A stretch of 48,751 nucleotides of DNA from positions 1-48,751 of the forward strand of contig NZ_FOZS01000008.1 in assembly GCF_900116205.1 (NCBI RefSeq), given 5' to 3'. The notes under the pieces are model-generated. The model saw nothing but the letters and a program-made list of their open reading frames with translations. It was not told the origin of the DNA and ran no database searches. The translations under genes and the position numbers were made by a program. Shown here one piece after another: positions 1 through 48,751 of this stretch. The stretch's first letter is position 1; every line of letters starts with the position of its first letter. Source of the stretch: Halostagnicola kamekurae (GTDB lineage: Archaea; Halobacteriota; Halobacteria; Halobacteriales; Natrialbaceae).

Positions 1-56
1 GGGGGAAACTGAAGCCAGAATTGTCCAAGAGTAGTGCATCGAGCACCTGATATAGA

Positions 57-540
57 GTTGAAAGTCGCCGGAGTCTAGCGATTCACCAGAGCCAACTCAA
101 CGGAATTGATGGCGGGATCACAGTCCTCGAGGAGGGCTCTGTCTCGTCGGGCGACCCACTCGAAATTGATTACAGCTATACAGTCACTGGCACGTACGAG
201 CTCGCAAACTACGATGGCGATACTCGTGAGGATCGGACTTTCTCAATCCCAGCAGCGCGTTCGGAACGAGCCTACGAGAAGGTGGCGAAATCATCGCCGA
301 CGAGGCCTCAGTCTCGCGCTGGGAGGTAGAGTTTACCCTCGCCTATGAGGGCGCTGAGGATATTCAACTGACCGACACGCTCGATTTCGAGGGTGTCCCC
401 GGCGAGGAGGGGTCATCCGCAACATTAACAACGAGAGTGCCGAGAGCGGGTTACAGGGCCGGCTTGGGAACTGCAACCCAGTCGACGAGACGGTCTCGCA
501 GATCCAGAGCCAACTCTCGAGTGCGAGTGACCTGATCTGA
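57..540 (+). pseudogene. Frameshifted remnant of an unknown beta-rich protein
   Basis: Three consecutive frames each give sensible acidic haloarchaeal protein. The first runs about 57-285 and includes GITVLEEGSVSSGDPLEIDY. The second runs about 275-410 and includes SVSRWEVEFTLAYEGAEDIQ. The third runs about 412-540, ends QIQSQLSSASDLI and stops with TGA. Single-base shifts fall near 275-285 and near the GGGG run at about 410. No start codon is seen, so the 5' end is missing. Alternating short strands and acidic residues suggest a secreted or surface domain, but I do not recognise the family. It is either a decayed gene or one carrying sequencing indels. Confidence 0.45.
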
Positions 541-629
541 TTCTATCTCGTGTGTTTTTCTTCGCTTGAGTGAGACCAGATTTATCTAAGACAGCTAACT
601 ATCAACAGTCGTGGGTGTAATAACCAGTC

Positions 630-1124
630 ATGGAAGAGAGTAATGGGCTACAGATACTCCAGACGATATATGAAGAGGACATCTATTGGGAATACGAACA
701 GGATTACGACAAAGACCATCCAGTAGTAGAGGCTACTGAAATGGACCCTGAAACTGTACAAGAAGGGCTTGCATTTCTCTCCCAAGCAGGACTGATTGGC
801 CGGACAAAGATTGGAATGGAAGCTGATGTGCCCCGTACTGGTCATGAAGGATTAGTTGGGGTCACCAAAGATGGCCGTCATAGAGGGGTAGGAATGGGGA
901 TCACGCCAAATGGATTCGAGGTCATGCATCAGCGAAAAATCGATTCTACCCAGCATCATACGAATTTTGCACTAGTCGTACTTACAGCTGGTCTTTTAGC
1001 AGCGAGTATGATACAAGCTGCAGTGGCGCTTTTACCACAGGAGAAGGCGACTACCTCTTACATAATAATTCTTGTAATAGCAATCGGAATTATACTCGCT
1101 CTCTATCGATTGGAGGTTGTGTGA
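630..1124 (+). CDS. Winged-helix-like protein with two C-terminal membrane helices
   Basis: A 164-residue protein. Residues 1-75 look like a winged-helix module: an ILQTIYEE helix, then EATEMDPETVQEGLAFLSQAGLIG, where a short helix is followed by a recognition-like helix, then a beta wing ending in ITPNGFEVMH, a common archaeal winged-helix tail. Residues about 108-132 and 140-162 are hydrophobic and should form a membrane hairpin, placing the putative DNA- or ligand-binding head in the cytoplasm. It is AT-richer than its neighbours. It stands alone, with TATA-like sequence upstream near 590. Function unknown; a membrane-tethered sensor or a defence-associated protein is possible. Confidence 0.7.
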   Translation: MEESNGLQILQTIYEEDIYWEYEQDYDKDHPVVEATEMDPETVQEGLAFLSQAGLIGRTKIGMEADVPRTGHEGLVGVTKDGRHRGVGMGITPNGFEVMHQRKIDSTQHHTNFALVVLTAGLLAASMIQAAVALLPQEKATTSYIIILVIAIGIILALYRLEVV

Positions 1125-1228
1125 TCTATCGTCTCACTTTTCGCGCTTTTGTCGGTCTTGAAATCCTACAATTCCCTACTCATCAGTGGTGACGCTATAG
1201 CATCTATGAGGCTAAAGTGGCGTATAGA

Positions 1229-1295
1229 TGTATACTGCGTATACAGCGTTACACTGTAACCGGGAAAGACTTACAATAAATGAACTTCATTTATT
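1229..1295 (+). promoter_or_regulatory. Three successive palindromes ahead of a small membrane gene
   Basis: Three inverted repeats lie end to end. TGTATAC-TGC-GTATACA is at 1229-1245, GTTACA-C-TGTAAC at 1248-1260, and AATAAATGAA-C-TTCATTTATT at 1275-1295. The last ends 5 bp before the ATG at 1301. Each is perfect in its arms. The position upstream of a start codon fits operator sites for dimeric winged-helix regulators, of which the window encodes several. The GTTAC-N3-GTAAC core recurs at 10159-10173. Confidence 0.55.
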
Positions 1296-1300
1296 GAGAC

Positions 1301-1429
1301 ATGTCACGACCAAGAAACTCAAAAGGGGAATGGATATCGGACGAAGACATCAGAAAGCACCGGCTGCTGATTGCAGGCGGAATTGCGATCGGCATAATCG
1401 GGACGTACGCGGCCACGGTCGGTTTCTGA
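1301..1429 (+). CDS. 42-residue single-span membrane protein
   Basis: The frame opens at ATG 1301, 5 bp after a palindrome, and stops with TGA at 1427-1429. The N-terminal 20 residues are polar (MSRPRNSKGEWISDEDIRKH), followed by one hydrophobic helix (RLLIAGGIAIGIIGTYAATV). This is a typical halophile miniprotein with a charged cytoplasmic head and one membrane anchor. The dedicated upstream palindromes argue that it is expressed and regulated. Function unknown. Confidence 0.55.
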   Translation: MSRPRNSKGEWISDEDIRKHRLLIAGGIAIGIIGTYAATVGF

Positions 1430-1445
1430 GCCGCTCGAGAAGCCT

Positions 1446-1628
1446 CTATTCTTTTAGATCAAGTGCTTCCACAGCTTCGCGAGCGTCGACGCTATGTTCG
1501 ACAAGTCGATCGGCAGCGAGCCGCCAGGCCCGATCGGCGAGCTCGGGATCGGCGGCCTCGAACTGAACGCTAAACCGAGTCAGTGCAATGGCGATCAAGA
1601 TATCATCGCGACGTGTGTCGTCGTGCAT
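1446..1628 (-). CDS. Conserved small haloarchaeal protein, paralogue of 48255-48437
   Basis: About 60 residues from the ATG at 1628 (MHDDTRRDDILIAIALTRFS). It is clearly related to the minus-strand gene at the other end of the window. Both share LIA(I/V)ALTRFSVQFE, then a (W)xLAADRL(V/I)E segment, and both end in a short acidic tail. Two amphipathic helices are predicted and there are no cysteines or membrane spans. The duplicate pair supports a real gene. Function unknown. An upstream start at 1655 is possible but adds residues with no counterpart in the paralogue. Confidence 0.7.
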   Translation of the reverse strand: MHDDTRRDDILIAIALTRFSVQFEAADPELADRAWRLAADRLVEHSVDAREAVEALDLKE

Positions 1629-1721
1629 CGGGCCTTCCTGGCCGCGGTATCGCATTTAAAGAAGGGGTGCCGAATCGAAACAGCCCGTAGAACTTATTAA
1701 TTCACGAGGATTATCATATCC

Positions 1722-1910
1722 ATGTCGATAAGACAGCCAGAGAGCGCATTCGATGCACTCGCTTTGATGGGTCTATTTGCTGTACCGACTTTGGCCGTAA
1801 AGAGTCCGCCGAGACTGGCCGCCGCCGCGGCTCTCGCACTTTTGTGCGTGGTTCTCAAACATGTGCTGGTAACGAACCGTCGGCGATATAAATGGAATAG
1901 CGCTCTATAA
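1722..1910 (+). CDS. Small two-helix membrane protein
   Basis: A 62-residue protein beginning MSIRQPESAFDALALMGLFA. Hydrophobic stretches at about 10-27 and 30-50 form a hairpin separated by KSPPRL, and the tail is basic (NRRRYKWNSAL), so the C-terminus is probably cytoplasmic. The opposite strand has an open frame of similar size but without halophile composition. An AT-rich patch (TTATTAATTC) lies about 25 bp upstream and could serve a leaderless transcript. Function unknown. Confidence 0.5.
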   Translation: MSIRQPESAFDALALMGLFAVPTLAVKSPPRLAAAAALALLCVVLKHVLVTNRRRYKWNSAL

Positions 1911-2068
1911 ACTTCGAACCGAGACTCTCGAGCATCGCCCTTCTTGTCTTCGCGACGACACCCCTTCGCCCTCATGCAGTTTCTACTGCACTAAATTGTT
2001 GTTTAGTTCAGTAGTCCGGATATTCAAACAGACAATACTTCTTACGTGGTGACGGCACAATAGAGGGT

Positions 2069-2233
2069 ATGTACCTCACAACACGAGACCTCTATCACAG
2101 TCGAGAGTGCGAGTCGGACCTTATGCAGATGATTGGCCACAAAGCCGAGAAGCGCTCAGAGTCGGCCGACGAACTCGAGGAGAAAGGATACGATCCATGC
2201 CCTGAATGCGTTCCCGAACGAGCTGAAGGGTAG
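2069..2233 (+). CDS. 54-residue CxxC protein
   Basis: Starts at ATG 2069 (MYLTTRDLYHSRECESD) and ends CPECVPERAEG with TAG at 2231-2233. The single cysteine near residue 14 and the CPEC pair near residue 45 could bind one zinc together with His residues. The middle is a charged helix. It sits tail-to-tail with the parA operon. It is one of about sixteen small zinc-type proteins in this window. Function unknown. Confidence 0.55.
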   Translation: MYLTTRDLYHSRECESDLMQMIGHKAEKRSESADELEEKGYDPCPECVPERAEG

Positions 2234-2242
2234 ATTCAAACC

Positions 2243-2668
2243 CTACTCGCCTTCGAAGCCCCACCGCTCGAGTTCCTTGGCGACGATCTCGGGATCACGC
2301 ATGGCGGCCACGTACGCGGCCTCGCGAACATCAGTCTTCGAGACGTCGGTCCCCAGCTGTTCCCCTACCGCGTCGACGAAGTCGCCCTCCGCCTCCTGCA
2401 CGAATCGTCGAAGATAGAACTGAACCATGTCCCGATCTTGCTGGACGTTATCTCGAGTATAGACCCACGGGACTCCGCTGTCCGAAGCACCAGCGTGGGC
2501 CGGTTCGCCAACAAGATCGTCAGCGCTGTCCAAGTCTGGATTGGTCGGCTCGTCCTCGAAATCCGGCGCTGGCTCCTGGAGTTCTGGCTCCTCGACGTCG
2601 TCCGTTTCAATTTCGTCCTCGTCGCCACCAAGACCGAGAACATCGTCGCCAGCGGAACCTTTCTTCAT
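2243..2668 (-). CDS. ParA-operon partner protein
   Basis: A 141-residue protein whose start overlaps the parA stop by 4 bp (ATGA), so the two are translationally coupled. Residues 1-70 are very acidic and probably disordered. Residues 75-141 form a helical domain with QFYLRRFVQEAEGDFVDAV and AYVAAMRDPEIVAKELERWG. In plasmid segregation loci the gene after a ParA ATPase normally encodes the centromere-binding or adaptor protein. Position and size fit that role, but no known ParB motif is seen, so the role is inferred. Confidence 0.7.
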   Translation of the reverse strand: MKKGSAGDDVLGLGGDEDEIETDDVEEPELQEPAPDFEDEPTNPDLDSADDLVGEPAHAGASDSGVPWVYTRDNVQQDRDMVQFYLRRFVQEAEGDFVDAVGEQLGTDVSKTDVREAAYVAAMRDPEIVAKELERWGFEGE

Positions 2669-3501
2669 GCGTCAGCCACCTCCTCGATCGACGCGGCGAG
2701 CTCGTCGAGCTTCTTGAGCGTCTCCATTTCATGATCACGCTTCCGGGACCGATGCTCTTCAACGTAGTAGCGTGGCGTACACTGTTGCTTCCAGCAGCCT
2801 TCGAATAGTGACTCACGGCTCCGGATTGCGACGGGCGCAGGATAGCCACGCTCGCGGATCTCACCAAGATATTCCTCCTGGTCGGACGTACGACCCACAC
2901 CGTTCGGGATCGCTGCCAAGACACCAATCTCGGCGTTGAGTGTGTCCTCGAGGCCGGCGACGAGTTCTTCCAGGCCAATCACACTCTGCATGCCCTTCCC
3001 TGTGGGCTCAACCGGAATCACCAGGCTTCGCGTGGCGTTCACGGCGTTGTATAGATGCGGGCCTGCTGTGGCCGGCGGATCGACGATGATCGTATCGTAC
3101 TCCGCTGCGACCTCGTTCTCGACGAGGACCTCGCGAAGACGGTCATGTGGTTCAAACTCTTCGTCGAGATTGTCGGCCATCTCCGCTGACTTCGTGAGGA
3201 GATCACCCAGCGTCTCGAGCATATTGTGGTTCGGGACGAGGTCGAACCCATATCTGGTCTCGAGGACCAGCTCGTCGAATGGTCCACTAGCGCGATCAAC
3301 CAAGTGCCGGACGAGGTTATCGGCGCCACCGTCGTCTCGAGGAGCGTCTACGCCGAGAAGGTGAGTGATCGATCCGTACTGCGGGTCGAGATCGATGACG
3401 ACGACGTCGCGGCCGTCCCGGGCGTGTTCATCCGCGAGCGACGCAGCGATCGTCGACTTCCCAACACCGCCAGCCTCACTGTAGGCTGTATATGCGAGCA
3501 T
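2665..3501 (-). CDS. parA: ParA/Soj-family partition ATPase
   Basis: A 278-residue P-loop ATPase. The deviant Walker A is EAGGVGKST at residues 9-17, Walker A' is VVVIDLDPQYG near 34-44, and the Walker B-like IIVDPPATAG is near 139-148. ParA proteins bind DNA non-specifically, hydrolyse ATP and move plasmid copies apart with a centromere-binding partner, here probably the overlapping downstream gene. The start ATG at 3501 lies directly downstream of a repeat-rich stretch that may be both promoter-operator and centromere. Length is normal for a small plasmid ParA. Confidence 0.93.
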   Translation of the reverse strand: MLAYTAYSEAGGVGKSTIAASLADEHARDGRDVVVIDLDPQYGSITHLLGVDAPRDDGGADNLVRHLVDRASGPFDELVLETRYGFDLVPNHNMLETLGDLLTKSAEMADNLDEEFEPHDRLREVLVENEVAAEYDTIIVDPPATAGPHLYNAVNATRSLVIPVEPTGKGMQSVIGLEELVAGLEDTLNAEIGVLAAIPNGVGRTSDQEEYLGEIRERGYPAPVAIRSRESLFEGCWKQQCTPRYYVEEHRSRKRDHEMETLKKLDELAASIEEVADA

Positions 3502-3548
3502 ACCTATCTGGTTGTTCTGGGAGATTATAATAGTCAGTCAGACAAAAT

Positions 3549-3705
3549 GGTTAGCCTAATCAACAAACCTAATCGATTGGCTTAGTTGAATATGTTGATG
3601 TATTACTGCGGTTAGGTCTATAAATCTAATCGAATAGGGTAATCGGACGGCCTTTTTGATTAGGGCATGCGTTTAGGCTAATCTGAAGGAATAACCGACT
3701 GGCCT
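3549..3705. repeat. Candidate partition centromere (CTAATC/GATTAG repeats)
   Basis: The non-coding stretch upstream of parA holds at least six CTAATC-type hexamers in both orientations. They include TTAGCCTAATC at 3551, CCTAATCGATTGG at 3568, GGTTAGG at 3610, CTAATCGAATAGGG at 3625, GATTAGGG at 3658 and TTTAGGCTAATC at 3672. Repeats of this kind directly ahead of parA are usual for centromere or autoregulatory sites. It may act as parS and as operator. Confidence 0.6.
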
Positions 3706-3736
3706 ATCCCTTTCAAGCAGGGCAAATTCTTGGAAA

Positions 3737-3985
3737 TCATAGCAGAATAAGTTTCAATAATAGAACTAGCATGGCCAAGGCGGTCAGTGGGCCGAATTTG
3801 ACATCTTCTAATGGAGCTAACCCAGCGCCTATGAGAACGCTATAGAAAAACCCTGATATGAGATAACTAACGCCAATAGAGGAAACTATGGATAAGACCC
3901 ACGGTGGCAAATCGAACACTACGATCCCAAACAGTGCCGCCAGAATAGCCGCAATAAACACCTGTACACGCGAATCCAATTCCAC
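3737..3985 (-). CDS. Small membrane protein with three hydrophobic helices
   Basis: An 82-residue protein. Helices are predicted at about 8-26 (VFIAAILAALFGIVVFDL), 30-55 (VLSIVSSIGVSYLISGFFYS) and 64-82 at the very C-terminus. Only the N-terminus and the loop LAPLEDVKFG are charged. It is AT-richer than the neighbouring parA genes. Function unknown; small proteins of this kind are frequent in haloarchaeal plasmids. Confidence 0.65.
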   Translation of the reverse strand: MELDSRVQVFIAAILAALFGIVVFDLPPWVLSIVSSIGVSYLISGFFYSVLIGAGLAPLEDVKFGPLTALAMLVLLLKLILL

Positions 3986-4041
3986 GCCCTTCCTTCGGGA
4001 TGTTGTCTTATAAATACAGGCAAGATAATCACCAGAACGCG

Positions 4042-4140
4042 ATGGATCCGATGGAGCCGCTGTTTATGTCGATCCTGTTAGCCCAAGAGGAGCGGATCGC
4101 TGAGCTCGAGGAACGGGTTGCGGATATCGAAGGGGAATAG
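4042..4140 (+). CDS. 32-residue coiled-coil miniprotein
   Basis: ATG at 4042, TAG at 4138-4140. The peptide starts MDPMEPLFMSILLAQEE and ends in the heptad-like segment RIAELEERVADIEGE. Codon usage is GC-rich and acidic like the host genes. The preceding 60 bp contain TATA-like TATAAATA near 4010. Too short to assign a family; it may be a small oligomerising regulator. Confidence 0.45.
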   Translation: MDPMEPLFMSILLAQEERIAELEERVADIEGE

Positions 4141-4353
4141 GTCAGCACCACTATTTTCGTGATCCTGTCCGCGCCCTTCACAGAAATCTGTATGCAGACT
4201 TACTGTTGTTACTCTCTCCAGCTATCAGTGGCAACGACTCTGACGTGCTGAACACAGGGCAATATTCGATACAACGTAACGTCCTTTCATAAAGAGAGAA
4301 CTCGTGAAGTACCGATAAGTTAATACTGGCCACAATTCTCATCCCAGTTGAAT

Positions 4354-5073
4354 ATGACTATATATCGAGAGGGTCGAGAAGTGGTGCTAACTACACTTAG
4401 TCCAGTACCTTTTCTTGTGATTCTCGTTCCTATCCTTTCGATTTCTGCCGATGTGAGCTTCCTTCTCTTTCTCTTTCCATTTTCACTCACTATGGTTTTC
4501 TTCTATCTGCTTGTAGCTCGGAGCGTAGATTCTATTCGGGCGAAGTTATTAAATCCAGAAGAGTTAGTTGCAAATGTAGATGATGATTGTGAGAACGGTG
4601 CTTACTTCGAACGTTTTGTGAGTGTTTCTCGAGAGGTCTGTTTGGGAGGTGAAAGTGAAGTCAAACCAATTTCCGAGTATACCAATCGTTGCCACTTTCC
4701 GGACTTAGTGTATTCATTTTGGGGATTTGTCACATCAGTCCTTGTATTCCTTGTCAGTAACATTGTGTTGTTGTGGTTAGTTTATAACGGAAATCTTGAA
4801 TCTCTGGCTAATGCGCTAGTACCTGAAGGCGCTATTCATAACGTGCCACTTGGTTTTATGGACCTTCAGTTGGCATTTCTTCCGATATTCAGTAGTCTGA
4901 GCTTTGTGAATCAAGTGTTCATTGTATGTGTTGTATTTCCAACGGGTTTTGCTTTTCTGACTACCGCAAAGTGCCTTACAGAAGTCTCTAAGGATTATCA
5001 CCGACGTATACTTCGGAACCTTGTGGCTGAGAACCAGTCATCAAAAACGAACTCGTCAATGCTTTTCTGTTAG
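4354..5073 (+). CDS. Four-helix integral membrane protein
   Basis: About 240 residues from ATG 4354; a TTG two codons earlier is less likely. Membrane helices are predicted at about 15-35, 36-58, 120-148 and 170-210, with a hydrophilic loop of about 60 residues between pairs that contains RAKLLNPEELVANVDDD. Gene and flanks are AT-rich (T-rich third positions), unlike the parA neighbourhood, which suggests recent transfer. It has no recognised domain and no operon partner. TATA-like TTAATA lies at 4320. Confidence 0.65.
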   Translation: MTIYREGREVVLTTLSPVPFLVILVPILSISADVSFLLFLFPFSLTMVFFYLLVARSVDSIRAKLLNPEELVANVDDDCENGAYFERFVSVSREVCLGGESEVKPISEYTNRCHFPDLVYSFWGFVTSVLVFLVSNIVLLWLVYNGNLESLANALVPEGAIHNVPLGFMDLQLAFLPIFSSLSFVNQVFIVCVVFPTGFAFLTTAKCLTEVSKDYHRRILRNLVAENQSSKTNSSMLFC

Positions 5074-5228
5074 CAGGTATTTATTTCACTATTGTTCTTA
5101 TATAGCCCCCATCTCCCCCGGTTCAAATGCAGTTATTTAAGCGTTGATGTGATGGGGTCCGACTCTATTAGTAAGTTCTCTAAGTTTCTAGACTAATTCA
5201 AGATGAAAATTGTGCTATTATCTGCTGT

Positions 5229-5519
5229 TCAATTACTCGCACCCTCGAACGCTGCTCGGAGGTTGTTCGCGATCGGCCCGTCTGGAACGCGATAGAGCGG
5301 GCTGTTCCCGATCGAGCCAGCCTCCTCGAGCAAGCCAGCGGCTTCTAAATCATCCCGGTAGCGGTACCATGCGTCCTTCGAGACGCCGTCGTGCTCGTAG
5401 ATCCGGGCCGGGTTGAACTCGTCACCCGATTCCTCGAGGACCGCAACCACGATTCGAAGCTTCCCTTCTGGTGCGAGCAAGTCCACGACCGCGTCGGCGT
5501 CGATCTCTGAGTCTGCCAT
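5229..5519 (-). CDS. Winged-helix DNA-binding regulator
   Basis: A 96-residue protein. KLRIVVAVLEESGDEFNPARIYEHDGVSKDAWYRYRDDLEAAGLLEE follows the archaeal winged-helix order: helix 1, helix 2 with an ARIYEHDGVSKDAWYRY turn and recognition helix, then a wing ending SPLYRVPDG. It probably binds operators as a dimer. Two inverted repeats in the divergent intergenic region (5541-5587) are candidate targets, so autoregulation is likely. It resembles the 9827-10075 gene in size and fold. Confidence 0.8.
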   Translation of the reverse strand: MADSEIDADAVVDLLAPEGKLRIVVAVLEESGDEFNPARIYEHDGVSKDAWYRYRDDLEAAGLLEEAGSIGNSPLYRVPDGPIANNLRAAFEGASN

Positions 5520-5540
5520 ACCTACCCATTCACGGCCATT

Positions 5541-5587
5541 ACAATAACAGTTGTGTTTTTGCTATTGTATCGTCGCACTATTGCGAC
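5541..5587. promoter_or_regulatory. Divergent operator region with two inverted repeats
   Basis: ACAATAACA at 5541 is mirrored by TGCTATTGT at 5560-5568, spanning 28 bp. GTCGCA-CTAT-TGCGAC follows at 5572-5587. They lie between the winged-helix gene reading left from 5519 and the zinc-finger gene reading right from 5633. The second palindrome ends just before TATA-like TTATTAAGTA at 5589. The geometry suits a repressor controlling both directions. Confidence 0.55.
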
Positions 5588-5632
5588 ATTATTAAGTACC
5601 CATAGTGTGTACTACTGAATGTAGGAGGAAGC

Positions 5633-5830
5633 GTGGAAACGTGGAATCCTACGGAGATTAGAACGATGTCAGACTACGAATGGACCTGCCCCGGTTGTCA
5701 ACGAACCTTCCACAGGATGTTTGACAACATGCGGGACTGGTCTGGAACGTTCCAAATTCCCGACGACACCGGCACAAAGACGGTCAACACGCTTTGTGAC
5801 GATTGTCACCGGGAATTCATCCGAGAATAG
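5633..5830 (+). CDS. Small double CxxC zinc-finger protein
   Basis: The core is WTCPGCQRTFHRMFDN and LCDDCHREFI, two CxxC knuckles about 35 residues apart that should bind one zinc. Two starts compete. The GTG at 5633 has a strong AGGAGG 4 bases upstream (5623-5628), downstream of TATA-like TTATTAAGTA. The ATG at 5666 gives the compact MSDYEWTCPGC form with no good ribosome site. I favour GTG because the ribosome site is exceptional here, but the ATG form is plausible. Function unknown. Confidence 0.65.
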   Translation: METWNPTEIRTMSDYEWTCPGCQRTFHRMFDNMRDWSGTFQIPDDTGTKTVNTLCDDCHREFIRE

Positions 5831-5843
5831 CTCTCGAAACACC

Positions 5844-6164
5844 TTATTTTTTGGTGTGTTCGGGAGTGTCGAGCCCCGAGATATCGTCGGGGTCGCAGAT
5901 CTCGTAGTCGAGGACCTCAACGACATCGTCGTTGCGCTGGTGGACGCGGTCGTGAAGGACCTCGTCACCGTCGAGTTGGATGCGTTCGACGTCGAACACC
6001 TGCCCGTCGTCATCGGTTTCGACCGGGCCGAACGTCCGCCACGCCGTCTGTTTCGTCGTGCCGTCCGCGAAGTGTTTTTGCGTTATCGTCCACTGGTCGC
6101 CCCACCGCTCGCTGGCGAGTTCCTTCAGCTGCTCGAGTTCGTCAGCCGTCATCGGGATCGTCAT
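5844..6164 (-). CDS. Conserved hypothetical, acidic
   Basis: A 106-residue protein (MTIPMTADELEQLKELASER). An N-terminal helix is followed by beta strands (WTITQKHFADGTTKQTAWRTFG) and an acidic C-terminal half. Its start overlaps the preceding gene's stop by 23 bp; using the second Met at about 6152 would leave an 11-bp overlap. The pair is therefore probably co-transcribed. Family not recognised. Confidence 0.7.
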   Translation of the reverse strand: MTIPMTADELEQLKELASERWGDQWTITQKHFADGTTKQTAWRTFGPVETDDDGQVFDVERIQLDGDEVLHDRVHQRNDDVVEVLDYEICDPDDISGLDTPEHTKK

Positions 6165-6348
6165 CCTCCTTGCCGGGTTGACCGCGGTCTCTCACCGCCC
6201 GGCCAGCCGGCGTGTCCGGCCAGTCATCTCGCGCGAACTCGCCTGGATGCTCGTCATTCACATGTTCTGCGAGCTCGGCTGTGCCGCCGGCGGTGAACTC
6301 GCAGTCATCTGGGGACGGGCACGGGTAGGTTTTGATGTCGTCAGTCAT
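6142..6348 (-). CDS. Small C2H2-like zinc-finger protein
   Basis: From ATG 6348: MTDDIKTYPCPSPDDCEFTA, then GTAELAEHVNDEHPGEF. The spacing C-x5-C followed by H-x4-H matches a C2H2 finger of the archaeal single-finger type, which can bind DNA or RNA. The C-terminus is charged and disordered. It is the first gene of a two-gene unit with 5844-6164. A start at 6384 would add residues that look non-coding. Confidence 0.7.
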   Translation of the reverse strand: MTDDIKTYPCPSPDDCEFTAGGTAELAEHVNDEHPGEFARDDWPDTPAGRAVRDRGQPGKEDDDPDDG

Positions 6349-6396
6349 CTTCAGTAACCTTGAATACGCCCAGAGGGCCTTCAATCACTCCGATAG

Positions 6397-6894
6397 TCAA
6401 TCGATAGTCTGTGTTGGTGCTTCCCATGTCAGGCCGAGACCGCGGATTGAAAGCTCCGTTATACCGTATTCACTGGGCGTTAGTTGAGAGAATTCCTCAT
6501 CGTCTGTTATTATCGTTGGTGACGAACTACGGTGTTCGTATGCGAGATTAAATACCGGTGCATCTTTCGGCTGGATATCTGCCAATCGCCCGATTAATTT
6601 GTTATGAGTCCGTGACCGAACTTCACCTCGATCAATACAGTCGATTTGATCCTGTGTGCAAGCTATTATCGACGGACACTGGTATATTAACCCGCTAAAT
6701 CGTTCGAGGGCCCTGTCACGTTTCCGCTGGGGAGTTGTATGATCGTTTTCAATATTCTCGATAACCTCTGCACAGATGTACGCGTCTACAACAGAAGACT
6801 CTCTACCATCCAGAAAGGCATCAATACACTCATCAGGCCGACCACCCCCTACGGTGATAGCATGTATCCACGCATTGCTGTCCAGAATTAACAT
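6397..6894 (-). CDS. PIN-domain ribonuclease toxin, VapC type
   Basis: From ATG 6894: MLILDSNAWIHAI carries the first acidic PIN residue. DAYICAEVIENI supplies the conserved Glu, KDAPVFNLAY the third acidic site, and TIITDDEEFSQL the fourth. PIN toxins cut tRNA or rRNA and are held inactive by a cognate antitoxin, here probably the small gene 11 bp upstream. Length (165) is slightly long for VapC (usually 130-145) because of extra helices at 60-95. Moderately AT-rich relative to neighbours. Confidence 0.85.
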   Translation of the reverse strand: MLILDSNAWIHAITVGGGRPDECIDAFLDGRESSVVDAYICAEVIENIENDHTTPQRKRDRALERFSGLIYQCPSIIACTQDQIDCIDRGEVRSRTHNKLIGRLADIQPKDAPVFNLAYEHRSSSPTIITDDEEFSQLTPSEYGITELSIRGLGLTWEAPTQTID

Positions 6895-6905
6895 ACACCA
6901 AAAAC

Positions 6906-7085
6906 TCAATCGTCAGAAGCTGAGTGTGAATGTCTATGTCGAACCGTGACATCAACATCAGGCTGAACCAGATCGGTATTCCAATCAGTATTACTACGGG
7001 CCGCTTTGATATCGTCCCAAGCAGCCTCAGCGGTATCAAACTCCTCTATACCGCGCTCGAATAGCCGTCCGTATCGATCATCCAT
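6906..7085 (-). CDS. Putative antitoxin of the PIN toxin
   Basis: A 59-residue protein from ATG 7085 (MDDRYGRLFERGIEEFDTAE), directly upstream of the PIN gene with 11 bp between them. It is helical, acidic and ends in a His/Ser-rich tail. Size, order and spacing fit VapBC operons, although no AbrB or ribbon-helix-helix motif is obvious. A perfect 8-bp inverted repeat 15 bp upstream is the likely autoregulatory operator. Confidence 0.7.
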   Translation of the reverse strand: MDDRYGRLFERGIEEFDTAEAAWDDIKAARSNTDWNTDLVQPDVDVTVRHRHSHSASDD

Positions 7086-7099
7086 AGTGAACACCTACC

Positions 7100-7124
7100 C
7101 AATGGTGACATTTTGCCACCATTG
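7100..7124. promoter_or_regulatory. Inverted repeat ahead of the PIN toxin operon
   Basis: CAATGGTG at 7100-7107 and CACCATTG at 7117-7124 are perfect inverted arms with a 9-bp spacer, starting 15 bp upstream of the antitoxin ATG. VapB-type antitoxins repress their own operon through such palindromes, so this is a reasonable operator. Confidence 0.6.
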
Positions 7125-7219
7125 ACTGTCTTACCAGAAACACATTCACTAGAACTAATAAATCTATGCATAACGTAATTCCGGAATGTAGTATTACAAT
7201 ACCACCGTAACATAGGCTT

Positions 7220-7834
7220 CTATCCGCCGATAATCGCCTCTTTCGCCTTCTGAATCCTCTTGTACTCCTCGACGTCGGGATCGTCGCCGTCAGGATGGAC
7301 GTCCGCCGACTTCCGGCGAGCGACCGCCTTGACCGTTTCCGCGGAAGCGTCCGGTGCGACCTCGAGGATCTCGTGGGGCTCGCGATCGAAGCCGTTCGAC
7401 GAGACCGGCGGCGCCGCGATCTCCTCGCCATCGGCGGGCGGCAGTTGGGCGATCTCGTCGATATCCTTCGCCGTCTCGACACCGCACCGTTCGGCGAGTC
7501 GGATCCGACGCACCCACAGTGAATCCCACGGGCGTTCTCCCGGTGGCTCTCCCAGCGGTCACAGGCGATCGCCGACTGCTCGCTTGAGTGCGCCTCGAGG
7601 TCGCGATAGTAGGCGACCACGCCGACATCGTCGGGAGTGTCAGACTTGTGTGGGATGTTCGGATCGTTCGCGTAGTGTTGTGCTGCCGTCTCGATCTCGA
7701 CGTCGGTCTTGCCCCAGCGCTCGAGTTCCTCGACGATGGTTGAGCGAGATGTTTCCGGGGTAGGCCTCGCGGTCGTCGGGATCGGTTCTATCGTAGTCTG
7801 CAGGCCAGTCGATGTGGTGTGTCTGTGTGCTCAT
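7220..7834 (-). pseudogene. Frameshifted J-domain-like protein
   Basis: Three frames join into one protein of about 204 residues. It starts MSTQTHHIDWPADYDRTD at 7834, shifts at a C run (7757-7760, one base too many) into SRSTIVEELERWGKTDVEIE, then shifts again near 7524-7526 (one base short) into VRRIRLAERCGVETAKDIDE. The last 50 residues (DREPHEILEVAPDASAETV, DVHPDGDD, EYKRIQKAKEAI) match a DnaJ-like fold with HPD. The two indels are opposite in sign and both at homopolymers, so either the sequence has errors or the gene is dead. The start overlaps the upstream gene by 4 bp. Confidence 0.7.
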
Positions 7835-8190
7835 GCAAAGTCACCCAAGCTAGTCGCTTTCGGCTTCCGCTCAGTGTCGATTCGATTCGTTCGGTCCATC
7901 GAGATCCCGTAGCCGGCGTTCGCGTAGCCGTGGAGTTCGTCGACCACTGTCTCGTAGGAGCTCACCGACTCCGTCACGTCGGACCGTTCCTGGCATCGCC
8001 ACGTGTAGTCGTGCGCCCAGAACTCCAGGTCACCGTCCTCGAGCGTGACGAACATCGGGTTTGGGTTGCTCTCGATTCGGATCGCCTTCTCGTCGGGCGC
8101 GTCGTAGAGGCGCTCGAGCGCGTTCTCAACTCGCCAGTGAGGATCGGCCTTCTCGGGCTCGGGGATCTCGTCGGACGCGGTTGTGCTCAC
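7831..8190 (-). CDS. Conserved hypothetical plasmid protein
   Basis: A 119-residue protein with a GTG start at 8190. GGAGG lies about 9 bases upstream on the coding strand, which supports this start. An acidic N-terminus precedes an alpha/beta core (NPNPMFVTLEDGDLEFWAHD, then SVSSYETVVDELHGYANAGY). The stop overlaps the next gene's ATG by 4 bp. It belongs to a minus-strand run of small genes. No family recognised. Confidence 0.7.
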   Translation of the reverse strand: MSTTASDEIPEPEKADPHWRVENALERLYDAPDEKAIRIESNPNPMFVTLEDGDLEFWAHDYTWRCQERSDVTESVSSYETVVDELHGYANAGYGISMDRTNRIDTERKPKATSLGDFA

Positions 8191-8334
8191 GCCGACGCAC
8201 CTCCGGGAATTGGCTTAGTGTTACTTAGTGAATTTGGGGTCAAACCGGCCCCGAGAGACGCTGTGTACGTGCCGTCAGTGGCAGTTTGGTGACCCCCTGT
8301 CACCTTTATGGTCGGTGCTTGGAGATGGTCGATC

Positions 8335-8469
8335 ATGGAACCGACCATAATATTAATCGCGCTGAGTGCACTGGGAACCCTGGCAACCATCACCATAGCC
8401 GCTGTCACAGTGTACGACTTCGTGACAGACGACGGCTCGGAAGATGGCTTTGACCGCCTCGGGTTGTAG
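8335..8469 (+). CDS. 44-residue single-span membrane protein
   Basis: ATG 8335 to TAG 8467-8469. It starts MEPTIILIALSALGTLATIT with one hydrophobic helix, followed by a short acidic tail (DDGSEDGFDRLGL). TATA-like TTTATGG lies about 25 bp upstream, compatible with a leaderless start; the in-frame ATG at 8308 would add nine residues. Its tail and codon usage look more halophilic than the antisense frame across the same DNA. Confidence 0.5.
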   Translation: MEPTIILIALSALGTLATITIAAVTVYDFVTDDGSEDGFDRLGL

Positions 8470-8473
8470 AAGA

Positions 8474-8806
8474 TCATGCCGCACCTCCATCGAACTGTCC
8501 GAGCGCGGTCTGGTCTGGATCCTCGTGCTCTGCCTCCGAGACCGGATCCGGTTCCGGGTCGCTCCCGTCGTGGACGACCTTGAGGTAGGCGTCACAGTCC
8601 CAGTCCGAGCAGGGGCTGAACGAGGGTGACATCGACTCAATCGGGCCGTGGTAGCCGGCGGTCCACTCGTGGCCACATGCCGGGCAATCGAGATCCGCGC
8701 GCTCGTGCATGTTGACCTCGAGGACGTGATCGATACGCTGTTCGCGACGCCGGCGTGTGAGCAACCGGGCGTCCATGGCGATCGTGCTCTCGAGCGACTC
8801 AGTCAT
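8474..8806 (-). CDS. Zinc-ribbon protein
   Basis: About 110 residues from ATG 8806 (MTESLESTIAMDARLLTRRR). A basic helix at 12-25 precedes a zinc ribbon, LDCPACGHEWTAGYHG, then FSPCSDWDCDAYL: CxxC plus CxxxxC. The C-terminal 35 residues are acidic and disordered. Its start overlaps the upstream broken gene by 8 bp. It resembles the C-terminal zinc ribbons that haloarchaeal plasmids carry in several copies. Role unknown. Confidence 0.7.
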   Translation of the reverse strand: MTESLESTIAMDARLLTRRRREQRIDHVLEVNMHERADLDCPACGHEWTAGYHGPIESMSPSFSPCSDWDCDAYLKVVHDGSDPEPDPVSEAEHEDPDQTALGQFDGGAA

Positions 8807-9086
8807 CGCGACCAACCTCCAATCGATCACTTCCCTTGCCGGCCGAGCGGTTTTTTCTGCGAAACGGCCCCGCGACTTGGTATACATCGTAGGAGTCGCT
8901 GATGCCGATAATAGCGTTGATTCCGGGCTTCTTCGCCATCTCGACGGCTTTATCCTTCGCTGTCTCCTCGTCCGGTGCTATTGGGTGGTAGTGGTCTCAA
9001 CGATCCTCTCCAAGCACATCGTTAGGACTGTAGACACGGATGCCAACTTCCCACTCAGGGTGTTGTTCAGTACCACCCTCAGACAT
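8799..9086 (-). pseudogene. Small gene interrupted by one in-frame TGA
   Basis: The frame starts at ATG 9086 (MSEGGTEQHPEWEVGIRVYS), meets TGA at 8997-8999 after 29 codons, then continues in the same frame as DHYHPIAPDEETAKDKAVEM for 65 more residues to a proper TGA at 8799-8801. The downstream half is plainly coding (alpha/beta, INAIIGISDSYDVYQVAGPF). The replaced codon would sit in GEDR-x-DHYHP; TGG is the simplest ancestor. One substitution is the only visible damage, so this is either recent inactivation or a base-call error. Overlaps the next gene by 8 bp. Confidence 0.6.
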
Positions 9087-9133
9087 CTACACCACCCCAG
9101 TTATTTTTAATGGAAGTCGACGAATATTACACT

Positions 9134-9328
9134 ATGACCAGATCCGAACTTTTGGAATCAATGGCGGCAGATGCAGAGATAGTTGCCATTTTCGTTGGAG
9201 CATTCGTTTTATTATGTGTGCTCGCAGTGGGAGTCTGGATCGTGTTTCGGTTGTTGAAGAAATTGGATGGGATTGTTGACTTCAATAATATATCACCGGA
9301 GAAATCAGACCGGCGCCGACAGAGATAA
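9134..9328 (+). CDS. Small single-span membrane protein
   Basis: From ATG 9134 (MTRSELLESMAADAEIVAIF) one long hydrophobic helix covers residues about 15-40, followed by a basic end (KKLDGIVDF ... DRRRQR). An AT-rich TTATTTTTAA at 9101-9110 lies about 25 bp upstream, which fits leaderless initiation at 9134; the ATG at 9110 would sit inside the promoter box. It is antisense to the out-of-frame tail of the minus-strand zinc-ribbon gene. Function unknown. Confidence 0.6.
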   Translation: MTRSELLESMAADAEIVAIFVGAFVLLCVLAVGVWIVFRLLKKLDGIVDFNNISPEKSDRRRQR

Positions 9329-9370
9329 TTCTCGACGGATAGCTCAGTATTGTCGCTGTAGTTGCTGGAT

Positions 9371-9834
9371 TTAGACATCCCACAACACCTCGGGACACTC
9401 GCCGACGTATCGGTCCATGCACTGCCGCGGAGCTTCTCGAGTTCCTGGTCCGTCCAACAGTCCGCGCAGATCTCGAGTGATTCCCACTGGCCCTTGGTCC
9501 ACACCAGCGGTCGGCCCTGTGCGTCCTTTTCGTCAACGTCGGGCAGTTCCGCGCCACATTGCTTGCAGTGTTCTGGGTCATCGATCTCGAGGCGAGAATT
9601 ATCGCGACAGGGATTTCTCACGTCCGTCTTGCCGTCGGTCGCGATCTCCGGGTCGTCCTCCAGCCGCCGGTCGAGATCGTCGACGCCATCCTCGACGCCC
9701 GGCTCGTCGTTCGCCGCGTAGCGCGTGTGGGCGTGGTGGGTTGTAGTCTCGAGAGACTCGCCAACGGTCGGTGAGTCCGTTCCAGTTGGCTCATCGGCAA
9801 AGTCGTCGAGGGTTGCGCTCCCTGCTTTAGACAT
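9371..9834 (-). pseudogene. Zinc-ribbon protein with a C-terminal frameshift
   Basis: From ATG 9834 (MSKAGSATLDDFADEPTGTD) an acidic N-terminus leads to a zinc ribbon, HCKQCGAELP about residue 90 and EICADCWTDQELEKL about residue 125. In the uncorrected frame the protein runs on to 9127 through low-quality sequence. Shifting one base near 9425-9432 (CCGCGG) gives MDRYVGECPEVLWDV followed by TAA at 9371-9373, a sensible end. The long uncorrected tail is therefore an artefact of the shift. Confidence 0.6.
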
Positions 9835-10075
9835 CAGGATCGTCGCCCCGAGGATCCTCTACATACTTGTAGAGACCGCGGTAGGGTTTTTCAACCCACC
9901 CAGCACCGAGAAGCCCCTCAAGCTCCCGGTTGACGTACTGTTTTCTAAGGTCTGTTTCTTCTGTGAACCGCTTTACCGTCGCATAACCCCACGGATCACC
10001 GGATCTACGCCCCTCAGTAAGAACTGAAAGTAGCGCTTCCTGTCGATCCGACGGCTCGAAATTTTCGTTTACCAT
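9827..10075 (-). CDS. Winged-helix regulator
   Basis: A 82-residue protein from ATG 10075 (MVNENFEPSDRQEALLSVLT). The order is helix, WGYATVKRFTEETDLRKQYV helix-turn-helix, then LEGLLGAGWVEKPYRGLYKY wing: a compact winged helix related in style to 5229-5519. Its stop overlaps the next gene start. Palindromes lie in the divergent spacer to the 10281 operon, so it may control itself and that operon. An upstream Met at 10102 is less likely. Confidence 0.75.
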   Translation of the reverse strand: MVNENFEPSDRQEALLSVLTEGRRSGDPWGYATVKRFTEETDLRKQYVNRELEGLLGAGWVEKPYRGLYKYVEDPRGDDPDV

Positions 10076-10158
10076 GTCGGAACGGTGTAGTTGTTGTGCC
10101 ATCCAACTTATGATACATTCTCTAGGACAATAGTTGTTATGATATATGTGTAATTAGA

Positions 10159-10173
10159 TGTTACAACGTAACA
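10159..10173. promoter_or_regulatory. TGTTAC-N3-GTAACA palindrome in a divergent spacer
   Basis: A perfect 15-bp inverted repeat (TGTTAC-AAC-GTAACA) between the winged-helix gene at 10075 and the plus-strand operon starting at 10281. The same GTTAC-N3-GTAAC core is found at 1248-1260. Candidate operator of one of the window's winged-helix proteins. Confidence 0.5.
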
Positions 10174-10280
10174 CCTAATAGGATGGCCCTATGACTATGT
10201 AGTATGCGAGGGAGTTCGGCTCAGAACGAAATGGCCGACGGGTGGTCCAACACCCTCGACCTCGCTGGAGATTCCAGCAT

Positions 10281-10670
10281 ATGAGCGTACAAACGCCAAC
10301 CGACGAAAGCGTATCGGAAGAGCAGGACGAACAGAGGCAGGTTACTGCCGAGATATCCGGCAGCTTCTACAAGTGGCTCGGTCGCGACGCCGCCGGTCGC
10401 TTCCACCACTACGACAAATCCGAGGATACGGTCTACATCAGCGAGTCAGAGCAAGAACGGTTCCTGCCTGACGGCGCTGGTGTCTTCTGGTTCCGCGTCA
10501 GCGACATCGTCCGCGTCGAACACATGGACGACTACGACGGCCTCGACGTCGACGACTGGGAGGTCTTCGTCGCCGATGATCTCGGCTGGGACGCGACGCC
10601 GACGAACCTCACGGCGACGATTTTCGGCGCTGTCGAGGGCGATCTCGAACGCGACGGAGGTCACCGATGA
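10281..10670 (+). CDS. Conserved hypothetical, first gene of a small-gene operon
   Basis: About 129 residues from ATG 10281 (MSVQTPTDESVSEEQDEQRQ). An acidic lead precedes an alpha/beta core (KWLGRDAAGRFHHYDKSEDT, VFWFRVSDIVRVEHMDDYDG) and a helical end. It opens a run of seven plus-strand genes, each overlapping or touching the next, so the whole set is probably one transcript. No family recognised. An upstream start at 10242 is possible but adds basic, non-halophilic residues. Confidence 0.75.
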   Translation: MSVQTPTDESVSEEQDEQRQVTAEISGSFYKWLGRDAAGRFHHYDKSEDTVYISESEQERFLPDGAGVFWFRVSDIVRVEHMDDYDGLDVDDWEVFVADDLGWDATPTNLTATIFGAVEGDLERDGGHR

Positions 10671-10936
10671 TATCCGTCGAGTCGATCATGGACACGCCCG
10701 ACGGTCGCGATGAGGTCGGCACGCCGGACGATATGCTGGCCCACTGCGAGCGCCACGACGTGATCTACCGCGTCGGCGGCAACTGTCTCGAGTGCGAGCG
10801 CGAGCACACGGGACGGAAAGCAGACGCCCAAGAACGTGAAGCCGAACGCGAACTCGAGACGCGCCGCGAGGCGAAGGCAGTCGCCGGCCCCGAACACGCA
10901 GTCCGGACTGACGGCGGCGAGGAGGTGAGCGAATAA
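10667..10936 (+). CDS. Small HxxC/CxxC zinc-type protein with charged helix
   Basis: An 89-residue protein overlapping its upstream neighbour by 4 bp. DDMLAHCERHDVIYRVGGNC then LECEREHTG gives a C-x2-H ... C-x2-C zinc site. The next 35 residues are a long charged helix (REAERELETRREAK). Probably a small nucleic-acid-binding or scaffold protein. No family name can be given. Confidence 0.7.
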   Translation: MISVESIMDTPDGRDEVGTPDDMLAHCERHDVIYRVGGNCLECEREHTGRKADAQEREAERELETRREAKAVAGPEHAVRTDGGEEVSE

Positions 10937-11196
10937 TGTCCGACGAGATGATGCGTTGGACGCCCGGCGTGAACTATGAGCCAGATAGCAGGACAGACGT
11001 CGAGGACTTCGTGGTCGACTACGGCTACGACGCGATCGACGCTGGCGTCCATCCAAAACAGGTTGCGGCTACGATTCGAGCGGTCGCGGACGAACTCGAA
11101 GAACACGCACACGAACGCGAGCAGACCCGTGACGAATCGACGCGGTCCGAACCCGCGGACTTCGGCGGCGAGTCAACTGGGGTACAGGAGCTATAA
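10936..11196 (+). CDS. Small helical protein; 3' half duplicated at 27.9 kb
   Basis: An 86-residue protein (MSDEMMRWTPGVNYEPDSRT). It begins one base before the upstream stop ends and shares its last base with the next start. A helical core includes AGVHPKQVAATIRAVADELE, and the tail is polar. From codon 37 onward the DNA is repeated, with small indels, at 27894-28041. Function unknown. Confidence 0.7.
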   Translation: MSDEMMRWTPGVNYEPDSRTDVEDFVVDYGYDAIDAGVHPKQVAATIRAVADELEEHAHEREQTRDESTRSEPADFGGESTGVQEL

Positions 11197-11543
11197 TGGC
11201 GGTCGCTCAGTCAAGCGGCCTCGAGGTCATCGACGAGCGGGACTCGGAAGCGCTCACCACGCCCATGACCGTGATGGACGATGCGGGCATGGTCCGGCAC
11301 ACTGACGGGATGTACGAGGTGACGACTGACTCGGGGAGCGAGTACATCGTCGATCTCGATGCGCCTACTGGTGCCCGGTGCCTCTGTCCAGATCACAAGT
11401 ACAGAGGCGTCGAATGCAAGCACGCGCGGCGTGTGAAGTTCGCCATCGGCGAGCGGGCGATTCCATCGTGGGTCGATCACGACGACGTCGACGACCAGCT
11501 GGGCGCGCATGTTGCCTCCGGAAACCCGGTGTGGTCTGAATGA
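11196..11543 (+). CDS. SWIM zinc-finger protein
   Basis: A 115-residue protein. The SWIM signature CxC-xn-CxH is present as RCLCPDHKYRGVECKHARRV around residues 62-81, preceded by the usual strand pair (DGMYEVTTDSGSEYIVDLD). SWIM domains bind DNA or proteins through one zinc. The first about 53 codons are duplicated at 28042-28201, and a second SWIM protein is encoded at 17604-18431. Its place inside a run of overlapping genes suggests a plasmid housekeeping role. Confidence 0.82.
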   Translation: MAVAQSSGLEVIDERDSEALTTPMTVMDDAGMVRHTDGMYEVTTDSGSEYIVDLDAPTGARCLCPDHKYRGVECKHARRVKFAIGERAIPSWVDHDDVDDQLGAHVASGNPVWSE

Positions 11544-11677
11544 GCGAGTATTCGGTCTGGAAGGTCAGCGACGACGGGTTCACGACCTTTACGGAGGATC
11601 CACTATTCGCAGAGTGGTGCGAGATCCGCGGCTGGATGGTCTCGATCGTCTCCTATGAGGTCGATCAAGATGAGTGA
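11540..11677 (+). CDS. 45-residue acidic miniprotein
   Basis: ATG 11540 overlaps the SWIM gene stop by 4 bp, and the frame ends with TGA at 11675-11677. It begins MSEYSVWKVSDDGFTTFTED and continues with WCEIRGWMVSIVSYEVD. Strand-rich, Trp-containing and acidic. Tight coupling on both sides makes it a likely real gene although it is very short. Function unknown. Confidence 0.6.
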   Translation: MSEYSVWKVSDDGFTTFTEDPLFAEWCEIRGWMVSIVSYEVDQDE

Positions 11678-11813
11678 AGAACTGACTGGCGAGGACTGCA
11701 ACGAGTTCGGGATGGCATTGCTCCGAACCAGCGCCGACGACGTGACAAACCCCTACAATGCGCCGGTCGTGACCTGTCCGAACTGTCCGCGAGAGATTCA
11801 GGTGGAACGATGA
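11670..11813 (+). CDS. 47-residue CxxC miniprotein
   Basis: ATG 11670 overlaps the preceding stop by 8 bp, and the TGA at 11811-11813 overlaps the next start by 4 bp. It starts MSEELTGEDCNEFGMALLRT and ends VTCPNCPREIQVER, with one CxxC pair. Operon-coupled and GC-rich. Function unknown. Confidence 0.6.
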   Translation: MSEELTGEDCNEFGMALLRTSADDVTNPYNAPVVTCPNCPREIQVER

Positions 11814-12013
11814 GCTCACGATCCCCGTTCGCGATCGAGTGGACGCCGCCGAACGCCCGCCGCCGGAAGTTCGTCTTCGAGCCACGCCCAACCGGCGGGT
11901 ATGATCGCGAAGAGTTCGAAGAACGGGACGATGAATGGCGGTTCGTTGGGTCGGAGATCGTCTCGAACGTGAGCCTCGAGACGCCCGGCGGGATCGTGCT
12001 GGATACGTCGTAG
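11810..12013 (+). CDS. Small hypothetical, last gene of the operon
   Basis: A 67-residue protein (MSSRSPFAIEWTPPNARRRK) with alternating strands, RKFVFEPRPTGGYDREEFEE and EIVSNVSLETPGGIVLD. It closes the plus-strand run beginning at 10281. A 42-bp inverted-repeat element follows 69 bp later. Function unknown. Confidence 0.65.
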   Translation: MSSRSPFAIEWTPPNARRRKFVFEPRPTGGYDREEFEERDDEWRFVGSEIVSNVSLETPGGIVLDTS

Positions 12014-12081
12014 CTGCTTTTCGCGTTTAGCCGCTGTTCTCGTTGAACTCCTCGAGTCCCTGGCGATCGGGCTGTTCGTCG

Positions 12082-12123
12082 TTAACCAACATTTCCGAAG
12101 CCCCGTTTAGAAATGTTGGTTAA
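12082..12123. repeat. TTAACCAAC-N24-GTTGGTTAA element, copy 1
   Basis: Arms TTAACCAACATTTC (12082-12095) and GAAATGTTGGTTAA (12110-12123) are perfect 14-bp inverted repeats with a 14-bp centre. It sits in the convergent space after the plus-strand operon. Copies 2-4 are at 13986, 18481 and 36220 with nearly the same 42-bp span. This copy could also act as a terminator hairpin, which the other locations do not support. Confidence 0.75.
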
Positions 12124-12203
12124 GACGCGTCGCTGTTCTCGAGCATGCCTTCACTCGATCGGTGATCAGTGCTGCCCAGCGTCCAGTTATCGCGCGAGGG
12201 GTG

Positions 12204-12458
12204 TCACAAGTTCCGATCGAGCCAGTCCAAGAATCGCTGGAACTCTTTCATGCCCGCCTGTTCGCCGATCTTCTTGAGCGTCCCTGTCGACACTTCATCG
12301 TGTCGAGGTACTGGGACTGTCCGCGCATCCGAATCATGGTCGTCGGGTGGCTCCCAGCGGAGGATAAAGTGATCGCCCTTGATCCGGTCGAGATAAAATG
12401 GGCCGTGATTTACGAGGACTTTCATCACGTCGTCGCCAGAATATGTCCGCCTCGACAT
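12204..12458 (-). CDS. hicA: HicA-family mRNA interferase toxin
   Basis: 84 residues from ATG 12458 (MSRRTYSGDDVMKVLVNHGP). The family pattern is clear: an N-terminal helix, then GDHFILRW with the catalytic His of the double-stranded-RNA-binding-like fold, then TVPVPRHDEVSTGTLKKIGE, the typical HicA strand-helix end. HicA degrades mRNA until bound by HicB. The partner gene ends 13 bp upstream, so the order is hicB-hicA. Confidence 0.88.
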   Translation of the reverse strand: MSRRTYSGDDVMKVLVNHGPFYLDRIKGDHFILRWEPPDDHDSDARTVPVPRHDEVSTGTLKKIGEQAGMKEFQRFLDWLDRNL

Positions 12459-12471
12459 CTCGAAATCGGGC

Positions 12472-12741
12472 CTACTGAAATTCCTCTGGCAGTGATTCCC
12501 CAGAGACGTTCTTTTCGGGATCGACACCGAGGTCTCGGAGTTCCGCGTCTGTTGGCTCTCGGCCCTCGCCGTTGTAGCCAGCGACCGCTTCGTCGAGGTT
12601 TTCGAGCGCTTCCGTTCGCGTCTTGCCCTGGCTGGTGACGCCGGTCGCTTCGTCCGTTGCGACCCACCACTCGCCTTCCTCGGTGAGCGTGATCGTCGTC
12701 TCGGGCTCGGGGGCACCGTTCGAGCCAATATCAGTGCTCAT
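12472..12741 (-). CDS. hicB: HicB-family antitoxin
   Basis: 89 residues from ATG 12741 (MSTDIGSNGAPEPETTITLT). The partial RNase-H-like HicB core is visible: EEGEWWVATDEATGVTSQGK, then TRTEALENLDEAVAGYNGEG. HicB binds HicA and represses the operon. It lies upstream of hicA with 13 bp between the genes. A longer frame to 12861 adds basic, non-halophilic residues and is not used. Confidence 0.87.
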   Translation of the reverse strand: MSTDIGSNGAPEPETTITLTEEGEWWVATDEATGVTSQGKTRTEALENLDEAVAGYNGEGREPTDAELRDLGVDPEKNVSGESLPEEFQ

Positions 12742-12762
12742 AGGCTGTGATATGCTCGGTGG

Positions 12763-13144
12763 ATGGTTAAGCGTTCGGTCGCTTGCTCTCGAGCACCGTT
12801 CAGTCCCTCGAGCGGAGTCGGATCGTCGACGGTGTTGCCTGGTCTCTCCCAGCAGGGACATCTCGTGTTGTACGCCCTCCTGATGTTACACGAAGAGGGT
12901 GATGCACCGATTCGGACGCGTGACGTGCAGGATCGATACGAAATTATCTGTGGTCGAACTGCAGTTGACTCGCTAGTTCCCCGACGAATGCGTGACCATC
13001 TCGGCGAACTCTCGATGTTGGGGATTGCGAGTCGTACAGAGCGGAACAGAGGTGAACTGGGTGGTCGGTACTACGAACGCCCTCGACACGAAACCCGATC
13101 TCCTACTCGAAGCTCTCGACGAGACAGTGGACATGGTGGGGTAA
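12763..13144 (+). pseudogene. C-terminal remnant of an Orc1/Cdc6 initiator
   Basis: LPGLSQQGHLVLYALLMLHE followed by PIRTRDVQDRYEIICGRT and RRMRDHLGELSMLGIASRTE is the winged-helix domain typical of haloarchaeal Orc1/Cdc6, and GGRYYE precedes the usual tail. A frameshift near 13085 moves the end into NALDTKPDLLLEALDETVDM and TAA at 13142-13144. The AAA+ ATPase part is absent; only about 120 of about 400 residues remain. Iterons follow directly. An intact initiator must act from elsewhere if this origin is used. Confidence 0.8.
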
Positions 13145-13350
13145 CCGACGCCGTTCAGCAGCGTCTCGATCTGGACCTCTGATACCCGAAAGACACTGGA
13201 CACGATGGGGTGTATTCTCCCCACCTGCTGGTGATTTGGACACTGGACGCGGTGGGGTGGCCTGCTACTCTCGAGCTATCCGAGACACTGGACATAGTGG
13301 GGTGCAGTTCGATTCGCAGATTATGAGAAGACACTGGACACGGTGGGGTG
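13123..13350 (+). repeat. Five ORB-like iterons, candidate replication origin
   Basis: The 21-bp unit GACACTGGACAYRGTGGGGTG occurs at 13192, 13239, 13284 and 13330, spaced 47, 45 and 46 bp, all in the same orientation. A diverged fifth copy (GACAGTGGACATGGTGGGG) at 13123 lies in the end of the orc1 remnant. A dyad-like part plus a G-string resembles archaeal origin recognition boxes, which Orc1/Cdc6 binds. Regular spacing and position next to an orc gene support an origin. No clear AT-rich unwinding stretch is seen. Confidence 0.75.
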
Positions 13351-13360
13351 TGGACACGGA

Positions 13361-13603
13361 TTAGGACTCGAGATCCAGATAGTTGGTAAGCATCACGTTC
13401 AACGCTGGATCTCGACCGCTATTCTCGTCGACCGTCTTCTCGCTGTGACAGTCCGCACAGAGCGTCCGGAGGTTCGACTCCTCGAGCGGGTGACTGCCGT
13501 CCGCGATCCGTTCGATGTGATCAACTTCCATCATTCGGTGATCGAGGTTGCCTGTTCCAATCGCGTTGCTTGAGTTCGAACGCGTGAATCGAGAGGACGT
13601 CAT
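13361..13603 (-). pseudogene. HNH endonuclease fragment
   Basis: The sequence MMEVDHIERIADGSHPLEES followed by NLRTLCADCHSEKT is the C-terminal half of an HNH domain: DHI, N-L-x-x-LC, CxxCH. The N-terminal CxxC half that normally precedes it is missing, and the first 20 residues of the frame are unrelated Ser/Asn-rich sequence. It is probably a degraded HNH gene adjoining the origin. Confidence 0.65.
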
Positions 13604-13647
13604 GGAGAAACGACGGAAACGTGGGATGAATGTCTACCTGTTTGAGT

Positions 13648-13971
13648 TTACTCGTCTGGATTGACCGGGCCTTTGTATTTGGAGGTCACTTCCTCGCCTT
13701 CCCGCCACTGCCAGTAGTAGTAGCGATTATCGTTGATTTCTTTGATTGTGATCGTCGCTTTAGCAGGGACATCGTCCGGGAGGTCGTCTGGTCGCTCCTC
13801 CACTTTTTCTTGGCCAGCCGACTCCTCGAGACGGCCCTCACGTTCCTTGTGCTCGGCTAGCGCTTCGGCGTACGTTGCAACGTCTCGGAGCTGCTCCGCG
13901 CTCGTCTCGTTGAGCGTGTTGACGATCTCCGTTGGGAGGTTCGCCGGTGGGGTCGGGGGTTCGTAGGACAT
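13648..13971 (-). CDS. Conserved small haloarchaeal protein
   Basis: A 107-residue protein. Residues 10-55 are helical (NTLNETSAEQLRDVATYAEA), residues 60-75 are charged linker, and the C-terminus has a strand pair, NDNRYYYWQWREGEEVTSKY ending KGPVNP. That aromatic tail is the usual conserved signature of a family found beside haloarchaeal plasmid origins; I give no number. Its ATG is 15 bp from inverted-repeat copy 2, so it is likely regulated through that site. Confidence 0.72.
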   Translation of the reverse strand: MSYEPPTPPANLPTEIVNTLNETSAEQLRDVATYAEALAEHKEREGRLEESAGQEKVEERPDDLPDDVPAKATITIKEINDNRYYYWQWREGEEVTSKYKGPVNPDE

Positions 13972-13985
13972 CGGCTACTCTCGTG

Positions 13986-14026
13986 TTAACCAACACGGCC
14001 CACGAATCTATAGTTTTGTTGGTTAA
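13986..14026. repeat. TTAACCAAC-N23-GTTGGTTAA element, copy 2
   Basis: Arms TTAACCAACA (13986-13995) and TGTTGGTTAA (14017-14026) span 41 bp. The element is in the divergent space between the minus-strand gene at 13971 and the plus-strand regulator at 14110, 15 bp from the former's ATG. A terminator is excluded here because both genes read away from it; an operator or recombination site fits better. Confidence 0.75.
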
Positions 14027-14069
14027 TACGATGGAGGCGGTTCTCGCGATTGCTGGATGTAACACTACT

Positions 14070-14095
14070 CGAAACTTATTTATATTCAAGTTTCG
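14070..14095 (+). promoter_or_regulatory. Inverted repeat enclosing the TATA box of the 14110 gene
   Basis: CGAAACTT (14070-14077) and AAGTTTCG (14088-14095) flank ATTTATATTC, which contains TTTATAT, a good archaeal TATA box. The start GTG at 14110 is about 28 bp downstream, consistent with leaderless transcription. A regulator bound to the two arms would block TBP directly. The downstream gene encodes a winged-helix protein, so autoregulation is likely. Confidence 0.65.
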
Positions 14096-14109
14096 TACTA
14101 TGTTACACC

Positions 14110-15036
14110 GTGCTTCGGCGCATCGAACTCGAGGTCCTCGCCACGGTCGACCGCGGCGACACGATCTCCGAACTCGCGACGAAGCTCGACCACAGCGAGA
14201 GTTACCTCTCTCGTGCCGTCGCCGACCTCGGCGAGAAGGGGCTCGTCTACACGGAACGCGACGGGCGGCGAAAACGCGTCGTCCCGTCGGATGCTCGCGC
14301 CGTCGAACGCTACCAGGACCTCGTCCGCCAGCACTCCCACATCGACTTCCCCGAACTGCTGACGGGCAAGGCACTCGAGGTGCTGTATTACCTTGACCAG
14401 CCGCGAACCGTCTCTGAAATCGCCGACCTGAGCGATAACTACCGCAACACGGTCAACCGCGTCCTCAAGCGGTTTCGCGACCGTGGGCTCGTCGGGACGG
14501 CCGACGGCCGCTACGAGTTCAACGCCGACTTCGACCGCCTCCACGAGTTCGCCCGTGAACTCGCACACCATCTGCATCGTCAACGCCTCGAAGCCGTCGC
14601 CCCGAAGGGCACGATTCTCTGGGAGGACTACGACGAATTCCTCGCCCAGACCGAGACGGAAATCGATGCAGAGGGGTTCCACGAAACCGGTCTTGCTCGA
14701 TTCGCGGCCTTCGACCTCCAGTTCCTGCTCACCGGCAACCGCTACTACGTCTACTCCGAAGACCTCGACGCAGTCTCGCCGGCGGAGCTCTGCTGTCACA
14801 CGCTGCTGATCGATGACGGCAGCCGCCACCGCTCGTACTGTCTCCTCCTGCTCAGCCACGTCGACGTCGACGAGGCAGACCTCCGAGAGCAGGCGGCGAA
14901 GTATGGCCTCGAAGACGAAATCGACGCCTTGCTGCGCTACCTCGAGACGCACGGCGAGGTCGACGACGACCGGCTCCCGGAGTGGGACGAGTTCCAAAAG
15001 CTGGCGGCTGACTACGAGGTGCCACTACCACAATGA
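14110..15036 (+). CDS. Winged-helix regulator paired with a nucleotidyltransferase
   Basis: About 308 residues from GTG 14110, chosen from the TATA spacing; an ATG at 14100 is out of frame. Two winged-helix units are visible. The first is DRGDTISELATKLDHSESYL ... LGEKGLVYTE at 10-50. The second is QPRTVSEIADLSDNYRNTVN ... RFRDRGLVG at 95-130. An alpha/beta C-terminal domain follows. The stop overlaps the next start by 4 bp. In haloarchaea this type of gene precedes a DUF6036-like nucleotidyltransferase, an arrangement like AbiE-type toxin-antitoxin pairs, with this gene as antitoxin-repressor. Confidence 0.8.
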   Translation: MLRRIELEVLATVDRGDTISELATKLDHSESYLSRAVADLGEKGLVYTERDGRRKRVVPSDARAVERYQDLVRQHSHIDFPELLTGKALEVLYYLDQPRTVSEIADLSDNYRNTVNRVLKRFRDRGLVGTADGRYEFNADFDRLHEFARELAHHLHRQRLEAVAPKGTILWEDYDEFLAQTETEIDAEGFHETGLARFAAFDLQFLLTGNRYYVYSEDLDAVSPAELCCHTLLIDDGSRHRSYCLLLLSHVDVDEADLREQAAKYGLEDEIDALLRYLETHGEVDDDRLPEWDEFQKLAADYEVPLPQ

Positions 15037-15836
15037 GACCAACATTCGGACGTGAGTATATCGGGAACGAATTTCAGCGAATCGGAGACGGGCTATCTGA
15101 ACCGCTCACGGTCTACCTGATCGGTGGTGGCGCGATGTCGTTACGCGACCTCAAGGGGGCGACGAAAGATATCGACCTGGTCGTCCCGGATGGCGACGCG
15201 CACGGCCAGCTGTGGGCCGTCCTGATGGATCTCGGGTATGCGGAGGTCCAGTCGCTGGATCCAGATTACCGGGCGTTGGGCGCGACGAGCTGCGTCGAGA
15301 ACGACGATGGGTGTCGCCTCGACATCTTCAACCAGCAGGTCGCGAACAAACTTGTGCTCACCGACGGGGTGCAAGAGCGCAGCGAGCCGTTCCTCGACAC
15401 GGATCGACTGACGGTCCGGCTGGTCAGCAACGAAGATATCTTCCTGTTCAAGGCGATCGCAGGCCGCGACGACGACATCGAGGACATGGATATGCTCGTG
15501 CAGGCCGGCCTCGATTACGATGTCGTCCGGGATGAACTCGAAGCCCAGATCGACCGCCTGGGGGACGATCAGTTCGCCACGTTCGCGAACGAGGCCCTGG
15601 TCGAACTCGAGGAGCGGTACGGGGTGACCACGCCGATCGAAGCCCGCGTCCAGGAGCTCACGAATAGGTACTACCGGGGGCTCGAAGTCCTCCAGGCACT
15701 CGACGAGCCGATAACCGTCGACGAACTGGCCGCCGAACTGGAGCTGGATGCCGACGAGGTTCACGACCGGATCGCGTATCTCTCAACGTTCGACCGGGTC
15801 CGTCGGGATGGCGACACAGTCCGTCCCGTGGAGTAG
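15033..15836 (+). CDS. Nucleotidyltransferase, DUF6036/AbiEii-like
   Basis: A 267-residue protein. The nucleotidyltransferase signature is complete: VYLIGGGAMSLRDLKGATKD then IDLVVPDG (Gly-Gly plus D-x-D), with a third Asp in GCRLDIF. The C-terminal about 60 residues form a helix-turn-helix-like unit (EPITVDELAAELELDADEVH). AbiEii-type enzymes transfer nucleotides and act as toxins in abortive infection, but the substrate here is unknown. Coupled by a 4-bp overlap to the winged-helix regulator. Confidence 0.82.
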   Translation: MRPTFGREYIGNEFQRIGDGLSEPLTVYLIGGGAMSLRDLKGATKDIDLVVPDGDAHGQLWAVLMDLGYAEVQSLDPDYRALGATSCVENDDGCRLDIFNQQVANKLVLTDGVQERSEPFLDTDRLTVRLVSNEDIFLFKAIAGRDDDIEDMDMLVQAGLDYDVVRDELEAQIDRLGDDQFATFANEALVELEERYGVTTPIEARVQELTNRYYRGLEVLQALDEPITVDELAAELELDADEVHDRIAYLSTFDRVRRDGDTVRPVE

Positions 15837-15947
15837 GTTCCTCACAATATCGTCACTTAAATCGGCACCTGATGGCGGCTGTCGTCACAGATGATTCACG
15901 GGTTGCGTCAAGCAGGTTTTATCCAGCAAGCCCGAACGGCCGGTATC

Positions 15948-16715
15948 ATGCGGGAATTCGTCTTCACAGTCGAATACGAGAAGGGGGCTGACGGGGTGAT
16001 GGATCTCTTCATCGACAACCCGGATCTGTATGCCCGGTCGATGGAGATCAGTGCGACCAACGAGGCGGTGTGGGGTATTGAGAAGATCGTCGGCCCCGCT
16101 GCTGTCCTCGACCAGTTCGACGACGCACTGGAACGCGTCGCAGATTCTCCGGGCATAACCGGAATGTGTGGGGCACCCGTGACCGAATACGAATACACGA
16201 TCCTCTCGTCGAATGCGGAATCACGGAAGATTCACTGGCTTCGGCGGGAAGGTGATGGTTCACGGTCGATTCCCTTGGTCGCGGCGAAGCACATCGGCGA
16301 GGGGTTGATAATGCGCACGGAGCGACGTGGTGACCAATACCGGTGGCGGATGCTTATCGACGGGACAGTATCAGCGATTCACGAGGAGGTCCGAGCGAAT
16401 CTGCGAGAGGGGTTGTCACTTACTGTTGAACGACTTGGCACGCCGCCGTGCTTGCTCGAAGACGGTCGCGTCCAGCAAACGCTCACGCCCGAACAGAAGG
16501 CAGCACTCGAGGCTGCAATCGAACGTGGGTACTACGAAGAGCCACGGCAGCAATCGGTCGCGGAAATCGCTGAAGACGTCGGTGTGTCACGGTCGACGTT
16601 CCAGTACCGTCTCAACCGAGCGGAGGCGTGGCTGGCACAACAGTTCGCCGCCGATTCACTCGACGTCGACCTCGACGTGGATCTCGATCCCGAGGACATC
16701 GAGTTCATCCAGTAG
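15948..16715 (+). CDS. HTH_10 (bacterio-opsin-activator-like) regulator
   Basis: About 255 residues from ATG 15948 (MREFVFTVEYEKGADGVMDL). The C-terminal VAEIAEDVGVSRSTFQYRLN ... AEAWLAQQFA is the haloarchaeal HTH_10 module, and the N-terminal 150 residues are a sensor-like alpha/beta domain. Such proteins activate metabolic or stress genes. It lies directly upstream of a metallo-beta-lactamase-fold gene that it may control. The Met at 15891 is an alternative start. Confidence 0.82.
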   Translation: MREFVFTVEYEKGADGVMDLFIDNPDLYARSMEISATNEAVWGIEKIVGPAAVLDQFDDALERVADSPGITGMCGAPVTEYEYTILSSNAESRKIHWLRREGDGSRSIPLVAAKHIGEGLIMRTERRGDQYRWRMLIDGTVSAIHEEVRANLREGLSLTVERLGTPPCLLEDGRVQQTLTPEQKAALEAAIERGYYEEPRQQSVAEIAEDVGVSRSTFQYRLNRAEAWLAQQFAADSLDVDLDVDLDPEDIEFIQ

Positions 16716-16790
16716 AAAGCACGTCGAACTCCTCGACGGTTGGAATATGTCGAAGTAAATCCCACCCCGACGGCTCTCGTAGGCCCGGGT

Positions 16791-17549
16791 ATGGCAACGA
16801 CTGGTGCGAGTGTTCAGCTGATTCGAAACGCGACTGTCCTCCTGGACGTCGGTGACACGACGTTCCTCGTGGATCCGATGTTCACACCGCAGGGCGAGAA
16901 TCCGACGGTGACAGACAACCCGGCAGTTCCGGAGTTCCTCACCACGGCGAATCAGGACCGGAATCCGCTTGTTCCGCTGCCTGACGTTGACCTCACCTAC
17001 GACGCTGTGGTCGTTACGCACCGCCACCCCGACCACTGGGACGAGGCGGCCAGAGAGGAACTCGATGCCGACGTGCCGCTGTTCTGTCAGCCCCAGGGGG
17101 CCGACGCCTTCACTGACGAGGGCTTCACTGATGTTCGCCCCGTCGACGACGAAACCACCTTCGAGGGGGTCACTATCCACCGGACGCCGGGCCAGCACGG
17201 GCACGGCGAGCTCGCCGAGGGAATGGGTCCGGTTTCGGGCTTCGTTTTCGAGGGCGACGAGACAGTGTATGTCGCCGGGGACACGATCTGGTACGAGCCG
17301 GTCGAAGAGACACTTGACCAGTACGAACCCGATCTGGTGGTTCTCAACGGCGGCGAAGCGCAGTTCGATCAGGACGAGCCCATCACGATGGGGGTCGACG
17401 ACATCAACGCTGTCCGCGAGGCCACTGACGCCGAAATAGTGGTCGTCCATATGGAGGCAATCAACCATTGCTTGCTGTCGCGAGAGGAACTGCGGGCAGA
17501 GACAGAAGATGTACACGTCCCCGAGGACGGCGAGCGGTTCAGTCTATAA
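16791..17549 (+). CDS. Metallo-beta-lactamase-fold hydrolase
   Basis: About 252 residues from ATG 16791 (MATTGASVQLIRNATVLLDV). The metal motif HxHxDH is VVVTHRHPDHWD; further ligands are in PGQHGHGE and AGDTIWYEP, and the late His is HMEAINHC. This pattern is UlaG-like, a family acting on lactones, phosphodiesters or similar esters; no substrate can be named. Soluble and cytoplasmic. Preceded by the HTH_10 gene. Confidence 0.85.
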   Translation: MATTGASVQLIRNATVLLDVGDTTFLVDPMFTPQGENPTVTDNPAVPEFLTTANQDRNPLVPLPDVDLTYDAVVVTHRHPDHWDEAAREELDADVPLFCQPQGADAFTDEGFTDVRPVDDETTFEGVTIHRTPGQHGHGELAEGMGPVSGFVFEGDETVYVAGDTIWYEPVEETLDQYEPDLVVLNGGEAQFDQDEPITMGVDDINAVREATDAEIVVVHMEAINHCLLSREELRAETEDVHVPEDGERFSL

Positions 17550-17585
17550 CGCGGGAACGCCCGCCTACAACTGTCCCGTGTTGTA

Positions 17586-17605
17586 ACCACTGGTTCGGGG
17601 TGGTT
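17586..17605. terminator. Weak hairpin between convergent genes
   Basis: AACCAC at about 17586 and GTGGTT at about 17600 form a short stem with a 9-base loop, between the plus-strand hydrolase ending at 17549 and the minus-strand SWIM gene ending at 17604. It could help end transcription. Archaeal terminators are mainly T-tracts, so support is modest. Confidence 0.3.
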
Positions 17606-18431
17606 ACTTCGCTAGCTCAGCTGGGAGTCGGCCATCCGGTCGGGGAACACGGCCTCGTTTGATCTCGTGATCGACGCGACGCAGGTGTTTGCAGCCGCCT
17701 TCGGGTGAGCGCTGCTGCCAGTCGAGACAGGTACACGATTCGTCGATGACGTCGACTTCGTACCTGTTGCCGGACGCGGACTGCACCTCGTAGCGGCCAC
17801 CTTTCGAGAGGAACGAGACGTCCATCGCTTCGGCGACGGAACGCTTCGTGCGGGGCTCGAGATCGTCCTTCGACTGTGCGTTCTCGTCAACCACCAGTCG
17901 GTCGCGAACGTCGCCCGTTCGGCCACCATCCGGAGCGACGGATTCCGCAGGGCCACTGAGCCGCTCGTGGAGCAGTTCCTCCACCGGATGGCCTTCCGGC
18001 CACAGGTAGTGGACTTCGCGGCGCTCGCGATGGTCGTAGGAGCCGCACGCCGCTGCGCTCCCGGTCCACACTCGCCAGGCACCCAGCGCGGCCATCACGT
18101 CGACGATGTTGCGGGGAACCGTCTGGTGGTCGTCTGGGAAGAACACCCGGAAGCGGGTACACGCCTCCTGCGGCGGGACGGTCTCCCACCAGTCTTCGCT
18201 GGAGCCCCAGCTATCAAACATTGCCTCATCGCTCCCGTAGCCGACGGTCACGCCGTCGACCGGCGTCCAGTCCTCCGGGAGGTGATCCCCCTCTCCTTCA
18301 AGCACCCGGAGAACGGCGTATCGGAGGTATTCGTGGGCTTGGTTGTCTGTCGTACGAGCGACCTGGTCGTGCTGCTCGGCAACGTGCTCGGCTTCCTCAA
18401 GGACCGTCGTGAGATAGGGTTCCGTCATCAT
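17604..18431 (-). CDS. Large SWIM zinc-finger protein
   Basis: About 275 residues from ATG 18431 or 18428 (MTEPYLTTVLEEAEHVAEQH). Residues 1-170 are alpha/beta (WETVPPQEACTRFRVFFPDD, GAWRVWTGSAAACGSYDHRE). The C-terminal SWIM module is YEVDVIDESCTCLDWQQRSP then GGCKHLRRV, matching CxC-xn-CxH. The region upstream holds a shared hairpin leader with, directly behind it, inverted-repeat copy 3. This is the most heavily decorated promoter in the window. Nucleic-acid binding is likely; process unknown. Confidence 0.8.
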   Translation of the reverse strand: MMTEPYLTTVLEEAEHVAEQHDQVARTTDNQAHEYLRYAVLRVLEGEGDHLPEDWTPVDGVTVGYGSDEAMFDSWGSSEDWWETVPPQEACTRFRVFFPDDHQTVPRNIVDVMAALGAWRVWTGSAAACGSYDHRERREVHYLWPEGHPVEELLHERLSGPAESVAPDGGRTGDVRDRLVVDENAQSKDDLEPRTKRSVAEAMDVSFLSKGGRYEVQSASGNRYEVDVIDESCTCLDWQQRSPEGGCKHLRRVDHEIKRGRVPRPDGRLPAELAK

Positions 18432-18455
18432 TCGACGGAGGTCTGAATGCGCCTC

Positions 18456-18480
18456 CGCCCCTCGGCGGGCGCTGAAAAAC
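18456..18480 (-). promoter_or_regulatory. Hairpin leader, copy 1 (SWIM gene)
   Basis: On the transcribed strand GTTTTT (18475-18480) is followed by the stem CGCCC/GGGCG (18456-18471), 25 nt before the ATG. The GTTTTT box abuts inverted-repeat copy 3. Member of the leader family described in the findings. Confidence 0.6.
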
Positions 18481-18522
18481 TTAACCAACAGAACGGAAGG
18501 AACCCATCACTCTGTTGGTTAA
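18481..18522. repeat. TTAACCAAC-N24-GTTGGTTAA element, copy 3
   Basis: Arms TTAACCAACAGA (18481-18492) and TCTGTTGGTTAA (18511-18522), 12 bp each and perfect, spanning 42 bp. The right arm contains the stop codon of the ArdC-like pseudogene, and the left arm touches the GTTTTT box of the SWIM gene promoter. The placement upstream of the promoter suggests an activator or repressor site. Confidence 0.78.
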
Positions 18523-19466
18523 CTGAGTGAGGACGGAGATTGGTCCTCGAGAACGTCGATGAGCTCCTCTGCCGTTCGACTAATCCGTCCGAGGCGCTCG
18601 CGAACGGCCTCGGGATCTTCCGACTCCCACGCAGCGAGGTAGAACGCCGACCCACTAGTGTCGAGCCCGCAGTACCGCCCGACGACATATGCGACGGCTT
18701 CGGCCTCGACTTCGCGTTTCGCCCGCTCGGTGTCGTCGTCGACGTCGAAGTGGAGCAGAGCGTGGGCGTATTCGTGAATTAGCGTCCGCGCGAGGTCGGC
18801 CTCGTTCTCCCGATCACACACCTCGACGAGCGGCTGAACGTCGACGAGGCTCAGCTGCTCGCAGATACCCTTCGCCTCGCCGTGGGTCCATTCCTCGGCT
18901 GGAACGATCCGCACCGTCACGCCGAGGTCGTCAGCGGCGGCAGTCAACTGCTCAACGAGGTCACCGGCGTCCCCGGTTGCTTCTGTGTCCAGGTCGGGAA
19001 GCGGCTCGCCCTCGGTCTGGGAGATGTCGAACACCGGCGCGGGCTTGAACCCGACCAGGCCCTCGGACCACTCCTCGGGCGATGTCTCATCGTAGTCACA
19101 GTCACTATCCTCGTGATAGCTCGGCGAATTCTCTCACTCCGGGCACTGCTTGGTGATGATCGGCGCCCAGATCCAGATGGCCGACTCACCCTCCTTGACG
19201 TGGCGGTCGAACTTCTCCTGCCACGTCCGGTAGCCCGCCACCCGGCTCGCCTCGGGACACTGCCGCTTGATGAGGAGCGTGTTCCGGTAGGAGTAGTCGT
19301 AGAAACGACTCTGGACGTCCAGCCACTCCTGGAACTCCGCGCTGGCTTGCGCGTCGTCGACGCCGGCGACGAGCTCGTCGATCCACTGTTCGATGGTACT
19401 GTTCATCTCGTCTGATCGCGTGTCGGTCTGGTCGAAGGAGACCGACGATTCTCTGGTCGTAGACAT
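18519..19466 (-). pseudogene. ArdC-like antirestriction protein interrupted by TGA
   Basis: The start ATG at 19466 (MSTTRESSVSFDQTDTRSDE) gives an N-terminal ssDNA-binding-like domain (EFQEWLDVQSRFYDYSYRNT). TGA at 19134-19136 stands where the intact paralogue (44490-45428) has Cys in CPEC. The same frame continues with ENSPSYHE to a metallopeptidase domain with HEYAHALLH and a helical end. Only one codon differs from an intact gene. ArdC proteins protect incoming DNA from restriction; the peptidase motif implies a zinc protease. Dead unless the stop is an error. Confidence 0.82.
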
Positions 19467-19519
19467 CGTGTTCACCGAATCGAATTTACAGCGACTGCGT
19501 CTGTTCAGACCGCGCCGCA

Positions 19520-19542
19520 CCCCTCAGGGGCGTCCAAAAAAC
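19520..19542 (-). promoter_or_regulatory. Hairpin leader, copy 2 (ArdC-like pseudogene)
   Basis: CCCC-TCA-GGGG at 19520-19530, with the A-tract AAAAAAC (GTTTTTT on the transcribed strand) at 19536-19542, 54 nt upstream of the ATG. One of the clearest members of the family. Confidence 0.68.
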
Positions 19543-19553
19543 CGCTCTGTCGG

Positions 19554-19901
19554 TCAGCGGAGCTCGTGACGTTCGTCCGCAAAGCCGACCGTAACGAGGT
19601 ACTCGAGGAACTCGTCGAACCGCTCGACGTCGCTAGGAGTGTCGGTCGCAAGGTGATGCGCCCACTCAATGGCCCACTGGAAGGCGGGATCCGTGCCGCC
19701 CTTGCCGTGTAGATACCACCAGCGAGCCGCTTTGAGAACCACTATGGGATTCGTCGGCGGCTGCTCACCGGCGAGCCCATGGGTGATAGACTCGATTTCG
19801 TCAGGGACATCGGCGGGATTGATCTCCTCTGATTGCGTGTTTGCGATATCGACTGGGATGTCGTCGATCGAGACGTTGTCGGGACTCTGTTGTTGACTCA
19901 C
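19554..19901 (-). CDS. Conserved haloarchaeal hypothetical
   Basis: A 115-residue protein (MSQQQSPDNVSIDDIPVDIA). An acidic disordered N-terminus of about 45 residues precedes a helical domain: NPIVVLKAARWWYLHGKGGT, PAFQWAIEWAHHLATDTPSD, FDEFLEYLVTVGFADERHEL. It has its own hairpin leader and precedes the ArdC-like gene on the same strand. Function unknown. Confidence 0.72.
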   Translation of the reverse strand: MSQQQSPDNVSIDDIPVDIANTQSEEINPADVPDEIESITHGLAGEQPPTNPIVVLKAARWWYLHGKGGTDPAFQWAIEWAHHLATDTPSDVERFDEFLEYLVTVGFADERHELR

Positions 19902-19936
19902 AGGCAGTTACCTCTGAGGACTCTTGATGGAGCCCT

Positions 19937-19960
19937 CGCCCTCTCTGGGGCGTGAAAAAC
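19937..19960 (-). promoter_or_regulatory. Hairpin leader, copy 3 (19554-19901 gene)
   Basis: CGCCC (19937-19941) pairs with GGGCG (19948-19952), and AAAAAC follows at 19955-19960 (GTTTTT on the transcribed strand). The stem ends 36 nt upstream of the ATG at 19901. Confidence 0.62.
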
Positions 19961-20122
19961 CAGCACGCGGATTTCTATACTAGTAATTGGTTTTCAAAGC
20001 TGTATTGGATATGGTACATGTAATCTGACGCCCTGAGGAATCCCGTCCCTTGCGCCTGCCTGTCTGGGGTGGCACACTCTTTCTCGGCAAGTGTTATGGG
20101 ACCAGACTAAGACAGAGAATTT

Positions 20123-21922
20123 ATGGCTGAATTATTGGTTTTCACGTTTCTCGCCTCTATCGTTGCCGTCTATTCTATACTTCCTCGACACCGCCAACTC
20201 CGTGTTCGATACAATCTATGGACGAAGCCCAGATTCGCGTATATCTTGATCGCCTTCCTGGTGATTATCGGATCGTATTGGCTCTCAATCTATTTGGAGA
20301 GTCTTGAGGCGGCCAGCGTACCGGTTAGCTATGGGGTTGGTTCTGTGGAGGTCACCCCGCTGCTGGTTGAATCTCTCCAATTAGTTGCCGTGCTAGGGAT
20401 TGTCGGATTGTTCTTGGGGGTCTTTCTGAAGTCATCTATCAGGGTGAAGAACGAAGAGAAAATAGTGTCTATTCTTCGTGATCTGAATAATCAGGGCGAT
20501 TATAGCACACTAGTCAATCTCATTCAGAACCATTATCGGCCTCTTGTTCACCACCCGGAGGAACCACAGAGGCAGCCCAGTTTAGCAGAGGTTTACGCGC
20601 GAGAACTGAGAGAGGAGGTGGAAGATGAGCCTGATTCACTGAGAGAGAGGGTAATCCGGTGGTACCGGGCTCAATACTATGTTCAGCTGGTTAATTATTG
20701 GTTGATAGATACTGCTCCGGAGGCGTCGTCCTACACTGAAACCCTGTTTCTTGATCCAGAATTCAGTGCGCAGTATCCGGTGATCGACCCCGATCTTGGA
20801 GTAAAATTGATTCGTGATGATTCTCTGGAGGGCTTTCAAAGACGGAACGCTGTTCATCGATATCTTCGCACGTTGGTAAAGACCGAGAACAGTCTCCTGT
20901 ATCGGGATCTGCAGAATAACACCAGCACAGACGGAATGTATCGATACAAAATCGAGGAAGATAATCGGCTCATTCACGCCTTGTTTTCGGATATGGATCG
21001 AGTTGAGGACTTAGATATATACAAGCCGGTCGGTGATGCCGTCCGGGATATAATTGTAGATCAGCGCAGGCAAGAATTCGACGAGTACAATGATCAAAGT
21101 CTAACTGATACGAGAATCTCAGACGACCATATTTTTCGAGATCCGGTGTTCATCGGCATCCAGTTTTTCGACGTGCTGGTGAAAGAGGCGTTCCATCAGA
21201 AGGTTTCGTGGCATGTGTGGCTCTCTTACTATGAGACGTTCACCCAAGAGATCTGCCGGAACTACGAAATAACGGAGTACAGTGACCCAGATGCTTCAGT
21301 GCCAAACGACTACTCTCGGCTCCTGAACGAGATGGTCGGGAATATGTGTGACTGGATGCGGATGATGCAGGCAGAGGTGGTCTCACGAACCAGCGATACC
21401 GAAGCTTGTGATGTGCCACTACACGCACCTGAAGAGGCAGCGACGTCCGCCGCCCGGACCTCCACAGATAAAGACAAGAGTTCAGTTTCTAGTGAAACCG
21501 CCAGTATCGAGGACGAAACGGGTGATACGGACGTATTTGAAAAGTTCCTCACAATTCGGAGCTCATACACTGGGCGTGATTCTGCCAGCATCCCCAAGAT
21601 GACCGGAATCATCTTGGTATCGTGCAACGTGGAGATACTGACCACCAGCGAAATCCCGGATCGGTTCAAACGAGACATTACGGAGAGAATCCTCCTGACC
21701 GGGGTCGAACTCCGAAACCATGGGGAGGGGTCGTTGCCGTGGGAATACAGTGAGCTGTTGCTCGCAAATATTGAAGAGCGGCTCACGGGTAGACGAGCGA
21801 ACCCACAGTATGCGGAGCAGTTACAAGATGTCTATGCGGACATCCGAGACGAGGTATTCCTCGAAGAGGATGTCGGCGTGGATTTCGTCGACAGGTTAGA
21901 CGAGCTGATTGGACATCCCTAA
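20123..21922 (+). CDS. 599-residue membrane protein of unknown function
   Basis: It begins MAELLVFTFLASIVAVYSIL. Helices are predicted at about 1-20, 38-58 (FAYILIAFLVIIGSYWLSIY) and 88-108 (LVAVLGIVGLFLGVFL). Residues 115-599 are a large soluble helical part rich in charged residues, with a Ser/Thr-rich linker at about 430-475 (AARTSTDKDKSSVSSETASI). No catalytic motif is recognised. It is AT-richer than the plasmid genes and lies at the left edge of the defence-type island. It could be a membrane effector or sensor, but this is not supported by any motif. Confidence 0.7.
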   Translation: MAELLVFTFLASIVAVYSILPRHRQLRVRYNLWTKPRFAYILIAFLVIIGSYWLSIYLESLEAASVPVSYGVGSVEVTPLLVESLQLVAVLGIVGLFLGVFLKSSIRVKNEEKIVSILRDLNNQGDYSTLVNLIQNHYRPLVHHPEEPQRQPSLAEVYARELREEVEDEPDSLRERVIRWYRAQYYVQLVNYWLIDTAPEASSYTETLFLDPEFSAQYPVIDPDLGVKLIRDDSLEGFQRRNAVHRYLRTLVKTENSLLYRDLQNNTSTDGMYRYKIEEDNRLIHALFSDMDRVEDLDIYKPVGDAVRDIIVDQRRQEFDEYNDQSLTDTRISDDHIFRDPVFIGIQFFDVLVKEAFHQKVSWHVWLSYYETFTQEICRNYEITEYSDPDASVPNDYSRLLNEMVGNMCDWMRMMQAEVVSRTSDTEACDVPLHAPEEAATSAARTSTDKDKSSVSSETASIEDETGDTDVFEKFLTIRSSYTGRDSASIPKMTGIILVSCNVEILTTSEIPDRFKRDITERILLTGVELRNHGEGSLPWEYSELLLANIEERLTGRRANPQYAEQLQDVYADIRDEVFLEEDVGVDFVDRLDELIGHP

Positions 21923-21973
21923 CCACATTGGAGGCCACTCTCCGATCGCATCTATCAGCGTCAAAACGTGAAT

Positions 21974-22324
21974 TCACGGTGGTGACAGGTAGACGCTCTG
22001 CTCGCCGGCGATTTCATACAGGTTGTACTGGTGACTGAAGTAGCACTCGTAGCTGCAGTATCCACAGATTGCGCCTGTATCGTATTCGGAGACGTATGGG
22101 CCGCGGCGAGTTCGCCAGACGTTCGCCCCGCACTCGGTACAGGCGGCGTCTCCAAGACCGGCAGGACTCGGCCCCTCGTACTCGACGCCGAAGCCGCCCG
22201 CGAACAGCTGAGGAACTACAGCAATTCCCGGTAGCGGTGATTCGCTAGGAGAATAGAATGCCCCTCGCTTCCGGTTTGGTGGTTTAGTCGAGTAGTCCGG
22301 GTTCGGAAAGCCGGTCCCGCACAT
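21974..22324 (-). CDS. Zinc-ribbon protein overlapping the TBP remnant
   Basis: The second half is well conserved in style: CTECGANVWRTRRGPYVSEY, then GAICGYCSYECYFSHQYNLY, two CxxC pairs plus a further CxxxC. The first 60 residues (from ATG 22324) look irregular and overlap the end of the TBP remnant in another frame, so the true start may lie within. It ends about 50 bp from the 599-residue membrane gene, convergent to it. Function unknown. Confidence 0.55.
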   Translation of the reverse strand: MCGTGFPNPDYSTKPPNRKRGAFYSPSESPLPGIAVVPQLFAGGFGVEYEGPSPAGLGDAACTECGANVWRTRRGPYVSEYDTGAICGYCSYECYFSHQYNLYEIAGEQSVYLSPP

Positions 22325-22409
22325 GGATGAGAGCTTGCTGTGTCTCGTCCGTTTCTGTCCCACCAGTAATGAAGAGCTTGCCACTGCCGAAGAGGATGAC
22401 GACGACGTC
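22284..22409 (-). pseudogene. C-terminal remnant of a TATA-binding protein
   Basis: About 40 residues: DVVVILFGSGKLFITGGTET then DETQQALIHVRDRLSEPGLLD. This matches the end of archaeal TBP, where (A/V)xLLFGSGKxVITG precedes a terminal helix and DLGL. The intact TBP at 46079-46639 ends ALLFGSGKAVITGAKTT ... LTDLGLFQ. Everything upstream of the remnant is unrelated, so a TBP gene was cut here, probably during island insertion. Confidence 0.75.
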
Positions 22410-22736
22410 CAGAAAATCACCACAGAAACCACCCTCGAAAATCATTACGTCACATATAGCTTCGAAAAACCCCAAGACCTCGGGCTAATTCAAGTGGAAA
22501 ACCCAGCGGAATGGTCGAACGCGTCATCGACGGCCAGAAACGGGTGTCCCAAGCACCCAAACGGGGGAATCACCAAGAAAGCAGAACAGTACCTCAAACA
22601 GACCGAACAGGAATCCCCGGACAACTACGGAAACTTGAGCCACACTCGTAGAGAGAGCCCACGCCTCGAAAACCAAGTTCAAGAACTGGAGCAGAAATTC
22701 GAGGTATTCCGGAACCAGATTCAGCAACGGCTCTGA
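22323..22736 (+). CDS. Doubtful coding frame with C-terminal coiled coil
   Basis: A 137-codon frame. The first 40 residues are antisense to the TBP remnant and unlikely to be native. The last 60 (TKKAEQYLKQTEQESPDNYG, then ENQVQELEQKFEVFRNQIQQ) look like a genuine charged helix or coiled coil. It may be the tail of a lost gene lying between the remnant and the STAND gene. Low support. Confidence 0.25.
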   Translation: MDESLLCLVRFCPTSNEELATAEEDDDDVQKITTETTLENHYVTYSFEKPQDLGLIQVENPAEWSNASSTARNGCPKHPNGGITKKAEQYLKQTEQESPDNYGNLSHTRRESPRLENQVQELEQKFEVFRNQIQQRL

Positions 22737-22748
22737 CTAGATTTGTGT

Positions 22749-25700
22749 TTAGTCCCAACTATGAAAGTCGGTCTCTACGGTCCCAGTGAATTCTCCTTCA
22801 TCGTTCAAATAGTACACTGCCCTGATCTGTGACTTACCCATCTGATTCCCGCCCATACCGGTCGAGATAACACGTTTTTCTCCCTGGACAGGCCAAACGA
22901 TCTCCAAACCCTCCGCCTCCAATTCATCTAGGATAGTATCGCTCGCACCAATCATCGACATAGAATTAATTCTATCATGAACTCCCTGTGCTTCAGAAAT
23001 ATCAGCTACACAAACAGGGTCGGAACCCGATTGAGTGAACTGCATGGTGCCTACGTTCCATTCGAGATCAAGTAAATCGGCGAGATAGGGGGATGGGGCA
23101 TACATTCCGTACTTATCATTTATCGAGCAGTCGTATTCTGCCTCCCAGAAAAGGTCGATTGCCGTATGCTCGATATCAACCGGACTTCCGATTATTATTG
23201 AGCTGTCTCCTTCCCATCGATCCTCAACTATGGGATGCCACGGATACTCGCCTCTGAAAACCTGCGTCAGAGTTGGAAGAGAACCCAGCGTACTTCTCAT
23301 CTCATCACTCTTCACCCACTCCTCTTTAATCCAATCAACCAACTCTTGTTTATCCTCCTGATCGACAATCACCGGATCAATTCGGCAGAACACGTCCCGC
23401 TCAATTTCCGAATCATTACCCTCCTCTGCTTTCCACTTGTACATTCCGTACAGCGGGACCCATCCTTCCCCATCGACAGAAATATCCAGCATCGAATCCA
23501 CCGGAGGGAACCCATCGTGATTTTGAATCCACTCTTCAATCGGCTCCTCCTCAATGCGGCAATTATACTCAACCACATCATCGAGAGATAGCTCAGCGTC
23601 AAGTTCGGGGTCCAATACTGAGGGATCGATATTTCTATCCCATTGAACCCAAGGCCCGTTGTATGGCTCTTCTCTGGATGAATCAGCGATTTCGCAATTG
23701 TCGATAACCCAGGCGATCAACTCGTGATAAGCAATCCACTGGTATTTTTTACTGAATTTCTCCGGCTTCCTCGTTCCTCTACCATGATTCGACCATCGAT
23801 TCAGGTAATGGTCAAACTCGCCAAAGAGATCTGGATCCCAACCAAGTTCGAATACACGCTTTGTAATCCAACGTAACGCCTCCTCACCCGAGATGTCATA
23901 CCCATGAACGTGGGAACTGTCGTGGTTAGTGTCCAGAACATATCGGGCAAAGTCACTGCGTCCATCTCCCTCGAACCCTGAACCAGCTAAGCCATACCAA
24001 AAATTGGCCTCGACCTCATAATCAGCATCTTCCAACCGCTCCGTGACCAAATCCTCTAACTCCTCAGAATCCGGTATATCGATACTGAATGAACTATTGT
24101 AGGGCGGCCTAACCCTTTCAATGTCGACCTCAAAATCCCTGTCCAGACTAACAGCAGCCTCAATAATTCCACGCGCATAATCCCGAGATAACACATTAGG
24201 TACTGGGTTTCCGTTTTCAAACTCTGATTCATAAACAAGCTCTGCAACTTCGGCCGCCGATTCTTGCTGCCTGTTCCTGAGAACCCCGCCGTAAGCTGCT
24301 GCGTAAACCCGCTCCAGAATATACGGATCATTCACCTCTTGGAATCGTTCAATCAGATCAATGTACACCCGCAGGTCAGACCCTACCACATTGACCAGTG
24401 ACTTGGTTGCTCGATCCCGGACATATCGATTCGGACAAGAGAAAAACCAAGATAAAGAGATCGACATCAGTCTCTTCAATTCCTCTGATTCTACTGACTC
24501 ATGCTCCAAAGAGAACCCCCAATTGATGAGCCGAAAGACTTCGGAGGTCTCCTCATCAAACTCTTCATGAAGAAACTTCGACCAGTTGTTATCGCGTCCA
24601 GCAATTGGCTGATCCCACAGCACTTCATGAAGGTACTCCGCATTCAGTGGATGCTCAGTGCTTGTCGCCAAAGTAAGAAGAACTCGCCATAACTCATTTA
24701 CCTCATCAAGAAGTTGGATCTCACTCCACAGATAATCGTGAACCTCCTCCCTTAATTCGCCCTCTGGAGTAGTTAGCGAATCTGGGTCCCGCCAACCCAA
24801 GCTCTTGATCACAGGCTTCAGAATCTCACTCAATTCAACTAAGTCAAAAAGCTCTACATCATGCTGCTCAGGCAGATGAACCGCAAACGCCTGAATCAGG
24901 CCAGTGTACAAATCTGGGTTGTCGAATAACTCCTGCAATTCATCATTCTCGGAGAAATCACGTTCAAGATCTTCATCTACGTATAAATCGAGGTACTGCT
25001 GAGCAAGTTTATGGTCGGCAAATTTGTCATAAGAAAACCTCACAGATTCCCCGTTATCCTCGTTGAATGAAGCTACTTCAGAAATCACTCCTTCGCTCAA
25101 CAGATGCCGATAGAGACTCTCAGAGTAGGATCGGCCAGGTAGCAGATCATCAACAATCTCTTTGGCATCTTGCTTCGGCAACCGCTTTGTTCCATTACCA
25201 CGCTCAGCCATCTCCCGGGCCAAGTCATCAACTGCCTGCTGAACCTTGTTCACACCCGGATCGTAGTCCAACTCTCGCCAGAGTCGTTCATGCACACCAT
25301 CAATATATCCCTCGAAAATCTCAGTCAACCCTTCCGAACCGTGTGAAACCCGACTCTTTCCTTTTCTTTCCAGATTTTCACAGAACAACTTCAGAAACAG
25401 CGGTACCTGAAACTCGCGCTTAAGAACGGGAATCGAAGAGTGCTCAATACCATGAGCATCAAAGAAGGTGCGGACCGCCTCATACTCGACTTTACTAAAT
25501 CCGCCATGCCAAGCTTCTACCAACTGGTCTTCGCCTATGGCGTCCGGCAAGACCAAATCCTCATAACCAGACCTGCAACTCACACAAATCCCAACATACG
25601 GATACTCCTGTAATTTCCGTAATACGCCGGGGAGGCGCTTAGGCCAAATTCTCGGGTTCGGGCTCTCATTAAGTGCGTCAATCAAAATCAGAGAACGAAC

Positions 25701-26792
25701 ACCGCAAGATTCACCAAGTGAATTGAGAGCTCCCAAGAAATCGTCTGTCGTACAATTCAACCCGAACCGGTCAATAATCTGCGTCCAAATATCCTGGTCC
25801 GCGAAATTCTCACCAAGAAGGAAGACCGTAGGATAGCCTTCCTCAACACGAGACCGGGCCACGTTACAAAGCGTATGAGTCTTCCCAATGCCAGCGTCTC
25901 CAAGCAGTTTCAACCCAGAAGCCTCAGCTACCCGTAGCTCCCGGCTTTCCACGAAATTTTGGAGATTATATATCTCAGTTCGTACCTGCCGGAAGTGATA
26001 TAGAATATGATTTCCAGGATCTTCCATCGACGCTTCTTCGTCTTTCTGCCTAAGACCGGGCTCTAAATCTTGGATACTCTCCTCAGCCTGGTCAAGAGCC
26101 TGTTGAAGGTCATCAAATGGAATCCTCGCAGACACCTCGTCTATACTCTCAAGGACTTCCGGAATCTTGTCTACGGCCTCACGCAAATCCTGGAAAGCAT
26201 CTTTATCAACATCCTTCAGAATTGAATTGTACCGCTCAGTAAACAGGCTGGATGCCTCTTCATCAAGGTCATCCAACCGGCTTTGAACACTTGCATCAAA
26301 TTCATCCGTCCGTCCCAAAGGTTCGAAAATGCCGGAATTACCCGTATCAACGTGCAGCTCAGGATTATACCGGTCTTTAGCGTTCGAAATAGTGACCTCT
26401 ACTTCCGTCTCAAATTTAGAATCCGTTAACTGGAGCTCAGTCAGAAGCTGATCAGAGAGCTCCGTCGGAGAGGTAGACATCGCCTCCTGCTCTTTCTTCC
26501 ACCGTTCAAGCTCCTCAATAGGATAGTCTTCCGGGTTCTTGTCGATATGGGTATGATGAGTTGGACATAGAAGAATGAGATTAGAATATTCATCAATCTC
26601 CTCATCGCTTAGACTAGGGTCGTATCGCGGCCCTCCCTCACTTTGAGCACGGATATGGCAGATTTCACCGACCACTGTCTCCGTCTCAATATCCACGACC
26701 TCATTCTCACAGTCAGGATACCCACATTGATTCCCTGACGCTGCCCAGAGCTTCTTTAATGTAGACTGCTTGTAACTCACTCTGTCGTGCAT
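22749..26792 (-). CDS. HNH nuclease-STAND NTPase, Avs-like defence protein
   Basis: A 1347-residue protein in three parts. Residues 20-100 are an HNH nuclease: CGYPDC, VGEICHIRA, NLILLCPTHHTHID. After a helical, coiled-coil-like linker (165-250) comes a NACHT/STAND-type NTPase with P-loop GDAGIGKT (298-305) and Walker B LILIDALNES (368-377). Residues about 600-1347 are mainly helical repeats with a beta-rich end. STAND proteins with N-terminal nucleases sense phage proteins through the C-terminal repeats, oligomerise and degrade DNA (Avs/bNACHT families). The sensor is not recognisable. It stands alone and is AT-rich, so acquired. Confidence 0.88.
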   Translation of the reverse strand: MHDRVSYKQSTLKKLWAASGNQCGYPDCENEVVDIETETVVGEICHIRAQSEGGPRYDPSLSDEEIDEYSNLILLCPTHHTHIDKNPEDYPIEELERWKKEQEAMSTSPTELSDQLLTELQLTDSKFETEVEVTISNAKDRYNPELHVDTGNSGIFEPLGRTDEFDASVQSRLDDLDEEASSLFTERYNSILKDVDKDAFQDLREAVDKIPEVLESIDEVSARIPFDDLQQALDQAEESIQDLEPGLRQKDEEASMEDPGNHILYHFRQVRTEIYNLQNFVESRELRVAEASGLKLLGDAGIGKTHTLCNVARSRVEEGYPTVFLLGENFADQDIWTQIIDRFGLNCTTDDFLGALNSLGESCGVRSLILIDALNESPNPRIWPKRLPGVLRKLQEYPYVGICVSCRSGYEDLVLPDAIGEDQLVEAWHGGFSKVEYEAVRTFFDAHGIEHSSIPVLKREFQVPLFLKLFCENLERKGKSRVSHGSEGLTEIFEGYIDGVHERLWRELDYDPGVNKVQQAVDDLAREMAERGNGTKRLPKQDAKEIVDDLLPGRSYSESLYRHLLSEGVISEVASFNEDNGESVRFSYDKFADHKLAQQYLDLYVDEDLERDFSENDELQELFDNPDLYTGLIQAFAVHLPEQHDVELFDLVELSEILKPVIKSLGWRDPDSLTTPEGELREEVHDYLWSEIQLLDEVNELWRVLLTLATSTEHPLNAEYLHEVLWDQPIAGRDNNWSKFLHEEFDEETSEVFRLINWGFSLEHESVESEELKRLMSISLSWFFSCPNRYVRDRATKSLVNVVGSDLRVYIDLIERFQEVNDPYILERVYAAAYGGVLRNRQQESAAEVAELVYESEFENGNPVPNVLSRDYARGIIEAAVSLDRDFEVDIERVRPPYNSSFSIDIPDSEELEDLVTERLEDADYEVEANFWYGLAGSGFEGDGRSDFARYVLDTNHDSSHVHGYDISGEEALRWITKRVFELGWDPDLFGEFDHYLNRWSNHGRGTRKPEKFSKKYQWIAYHELIAWVIDNCEIADSSREEPYNGPWVQWDRNIDPSVLDPELDAELSLDDVVEYNCRIEEEPIEEWIQNHDGFPPVDSMLDISVDGEGWVPLYGMYKWKAEEGNDSEIERDVFCRIDPVIVDQEDKQELVDWIKEEWVKSDEMRSTLGSLPTLTQVFRGEYPWHPIVEDRWEGDSSIIIGSPVDIEHTAIDLFWEAEYDCSINDKYGMYAPSPYLADLLDLEWNVGTMQFTQSGSDPVCVADISEAQGVHDRINSMSMIGASDTILDELEAEGLEIVWPVQGEKRVISTGMGGNQMGKSQIRAVYYLNDEGEFTGTVETDFHSWD

Positions 26793-26981
26793 TTGGACTC
26801 TACTAATAAAAAATTACTACCGACAGGCTTCCAACCGGGGTAGGCGGGAAGAGAAAAGAGCAGAACAAGCCGGCCAATCTACTTTTTCCCTGAATAAATT
26901 CTTTGACGAACTGGCAGAAGAGATTGCAGAGTTAATTTGGGAAAAGTAGTTCATACAGGGACAGGCTGGGCTGCCGCAGAA

Positions 26982-27425
26982 TCATACGTCTGTCTGGTAC
27001 GGTTCGTCCTTGGCCTCCTGTACGTCTTCGTCCTGTTCGATTTCTGAACCTGTTCGGTCCTTGTTTCGAGATGCGATGTCTTTCAAGGAGTCTCTTTGTT
27101 CGTCGAACCCGTCACGGAGCTTGGACAGGCCGTTGCTCAATCCGCGTGCAAACCGCTTGCCTTTGGACGTAATGCTGAAGCGGTGTGGCTCTTCGTCCTC
27201 GTCAACCTCTGCCAGATCTAAGTCCTCGTAGGCCTGCATTCGGCTGGAGAATCCAGGGTCGAGAGGGCCGTGCTCTTCTCTCCTGAACGCCCAGTCCTCA
27301 GAGCTTGATTCGGAGTTCCGGTACTGGTAGAGAGACTTGTGAAACTTCAGCCGTCCCTCAATTTCCCCATCGAAGTCGGCCAGCATCATCAATCGGGGAT
27401 GGAATACCCCGTCTTCATCGGTCAT
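26982..27425 (-). CDS. Small partner protein, YwgA/DUF4065-like in style
   Basis: A 147-residue protein. RLMMLADFDGEIEGRLKFHK, then REEHGPLDPGFSSRMQAYED, then HRFSITSKGKRFA follow the order seen in YwgA-type and Panacea-type proteins: helix, mid-protein GP turn, winged-helix-like end. It overlaps the ATPase fragment by 4 bp, so the two were one operon. It may have been the antitoxin or regulator of that ATPase. Family assignment is tentative. Confidence 0.6.
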   Translation of the reverse strand: MTDEDGVFHPRLMMLADFDGEIEGRLKFHKSLYQYRNSESSSEDWAFRREEHGPLDPGFSSRMQAYEDLDLAEVDEDEEPHRFSITSKGKRFARGLSNGLSKLRDGFDEQRDSLKDIASRNKDRTGSEIEQDEDVQEAKDEPYQTDV

Positions 27426-27961
27426 AGGTAATCACCTAAAGTCATTTGAAGCGGCGAACGCTGCAGGACTTCTACCTTGTTGAACTCTGAATCCAAGTCC
27501 TGATTAGATGTTGTGACAATCAACTGCTGGTCCAGGCCAGTGATGTAGTCTATTGCAGCTTCCCGGTTTTCTTCTTCCTGAAGGTTCGAAAGTGGTTCGT
27601 CCAGCACGATCGTTTCCCACTGGGTAACATCGTTTTCGACAGCAAACCGGCTTAGTGTACAGACGAAGGAGATGTTCAGTAGTTGTAGTTCGGATCCGCT
27701 GAGATTGCCGCCTCGATCGTATTCTCGGAGACTATTCCTGCCTGGGAACTGCACCCGTCCTTCCTCATTGACGCTGATTTCTAGGTCTAGGTTAGAGTTC
27801 ATCTCGTTATACGCTTCTTCCCACGCATCACTGAACTCCAGAATACCGGCATCAAGGCTTTCTTCAGTCAACTCCTCAACCCGCTCTGACGCAGCGTCCA
27901 TCCGAAACAGGTTGCGGCCGCGCTTCGAGCGGCCGCGGACGAATTCGAAGAACACGCACAC
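27422..27961 (-). pseudogene. Truncated SMC/RecN-like ATPase, C-terminal half only
   Basis: Residues about 24-179 contain an ABC-type head: signature-like GGNLSGSELQLLN, Walker B TIVLDEPLSNLQEEENREAA, then a D-loop and QLIVTTSNQD. The P-loop half is missing. The first about 23 residues are antisense to the duplicated 11-kb DNA, so the gene was cut at about 27894 by that rearrangement. The 4-bp overlap with 26982-27425 shows the original operon. Probably a defence or repair ATPase before truncation. Confidence 0.75.
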
Positions 27962-28201
27962 GAACAGACTCGTGACGAACCGACGCGCTCCGAACCCGCG
28001 GACTTCGGCGGCGGCGAGTCAACCGGGGTGCTGGAGCTATAATGGCGGTCGCTCAGTCAACCGGCCTCGAGGTCATCGACGAGCGGGACTCGGAAGCGCT
28101 CACCACGCCCATGACCGTGATGGACGATGCGGGCATGGTCTGGGACGCTGACGGGATGTACGAGGTGACGACTGACTCGGGGAGCGAGTACATCGTCGAT
28201 C
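27894..28201 (+). pseudogene. Partial duplicate of the 11.05-11.36 kb genes
   Basis: Similar to 11045-11356 over its whole length, with a 6-bp loss, a 3-bp gain and scattered substitutions. It carries the end of the 10936-type gene (with its stop next to ATG 28042) and about 53 codons of the SWIM gene (MAVAQSTGLEVIDERDSEAL), which loses similarity at about 28201, before its zinc motif. It separates two truncated genes and is probably the recombination seam. Confidence 0.8.
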
Positions 28202-28604
28202 GCGACGACGTCGTCGGTAAGGGTCGCCATCGCGGCGTCGATCTTCTCGCCAGTGAGATGCCAGCACGCCGCTGCATCGTCGCACTCCAGTTGTGAGACC
28301 ACCTGATTCCGGAACGCGATGTAGTGGTCACGGGCGAACTGCTCATCGTCGTAGTAGTCGAGAAGGAGCGCGCACGCAAGTTGGGCGGGCCCGCTACCAC
28401 TGTACCCCCACTCGAACCCGCTTGGACTGTGGTTGACGATGTCCAGACTGCGCTCGAGGGGAGTCGCCGATGCTCCGAGAGGTTCAGCACGACGGCTTGG
28501 CCGTCGACGCGGAAGCCGACGTACTCGACTGCGTCTCGGTGAGACTGACCGGGCGATGCGACTGGAACCGATTCCGAACTTGCTACAGGTACATTCCTGT
28601 TCAT
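28202..28604 (-). pseudogene. DUF6166-like protein, frameshifted and without native stop
   Basis: It starts MNRNVPVASSESVPVASPGQ and reads VEYVGFRVDGQAVVLNLSEH. A one-base loss in a C run near 28462 then shifts to LDIVNHSPSGFEWGYSGSGP and AQLACALLLDYYDDEQFARD, which is the hallmark of DUF6166. The end (GEKIDAAMATLTDDV) runs into the duplicated segment, so its stop is lost. It retains a hairpin leader upstream. Function of the family unknown. Confidence 0.75.
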
Positions 28605-28637
28605 TCGTTGCTCGCGGGCGGTTCGGTGACCCCCGCA

Positions 28638-28660
28638 CCCCTCTCAGGGGTTCCACAAAC
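28638..28660 (-). promoter_or_regulatory. Hairpin leader, copy 4 (DUF6166-like gene)
   Basis: CCCC-TCTCA-GGGG at 28638-28650 and ACAAAC at 28655-28660, 34 nt upstream of ATG 28604. The preceding GCA matches copies 2, 8 and 9. Confidence 0.6.
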
Positions 28661-28722
28661 AGGACGGCGTAGCGTTCGGCAACGTATTTGGCAGTTGCAA
28701 CGTACTGTCCACATAATTGAGG

Positions 28723-28893
28723 ATGGCTGTACTGGACGATCTCTTGGGGTTCGAGTTTGAGGACGTGATGGAGGACGTGTTCCGCAACCTCGGCTACCAG
28801 AACTATCCGTTTCGAGGGAAACACGTCATAAAGAAGCAACTTCACCGAGCAAATAGCGCCGCAACACAGCTAAAACAGCAATTATCAATGTAG
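28723..28893 (+). pseudogene. N-terminal remnant of an Mrr-type restriction endonuclease
   Basis: A 56-codon frame from ATG 28723. MAVLDDLLGFEFEDVMEDVF followed by RNLGYQN is the usual opening of archaeal restriction endonucleases of the Mrr_cat class, in which a conserved acidic helix precedes the nuclease core. The sequence then departs (PFRGKHVIKKQLHRANSAAT) and stops at 28891-28893. The catalytic D...ExK core is gone. Confidence 0.55.
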
Positions 28894-28911
28894 CAGAGCT
28901 CTGGTTATCAT

Positions 28912-30417
28912 ATGACCGATGTTGATATCGATGAAGTAAAGCCACACATTCGTGAGGCCGCACAGGAATTTATTGAAAGCGTAGCCGAGGATGTCGTATC
29001 AGAGGGGTATCGTATTCCTGAGAAGGAAATATTGTTGAGCAACGAATCGACGCCTGATGTACACCAGATCTCTGTTCCCAGAGAACTGATTACATTGTAT
29101 TCGAACCGCCAAGACGAATTCTTCAGGGACGTCGCGGAATGGCTAATTGACTCTGGAAATGCATTTCCGAAGGATGATTCTATTGACGATGAGGAGATCC
29201 CCACCACGGTCCTCGGAGATCCTGCTGATCTACCCTCAGAACGGGAGTCACGAGTTCTTCACCATGAGAATGTTGTTTTCAACTTTGCCGGAGATGTGTT
29301 GAACTACGTTGGTGATGTCGAATTTGATGAAAAGGCATTCAATGTAGCATTCGAGAACGAATTTCGACCCAACTACGAAACTGGTCTACGCAGTTACGAG
29401 ATCATCATTCCGCTAATTAACTTTACTGGGCCGAGGGGATTTGATTCGGATGAAAATATCCCACTGAACTCTGATATCGAGATTCACCACCGAGGAACAT
29501 ATCACCGGGTAGATTCAGTATCTCTCTCTACGCTAAACGAGGACACTGCAAATGCACTGAGAACATTTGAATATAACTACCGTCATCGGAATCCCTCCGA
29601 TTTGATTCATTCTGGTCAATGGGTTATCCACGCAGAAGTAAGTTCATCAACCGATAATACTGCTATCCCACATGAGATGATGGACGCACCAGGGGAACAA
29701 CTGGGAAAACGGATTGTTACGGCTCTCCGACTTTTCGGGCCAAAAAAAGGGTCTGTCGGATTCGATCGAGCGTTTGAGGTTTCGTCCGGGTGGCAAACGT
29801 ATCGCCTTGGTATTCCCGAGGTTCTTGGTCTTGATGAGGGTGAACGAGAACCATCACTTTCGCGGGAAAGTTACTCTCTAACAGAAGACGATCAAGAGGA
29901 CTTTCAAAATTTGTGGTCCCAGCTATGTAGTGACATCCGGCTGGACCCCGAGTACGAACTCTCAACCTCACTTCGGCGTTTCAATGAAATGTACGTGAAG
30001 CCATACCCAGGTGATAGATTGCTTGACTGTATGATTGCGTGTGAGGGGCTACTTCTTCGAGGGCCGCACCCGGGAACCAAGAGATCTCGAATGAGCCTGA
30101 GAGCAAGTCTCTTACTCGATGAGTTTGCAGGAATTGATAGACAAGAGGCGAGAGAGCGCATTAAAACGGCGTATGAACATCGTGGCAAGCTGGTTCATGA
30201 GGACGAATACCTTACTGATATCTTGAACCCCGGTGTTGACCGAGACTCTCAGTCGTTTGTACATCCCGAAGAATATCTCACCCAGCTCCGGGAACTTCTC
30301 GCTAATGTTATCTTAGCTTATCTAAGAGCCACATCCAATGACTACTCTGTATCCGAGTTGAATCAAGAGTTGGATAACGCACTACGAGATGCTTCCTTCA
30401 CCCTAGGCGAATTATAA
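28912..30417 (+). CDS. HEPN-like (Apea type) protein
   Basis: A 501-residue protein (MTDVDIDEVKPHIREAAQEF). The N-terminal about 330 residues are alpha/beta of unknown fold. The C-terminal about 150 are helical and contain the HEPN RNase motif R-x4-H as HRGKLVHED near residue 425, preceded by LLDCMIACEGLLL and RASLLLDEFAG as in Apea-like HEPN domains. HEPN proteins usually cut RNA in antiphage or toxin systems. It lies 18 bp after the Mrr remnant and is AT-rich. Defence function is inferred. Confidence 0.75.
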   Translation: MTDVDIDEVKPHIREAAQEFIESVAEDVVSEGYRIPEKEILLSNESTPDVHQISVPRELITLYSNRQDEFFRDVAEWLIDSGNAFPKDDSIDDEEIPTTVLGDPADLPSERESRVLHHENVVFNFAGDVLNYVGDVEFDEKAFNVAFENEFRPNYETGLRSYEIIIPLINFTGPRGFDSDENIPLNSDIEIHHRGTYHRVDSVSLSTLNEDTANALRTFEYNYRHRNPSDLIHSGQWVIHAEVSSSTDNTAIPHEMMDAPGEQLGKRIVTALRLFGPKKGSVGFDRAFEVSSGWQTYRLGIPEVLGLDEGEREPSLSRESYSLTEDDQEDFQNLWSQLCSDIRLDPEYELSTSLRRFNEMYVKPYPGDRLLDCMIACEGLLLRGPHPGTKRSRMSLRASLLLDEFAGIDRQEARERIKTAYEHRGKLVHEDEYLTDILNPGVDRDSQSFVHPEEYLTQLRELLANVILAYLRATSNDYSVSELNQELDNALRDASFTLGEL

Positions 30418-30536
30418 GGAATCGGTCGATTCTCAGCCGATTAAATTTCCAGTCTAGTTCAGTGGAGGATGATTTCCATATTTCTACCTATAGTATAAAT
30501 CAAGGAATTATATTTGCGACAACTACTAACCGTGCT

Positions 30537-30932
30537 CTACGCCAGGTGCGACACCTCTGATGGTTCTTCGACGTCGTCGAACTCGCCTCGGTCGACAGGC
30601 TCCCAGTCCTCACCGGGTTCCGGGCTCCACCAGTCAGCCTCGTAGGCGCCCGGTGCGCCGAGGATCTTCACGCGCGCCGACCCATCAGGCAGGTCGCGTC
30701 GCAGTTTCTCGTCGACGTGAAGGTTCCAGGTCGTGCTTGTATCGAAGCAGGCGAGAACGGCCTCCTCGTAGCCGCGTGTCTCTCGGGACTCTTGGAGTTC
30801 GACTTGGGTGTTGCAGTTCTTGCAGAACACCCCCTCGAAGGGGATGTGGGTGAACACTTCCTGCCCGCAGACGGGGCACCAGAGGAACTCGAACAGTGCC
30901 TCGCTGTGTCGGTCAAGTACTTCAAGGGTCAT
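30537..30932 (-). CDS. Conserved zinc-ribbon protein
   Basis: About 131 residues from ATG 30932 (MTLEVLDRHSEALFEFLWCP). A zinc ribbon is formed by CPVCGQEVFTHIPFEGVFCK then NCNTQVELQ (CxxC ... CxxC). The C-terminal half is alpha/beta and acidic (KILGAPGAYEADWWSPEPGE). Highly conserved in style among haloarchaeal plasmids. Followed on its 3' side by a gene-free spacer to the HEPN gene. The leader hairpin upstream is weak. Confidence 0.75.
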   Translation of the reverse strand: MTLEVLDRHSEALFEFLWCPVCGQEVFTHIPFEGVFCKNCNTQVELQESRETRGYEEAVLACFDTSTTWNLHVDEKLRRDLPDGSARVKILGAPGAYEADWWSPEPGEDWEPVDRGEFDDVEEPSEVSHLA

Positions 30933-30955
30933 TGGTTGACTAACCCGGTCGTACC

Positions 30956-30984
30956 GGGCCACCCCTTGTGCCCGGCTGAAAAAC
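30956..30984 (-). promoter_or_regulatory. Hairpin leader, copy 5 (weak)
   Basis: GGGC (30956-30959) and GCCC (30970-30973) give a short stem, followed by AAAAAC at 30979-30984, 24 nt upstream of ATG 30932. The A-tract matches the family, but the stem is short. Confidence 0.4.
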
Positions 30985-31004
30985 AGCGCCTGGCGCTCAC
31001 CCTC

Positions 31005-31371
31005 TCACCGTTCGGCGCCGTAGACGATGCGTGAGGGGGCTTCGTACCCACAGTCGGGGCAGTCCGTACCACCGCTGGACCTTCGCCCCCTCTGCAGCCT
31101 TCTCGCCGACGCGAACGTCGTCGTTCGGACACTCCGGACAGCTAAGGTCCGGAGCGAGCCGCTCCCGGAGCTCGTCACGGAATGACTTCGCGTCCTTCGT
31201 CTCGTACCCCCGCGACCAGACCGGATAGCCGTCGACGAGGATGGCTCCACGCCACTTGTACCGGTATGAGTCCGGCGCTCGATGCAGGACGGCTCGCGCA
31301 CTGGTCTCGGTGTTTCGATACGCGAGTGCCGGCGAGCGGCTCTCACGTCGCCAGTTAGTGATTCTGGGCAT
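31005..31371 (-). pseudogene. Zinc-ribbon protein with a late frameshift
   Basis: From 31371: MPRITNWRRESRSPALAYRN, then VLHRAPDSYRYKWRGAILVD and LSCPECPNDDVRVGEKAAEG. After VQRWY one extra base near 31062 (a GG pair) moves the frame. Restoring it gives DCPDCGYEAPSRIVYGAER with TGA at 31005, completing a CPEC/CPDC zinc ribbon. The uncorrected frame ends in basic nonsense. The gene is 3 bp from its upstream neighbour, so the two are co-transcribed. Confidence 0.7.
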
Positions 31372-31374
31372 TGG

Positions 31375-31866
31375 TTAGAAGTGGACGTCAGCGGGCACGA
31401 TCCAGAGCTCTTCACTCTCCTCGAGGAGTCGATCCAGCTGTCCACGGTGGCGAATGCCGGTTCCGTGTTCGGTGTACAGGAAGATCGTCGGGCCGTCGTA
31501 CGCACCGACCTGATGGAAGGCGTGCCGGGCGAGGTCCTCGCCGCGCATGATCTCTTCGTCGGAGAGCTCGTCGATGGCCTCTTTCACCCGGTCGAGATTG
31601 CGCTCGAACTCTTCCTTCGTCGCCTCCCAGCCACGCTCGAGCAGGTCTTCGCCGTCATCAGAGTCGACGGGGGCTGTAGTCGGGAGCTCACCCCATCGCG
31701 CCTTCCCCGCAACGGACGTGTCCTCCTCGTCGAACGTGACGTAGTAGTCGTAGACGGCGCCGGCGTGTGGGTCCGCACCGACCAGACGGTCGAACACCGT
31801 CTTTCCGGTGGCCAGCGCGTCGCCGTGGGTCGATTCCTCTACTAGTGTGTATATGACCATATGCAT
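31375..31866 (-). CDS. Conserved haloarchaeal hypothetical
   Basis: About 163 residues from ATG 31866 or 31860 (MVIYTLVEESTHGDALATGK). Alpha/beta: VYDYYVTFDEEDTSVAGKAR in the middle, a long charged helix (LERGWEATKEEFERNLDRVK) and strands near the end (PTIFLYTEHGTGIRHRGQLD, EELWIVPADVHF). It has a strong hairpin leader 52 nt upstream. Function unknown. Confidence 0.72.
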   Translation of the reverse strand: MHMVIYTLVEESTHGDALATGKTVFDRLVGADPHAGAVYDYYVTFDEEDTSVAGKARWGELPTTAPVDSDDGEDLLERGWEATKEEFERNLDRVKEAIDELSDEEIMRGEDLARHAFHQVGAYDGPTIFLYTEHGTGIRHRGQLDRLLEESEELWIVPADVHF

Positions 31867-31917
31867 CTCGAACACCTCGAAACGCCGACGCACCGGGGGT
31901 CGCTGCTCGCTCCAGCT

Positions 31918-31949
31918 GCGCCGGCACCCATCGCCGGCGCTCGAAAAAC
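31918..31949 (-). promoter_or_regulatory. Hairpin leader, copy 6
   Basis: GCGCCGGC (31918-31925) and GCCGGCGC (31933-31940) form a perfect 8-bp stem with a 7-base loop, followed by AAAAAC at 31944-31949. The strongest stem of the family, with a different sequence from the CCCC/GGGG members. Confidence 0.68.
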
Positions 31950-31969
31950 CTGCTCGTGACGGTGGATTC

Positions 31970-32386
31970 TCAGGCCTCGTCCGCTCGTTCGACAGTGATG
32001 GTCAGGTCGGCCGATTCGTAGTCAGCCTCGAAGTTGACGACGAATGCGTCTGTCTTATAGGCGGCGTGGTAGGCGCGGTGGCGTTCGATCGAGCCAGTCG
32101 CCTTGAAGTGGAAGAAAGCGGCCGCCGTGTAGGGCTTGCCCTGTGTTTCGACCTGCGACTCGACGGATGCGGGGAGTGCGATTTGGGGCGTCTCCGTGTC
32201 GATACTCGCAGCGAACTCCTTCGCTTCCTCGACGGTTGCTTGCGAATGTGCCGGTGTCTCGCCGGTGAGCACGTTCACCGGGGTTTCTGTCTCGTCGGTG
32301 AACAGGACGTCTTTGAAGGTGTGTGTCCCGAGGATCGCCTCGAGATCCAACTCGCAGTCGTGAAACGGGTCGTCGTCTGAGGTCAT
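31970..32386 (-). CDS. Conserved haloarchaeal hypothetical
   Basis: A 138-residue protein (MTSDDDPFHDCELDLEAILG). Strand-helix order: FKDVLFTDETETPVNVLTGE, then ATVEEAKEFAASIDTETPQI, then KPYTAAAFFHFKATGSIERH and ESADLTITVERADEA. Acidic, soluble. Its leader lies 20 nt upstream of the ATG. No family recognised. Confidence 0.72.
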   Translation of the reverse strand: MTSDDDPFHDCELDLEAILGTHTFKDVLFTDETETPVNVLTGETPAHSQATVEEAKEFAASIDTETPQIALPASVESQVETQGKPYTAAAFFHFKATGSIERHRAYHAAYKTDAFVVNFEADYESADLTITVERADEA

Positions 32387-32405
32387 CGAATCACGAGCCT
32401 ATGGT

Positions 32406-32435
32406 GGGGCTCACCCATTCTGACCCCTGAAAAAC
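32406..32435 (-). promoter_or_regulatory. Hairpin leader, copy 7
   Basis: GGGG (32406-32409) pairs with CCCC (32424-32427), with reversed polarity relative to the other stems, followed by AAAAAC at 32430-32435, 20 nt upstream of ATG 32386. Confidence 0.45.
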
Positions 32436-32460
32436 AGGACCTGCCACGAAGCAGATCGAA

Positions 32461-33123
32461 CTAGGAGTGGTTCAGGCTCGCCTTCTCGAAGGGTGACTCT
32501 CCGGTCGGAATGAGCAGCTCCTGTCGGTCTCCGACTCGCTCGGCCAGCTTCCGTTTCAGGTACTGTCTCGCCGTCGACGGCGTGAAGACGCCCTTGTCGA
32601 GCATGTCGCCGACGACGTCTTTGAGGGCCGCGAACTGGCCCTGCAGGTGGCCGTCGCCGACCGGCTCGCCGTCGTACCAGCGCACCGTCGCGAGCGCGCC
32701 GTTCCCGACCGTCTCTCCCTGTTCGACCGTCTCCGAGTCGTACTGGAGCCCGAACCACAGCGTCCGGTAGGCGGTCACCTCGAACGTCGTCGACACCACG
32801 AAGAACGCCTCGTGGTGGAGGTAGTCGAGATGGTCCGCGACGATCTCGTCGAGGGTGAGCCCGGTGGCGCGGGGCTTCGGTTCGACGACCGTCGACGGTC
32901 GATCCTCGCCGGCGAGGTAGCCGTCGACCGCATCTGCCTCGAGGCCATCGGCCAGTTCCGCCAGCAGCTGTTTCGCCCACTTGGAGTCGGTGTCGTCGCC
33001 ACCGAACGGCGACTCAGCCGAGATTCGGTGCTTGAGCTTCAGGTTCGCTGCGCCCCAATGGCTGTAGTGGAGCGTGTACTGTCCGTCTGTGCGTTCATAC
33101 GCAACGAGTGCGCGGTGTCCCAT
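32461..33123 (-). CDS. DUF6735-like conserved protein
   Basis: A 220-residue protein opening MGHRALVAYERTDGQYTLHY then SHWGAANLKLKHRIS, the typical start of the haloarchaeal DUF6735 family. Helical middle (KWAKQLLAELADGLEADAVD) and a C-terminal ARQYLKRKLAERVGDRQELL. Soluble and acidic; biochemical role unknown. A hairpin leader sits 45 nt upstream. Confidence 0.8.
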   Translation of the reverse strand: MGHRALVAYERTDGQYTLHYSHWGAANLKLKHRISAESPFGGDDTDSKWAKQLLAELADGLEADAVDGYLAGEDRPSTVVEPKPRATGLTLDEIVADHLDYLHHEAFFVVSTTFEVTAYRTLWFGLQYDSETVEQGETVGNGALATVRWYDGEPVGDGHLQGQFAALKDVVGDMLDKGVFTPSTARQYLKRKLAERVGDRQELLIPTGESPFEKASLNHS

Positions 33124-33167
33124 CGAGCAATCACCTCACGGGGCGACCGCGACTGGACCGCCCCGCA

Positions 33168-33189
33168 CCCCTCCCGGGGGACGAACAAC
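33168..33189 (-). promoter_or_regulatory. Hairpin leader, copy 8 (DUF6735-like gene)
   Basis: CCCC-TCCC-GGGGG at 33168-33180 followed by AACAAC at 33184-33189, 45 nt upstream of ATG 33123. The flank GCACCCCT matches copies 2, 4 and 9. Confidence 0.6.
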
Positions 33190-33305
33190 GCTACCAGTAG
33201 TTGCTATCGAGGCTTCTTTATTCGGGATGAGTAGTGAATTCGGGGCGGCTAAATCGGTAAGTAGAATTGCTTAGTTATTTGAACGAAGTCAGTGTAAATG
33301 CGTGT

Positions 33306-33623
33306 ATGGACATTGACGCCGGCGAGTTCAAGAAGAACATAGAGAAGGCGTTAGAGGAGCAGTCAGGGCTCCGGATGAACGAGCAGAATGAGATCCCGCT
33401 CGAGCAATTGTTCACAGAGGAGTTCATGCAGCTGTACACAGAATTCGACTCTTTCGAAGCGTTGCTTGAGGCAAGTCAATGGGATGTTGAGGACGAGGAC
33501 GATTTCGAGGGCATCCCGGAGGATGAGTTCGATACCTATGTCGACGAGCACACGGATTTCCCATCGTGGGAAGTTATGTCTCAGACTGCGGCTCAGCGGT
33601 TCCTTGAACGTCAATTCAACTGA
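33306..33623 (+). CDS. Acidic helical hypothetical
   Basis: About 105 residues from ATG 33306 (MDIDAGEFKKNIEKALEEQS). Contains EIPLEQLFTEEFMQLYTEFD and a very acidic middle (DVEDEDDFEGIPEDEFDTYV). No motif. It stands alone between minus-strand genes. The frame is open to 33267, but the first Met there gives a less halophilic lead. Confidence 0.6.
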   Translation: MDIDAGEFKKNIEKALEEQSGLRMNEQNEIPLEQLFTEEFMQLYTEFDSFEALLEASQWDVEDEDDFEGIPEDEFDTYVDEHTDFPSWEVMSQTAAQRFLERQFN

Positions 33624-33629
33624 AGTGGG

Positions 33630-34469
33630 TTACTGACTGACCTGCCGCCCGAGCTTGGTGATTTCCACCTCACTGTACCCGCCGTCACTCGAATTGATGT
33701 AGGCTTGTGTCTCGACGTATCCTTTCTCTCGGAGCAACCAGAGGTTATGATCCACGACGTCTGACGACCGGCCCACTGCCTCAATCAACTCGTCACGATC
33801 AACCCGTGGATAGGTAGGATCCGATCGGTATGACTGGAGTAACACGTCCAGGATTTCATCCTGAACCGCGTCATCCAACAAGAGTTCCTCACCCAACTCT
33901 TTTGCTCGCCACAGCGTCGTCGGTGTAATCGTCAGTGACCGCTTCCCTGGCCGCCGCTTGAAGAACCCATCATCCTTTGAGAACCGCCACACCTTATCGA
34001 TCACGTCCTCATCAACGTCCTCGAATTCATCGTTGAGATAGCTGCGTAGCCGTTCACCTTGTGGACTCGGCCAGAACGTAAACGGCTGCTCTGTAAACCT
34101 ACGATATGACTCACGGATCAATTCATTCTGGACCCGCCGCTCGGTCGCCGATAACCCCTCTGTCGCACCTACGTCATGCTCCGTCGATGCCCCATCTCCA
34201 TCCCCATTCACCACATCGTCACTGGTATCGGACCGATCAGTCCCGTCCACGTACTCGCCAGCGCCCTCCGGCTCGACTCTATTGTTCGACGTGTTGTGGA
34301 CTTGGATCGCTAGAATACCCAGAGTGCCTAACATACCGATCACACCAGCAATCTCCACGAGCGAAAAAGGTGTATAGACGGTTCCGATCCCTGCGAGAAT
34401 CAAGGCAGCAAGCCAGGCAAGGATGAGCTTCCCGATGAACCGCTCAGTCACGTACTGCCCAACCGACAT
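33630..34469 (-). CDS. Membrane-anchored winged-helix protein
   Basis: About 279 residues from ATG 34469 (MSVGQYVTERFIGKLILAWL). Two membrane helices at about 11-32 and 38-58 (VEIAGVIGMLGTLGILAIQV), an acidic linker (60-105), then two winged-helix-like units: RRFTEQPFTFWPSPQGERLR region and DRDELIEAVGRSSDVVDHNL with LREKGYVETQAYINSSDGGY wing. It may sense a membrane signal and act on DNA or protein. Moderately AT-rich. No partner. Confidence 0.65.
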   Translation of the reverse strand: MSVGQYVTERFIGKLILAWLAALILAGIGTVYTPFSLVEIAGVIGMLGTLGILAIQVHNTSNNRVEPEGAGEYVDGTDRSDTSDDVVNGDGDGASTEHDVGATEGLSATERRVQNELIRESYRRFTEQPFTFWPSPQGERLRSYLNDEFEDVDEDVIDKVWRFSKDDGFFKRRPGKRSLTITPTTLWRAKELGEELLLDDAVQDEILDVLLQSYRSDPTYPRVDRDELIEAVGRSSDVVDHNLWLLREKGYVETQAYINSSDGGYSEVEITKLGRQVSQ

Positions 34470-34575
34470 CCTATCACTGCAAGTATTCACAGACCAGTAT
34501 TATAAGTCGTAGGAGAGCAGCCTCAATCAGACATACCCACCTGATTTTTCAAGAGTTGCTGAGAAGTACCGAATT

Positions 34576-35343
34576 ATGAGTCAAAACGACAGGACATCTT
34601 GGTTCATCGATTCCGAGGGGCCAAATGAGGAGGCTGTCGAACTGGCCTTCGCGTGGGTGCAACAGCTCGGTGAGCAGCATGGAGAGAAACGAGATGCTGT
34701 CTTGGCAGTAAACACGAAAAAGCAGCTGGACGGTGTCGTATCTACTGTGATCGGTGACCAGGCAGCAAAGGCGTTGAATAAAAAGAAGCCGGTCGGCGTC
34801 GGTGAAGCAGAGATCCAGCTGATGACGAAACGGATTGATCCATCGGGGTGGCAAAGCGGTCCTGTCCTTGCTATCTACCCAGACAAAGACCTGCTGGACA
34901 AGATTGACGGAATGTATGGTGTGACCGATGTGCTCGTCGTGCCTTGGTCGAAGGACACCGTCCAGTTCTGGATCGATACCTGGGGCGCGTCAGCACTCCA
35001 ATCAGATGCGAGTGGCGATGCACCAGAAATCGATGATCCGGTCGCCAAGGAAGCTGTCGACACGCTCGATGCATTGGTCAACACCTCGACTGGGATCACG
35101 CATTCGTCAGATCGTGCTACCTGTATCGAGATCTTCAAAACCCTCCATAGCAACGGCATCAGCTTCGATCCTGAAGCAATCAGAGCCTGGTTAGTCGCTG
35201 AAAAAGGCTGGGACCCGGATTATGCCGATGACGTAAAAGAGGTCGCCGAAGGCGTCCAAACGGGGAAACGCTTCCAGTACGACTCTGGCCGTCTTAGGAA
35301 CGACATTATGAACCAGTGGAAAGACGCCGAAAATGTTAATTAA
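34576..35343 (+). CDS. Hypothetical cytosolic protein
   Basis: A 255-residue protein (MSQNDRTSWFIDSEGPNEEA). The first 130 residues form a Rossmann-like alpha/beta domain (AVLAVNTKKQLDGVVSTVIG, GPVLAIYPDKDLLDKIDGMY, VTDVLVVPWSKDTVQFWIDT). The C-terminal 90 are helical (DRATCIEIFKTLHSNGISFD). No catalytic motif. Divergent from the membrane winged-helix gene, sharing an 106-bp spacer. Function unknown. Confidence 0.65.
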   Translation: MSQNDRTSWFIDSEGPNEEAVELAFAWVQQLGEQHGEKRDAVLAVNTKKQLDGVVSTVIGDQAAKALNKKKPVGVGEAEIQLMTKRIDPSGWQSGPVLAIYPDKDLLDKIDGMYGVTDVLVVPWSKDTVQFWIDTWGASALQSDASGDAPEIDDPVAKEAVDTLDALVNTSTGITHSSDRATCIEIFKTLHSNGISFDPEAIRAWLVAEKGWDPDYADDVKEVAEGVQTGKRFQYDSGRLRNDIMNQWKDAENVN

Positions 35344-35481
35344 TCCAATATAACTGCCGGAGATCGTTTTCACTCCGTTTGCTCACGTCCCTGTAGTGAC
35401 CGCTCTGATGCATCTATGCTCTGTACTGACCAGCTGTTTCAGCTCTCACTCTAAATAAAGAAACAGTATCGGAAACTACTG

Positions 35482-35862
35482 CTACTCGTCGATCGGGTCG
35501 GGGGAACTGAGGTCCGCGTGGAGGACTTCGCCGTCGCGAACGACGTACCTCTTCGCCAAGACTGGGAAGCGGCACTTGGTGAACCCCGCCGTCTGGATAT
35601 CGAACTCTTCGTCGGCTTCGAGGTGGTCGGCGAGTTCTCGCAGGAATTCGTGGGTCACGATGCCGCCCTCGTAGTCCGGGAGGCCGTTCTCCCGCGCCTC
35701 GTACACTTCGAAATCGTCGTACCCCCAGATGGTGAGATCTCCGTCTTCGGTCACCTCCCAGTTGAGCGTCCCGAAGCAGTAGCTCTCACAGAGCTCGCGG
35801 ACTGCCTGTGGATCCGATACGATCGCGCCAGTCGACGTCGTCGCAGCTTGCAGTGTCGCCAT
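35482..35862 (-). CDS. Conserved haloarchaeal hypothetical
   Basis: A 126-residue protein (MATLQAATTSTGAIVSDPQA). Strand-rich middle (LTIWGYDDFEVYEARENGLP), helical THEFLRELADHLEADEEFDI, and a strand end (KRYVVRDGEVLHADLSS). It has a hairpin leader whose stem begins 29 nt upstream of the ATG. Acidic and soluble. Function unknown. Confidence 0.72.
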   Translation of the reverse strand: MATLQAATTSTGAIVSDPQAVRELCESYCFGTLNWEVTEDGDLTIWGYDDFEVYEARENGLPDYEGGIVTHEFLRELADHLEADEEFDIQTAGFTKCRFPVLAKRYVVRDGEVLHADLSSPDPIDE

Positions 35863-35890
35863 GTCTGGACTTCACGGGGTCGCCCCCGCA

Positions 35891-35912
35891 CCCCTGTCGG
35901 GGGGCGATAAAC
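35891..35912 (-). promoter_or_regulatory. Hairpin leader, copy 9
   Basis: CCCC-TGTC-GGGG at 35891-35902 followed by ATAAAC, 29 nt upstream of ATG 35862. The flank GCACCCCT is shared with copies 2, 4 and 8. Confidence 0.6.
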
Positions 35913-35953
35913 CGACGCGAGAGTTGCCTCCCTGGTCGTGGCCGGGACTCCAG

Positions 35954-36184
35954 TTAGGAATCTGCGTGGGCGTCCGCCCCGGCTCCGTCGCTCGGCCGCG
36001 TGAGAAGGCTCACCTCTTCCAGGAGGTCTCTCGCGGTCTCGACTCGCTCTCGATCCGCGTCGTCCAATCGGTCGACGTCGAGTCGGTTGAGATTGCTGAG
36101 TATACGATGCATCCGGTAGCCCTGTTTGAACTCTTGCTCCATCGGAAGCGCCTCACCGCTCGCTGGCGCGGAAAGACCCACCAT
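35954..36184 (-). CDS. Small helical protein
   Basis: 77 codons from 36184, or about 62 from the second Met at 36142 (MEQEFKQGYRMHRILSNLNR). Helical and charged: DVDRLDDADRERVETARDLL and EEVSLLTR. Inverted-repeat copy 4 starts 35 bp upstream of 36184, so it is the obvious candidate target. Function unknown. Confidence 0.6.
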   Translation of the reverse strand: MVGLSAPASGEALPMEQEFKQGYRMHRILSNLNRLDVDRLDDADRERVETARDLLEEVSLLTRPSDGAGADAHADS

Positions 36185-36219
36185 CGAGACTGGCGTCGGG
36201 CTCGCAGGAGATCGCGGCC

Positions 36220-36261
36220 TTAACCAACGGACCTCGACGGTACTCGCAGGCTGTTGGTTAA
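36220..36261. repeat. TTAACCAAC-N24-GTTGGTTAA element, copy 4
   Basis: Arms TTAACCAAC (36220-36228) and GTTGGTTAA (36253-36261), 42 bp in all. It lies between two minus-strand genes, upstream of the one starting at 36184/36142. Confidence 0.75.
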
Positions 36262-36279
36262 TCGACGCCCAGCACGGGG

Positions 36280-37161
36280 CTACTCGAGATTGGGGCCGTA
36301 GCGAGCTGAGTCACACACCCGACACTCCCAGATCGGTTGCCCCGTCCACGCCGCATCCGGGACCGACTCATGCGTCTTGAACCGATGGTCGGTCGCCCGT
36401 CCACAGGTTTGACACTCGAGTTCCTGCGTCGTCGGTACCGACGACTCCTGGTGATCAGCCGCAGCCTCGTTAGTGGATTCGGTCAGCGCTATCGCTGGAA
36501 CCAGCCACACCGCGTCGTCGGCGTCGTCGAGGACCGCGTCGAGACGCGACGCGTCGCGGATGCCGTCCCCACGCTGGTCGTAGAGTCGCGTCGGGGCCTG
36601 CTCCTGACGCTCCGATGTTCCCTGCCCGTGCCACCCAGCACGGTCACGGGCGACACTGAGAAGCCGCTCTCCCTCCTCTGACGACACCTGTACCGCGTCG
36701 GGAAGTGAGGGCCATTGCTCGGCCAGCTGGCGCGCCGGTGCCTCGTCGAGGTCGTAGAGGAGTGTGTAGTCGTCGACGGCCGGCTCCGCCTCGTTGGCGG
36801 AGAGGAGGTTCGCCGCGGCGCCGCCCTTCGCAACGGCGCCGTAGAACGTGGTCGACTCGACGACCAGGTGGACGATGCCGAGGAACGTCGTCGACGCTGA
36901 CTCGTTCGTGCTAGTGGTGTCACTTCCGAGATGGTTGGTGAGACAGAACCGGCATTTCGTCTGGCCGTCTGGGACTGACGCCCCACAGGACCGGCACTCG
37001 CCGTCGGCGGCCGTTGGCGCATCAGGGTAGCCACCAGCGCTCGTCGCGACGCGCTGCCGCCGGGGGGCACCCTCACACCCGTCGTCCAGCCTCGTGTCCG
37101 GAATGTGGGACGCCTCGCCGGTCGGCCGCAGTTCCTCAAAGTCGGAATAACGACCGTTCAT
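36280..37161 (-). CDS. Two-ribbon zinc protein of haloarchaeal plasmids
   Basis: About 293 residues from ATG 37161 (MNGRYSDFEELRPTGEASHI). The first zinc site is CRSCGASVPDGQTKCRFCLT near residues 55-75, and the second is ECQTCGRATDHRF ... WECRVCDSARYG at the C-terminus. Between them lies an alpha/beta region (GIVHLVVESTTFYGAVAKGG, YTLLYDLDEAPARQLAEQWP). The ribbons suggest nucleic-acid or transcription-factor contacts. It lies directly downstream of TFB on the same strand. Confidence 0.75.
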   Translation of the reverse strand: MNGRYSDFEELRPTGEASHIPDTRLDDGCEGAPRRQRVATSAGGYPDAPTAADGECRSCGASVPDGQTKCRFCLTNHLGSDTTSTNESASTTFLGIVHLVVESTTFYGAVAKGGAAANLLSANEAEPAVDDYTLLYDLDEAPARQLAEQWPSLPDAVQVSSEEGERLLSVARDRAGWHGQGTSERQEQAPTRLYDQRGDGIRDASRLDAVLDDADDAVWLVPAIALTESTNEAAADHQESSVPTTQELECQTCGRATDHRFKTHESVPDAAWTGQPIWECRVCDSARYGPNLE

Positions 37162-37255
37162 AGAGCAGTCTACAGAGAACATGGCTCGTCTTCGTGTTTA
37201 AATCGTAGCGTGGATCGAACGATGTGCAGTACAGACGGAGAGACCGTGATCAGCC

Positions 37256-38182
37256 TTAGGCGACCTGTTCCTCCAACGTATCCCGGTGTGCCCGGACAGT
37301 CGCCTTCGAGGCGTTCGCCACGTCCGCGGCCTCGGATTGCGTCAACCATCGCCCCTCTTCGCGACAAGCCTTGTAGAGGCAGGCCGCTGCGAACCCAGCC
37401 GGATGGACGCCCGTCGTGACGCCGCGCTTCTCGGCCTGTTCCGCGAGGGCTCGGGCCCGCTGTCGGATCTCGTCCGGACACTCGAGGTCCGAGGCGAGTC
37501 GCGGCACGAACATGCTGGGGGAGACGGGCTCAGCGGGGAGGCCCAGCTCTTCGTTCAGCGTTTTGTACGCGTTCGTGACCCGTGACTCCGCGACGTGGGC
37601 CATCTCGCTGACGTCGTCCACTAACCGCGAGAGGCCGTTGCACCGGCAGGCCCCGTAGACGCTGGCCGCGGCGATGGCCTCGATGGACCTGCCTCGAAGC
37701 AGATCCTCGTTCTGGGCGCTCCGGAAGAGCTGACACGCTTGGTCACGAACCGAATCGGAGAGGTCGAGCGCGCTCGCCAGCCGACGCACTTCGCCCAGTC
37801 CGTGGGCGAGATTTCGTTCCGCTTTCGACCGCCAGCGACCCCGGGTCTGCTCACGGCGCATCCGTGCGAGTCGCCGTCGCTTCTGCCCGGAGATCTCGTT
37901 CCCCTTCGCGTCGGTGCCGCGACCGATCTCCGTCGACAGGCCGCGATCGTGGCGAGCCGCAGTGAGCGGGGCACCCGTTCGTTCGCACTCCTCGTCGTCG
38001 TACGCCCGCCACTCCGGCCCATGATCGATACGCTGTTCGTCGATGACCAGGCCACAGTCCTCGCAGACCGTTTCGACCGCGTTCGTGGTGACTCGGCCGT
38101 CGCACTCCGGACACTGGTTCGCACTCGATTCCGTTCGGACGTCTTCGTCGAAGCCAGTTTCGTAGATATCTCTGGTTGCCAT
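37256..38182 (-). CDS. tfb: Transcription initiation factor TFB (TFIIB)
   Basis: About 308 residues from ATG 38182 (MATRDIYETGFDEDVRTESS). Complete TFB order: zinc ribbon CPECDGRV ... CEDCGLVI (about 26-50), B-finger GPEWRAYDDEECERTGAPLT then HDRGLSTEIG (about 57-88), and two cyclin folds (about 115-200 and 210-305). TFB joins TBP at TATA/BRE and recruits RNA polymerase. Haloarchaea keep several TFBs for different gene sets. Its own promoter has a hairpin leader (copy 10), and TBP is encoded at 46 kb. Confidence 0.95.
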   Translation of the reverse strand: MATRDIYETGFDEDVRTESSANQCPECDGRVTTNAVETVCEDCGLVIDEQRIDHGPEWRAYDDEECERTGAPLTAARHDRGLSTEIGRGTDAKGNEISGQKRRRLARMRREQTRGRWRSKAERNLAHGLGEVRRLASALDLSDSVRDQACQLFRSAQNEDLLRGRSIEAIAAASVYGACRCNGLSRLVDDVSEMAHVAESRVTNAYKTLNEELGLPAEPVSPSMFVPRLASDLECPDEIRQRARALAEQAEKRGVTTGVHPAGFAAACLYKACREEGRWLTQSEAADVANASKATVRAHRDTLEEQVA

Positions 38183-38220
38183 CGTTCTCACCGTGTTCAG
38201 GGAACTCGCCTTTACAGCGA

Positions 38221-38252
38221 GCCCCTCAGCTATTCAGGGGCCGACAGAAACC
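38221..38252 (-). promoter_or_regulatory. Hairpin leader, copy 10 (tfb)
   Basis: GCCCCT (38221-38226) and AGGGGC (38236-38241) form a 6-bp stem with loop CAGCTATTC. AGAAACC follows at 38246-38252, and the stem is 39 nt upstream of the TFB ATG. The loop is nearly the same as in copies 11 and 12 although the stems differ. Confidence 0.68.
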
Positions 38253-38299
38253 GAAGGTATCGGTACTCCAGTCAACTAGAACACAATCCAGCTGATGTT

Positions 38300-39718
38300 C
38301 TACATATAATGGTAGTAATGGATGTCCAGACTGGTGTTTTGAGCTTCGGCTTCAGCCAGAATGTTCCCAACGGCATCTGAGATTCCGATTGTAACCGGAA
38401 GCTTCGTGCAGAAATCCGAAGTGTTCCAGTCCAGTTTCGTGAACGCCAGCATTTCTCGGCACAGCTTCTGTGGCGATGAATCACTGACCTCCGGATCCGG
38501 CTTGACCACGATCGGCTCCGGGATGTTCGATGCTGGATACGTCGACAACGCCGGGATGTACCCCTTCGTGTACAGGTAGTGCTCCTCGTTGTTCGGTGCG
38601 GAGACCATTGTGCCTCGAAGCGCCGGATAAATCCCGGAACTCAAGGCACGGACTGGGTGCCGCTCTCGGACCGTGACGAAGTCCATCAACTCGATGTTCC
38701 CAGCACCTTTGATGAAGCCCCCTCGCTCCTCTTCCCAGAACTCCGACCGCTTGTGAAGCACCAGCCGTCGCGGCTCAGTCTTCTTGTGGCTACGGTAGTG
38801 CCTGAGAATCTTCTTGACCAGTTGCTCGGCGTCGTCTTCCGCGAGATGGTTGTTCCCCGGACCGTGTTTCTCTCCTTCGACGGGGTCACCTCGAAGGATG
38901 AAGTTCTCCCCCGTCTCCAGGAAGACTTGGGCCATAGCTGTCCGTGTCCGGGATTGGTCTCCGCCTCGCTCTTTGTAGAAGGAGATCCCGGCGAAGCATG
39001 TTCCGTCCTCCAGCTCAGTTAGTTTCCAGGGATGGCCGCGTTGCGCCTTGTACAGTGTTCCGACCGCGATGTTCCAGGCGATCTCGGATTTGTCCTGGAC
39101 GTCCTCACCGCGGAGGGTCTTCGGCTGCATCAGCTGGGTCGGCAACCCGACTTCCATCCCCAGCAACTTGATTCGGTTATGGAAGTCGCTGGTCTCTGAC
39201 TGCATCCGGGCATGGTCCTGGTGGGATGGAGTGCATGCGTCCCACATCGCTTCGGGAATCGCGATGAACACGACGTCAGGCGGCGTCTCCTTAGCGTACA
39301 GGACTTCGAGGTTGATCTTGATGATCTCGACCGCTTCTTCCAACCGGTCTTTCCGGCTGCGGATCTGGTTCAAGTCCCGGATCTCGCCTCGAGTAATCGT
39401 CTGCCGCCACCGCTTCTGCGTGTTGAACGTAAAGTTCAGCGACGATCGCTCGCCGAGGCCAGGGAACGGTGGTTTCCACCGCTTCGACTTGTCTTCGTCG
39501 GCGGTGATCGCCAGCTCCATGTCCTTGAACAGTTTCTCGATTGCGCCGAGAGACCGGCCAGATCCGATGTATCCGATGTTGATGACTTGGTGTTCGGATC
39601 TGCCGGACGGTGTTCTCGGGCCGTACTCCATTAGCCCGACTCGGGGGTCGATGGCTTCCTCGCCGTTGGCGAACATCAAGCCTGGTTCGTCGAGGACTTC
39701 GGCTGTGAACCCGTTCAT
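38300..39718 (-). CDS. Short prokaryotic Argonaute (MID-PIWI)
   Basis: About 472 residues from ATG 39718 (MNGFTAEVLDEPGLMFANGE), overlapping the upstream gene by 4 bp. The MID-PIWI arrangement is seen in GLMEYGPRTP, then VVFIAIPEAMWDA and TQLMQPKTLRG, then GTCFAGISFYKERGGDQSRT, RLVLHKRSEFWEEER and LPVTIGISDAVGNILAEAEA. Short Argonautes are guide-dependent sensors lacking slicer residues; the associated nuclease-APAZ protein is the effector. Length fits the short clade (400-520). Confidence 0.85.
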   Translation of the reverse strand: MNGFTAEVLDEPGLMFANGEEAIDPRVGLMEYGPRTPSGRSEHQVINIGYIGSGRSLGAIEKLFKDMELAITADEDKSKRWKPPFPGLGERSSLNFTFNTQKRWRQTITRGEIRDLNQIRSRKDRLEEAVEIIKINLEVLYAKETPPDVVFIAIPEAMWDACTPSHQDHARMQSETSDFHNRIKLLGMEVGLPTQLMQPKTLRGEDVQDKSEIAWNIAVGTLYKAQRGHPWKLTELEDGTCFAGISFYKERGGDQSRTRTAMAQVFLETGENFILRGDPVEGEKHGPGNNHLAEDDAEQLVKKILRHYRSHKKTEPRRLVLHKRSEFWEEERGGFIKGAGNIELMDFVTVRERHPVRALSSGIYPALRGTMVSAPNNEEHYLYTKGYIPALSTYPASNIPEPIVVKPDPEVSDSSPQKLCREMLAFTKLDWNTSDFCTKLPVTIGISDAVGNILAEAEAQNTSLDIHYYHYM

Positions 39719-41103
39719 TGGAACTCTCCTAGCCACTTGTTCTGCATGGCGTCGTCCCGTTCGTCGGTGTCTCTGGGCGGTCTTTTGTTGACTTTGAGCA
39801 TCACGGGTTCTGTCCCGATATCCAGCTCGTCCTGTTTGGGGTCGCCGTAGTCCAGGATTTTCCACCAGTGGTTGATCCGGCTCCGTGTTTTCCGGTTGTT
39901 CCCATGTCGGCTGGGGCTGAACCTGTCGTGTAACGGTTTGGCTTGTTCCCCGGTGATCCGGTTCTCTTTCCCGTTGGAGGTGAACAGGATAGCTGGTTTC
40001 AGGGTCAGGAAGTACTGCCCCGAGTATTCGAGGATGCCGATACGGAGTGAGTGGTGTCGATAGAACGGGGAATCTCCGTCACCGAAGTACCTGGTGACCT
40101 GTCGTCCCTCTTCTTCTCGGACCTCCGCTTCGGGGTCTTCGTGTGGGAAGTAGAGGTGGTAGTCGCTACGGTAGTTTATCGCGATGCAGCCACGGTCTTC
40201 ACCCTTGGAGAGGACAACGGCTCGGATCAGTCGTTTCCCGATATCCGCGTTCCCCTGGTCGGCTTCTACCCACGACCGGAACCTGGTCTCCTCGACCGTG
40301 TCCGGGTCGATGAACTGTTTGACCGCTCTTGGCATTTCCTCTGGCGGCAACAGGCTGTACACCTTGTTCGACTTGAACCACGTCGGTACCGTGAAGGGGC
40401 GTAGCTTGAATGCGACCTCTTGTGTCGCTCCCTCCACCTGATCTCCGATGTACAGAGTTTCAGGGTACTCTGTTATCTCGACGAGGTTGGTGGTCAGCTC
40501 TGACCTGTCGGTGATGGGTTCGGCTTCACGCTGGAAGAAGTCGGGTTTGAACCGGTCGTCTTTCTCAAACTCCTCGATCTTCATCAGGAGCGAGTCGTAG
40601 TCGGCCTGGTAGACGTGGGTGTCACTCAGGAACTCCTCGAAATCGTCCATCGGATAGCTCTTGATCTTCCTCCGGTGGTCCTCCGAGAGTTTGTCGTTCT
40701 TGCAGACTCGCTCGTAAAACTCCTGAATTGCTTCGTCGGTCTGCTTAGTGACGTCGAAGATCTTCCGCCACTCTTTGAAGTTCTCGAGGTTCCGCCCGAA
40801 TATGGCCACATCGAACCGTTTCTCAGGAGGCCGGTCCATGTAGTGGAGGAAGTACTTCCCCATCTCCTCAAGGAATTTCTTCCCATGACGGCGTTGGTCT
40901 GTCCACTTCAGCTCGACCCAGACCTCCCGGTCGCCCCTGATCTCTGGGAGTTCGTATTTCTGGTCGACAAGCCCGCCATGGGTGGGCGATGTTTCCGTGA
41001 TGTAGTATCCCATCGCCTCCATGTACTCTTGGACCTTGTCACCGTAGATTTCCGAGTTTTTAGCGAGGGCCTCGCGTTCGCCTAGGAGGTTGGTGAGCGC
41101 CAC
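39715..41103 (-). CDS. DREN-type nuclease-APAZ partner of short Argonaute
   Basis: A 462-residue protein. Residues 1-95 look like a PD-(D/E)xK (DREN/RecB-like) nuclease: GDKVQEYMEAMGYYITETSP, then VDQKYELPEIRGDREVWVEL with the ELK core and LEEMGKYFLHYM. Residues about 190-462 are the APAZ domain that mimics the Argonaute N/PAZ side (VEITEYPETLYIGDQVEGAT, KLRPFTVPTWFKSNKVYSLL). This order matches SPARDA, where guide recognition of invader DNA releases non-specific DNase activity. The 4-bp overlap fits a complex. Confidence 0.82.
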   Translation of the reverse strand: MALTNLLGEREALAKNSEIYGDKVQEYMEAMGYYITETSPTHGGLVDQKYELPEIRGDREVWVELKWTDQRRHGKKFLEEMGKYFLHYMDRPPEKRFDVAIFGRNLENFKEWRKIFDVTKQTDEAIQEFYERVCKNDKLSEDHRRKIKSYPMDDFEEFLSDTHVYQADYDSLLMKIEEFEKDDRFKPDFFQREAEPITDRSELTTNLVEITEYPETLYIGDQVEGATQEVAFKLRPFTVPTWFKSNKVYSLLPPEEMPRAVKQFIDPDTVEETRFRSWVEADQGNADIGKRLIRAVVLSKGEDRGCIAINYRSDYHLYFPHEDPEAEVREEEGRQVTRYFGDGDSPFYRHHSLRIGILEYSGQYFLTLKPAILFTSNGKENRITGEQAKPLHDRFSPSRHGNNRKTRSRINHWWKILDYGDPKQDELDIGTEPVMLKVNKRPPRDTDERDDAMQNKWLGEFQ

Positions 41104-41270
41104 GTTATGTCGAACCTCGCAATGGAGTACCTAAATCATTTCGTCGCAGTGAACGGTTTCGTATTCAGGCCGAGAATTGGATGCCTGGCCACGGTTTTGG
41201 GGGGTTCATGATCCATATTCACTGTTTTCAATACAGTAATTAGATGGGGTGCTGTTAGCTTCGAATAAGC

Positions 41271-42140
41271 ATGACCTCTACACTGAGCGTAGGGGAGGTA
41301 ACGGCCCTTCTCTTGGATGAGAGATTCTACTCGAACCCGTTACGCCCTAAAACCTTCTATAAACTGCTCTACTTCGCGGACAAGGAACTCGACGACGTCG
41401 GATTGGACACGGACATCCAGCACTTCTGGTACAAGTTCGGAACGATGGCGAAGACCAGTGGGTCCCCGGTTACAGTAGATTGGAGTGACGGCGGCCGAGA
41501 AGTCCGCTGTAGCCTTTCGGCTTCCCAGGTTAGCCTTCCCCAGGAGGAAGAAACAAAGGCCCGTCTCGCACTCTCCCGAGCACTCAACCGTCTGTACGAA
41601 CAAAATACGGAGGGGCTGACCGATGACATGTACGAGGACGTGCCTTACGACGTCCAACGCCACTACCGACGACTCGACAAACAGCTCAGTGACGCTATCG
41701 ACGACAAACCAGATTACCCCGAAGTAGACTCCAGCAGGGAAGCAGTCATCAACACGGTCTTCGATATCATCGATACCTTCCCGGTCGACGACTACCCGTG
41801 GCTGGAGCAGGACCTGGATCTCTGGTACTCGGTCGTAAGTGCTGAACTTGATGCCGAAGAGTACCGGCCGCAGAAGGCCCTGAAGGTCTCTGAATTGTTC
41901 TGGACCATCTTCTGCATCGACCTCGCCCAACGCGAAAACACCGGGTTGACCCCCGAAGAGATCGCCGAGGAACTAGACACGCAGGACCTCGAAGGCCGAC
42001 AAGAGGATATCCGGAAGGAACTCGAACTGATAGAGCGAGAACGCTCCCGGCTACACACAGACCTGGAAGAGAACCAAGTAGTGTCCGAAGCCGCTGACGG
42101 AGTCGCAATCGCCCTCCTCGGTCTCTCACCCGCCCCCTAA
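41271..42140 (+). CDS. DUF4065/Panacea-like protein, antitoxin candidate
   Basis: A 289-residue protein (MTSTLSVGEVTALLLDERFY). KTFYKLLYFADKELDDVGLD then IQHFWYKFGTMAKTSG follow the KLLYxAD ... YG pattern of Panacea/DUF4065 antitoxins, though the match is loose. A helical C-terminal half includes AEELDTQDLEGRQEDIRKEL. It precedes a PIN-like gene by 13 bp and diverges from the Argonaute operon. Panacea proteins neutralise very different toxins, so a toxin-antitoxin or regulator role for this pair is likely but unproven. Confidence 0.6.
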   Translation: MTSTLSVGEVTALLLDERFYSNPLRPKTFYKLLYFADKELDDVGLDTDIQHFWYKFGTMAKTSGSPVTVDWSDGGREVRCSLSASQVSLPQEEETKARLALSRALNRLYEQNTEGLTDDMYEDVPYDVQRHYRRLDKQLSDAIDDKPDYPEVDSSREAVINTVFDIIDTFPVDDYPWLEQDLDLWYSVVSAELDAEEYRPQKALKVSELFWTIFCIDLAQRENTGLTPEEIAEELDTQDLEGRQEDIRKELELIERERSRLHTDLEENQVVSEAADGVAIALLGLSPAP

Positions 42141-42153
42141 CCAAACCCCCTCC

Positions 42154-42930
42154 ATGACCCGGTACTTCGTAGACACCAACTGCCTGCTCGGACTCACCTT
42201 CATCAATGACCGGTGGTACCCTGACGCCAAACGATTGTTCGACACCGACAACACGATCTACACCGGGAAGAACGCCGTCTACGAGTACTGCTCCAGCACC
42301 GGGGACAACAGTCGGCGTTCCGCCGACATCCGGCTAGACCGGGACGAAGGCCTATACGGGGAGAAACGGGCGAAGCTCCGGTTGAAGCTGAGGCAGTTCG
42401 GGAAGATGCTGCAAACCTACAGTGACGACGAGCTCGATATTGAGACGGTGATGGACGAGTACGTCGACCGGTTCGACATGAAGGAGTCCGAGGAGAAGGA
42501 GGTGCGGCCTCGGCTCCAGAAGTACTTTGAGTGGTACTTCGAGAAGGAGGGCGAGCTCACTCGGCGGACAGCTCGGGAGGCTGCTCGGAAGCTGAAGGAC
42601 GTCTTGATGGAGCGGTCGATCAAGCACAAGGACCAGATCGAGGCCCGTGTCTATCTGGAACCGATGCGGGACCGCGAGTATCCCGACGTCGAGAAGCGGT
42701 TGAAGGAGTGGCCAGTCCACATGAAGAACAACGCAGATATCGCGTTGATCTGTGACGCCGTGTTCCTGAAGGAGGAAATCGGTATCAGCCACTTCGTGAC
42801 CGGCGACTTCACGGACATCTACTCGAATCAGGACTGGATCCATGAGAACCTCGGGTTCAGCGTGCTGTACTTGCTGGAGACGTTCGCGGGTGAGGAATCA
42901 CCGACCGCCTCAATAGACTTGGACAATTGA
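42154..42930 (+). CDS. PIN-like nuclease
   Basis: A 258-residue protein (MTRYFVDTNCLLGLTFINDR). FVDTNCLLGL supplies the first PIN Asp, NAVYEYCSS the Glu, ADIALICDAVFL the third acidic site and FVTGDFTDIYS the fourth. An inserted helical module (about 85-180, GEKRAKLRLKLRQFGKMLQT ... EGELTRRTAREAARKLKDVL) makes it larger than VapC. It is co-transcribed with the DUF4065-like gene. It may cut RNA as a toxin or as an ancillary effector of the neighbouring Argonaute module. Confidence 0.75.
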   Translation: MTRYFVDTNCLLGLTFINDRWYPDAKRLFDTDNTIYTGKNAVYEYCSSTGDNSRRSADIRLDRDEGLYGEKRAKLRLKLRQFGKMLQTYSDDELDIETVMDEYVDRFDMKESEEKEVRPRLQKYFEWYFEKEGELTRRTAREAARKLKDVLMERSIKHKDQIEARVYLEPMRDREYPDVEKRLKEWPVHMKNNADIALICDAVFLKEEIGISHFVTGDFTDIYSNQDWIHENLGFSVLYLLETFAGEESPTASIDLDN

Positions 42931-43082
42931 GTGGTATCTCAATTGAATCCTATGATATCGATTTAAGCGCGAGTACTCTAGGTCGTGGCTGCGCGCGCAG
43001 CGAAGCGAGCACGGACCGGAGGGTGGGGCGGCGGGGCTAGGGTCGGTCCGGCACACAGCAAAAAGAACGGTGTCGCGCTCGC

Positions 43083-43725
43083 CTACTCTTCCCACCACCA
43101 ACCGCGCTCTGGGAATTCGATCCTGCTCCAGCCCGTGATGGCGATGCTGCACCGCCCCTGGTATCAGTTCTTCTTGACGGCCCGGAACCGGACCGTCTCA
43201 CCTTCGCTCACGACCGTCTTCCGAGAGACGTCCCAGATGGTGAACTTGATCTTCCCACTGTTGTCCTCGATCAACCCGACCTGAGAAATCGACGTATCAC
43301 TCGGATCCCAGAGTTGGGTAATCTCGCCTTCGACCGTCACCTCATCGACCAGGACGTCCGGCACGTCCGCGATGGGCACGATCGCCCCCGGCGCCGCCTT
43401 CAGTTCCTCGAGGGAGTAGTCACACGCTTTGAAGGGTGTTGGTAGATGTGGGTTTCACATGGGATGTTGAAGTTGTCGCGACGATTTCGTTCGTGGCCGC
43501 AGTTCCGGCAGCTCCAGTATCGTGTTCGATACTCAAGCCCGTTGGTAAGTTGCCTTCGTGTGGTGTTGGCTCTGTGCCCGGCGGCCACTCGTCGATAGCG
43601 ATGAGTACGTGTCCGTTCAATTGTGCGATATCACCGGAATGCTGTCGTTCTCGCTGGCTACTGTGGGGATAGTTATGCTTGTGGCCTTGGTAGTGACCAC
43701 GCTGAGTTGGTTGGTCTGTACTCAT
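43083..43725 (-). pseudogene. Broken OB-fold (RPA-like) DNA-binding protein
   Basis: Pieces of one protein occur in three frames. MSTDQPTQRGHYQGHKHNYP and AQLNGHVLIAIDEWPPGTEP start at 43725. GLEYRTRYWSCRNCGHERNR is a zinc knuckle near 43530. ACDYSLEELKAAPGAIVPIA runs into an OB fold (VEGEITQLWDPSDTSISQVG). TGA at 43164-43166 stands in KKN-x-YQGR, where related proteins have Trp. The frame continues CSIAITGWSRIEFPERG to TAG at 43083-43085. At least two frameshifts plus one stop mean it is inactive as read. It keeps a hairpin leader (copy 11). Confidence 0.75.
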
Positions 43726-43748
43726 CAGTTATCTCGAGGCGCCAGTAA

Positions 43749-43779
43749 TGCGCCTCAGCCATTCAGGCGCACAAAAACC
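43749..43779 (-). promoter_or_regulatory. Hairpin leader, copy 11 (OB-fold gene)
   Basis: TGCGCCT (43749-43755) and AGGCGCA (43765-43771), a 7-bp stem with loop CAGCCATTC, followed by CAAAAACC. 24 nt upstream of ATG 43725. Confidence 0.68.
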
Positions 43780-43947
43780 CTTTCGTAGCGAGTGATCAGA
43801 TGCCGCTGTTGTTCTCACTCCTGATGGAGGTTTCCAGTGTACCACCCAGCTTTTCGAGACTCGTTGACTCTCTTGAGAGTCAATTCTACATACTATCGGG
43901 GAATATTCTTAAGCGAGTTGCGCGTGAAGATGTGGTACGACGTTGTG

Positions 43948-44211
43948 ATGACCGATCTCACTGATCCACGCCCACCGCTATCAGGGTGGATTATGGACGC
44001 CTACGAACTCCTCGCTGCAAACAGTCACAACACAACGGAATCCCAAGATAGACAGTCAATTTCACGAGAGCGTGCTCTCAAGGTGCTTCGGAATTCTGAA
44101 GAGCTCGATCTCGAAACGGGAGATGCGACTCATGCAGTGTCCCGACTCATTGATCGCGGCTATCTCTACGAGGTTAATGACGAACTCCGGGTAACGATAC
44201 CCGAGAACTAA
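43948..44211 (+). CDS. Winged-helix regulator
   Basis: About 87 residues from ATG 43948 (MTDLTDPRPPLSGWIMDAYE). Helical body (RERALKVLRNSEELDLETGD), then HAVSRLIDRGYLYEVNDELR as recognition helix and wing, ending RVTIPEN. The fold is a compact winged helix common in haloarchaeal plasmids. In-frame upstream codons to 43837 lack halophile character. It is divergent from the broken OB-fold gene. Targets unknown. Confidence 0.75.
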   Translation: MTDLTDPRPPLSGWIMDAYELLAANSHNTTESQDRQSISRERALKVLRNSEELDLETGDATHAVSRLIDRGYLYEVNDELRVTIPEN

Positions 44212-44242
44212 CGCGGAAGCGAACTATGGTCTCTCGGGATTA

Positions 44243-44497
44243 TCAACAACTCTCCTCGCCTCGATTTCTTTGATTGAGTTCCGCTTCTGAACTCGAAACT
44301 ACCTGCACCTCGGACTGCGTAACGAGGACATGGAACTCAGCTACCGCGAACCGGACTTCGAGATCGGCATCTGATGAGTCAAAGAGCCGTTCGAGCGCTT
44401 CAATATCGACCCACTGGTAAAGTTGGAACTCATCAGGGTTGAGTCCCTGCTTCTCGAGTGCATCGACGATCTCGAGGAGCAGTTGTCGTTCACTCAT
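44243..44497 (-). CDS. HalOD1-type output domain protein
   Basis: 84 residues from ATG 44497 (MSERQLLLEIVDALEKQGLN). LLLEIVDALEKQGLNPDEF, then LYQWVDIEALERLFDSSDAD, then EVRFAVAEFHVLVTQSEVQV matches the haloarchaeal HalOD1 pattern: helix, L(Y)xxVD-EAL, then a beta hairpin. HalOD1 modules occur as outputs of signal proteins or alone. It overlaps the ArdC-like gene by 8 bp, so it is expressed with it. A second copy is at 47356-47613. Confidence 0.8.
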   Translation of the reverse strand: MSERQLLLEIVDALEKQGLNPDEFQLYQWVDIEALERLFDSSDADLEVRFAVAEFHVLVTQSEVQVVSSSEAELNQRNRGEESC

Positions 44498-45428
44498 CCG
44501 CACCCACCTCGTCGACGGCGTCGATGATTTCCCCCGCTGTCGAACTAATCCGCTCGAGGCGGTCGAGAATCGCTTCTGGCTCGTCGCCTTCCCACGCCGC
44601 AAGGTAAAACGCCGATCCACTGGTATCCAGCCCGAAGTACCGCCCGACGATGTAGCCCACTGCTTCCGCCTCGAGTTCGCGTTTCGAGCGCTCAATCTCA
44701 CTATCGACGTCACCGTGTAAGAGTGCGTGAGCGTACTCGTGAACGAGTGTGACAGCGAAAGCTGCGCTGTTCTCACGATTTTGCACTTCGACGAGTGGCT
44801 GTTTTGTAGGAGATCGGTACTGACATACGCCCTTTGCGTCGCCATGTGTCCACGCCGGCTTGGAGATGACTTCGACATCCACGTCAAGTGCTTTCGATCC
44901 CTCGAGAAGTGCTGGCACCAGTTCATCAGCATCGCCAGTTGCGTCGGTCTCGAGTTCCGGAAGCGGCTCGCCTTCGGTCTGAGAAATGTCGAATACTGGT
45001 GCAGGCCGAAAGCCCACCAGGCCTTTCGACCACGCTTCGGATGGCGTCTCATCGTACTCACACTCACTCCGTTCGTGGTACGACGGCGAGTTCTCACACT
45101 CGGGACACTGCTTGGCGATGATCGGCGCCCAGATCCAGATCGCTGTTTCGCCCTCTTTCACGTACCGGTCGAACTCACTTTGCCACGTTCGGTAGCCCGC
45201 GACTCGAGTCGCTTTTGGACACTGGCGAGTGATGAGGAGTGTATTGCGATAAGAGTAATCATGGAAGTGGCTCTGGACGTCGAGCCACTCCTGGAACTGA
45301 TCGCTCGAGACTACCTCGTCGACCTGCTCGACAAGGTCTTCCGCCCAGGTTTCCATCGTGCTATGCATCTCGTCTCGTCTGGTATCCGACTCATCGAAGG
45401 ATACCACTGAGCTGTCGCTCGAAGTCAT
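44490..45428 (-). CDS. ArdC-like antirestriction metallopeptidase
   Basis: About 312 residues from ATG 45428 (MTSSDSSVVSFDESDTRRDE). The N-terminal ssDNA-binding-like domain contains EFDRYVKEGETAIWIWAPII and a zinc knuckle CPECENSPSYHE; the C-terminal domain has HEYAHALLH with a later Glu (AEAVGYIVGRYFGLDTSGSA). ArdC proteins protect incoming plasmid DNA from restriction, probably by proteolysis, soon after transfer. It is the intact paralogue of 18519-19466 and carries leader copy 12. Confidence 0.85.
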   Translation of the reverse strand: MTSSDSSVVSFDESDTRRDEMHSTMETWAEDLVEQVDEVVSSDQFQEWLDVQSHFHDYSYRNTLLITRQCPKATRVAGYRTWQSEFDRYVKEGETAIWIWAPIIAKQCPECENSPSYHERSECEYDETPSEAWSKGLVGFRPAPVFDISQTEGEPLPELETDATGDADELVPALLEGSKALDVDVEVISKPAWTHGDAKGVCQYRSPTKQPLVEVQNRENSAAFAVTLVHEYAHALLHGDVDSEIERSKRELEAEAVGYIVGRYFGLDTSGSAFYLAAWEGDEPEAILDRLERISSTAGEIIDAVDEVGADE

Positions 45429-45462
45429 TGTTCTCGACGAGGGACGCACCATTCAGCGAACG

Positions 45463-45488
45463 CCCCTCAGCCTTCCAGGGGTGACAAA
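45463..45488 (-). promoter_or_regulatory. Hairpin leader, copy 12 (ArdC-like gene)
   Basis: CCCCT (45463-45467) and AGGGG (45477-45481) with loop CAGCCTTCC, followed by ACAAAC, 35 nt upstream of ATG 45428. The loop is close to copies 10 and 11. Confidence 0.66.
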
Positions 45489-45663
45489 CATCTCAGTTCG
45501 GACCAAATCGGACTGTTGACTGTCGGAATTCAGTCCTTGTCTTCTCTACAGGTTGTCGAGGGGAATTCCCTCAATGCTTGATCTCGAGAGGGTTCACCAA
45601 ATCAGAAATCATGGATCACCAGTACTTCTATACACCTATTTGATGTTGCTCAATCCATCCACG

Positions 45664-45825
45664 ATGACTGAGCAGAGTCGTATAGAGGAGGTTGCCATAC
45701 GATGCGCACAGTGTGGGGCGATCTATCCAGCGCTCCGACTCCCTGGTGGAAAGTTAACGCGAGCAGGAAATAGATCAGTTTGCTGCTGTGGGAACGGCTC
45801 GTTTGTTGCACTGAACGATAACTGA
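45664..45825 (+). CDS. 53-residue zinc-ribbon protein
   Basis: From ATG 45664 (MTEQSRIEEVAIRCAQCGAI) with CAQCGAIYPALRLPGGKLTR and CCCGNGSFVAL, giving CxxC plus CxC. Upstream codons from 45553 are open but less convincing. A short hairpin follows the stop directly. A small nucleic-acid- or protein-binding ribbon. Function unknown. Confidence 0.65.
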   Translation: MTEQSRIEEVAIRCAQCGAIYPALRLPGGKLTRAGNRSVCCCGNGSFVALNDN

Positions 45826-45845
45826 GCAGTGCATATGTACACTGC
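45826..45845 (+). terminator. Hairpin after the zinc-ribbon gene
   Basis: GCAGTG (45826-45831) and CACTGC (45840-45845), 6-bp perfect stem with loop CATATGTA, beginning at the base after the stop codon. It may end transcription or stabilise the transcript. No T-tract follows. Confidence 0.4.
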
Positions 45846-46078
45846 CTAACTGTACCTGAAGGCAAACGTCCTTCGAAGTGGGTAATAGTCAACTCACCCT
45901 GCAGCTGGAACGGTAACCAAGAACGGGACGCACCTATCCGATCCTATCCGGATCAGCAGACTGGGAGTCCACAAACAAGCCCCACCCGTAGATGCGAGTA
46001 GTGAAGCGAGAAGTATCTCAGGCAATACGAGTAGATGATGCCCTCGAGAGCAAGTGCAAGTGAATGTCGGGATCGTAG

Positions 46079-46639
46079 TTACTGGAACAAACCGAGGTCT
46101 GTGAGTCTTGTTTCAACGGCGTTCGTTGTGTGGGCTACTGCATCGGTGGTCTTCGCACCAGTGATAACGGCTTTTCCACTACCAAAAAGGAGTGCGACCG
46201 CCGATGGATCCTCAAGACGATACACTAATCCCGGAAACTGCTCTGGCTCATACTCGACGTCTTCGAGACCAAGTCCGATGGCGATCGCGTTGAGATTAAA
46301 CCGGGTGCCGAAGTCGACGCTTGCGACGATGTTTTGAATTTCGATGGGAGGTGTCTCAGTGACTTCGATGCCGAGCTCTCGCAGAGTCTCGGAGACAATG
46401 GAGAGTGATTCTCGGACTTCTTCTTCGCTATTTGCACCAGTACAGACGATTTTCCCAGACCGGAAAATGAGTGCAGTAGCGTTTGGATCCTGTGTCCGAT
46501 AGACAAGCCCAGGAAATTGTTCAGGATCGTATTTGACTCCAGTAAGATCTTCACCTAACTGTTCGAGATCGAGTTCTTGATCAATACCTGTTGATCCAAC
46601 CACGTTTTCGATGGTAATTGTCTCGGTTGGTGTAGTCAT
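46079..46639 (-). CDS. tbp: TATA-box-binding protein TBP
   Basis: 186 residues from ATG 46639 (MTTPTETITIENVVGSTGID). Two direct repeats of the saddle fold are plain: EQFPGLVYRTQDPNATALIF then RSGKIVCTGANSEEEV, and EQFPGLVYRLEDPSAVALLF then GSGKAVITGAKTTDAV. TBP bends TATA DNA and recruits TFB. Length is that of a normal archaeal TBP (about 180-190). It may pair with the plasmid TFB at 37256 to form a dedicated initiation complex. A cut TBP remains at 22284. Confidence 0.95.
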   Translation of the reverse strand: MTTPTETITIENVVGSTGIDQELDLEQLGEDLTGVKYDPEQFPGLVYRTQDPNATALIFRSGKIVCTGANSEEEVRESLSIVSETLRELGIEVTETPPIEIQNIVASVDFGTRFNLNAIAIGLGLEDVEYEPEQFPGLVYRLEDPSAVALLFGSGKAVITGAKTTDAVAHTTNAVETRLTDLGLFQ

Positions 46640-46863
46640 GTTACAACAGTCTCTCCAGCGAACCACTATCAAACCAACACTTCCAACTCATCATTGACTT
46701 CCGACTCTATATCAGGCAGCTCAATGTACTACTCTTGGATAATTCTGGCTTTGGTTTCCGTCGAATCTCTGATGGTGAAGCGCTTGGACTCAGTCGAAGC
46801 GTCACTATGAGAGTCTAACCTGACGCCATATGACGATTCACTAAACTCGATTCTGCTAATTGG
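46640..46863. other. Gene-free spacer upstream of tbp
   Basis: No credible coding frame, RNA or repeat is seen. The tbp promoter must lie at its left end. The tandem repeat and palindrome region begins at its right end. Confidence 0.4.
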
Positions 46864-46954
46864 GACACACCACCGTTTCCGGAGGTTCCGGAGGACACAC
46901 CACTATTTCCGCAGGTTCCGCAGCCCCCTATCATATTCCCATAGGTTATGGGAA
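46864..46954. repeat. Two 30-bp tandem repeats followed by a palindrome
   Basis: Two adjoining 30-bp units (46864-46893, 46894-46923) share GACACACCAC, then TTTCCG-AGGTTCCG-AG with a changed base at paired positions (G to C). A perfect palindrome TTCCCATA-GGT-TATGGGAA follows at 46936-46954. They lie just beyond the stop of the PhiH1-repressor-like gene. Could be binding sites of that protein, or a replication or maintenance site. Confidence 0.6.
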
Positions 46955-46974
46955 CTATGCTGATAGCTACCCCG

Positions 46975-47235
46975 TTACTCGAGTTCGAGGTCTCGAGCAT
47001 CGAGTTCGCCAGCGAGATAGTGTTCTCCCCCACGAGTAATATCGTAGACACCGTTCCCGAGGTGAACAAGAAGCCCATATCCGACGAGTTTCTTACACCG
47101 GGCGTTGATGTGTTGCCGGGAGAAGCGCACACGGTCGCTGTCAGCCATCTCTTTGGGCGTATCAGGCCCATCATCAGCGAGGTGCTCGAGAATCCGATCA
47201 TCGGCGCGTGACATCCAGTCGGCATCAAAGCGCAT
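46975..47235 (-). CDS. PhiH1-repressor-like winged-helix protein
   Basis: About 86 residues from ATG 47235 (MRFDADWMSRADDRILEHLA). DDRILEHLADDGPDTPKEMA, then RQHINARCKKLVGYGLLVHL, then VYDITRGGEHYLAGELDA is the typical winged-helix order of the PhiH1 repressor family found in haloviruses and plasmids: an MSRxDDxILExL start, recognition helix, GVYxIT-G wing. It probably represses nearby promoters. Confidence 0.82.
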   Translation of the reverse strand: MRFDADWMSRADDRILEHLADDGPDTPKEMADSDRVRFSRQHINARCKKLVGYGLLVHLGNGVYDITRGGEHYLAGELDARDLELE

Positions 47236-47355
47236 ACTCACTGCTGCTTGCGCCGACACTATCCACGATGCGTTCCGTCAACCATAGGATCTTATCGCTT
47301 CCACAATTAACTCCAAACCTTTAACCATCGCAAATTCTAAGTCTAGATCGATTCA

Positions 47356-47613
47356 ATGGAACGATCATCGGCAAGTAGAGACGAACAATCAACCGAACTA
47401 GTCGTCGAAATCGTCGACACTCTGGAAGCATGTGGTCTCGATCCTTATTCCTACCAACTGTACGATTACGTCGACATCGAGGCACTCAAGCAAGTGTGCG
47501 CTACCTCGAGTGGGAACCCTGAAGTCAGATTCACCGTTGAAGGTATTCGGATTGCTGTGACACCGGATACCGTCACTGTCCTACTCGATGAATCTACTAC
47601 TGCATCGGAGTGA
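47356..47613 (+). CDS. HalOD1-type protein
   Basis: An 85-residue protein (MERSSASRDEQSTELVVEIV). ELVVEIVDTLEACGLDPYSY, then LYDYVDIEALKQVCATSSGN, then EVRFTVEGIRIAVTPDTVTV follow the HalOD1 pattern and align with the copy at 44243-44497. No partner gene is adjacent. An ATTAACTC-rich upstream stretch gives a plausible TATA. Function unknown. Confidence 0.78.
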   Translation: MERSSASRDEQSTELVVEIVDTLEACGLDPYSYQLYDYVDIEALKQVCATSSGNPEVRFTVEGIRIAVTPDTVTVLLDESTTASE

Positions 47614-47776
47614 GTCTTCATCAGTACCCAATCACGCCAGTAGTTCACGCCTATTGTCGCTATCCACAATTGTCCCCCTCAGATTTTCGAGGAAGTACAT
47701 ACTGTACAATCATCTCCTGTCAGGGATAATACAAACGAAACCACTCGAGGGTAATCAATTAGCCTCGAGCGATTAC

Positions 47777-47932
47777 TTAGAGGTCAGGTGAACCAACCTG
47801 GCAGCCACACGGCGAGCAGATGTGCTCGGTTGGCCCACGGCTTGTGACTCGAGTAACCGGGGTGTCACACCGCGGGCACCGCGGCAAAAACGACGGTTTG
47901 CGCTCGTCTGTATCTGGTGGCTGGTCGCTCAT
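47777..47932 (-). CDS. 51-residue zinc-ribbon protein
   Basis: ATG 47932 (MSDQPPDTDERKPSFLPRCP) to TAA 47777-47779. CPRCDTPVTRVTSRGPTEHI followed by CSPCGC gives two CxxC pairs 20 residues apart, a canonical small zinc ribbon. GC-rich, polar N-terminus. It faces away from the structured-RNA candidate. Function unknown. Confidence 0.65.
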   Translation of the reverse strand: MSDQPPDTDERKPSFLPRCPRCDTPVTRVTSRGPTEHICSPCGCQVGSPDL

Positions 47933-48028
47933 CGACACCCCACGCGCAGTTTCTTGGGTGCGCCGGCTAGCTGATAGCGGTACGGCTGTCGTGCGAGACG
48001 TTTATATCTCGGTAGAATCAACGCAAAC

Positions 48029-48125
48029 ATGGTTTCAACCCGTATCGGGTTAGAAACCGCGCCTCGGGTGCTTCACCACCCGGGGCATTTCAGCGCATGC
48101 CCCTTGGCGACTGGTTGAAGCGCAG
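48029..48125 (+). ncRNA. Candidate structured RNA with its own TATA box
   Basis: TTTATAT at 48001-48007 lies inside an inverted repeat CGAGA ... TCTCG. About 25 bp downstream begins a stem GGTTTCAACCCG-TAT-CGGGTTaGAAACC (48031-48058; 12 pairs, one bulged A). A second stem CCTCGGGTG/CACCCGGGG (48062-48085) and an alternative GGGGCAT/ATGCCCC (48082-48103) follow. No protein frame fits. A transcript starting at the usual archaeal distance would open with the first stem. Confidence 0.5.
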
Positions 48126-48254
48126 TTTCCATCTTGATTGTTGTCGGGTAGTCACTTATACTATTGGAATTCTAACGGGCAGAAACAGAGCAGAATCATC
48201 TTCCCTGGGCTGACTGCCGCCCAATTTTGCCTCGGCTGAAAGCGCATTCATCAA

Positions 48255-48437
48255 TTAGTGGTCTCCGATCTGCAGTTCCTCAATCGCAGTAACCGGTTCC
48301 ACATCATACTCAATGAGCCGGTCAGCGGCTAACTGCCATGCATACTCACTCAACTCGAGATCTGCCTCTTCGAACTGGACGGAAAACCGAGTCAGTGCCA
48401 CTGCGATCAGGAGATCGTCGTCTCGTTCTCCGGACAT
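48255..48437 (-). CDS. Conserved small haloarchaeal protein, paralogue of 1446-1628
   Basis: About 60 residues from ATG 48437 (MSGERDDDLLIAVALTRFSV). It shares LLIAVALTRFSVQFEEADLE and WQLAADRLIEYDVEP with the gene near the other end of the window. TTTATATA at about 48463-48470 is about 28 bp upstream, so transcription is probably leaderless from 48437 rather than from a GTG at 48455. Function unknown. Confidence 0.7.
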   Translation of the reverse strand: MSGERDDDLLIAVALTRFSVQFEEADLELSEYAWQLAADRLIEYDVEPVTAIEELQIGDH

Positions 48438-48751
48438 GGAGGTGTCTGGCTGCACTTTCCTATATAAATTGTCGTACGTAATAACTCGAGTCTATGTTGG
48501 CTGGGACGTCCCTCTAAGAACGTCGCCAAGAGTGTGTACCCCAAGAGATGTTTTGTTGGTTCAATACCGGATACGTAGAGCTCGTCGTCCATTAGGTTCG
48601 AGCCAGTTTCAGCGCTCACGGGCTATGAGAGGGTCTGTATACGGTCGTGAAATATCTCGGCTCTGGTGAATCGCCATAGGGCGTTGGGTTGGACCTACAT
48701 AGTGGCACTGTGAATGAGTCCAATCGTTTCGCCAGCAGAGATTCGGGGGAA
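48438..48751. other. Gene-free right end
   Basis: Apart from the TATA box near 48463 I see no convincing gene, repeat or RNA here. Open frames crossing this stretch lack halophile composition. The last seven bases (GGGGGAA) equal the first seven of the window. Confidence 0.4.

Follow-up and report, generated by a model that had tools for sequence, protein, structure and literature searches.

An Avs2-family protein of haloarchaea with an HNH nuclease in place of the standard effector

Avs sensors have been worked out in bacteria, where Avs1-3 recognise the large terminase (TerL) and Avs4 the portal, and where ATP-dependent oligomerisation activates an effector at the N-terminus (PMC12724215; PMC12931631); a Klebsiella Avs2 responds in addition to a second phage protein, Ksap1, which it binds (PMC12724215). 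In the Avs2 proteins of Rhodothermus marinus, Salmonella and the solved structure 9o4e, a single gene encodes a PD-(D/E)xK-like effector, followed by a linker, a STAND core, repeats and an α/β end. HNH nucleases are known from Cap5 (HNH-SAVED) of CBASS, which senses a cyclic dinucleotide through its SAVED domain; in nucleases of this type, a transition from dimer to tetramer switches on the degradation of double-stranded DNA (PMC12804361). The protein described here has the linker, STAND core, repeats and α/β end in common with these Avs2 proteins, as well as the single gene, but carries at its N-terminus an HNH domain of the same type as that of Cap5, with STAND and Avs2 repeats taking the place of SAVED as the sensor.

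The gene lies on a contig of Halostagnicola kamekurae whose full length of 48,751 bp is the window analysed here. It occupies positions 22749..26792 on the minus strand, starts with ATG and encodes 1347 residues in the order HNH, linker, STAND NTPase, helical repeats and α/β C-terminal domain; a plus-strand reading of the same interval is ruled out by its many stops. The original prediction for this DNA had given these coordinates exactly, without a strand, and had seen in the product a lone archaeal HNH-STAND sensor of Avs type on plasmid-like DNA, a description that holds: the system consists of a single gene, and the relatives examined show no conserved partner gene. Its term 'Avs-like' is right as to type and can be made stronger, as from about residue 120 the protein belongs throughout to the Avs2 (AVAST type 2) sequence family, of which it is, as judged by sequence, a divergent haloarchaeal member.

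This assignment is carried by several profiles. PADLOC Avs2 models match residues 94-958 with E = 0 and residues 116-1340 with E = 1e-217, and a profile built from five relatives aligns the chain of 9o4e over its residues 164-1480 with E 4e-250. The NCBIfam Avs2 model NF041813, which begins downstream of the effector, gives 936.9 bits and thus stays below its curated naming (equivalog) cut-off of 1000 bits, as do the four other haloarchaeal relatives tested, be their effector REase, HNH or absent (890.8, 838, 494.7 and 922.5 bits); the Rhodothermus and Salmonella proteins exceed it. Since this value is a naming threshold for functional equivalents and does not define the family, we claim membership at the level of sequence and infer functional equivalence. 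Identity to a bacterial Avs2 is 25-38% in the sensor, depending on the region, and rises to 59-60% from residue 121 on for the Avs2 proteins of Haloplanus sp. HW8-1, Haloferax massiliensis and Halobacteriales YIM A00013, which differ from the protein described here in having an REase-like effector. Within the class of the host, about 10 of 391 genomes carry Avs2-type genes, counting full-length, partial and broken ones.

The effector head (residues 1-115; 26448..26792, minus strand) matches Pfam HNH_2 with 25.8 bits, above the cut-off of 21, and the solved HNH endonuclease 9om4 with E 3e-20, followed by three SAVED-HNH chains. Both motifs that the original prediction had named are in place and agree with these matches, C23-G-Y-P-D-C28, which contributes the Zn-type pair C23/C28, and C76-P-T-H79-H80; H46, N71, C76 and H79 line up with all four solved chains shown. 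SAVED-HNH models match within residues 4-150 only, and the solved chains within 8-146; a SAVED domain is absent. The PADLOC Avs models leave residues 1-93 uncovered, with no Avs2 match beginning before residue 94. The first 115 residues or so are thus predicted to form a Cap5-like HNH nuclease in place of the standard PD-(D/E)xK-like effector; as nucleases of this type are switched on by tetramerisation, such a head fits a STAND protein that oligomerises.

The Avs2 system is already known; the HNH head on it is the new part, in everything that was searched. Among the at least 80 Avs2 loci listed across 84,980 species genomes, some 59 group with the Haloplanus type of REase-like effector, although profile drift may account for a few that have short N-termini; by eye, about five look trypsin-like and three membrane-anchored, and others are unassigned or cut off. 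The only HNH head found among them besides that of H. kamekurae is in Natrialba taiwanensis, a species of the same family as the host, and neither the collections nor the PADLOC models searched gave another. By eye, three more relatives from archaea are also of the REase-like type. Of 264 plasmid records that matched, none extends over 80% of residues 1-330, the HNH and linker part, and IMG/VR viral contigs yielded no DNA matching the patterns used to look for a closely related homologue. For the haloarchaeal group that has no effector of its own, no separate upstream effector gene is evident in the genome G348.

A tree computed from 83 Avs2 cores places the H. kamekurae and N. taiwanensis proteins next to those of Haloferax massiliensis and Halobacteriales YIM A00013 with support 1.0, and Halobacterium DL1 joins them at 0.97; all these neighbours have an REase-like head. 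This nesting inside REase-type haloarchaeal Avs2 gives the direction of the change: the effector was swapped. The border is visible in the comparison with the Haloplanus protein, to which identity is 51-71% by region from residue 121 on and 24%, in a forced alignment, over residues 1-115. The closest HNH found, at 55% identity over residues 7-125, belongs to a haloarchaeal protein; in some HNH relatives from haloarchaea, an ELS...LL-EL-like tail extends to about residue 119. From these comparisons, a local HNH module is concluded to have taken the place of the REase module, with the exchange point at about residues 115-121. The original prediction had found the HNH domain and had missed that it is an exchanged effector, the unusual feature of this protein; it had called unusual the long helical linker between HNH and NTPase (residues 121-290; 25923..26432, minus strand; helices at 153-254 in the model described below), which is a standard Avs2 region that aligns in all of the Avs2 relatives, the solved chain 9o4e included.

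The linker leads into the STAND NTPase with its helical and winged-helix region (residues 291-610; 24963..25922, minus strand). The P-loop and Walker B were both correctly predicted, the former as G298-DAGIGK-T305 (25878..25901, minus strand), the latter within LILIDALNE at residues 368-376 (25665..25691, minus strand); G298, G301, G303 and K304 of the one and D372, A373 and N375 of the other are invariant in 71 Avs2 proteins. An AlphaFold2 model of residues 148-1347, computed with 71 Avs2 sequences (pLDDT 83.6, pTM 0.83), has NLRC4, NOD2, NAIP5 and Avs4 among its best Foldseek matches, and Avs3, Avs4 and the NACHT of NLRP3 among its matches in VIA, where Avs4 matches the NTPase part at Z 12.2. 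The core is thus, in the model, an NLR-like STAND, and does not lack the STAND-specific helical elements whose absence the original prediction had named as speaking against it.

The sensor follows as a helical-repeat region (residues 611-1103; 23484..24962, minus strand), delimited from the model and the alignments, and a C-terminal α/β domain (residues 1104-1347; 22752..23483, minus strand). About 750 residues of helical repeats had been predicted; repeats do exist, reaching about residue 1045 in the model, whereas residues from about 1104 on form a compact α/β domain. Modelled alone (residues 1088-1347, 65 sequences; pLDDT 85.5, pTM 0.86), this end domain has as its sole significant match in the PDB residues 1855-2082 of Avs3 bound to the PhiV-1 terminase (8dgc), with E 3e-4 in Foldseek and, in VIA, Z 12.8 over 189 residues at 3.5 Å, all other chains being at Z 4.0 or below; the likeness is one of a predicted model, and sequence identity is about 11%. 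The STAND core is alike as well. Avs4 bound to the portal (8dgf) shares the STAND core; neither the Foldseek nor the VIA matches listed for the end domain include it. Matches of this domain in Pfam are sub-threshold throughout; PglZ, one of them (E 0.024), was rejected and is absent from the Foldseek and VIA rows. The C-terminal part thus resembles a defence protein and not a non-defence family, the other outcome that had been named as speaking against the prediction.

Which viral protein is detected had been left open; the field can now be narrowed, since the sensor end resembles terminase-bound Avs3, with portal-bound Avs4 not among its listed matches, and since Avs1-3 recognise TerL. The leading candidate and best-supported putative trigger is thus TerL from the tailed viruses of haloarchaea, though it need not be the sole one, given the response of a Klebsiella Avs2 to Ksap1. 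A protein with the same switch could also be triggered by another haloviral protein, such as the portal, the capsid or a Ksap1-like protein, through a sensor that has diverged from that of bacterial Avs2. The 25-38% identity of the sensor to bacterial Avs2 and the binding of Ksap1 in Klebsiella (PMC12724215) are both compatible with such a trigger, which we nevertheless consider unlikely, as the matches listed for the end domain include Avs3 and not Avs4, and as KKYQWI (residues 1015-1020), the most conserved motif of the sensor, and many other columns of the 71-protein alignment vary little or not at all between archaea and bacteria.

We consider it probable that the protein is an antiviral sensor of the Avs2 family with an exchanged effector, triggered by TerL and acting through cleavage of double-stranded DNA by HNH. 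By analogy with its relatives, the resting protein would be inactive; when a tailed halovirus makes TerL, the C-terminal helical-repeat and α/β domains would bind it, the STAND NTPase would switch with ATP, and the protein would oligomerise. Avs proteins form tetramers, and 9o4e holds four chains. The N-terminal HNH domains, brought together in this way, would cut the double-stranded DNA of virus and host, and the infection would be stopped by dormancy or death of the cell, as in abortive infection. HNH domains may also have other targets, acting on RNA or only nicking. A search of the host genome for a terminase-bearing provirus, which would have been a clue to self-avoidance, limited to the one family phrog_2 and weak for that reason, gave no match.

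If the putative trigger is the right one, Avs2 recognises the packaging motor in both bacteria and archaea, and in haloarchaea its killing head has been exchanged as a module, through the capture of a local HNH nuclease, whose class responds elsewhere to cyclic nucleotides and which is now switched by a viral protein; on balance, we favor this wider reading. A haloarchaeal Avs2 whose sensor end is of the terminase type offers a direct test of whether a fold of tailed-virus proteins common to both domains of life meets the same immune receptor, and the HNH head of H. kamekurae and the REase heads of Haloplanus and Haloferax, on proteins of 60% identity, form a natural pair that is ready-made for a test of effector swapping in STAND proteins.

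That the open reading frame is not a chance one follows from N. taiwanensis, which has a full-length, open copy of the HNH-Avs2 gene at 95% identity, with a dN/dS of 0.13 overall, indicating from the comparison of the two sequences a functional gene under purifying selection; for the HNH part, dN/dS is 0.05, calculated from six differences only. Between the two copies, dS is 0.08 and 0.04 in residues 1-290 against 0.17-0.29 downstream, a difference (Fisher p about 4e-6) that suggests a recent recombination event spanning the former part. It is scarcely credible, in the light of this copy, that the gene is a decayed or chance fusion, in which an HNH gene was joined to an avs2 remnant without a working sensor. 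Decay does occur in the surroundings of the family: in Halobacterium sp. DL1 the avs2 gene, adjacent to ISH8, lacks its end, a fragmented copy is present in a further genome, and the ATPase gene neighboring avs2 in H. kamekurae is a stub; but the same fusion persists at full length in a second genus, and dN/dS is lowest in the HNH part.

The similarity to N. taiwanensis DSM 12281 extends beyond the gene to a mobile cassette (22644..27894; 94.3% identity over 5257 alignment columns) with unrelated flanks, which shows, as far as sequence can, that the cassette moves between genera. Upstream of avs2, it contains an open reading frame of 147 residues (26982..27425, minus strand), the partner of an ATPase gene, which Avs2, as far as known, does not need, and the C-terminal stub of this ATPase, a Lamassu LmuB/Rad50-like protein (27422..27894, minus strand), broken at the cassette edge; in N. 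taiwanensis the cassette runs into the intact ATPase (568 residues; PADLOC LmuB, E 4e-26). As three genes move together in 5.25 kb, the HNH head might be thought to work with such partners, for example with the 147-residue protein and the LmuB-like ATPase. This we regard as very improbable: the ATPase is truncated in H. kamekurae while avs2 is intact, a further genome has the ATPase end and its partner but no avs2, and relatives of avs2 occur without both. The pair is thus read as a separate neighbor, and the genes were rejected as obligatory components of the system, which for the preferred reading consists of avs2 alone.

The cassette sits in a cargo slot of what is likely a plasmid, given a ParA-like gene on the contig and a backbone that also occurs in dozens of plasmids of haloarchaea; the contig, whose ends do not overlap, is one of 16 in a genome of 4.1 Mb. 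The left backbone, a region of the DUF6610 family (21967..22187), stops at 22187, and the right one, with a DUF6166 gene (28193..28803), restarts at 28193; between these points, content varies among the haloarchaeal plasmids read. The avs2 gene has a G+C content of 47.8%, compared with 56-58% in the backbone around it.

The cassette that holds avs2, the HNH-headed Avs2-family gene, sits in a variable cargo stretch of the plasmid backbone (19960-28193), flanked by conserved ArdC-like/DUF6610 genes on one side and a DUF6166 gene on the other; among the haloarchaeal plasmids read, the content of this slot varies (metal ABC transporter, toxin-antitoxin, HNH, transposase). Here it also holds a 599-aa protein (20123-21922, + strand) of low G+C with apparent N-terminal membrane helices, which finds no match in a Pfam search and a weak one in PADLOC (candidate PDC-M07A, E 0.002); one part of it is 96% identical in another haloarchaeal genome. 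A 501-aa protein of unassigned family (28912-30417, + strand; G+C 47%) adjoins the slot, and the ArdC-like gene occurs in two diverged copies on the contig (18544-19254 and 44509-45216; 72-76% identity).

Beside avs2, the cassette carries the C-terminal stub of an LmuB/Rad50-like ATPase (27422-27961, - strand), a protein characterized by a Walker A motif and a Cys-pair zinc hook. The ATPase is intact in Natrialba taiwanensis (L026:15433-17157, - strand), where it adjoins a partner of about 148 aa and a membrane protein in a 221-aa frame; in another genome (G213), the end of the ATPase and the partner are present without avs2. The contig has a direct repeat (11045-11359 and 27894-28205) with 80-96% identity across the separate segments that align. 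Its second copy begins exactly at the cassette edge, and the repeat is possibly the site of the rearrangement behind the truncation.

Among other haloarchaeal relatives, an Avs2-like subfamily of about 1235 aa (four genomes; loci L003, L009, L010 and L011) lacks any N-terminal effector, its proteins starting directly with the helical linker. On a plasmid of Halobacterium sp. DL1 (L016), an avs2 of the REase type, at a place where no gene is annotated, misses its end and adjoins an ISH8 transposase; it is apparently an inactivated copy.

The contig that carries avs2 also carries a second defence system, a prokaryotic Argonaute gene pair (38300-41103, - strand) formed by pAgo_I (E 3e-144) and its partner Aga_REase_Archaea (E 7e-164).
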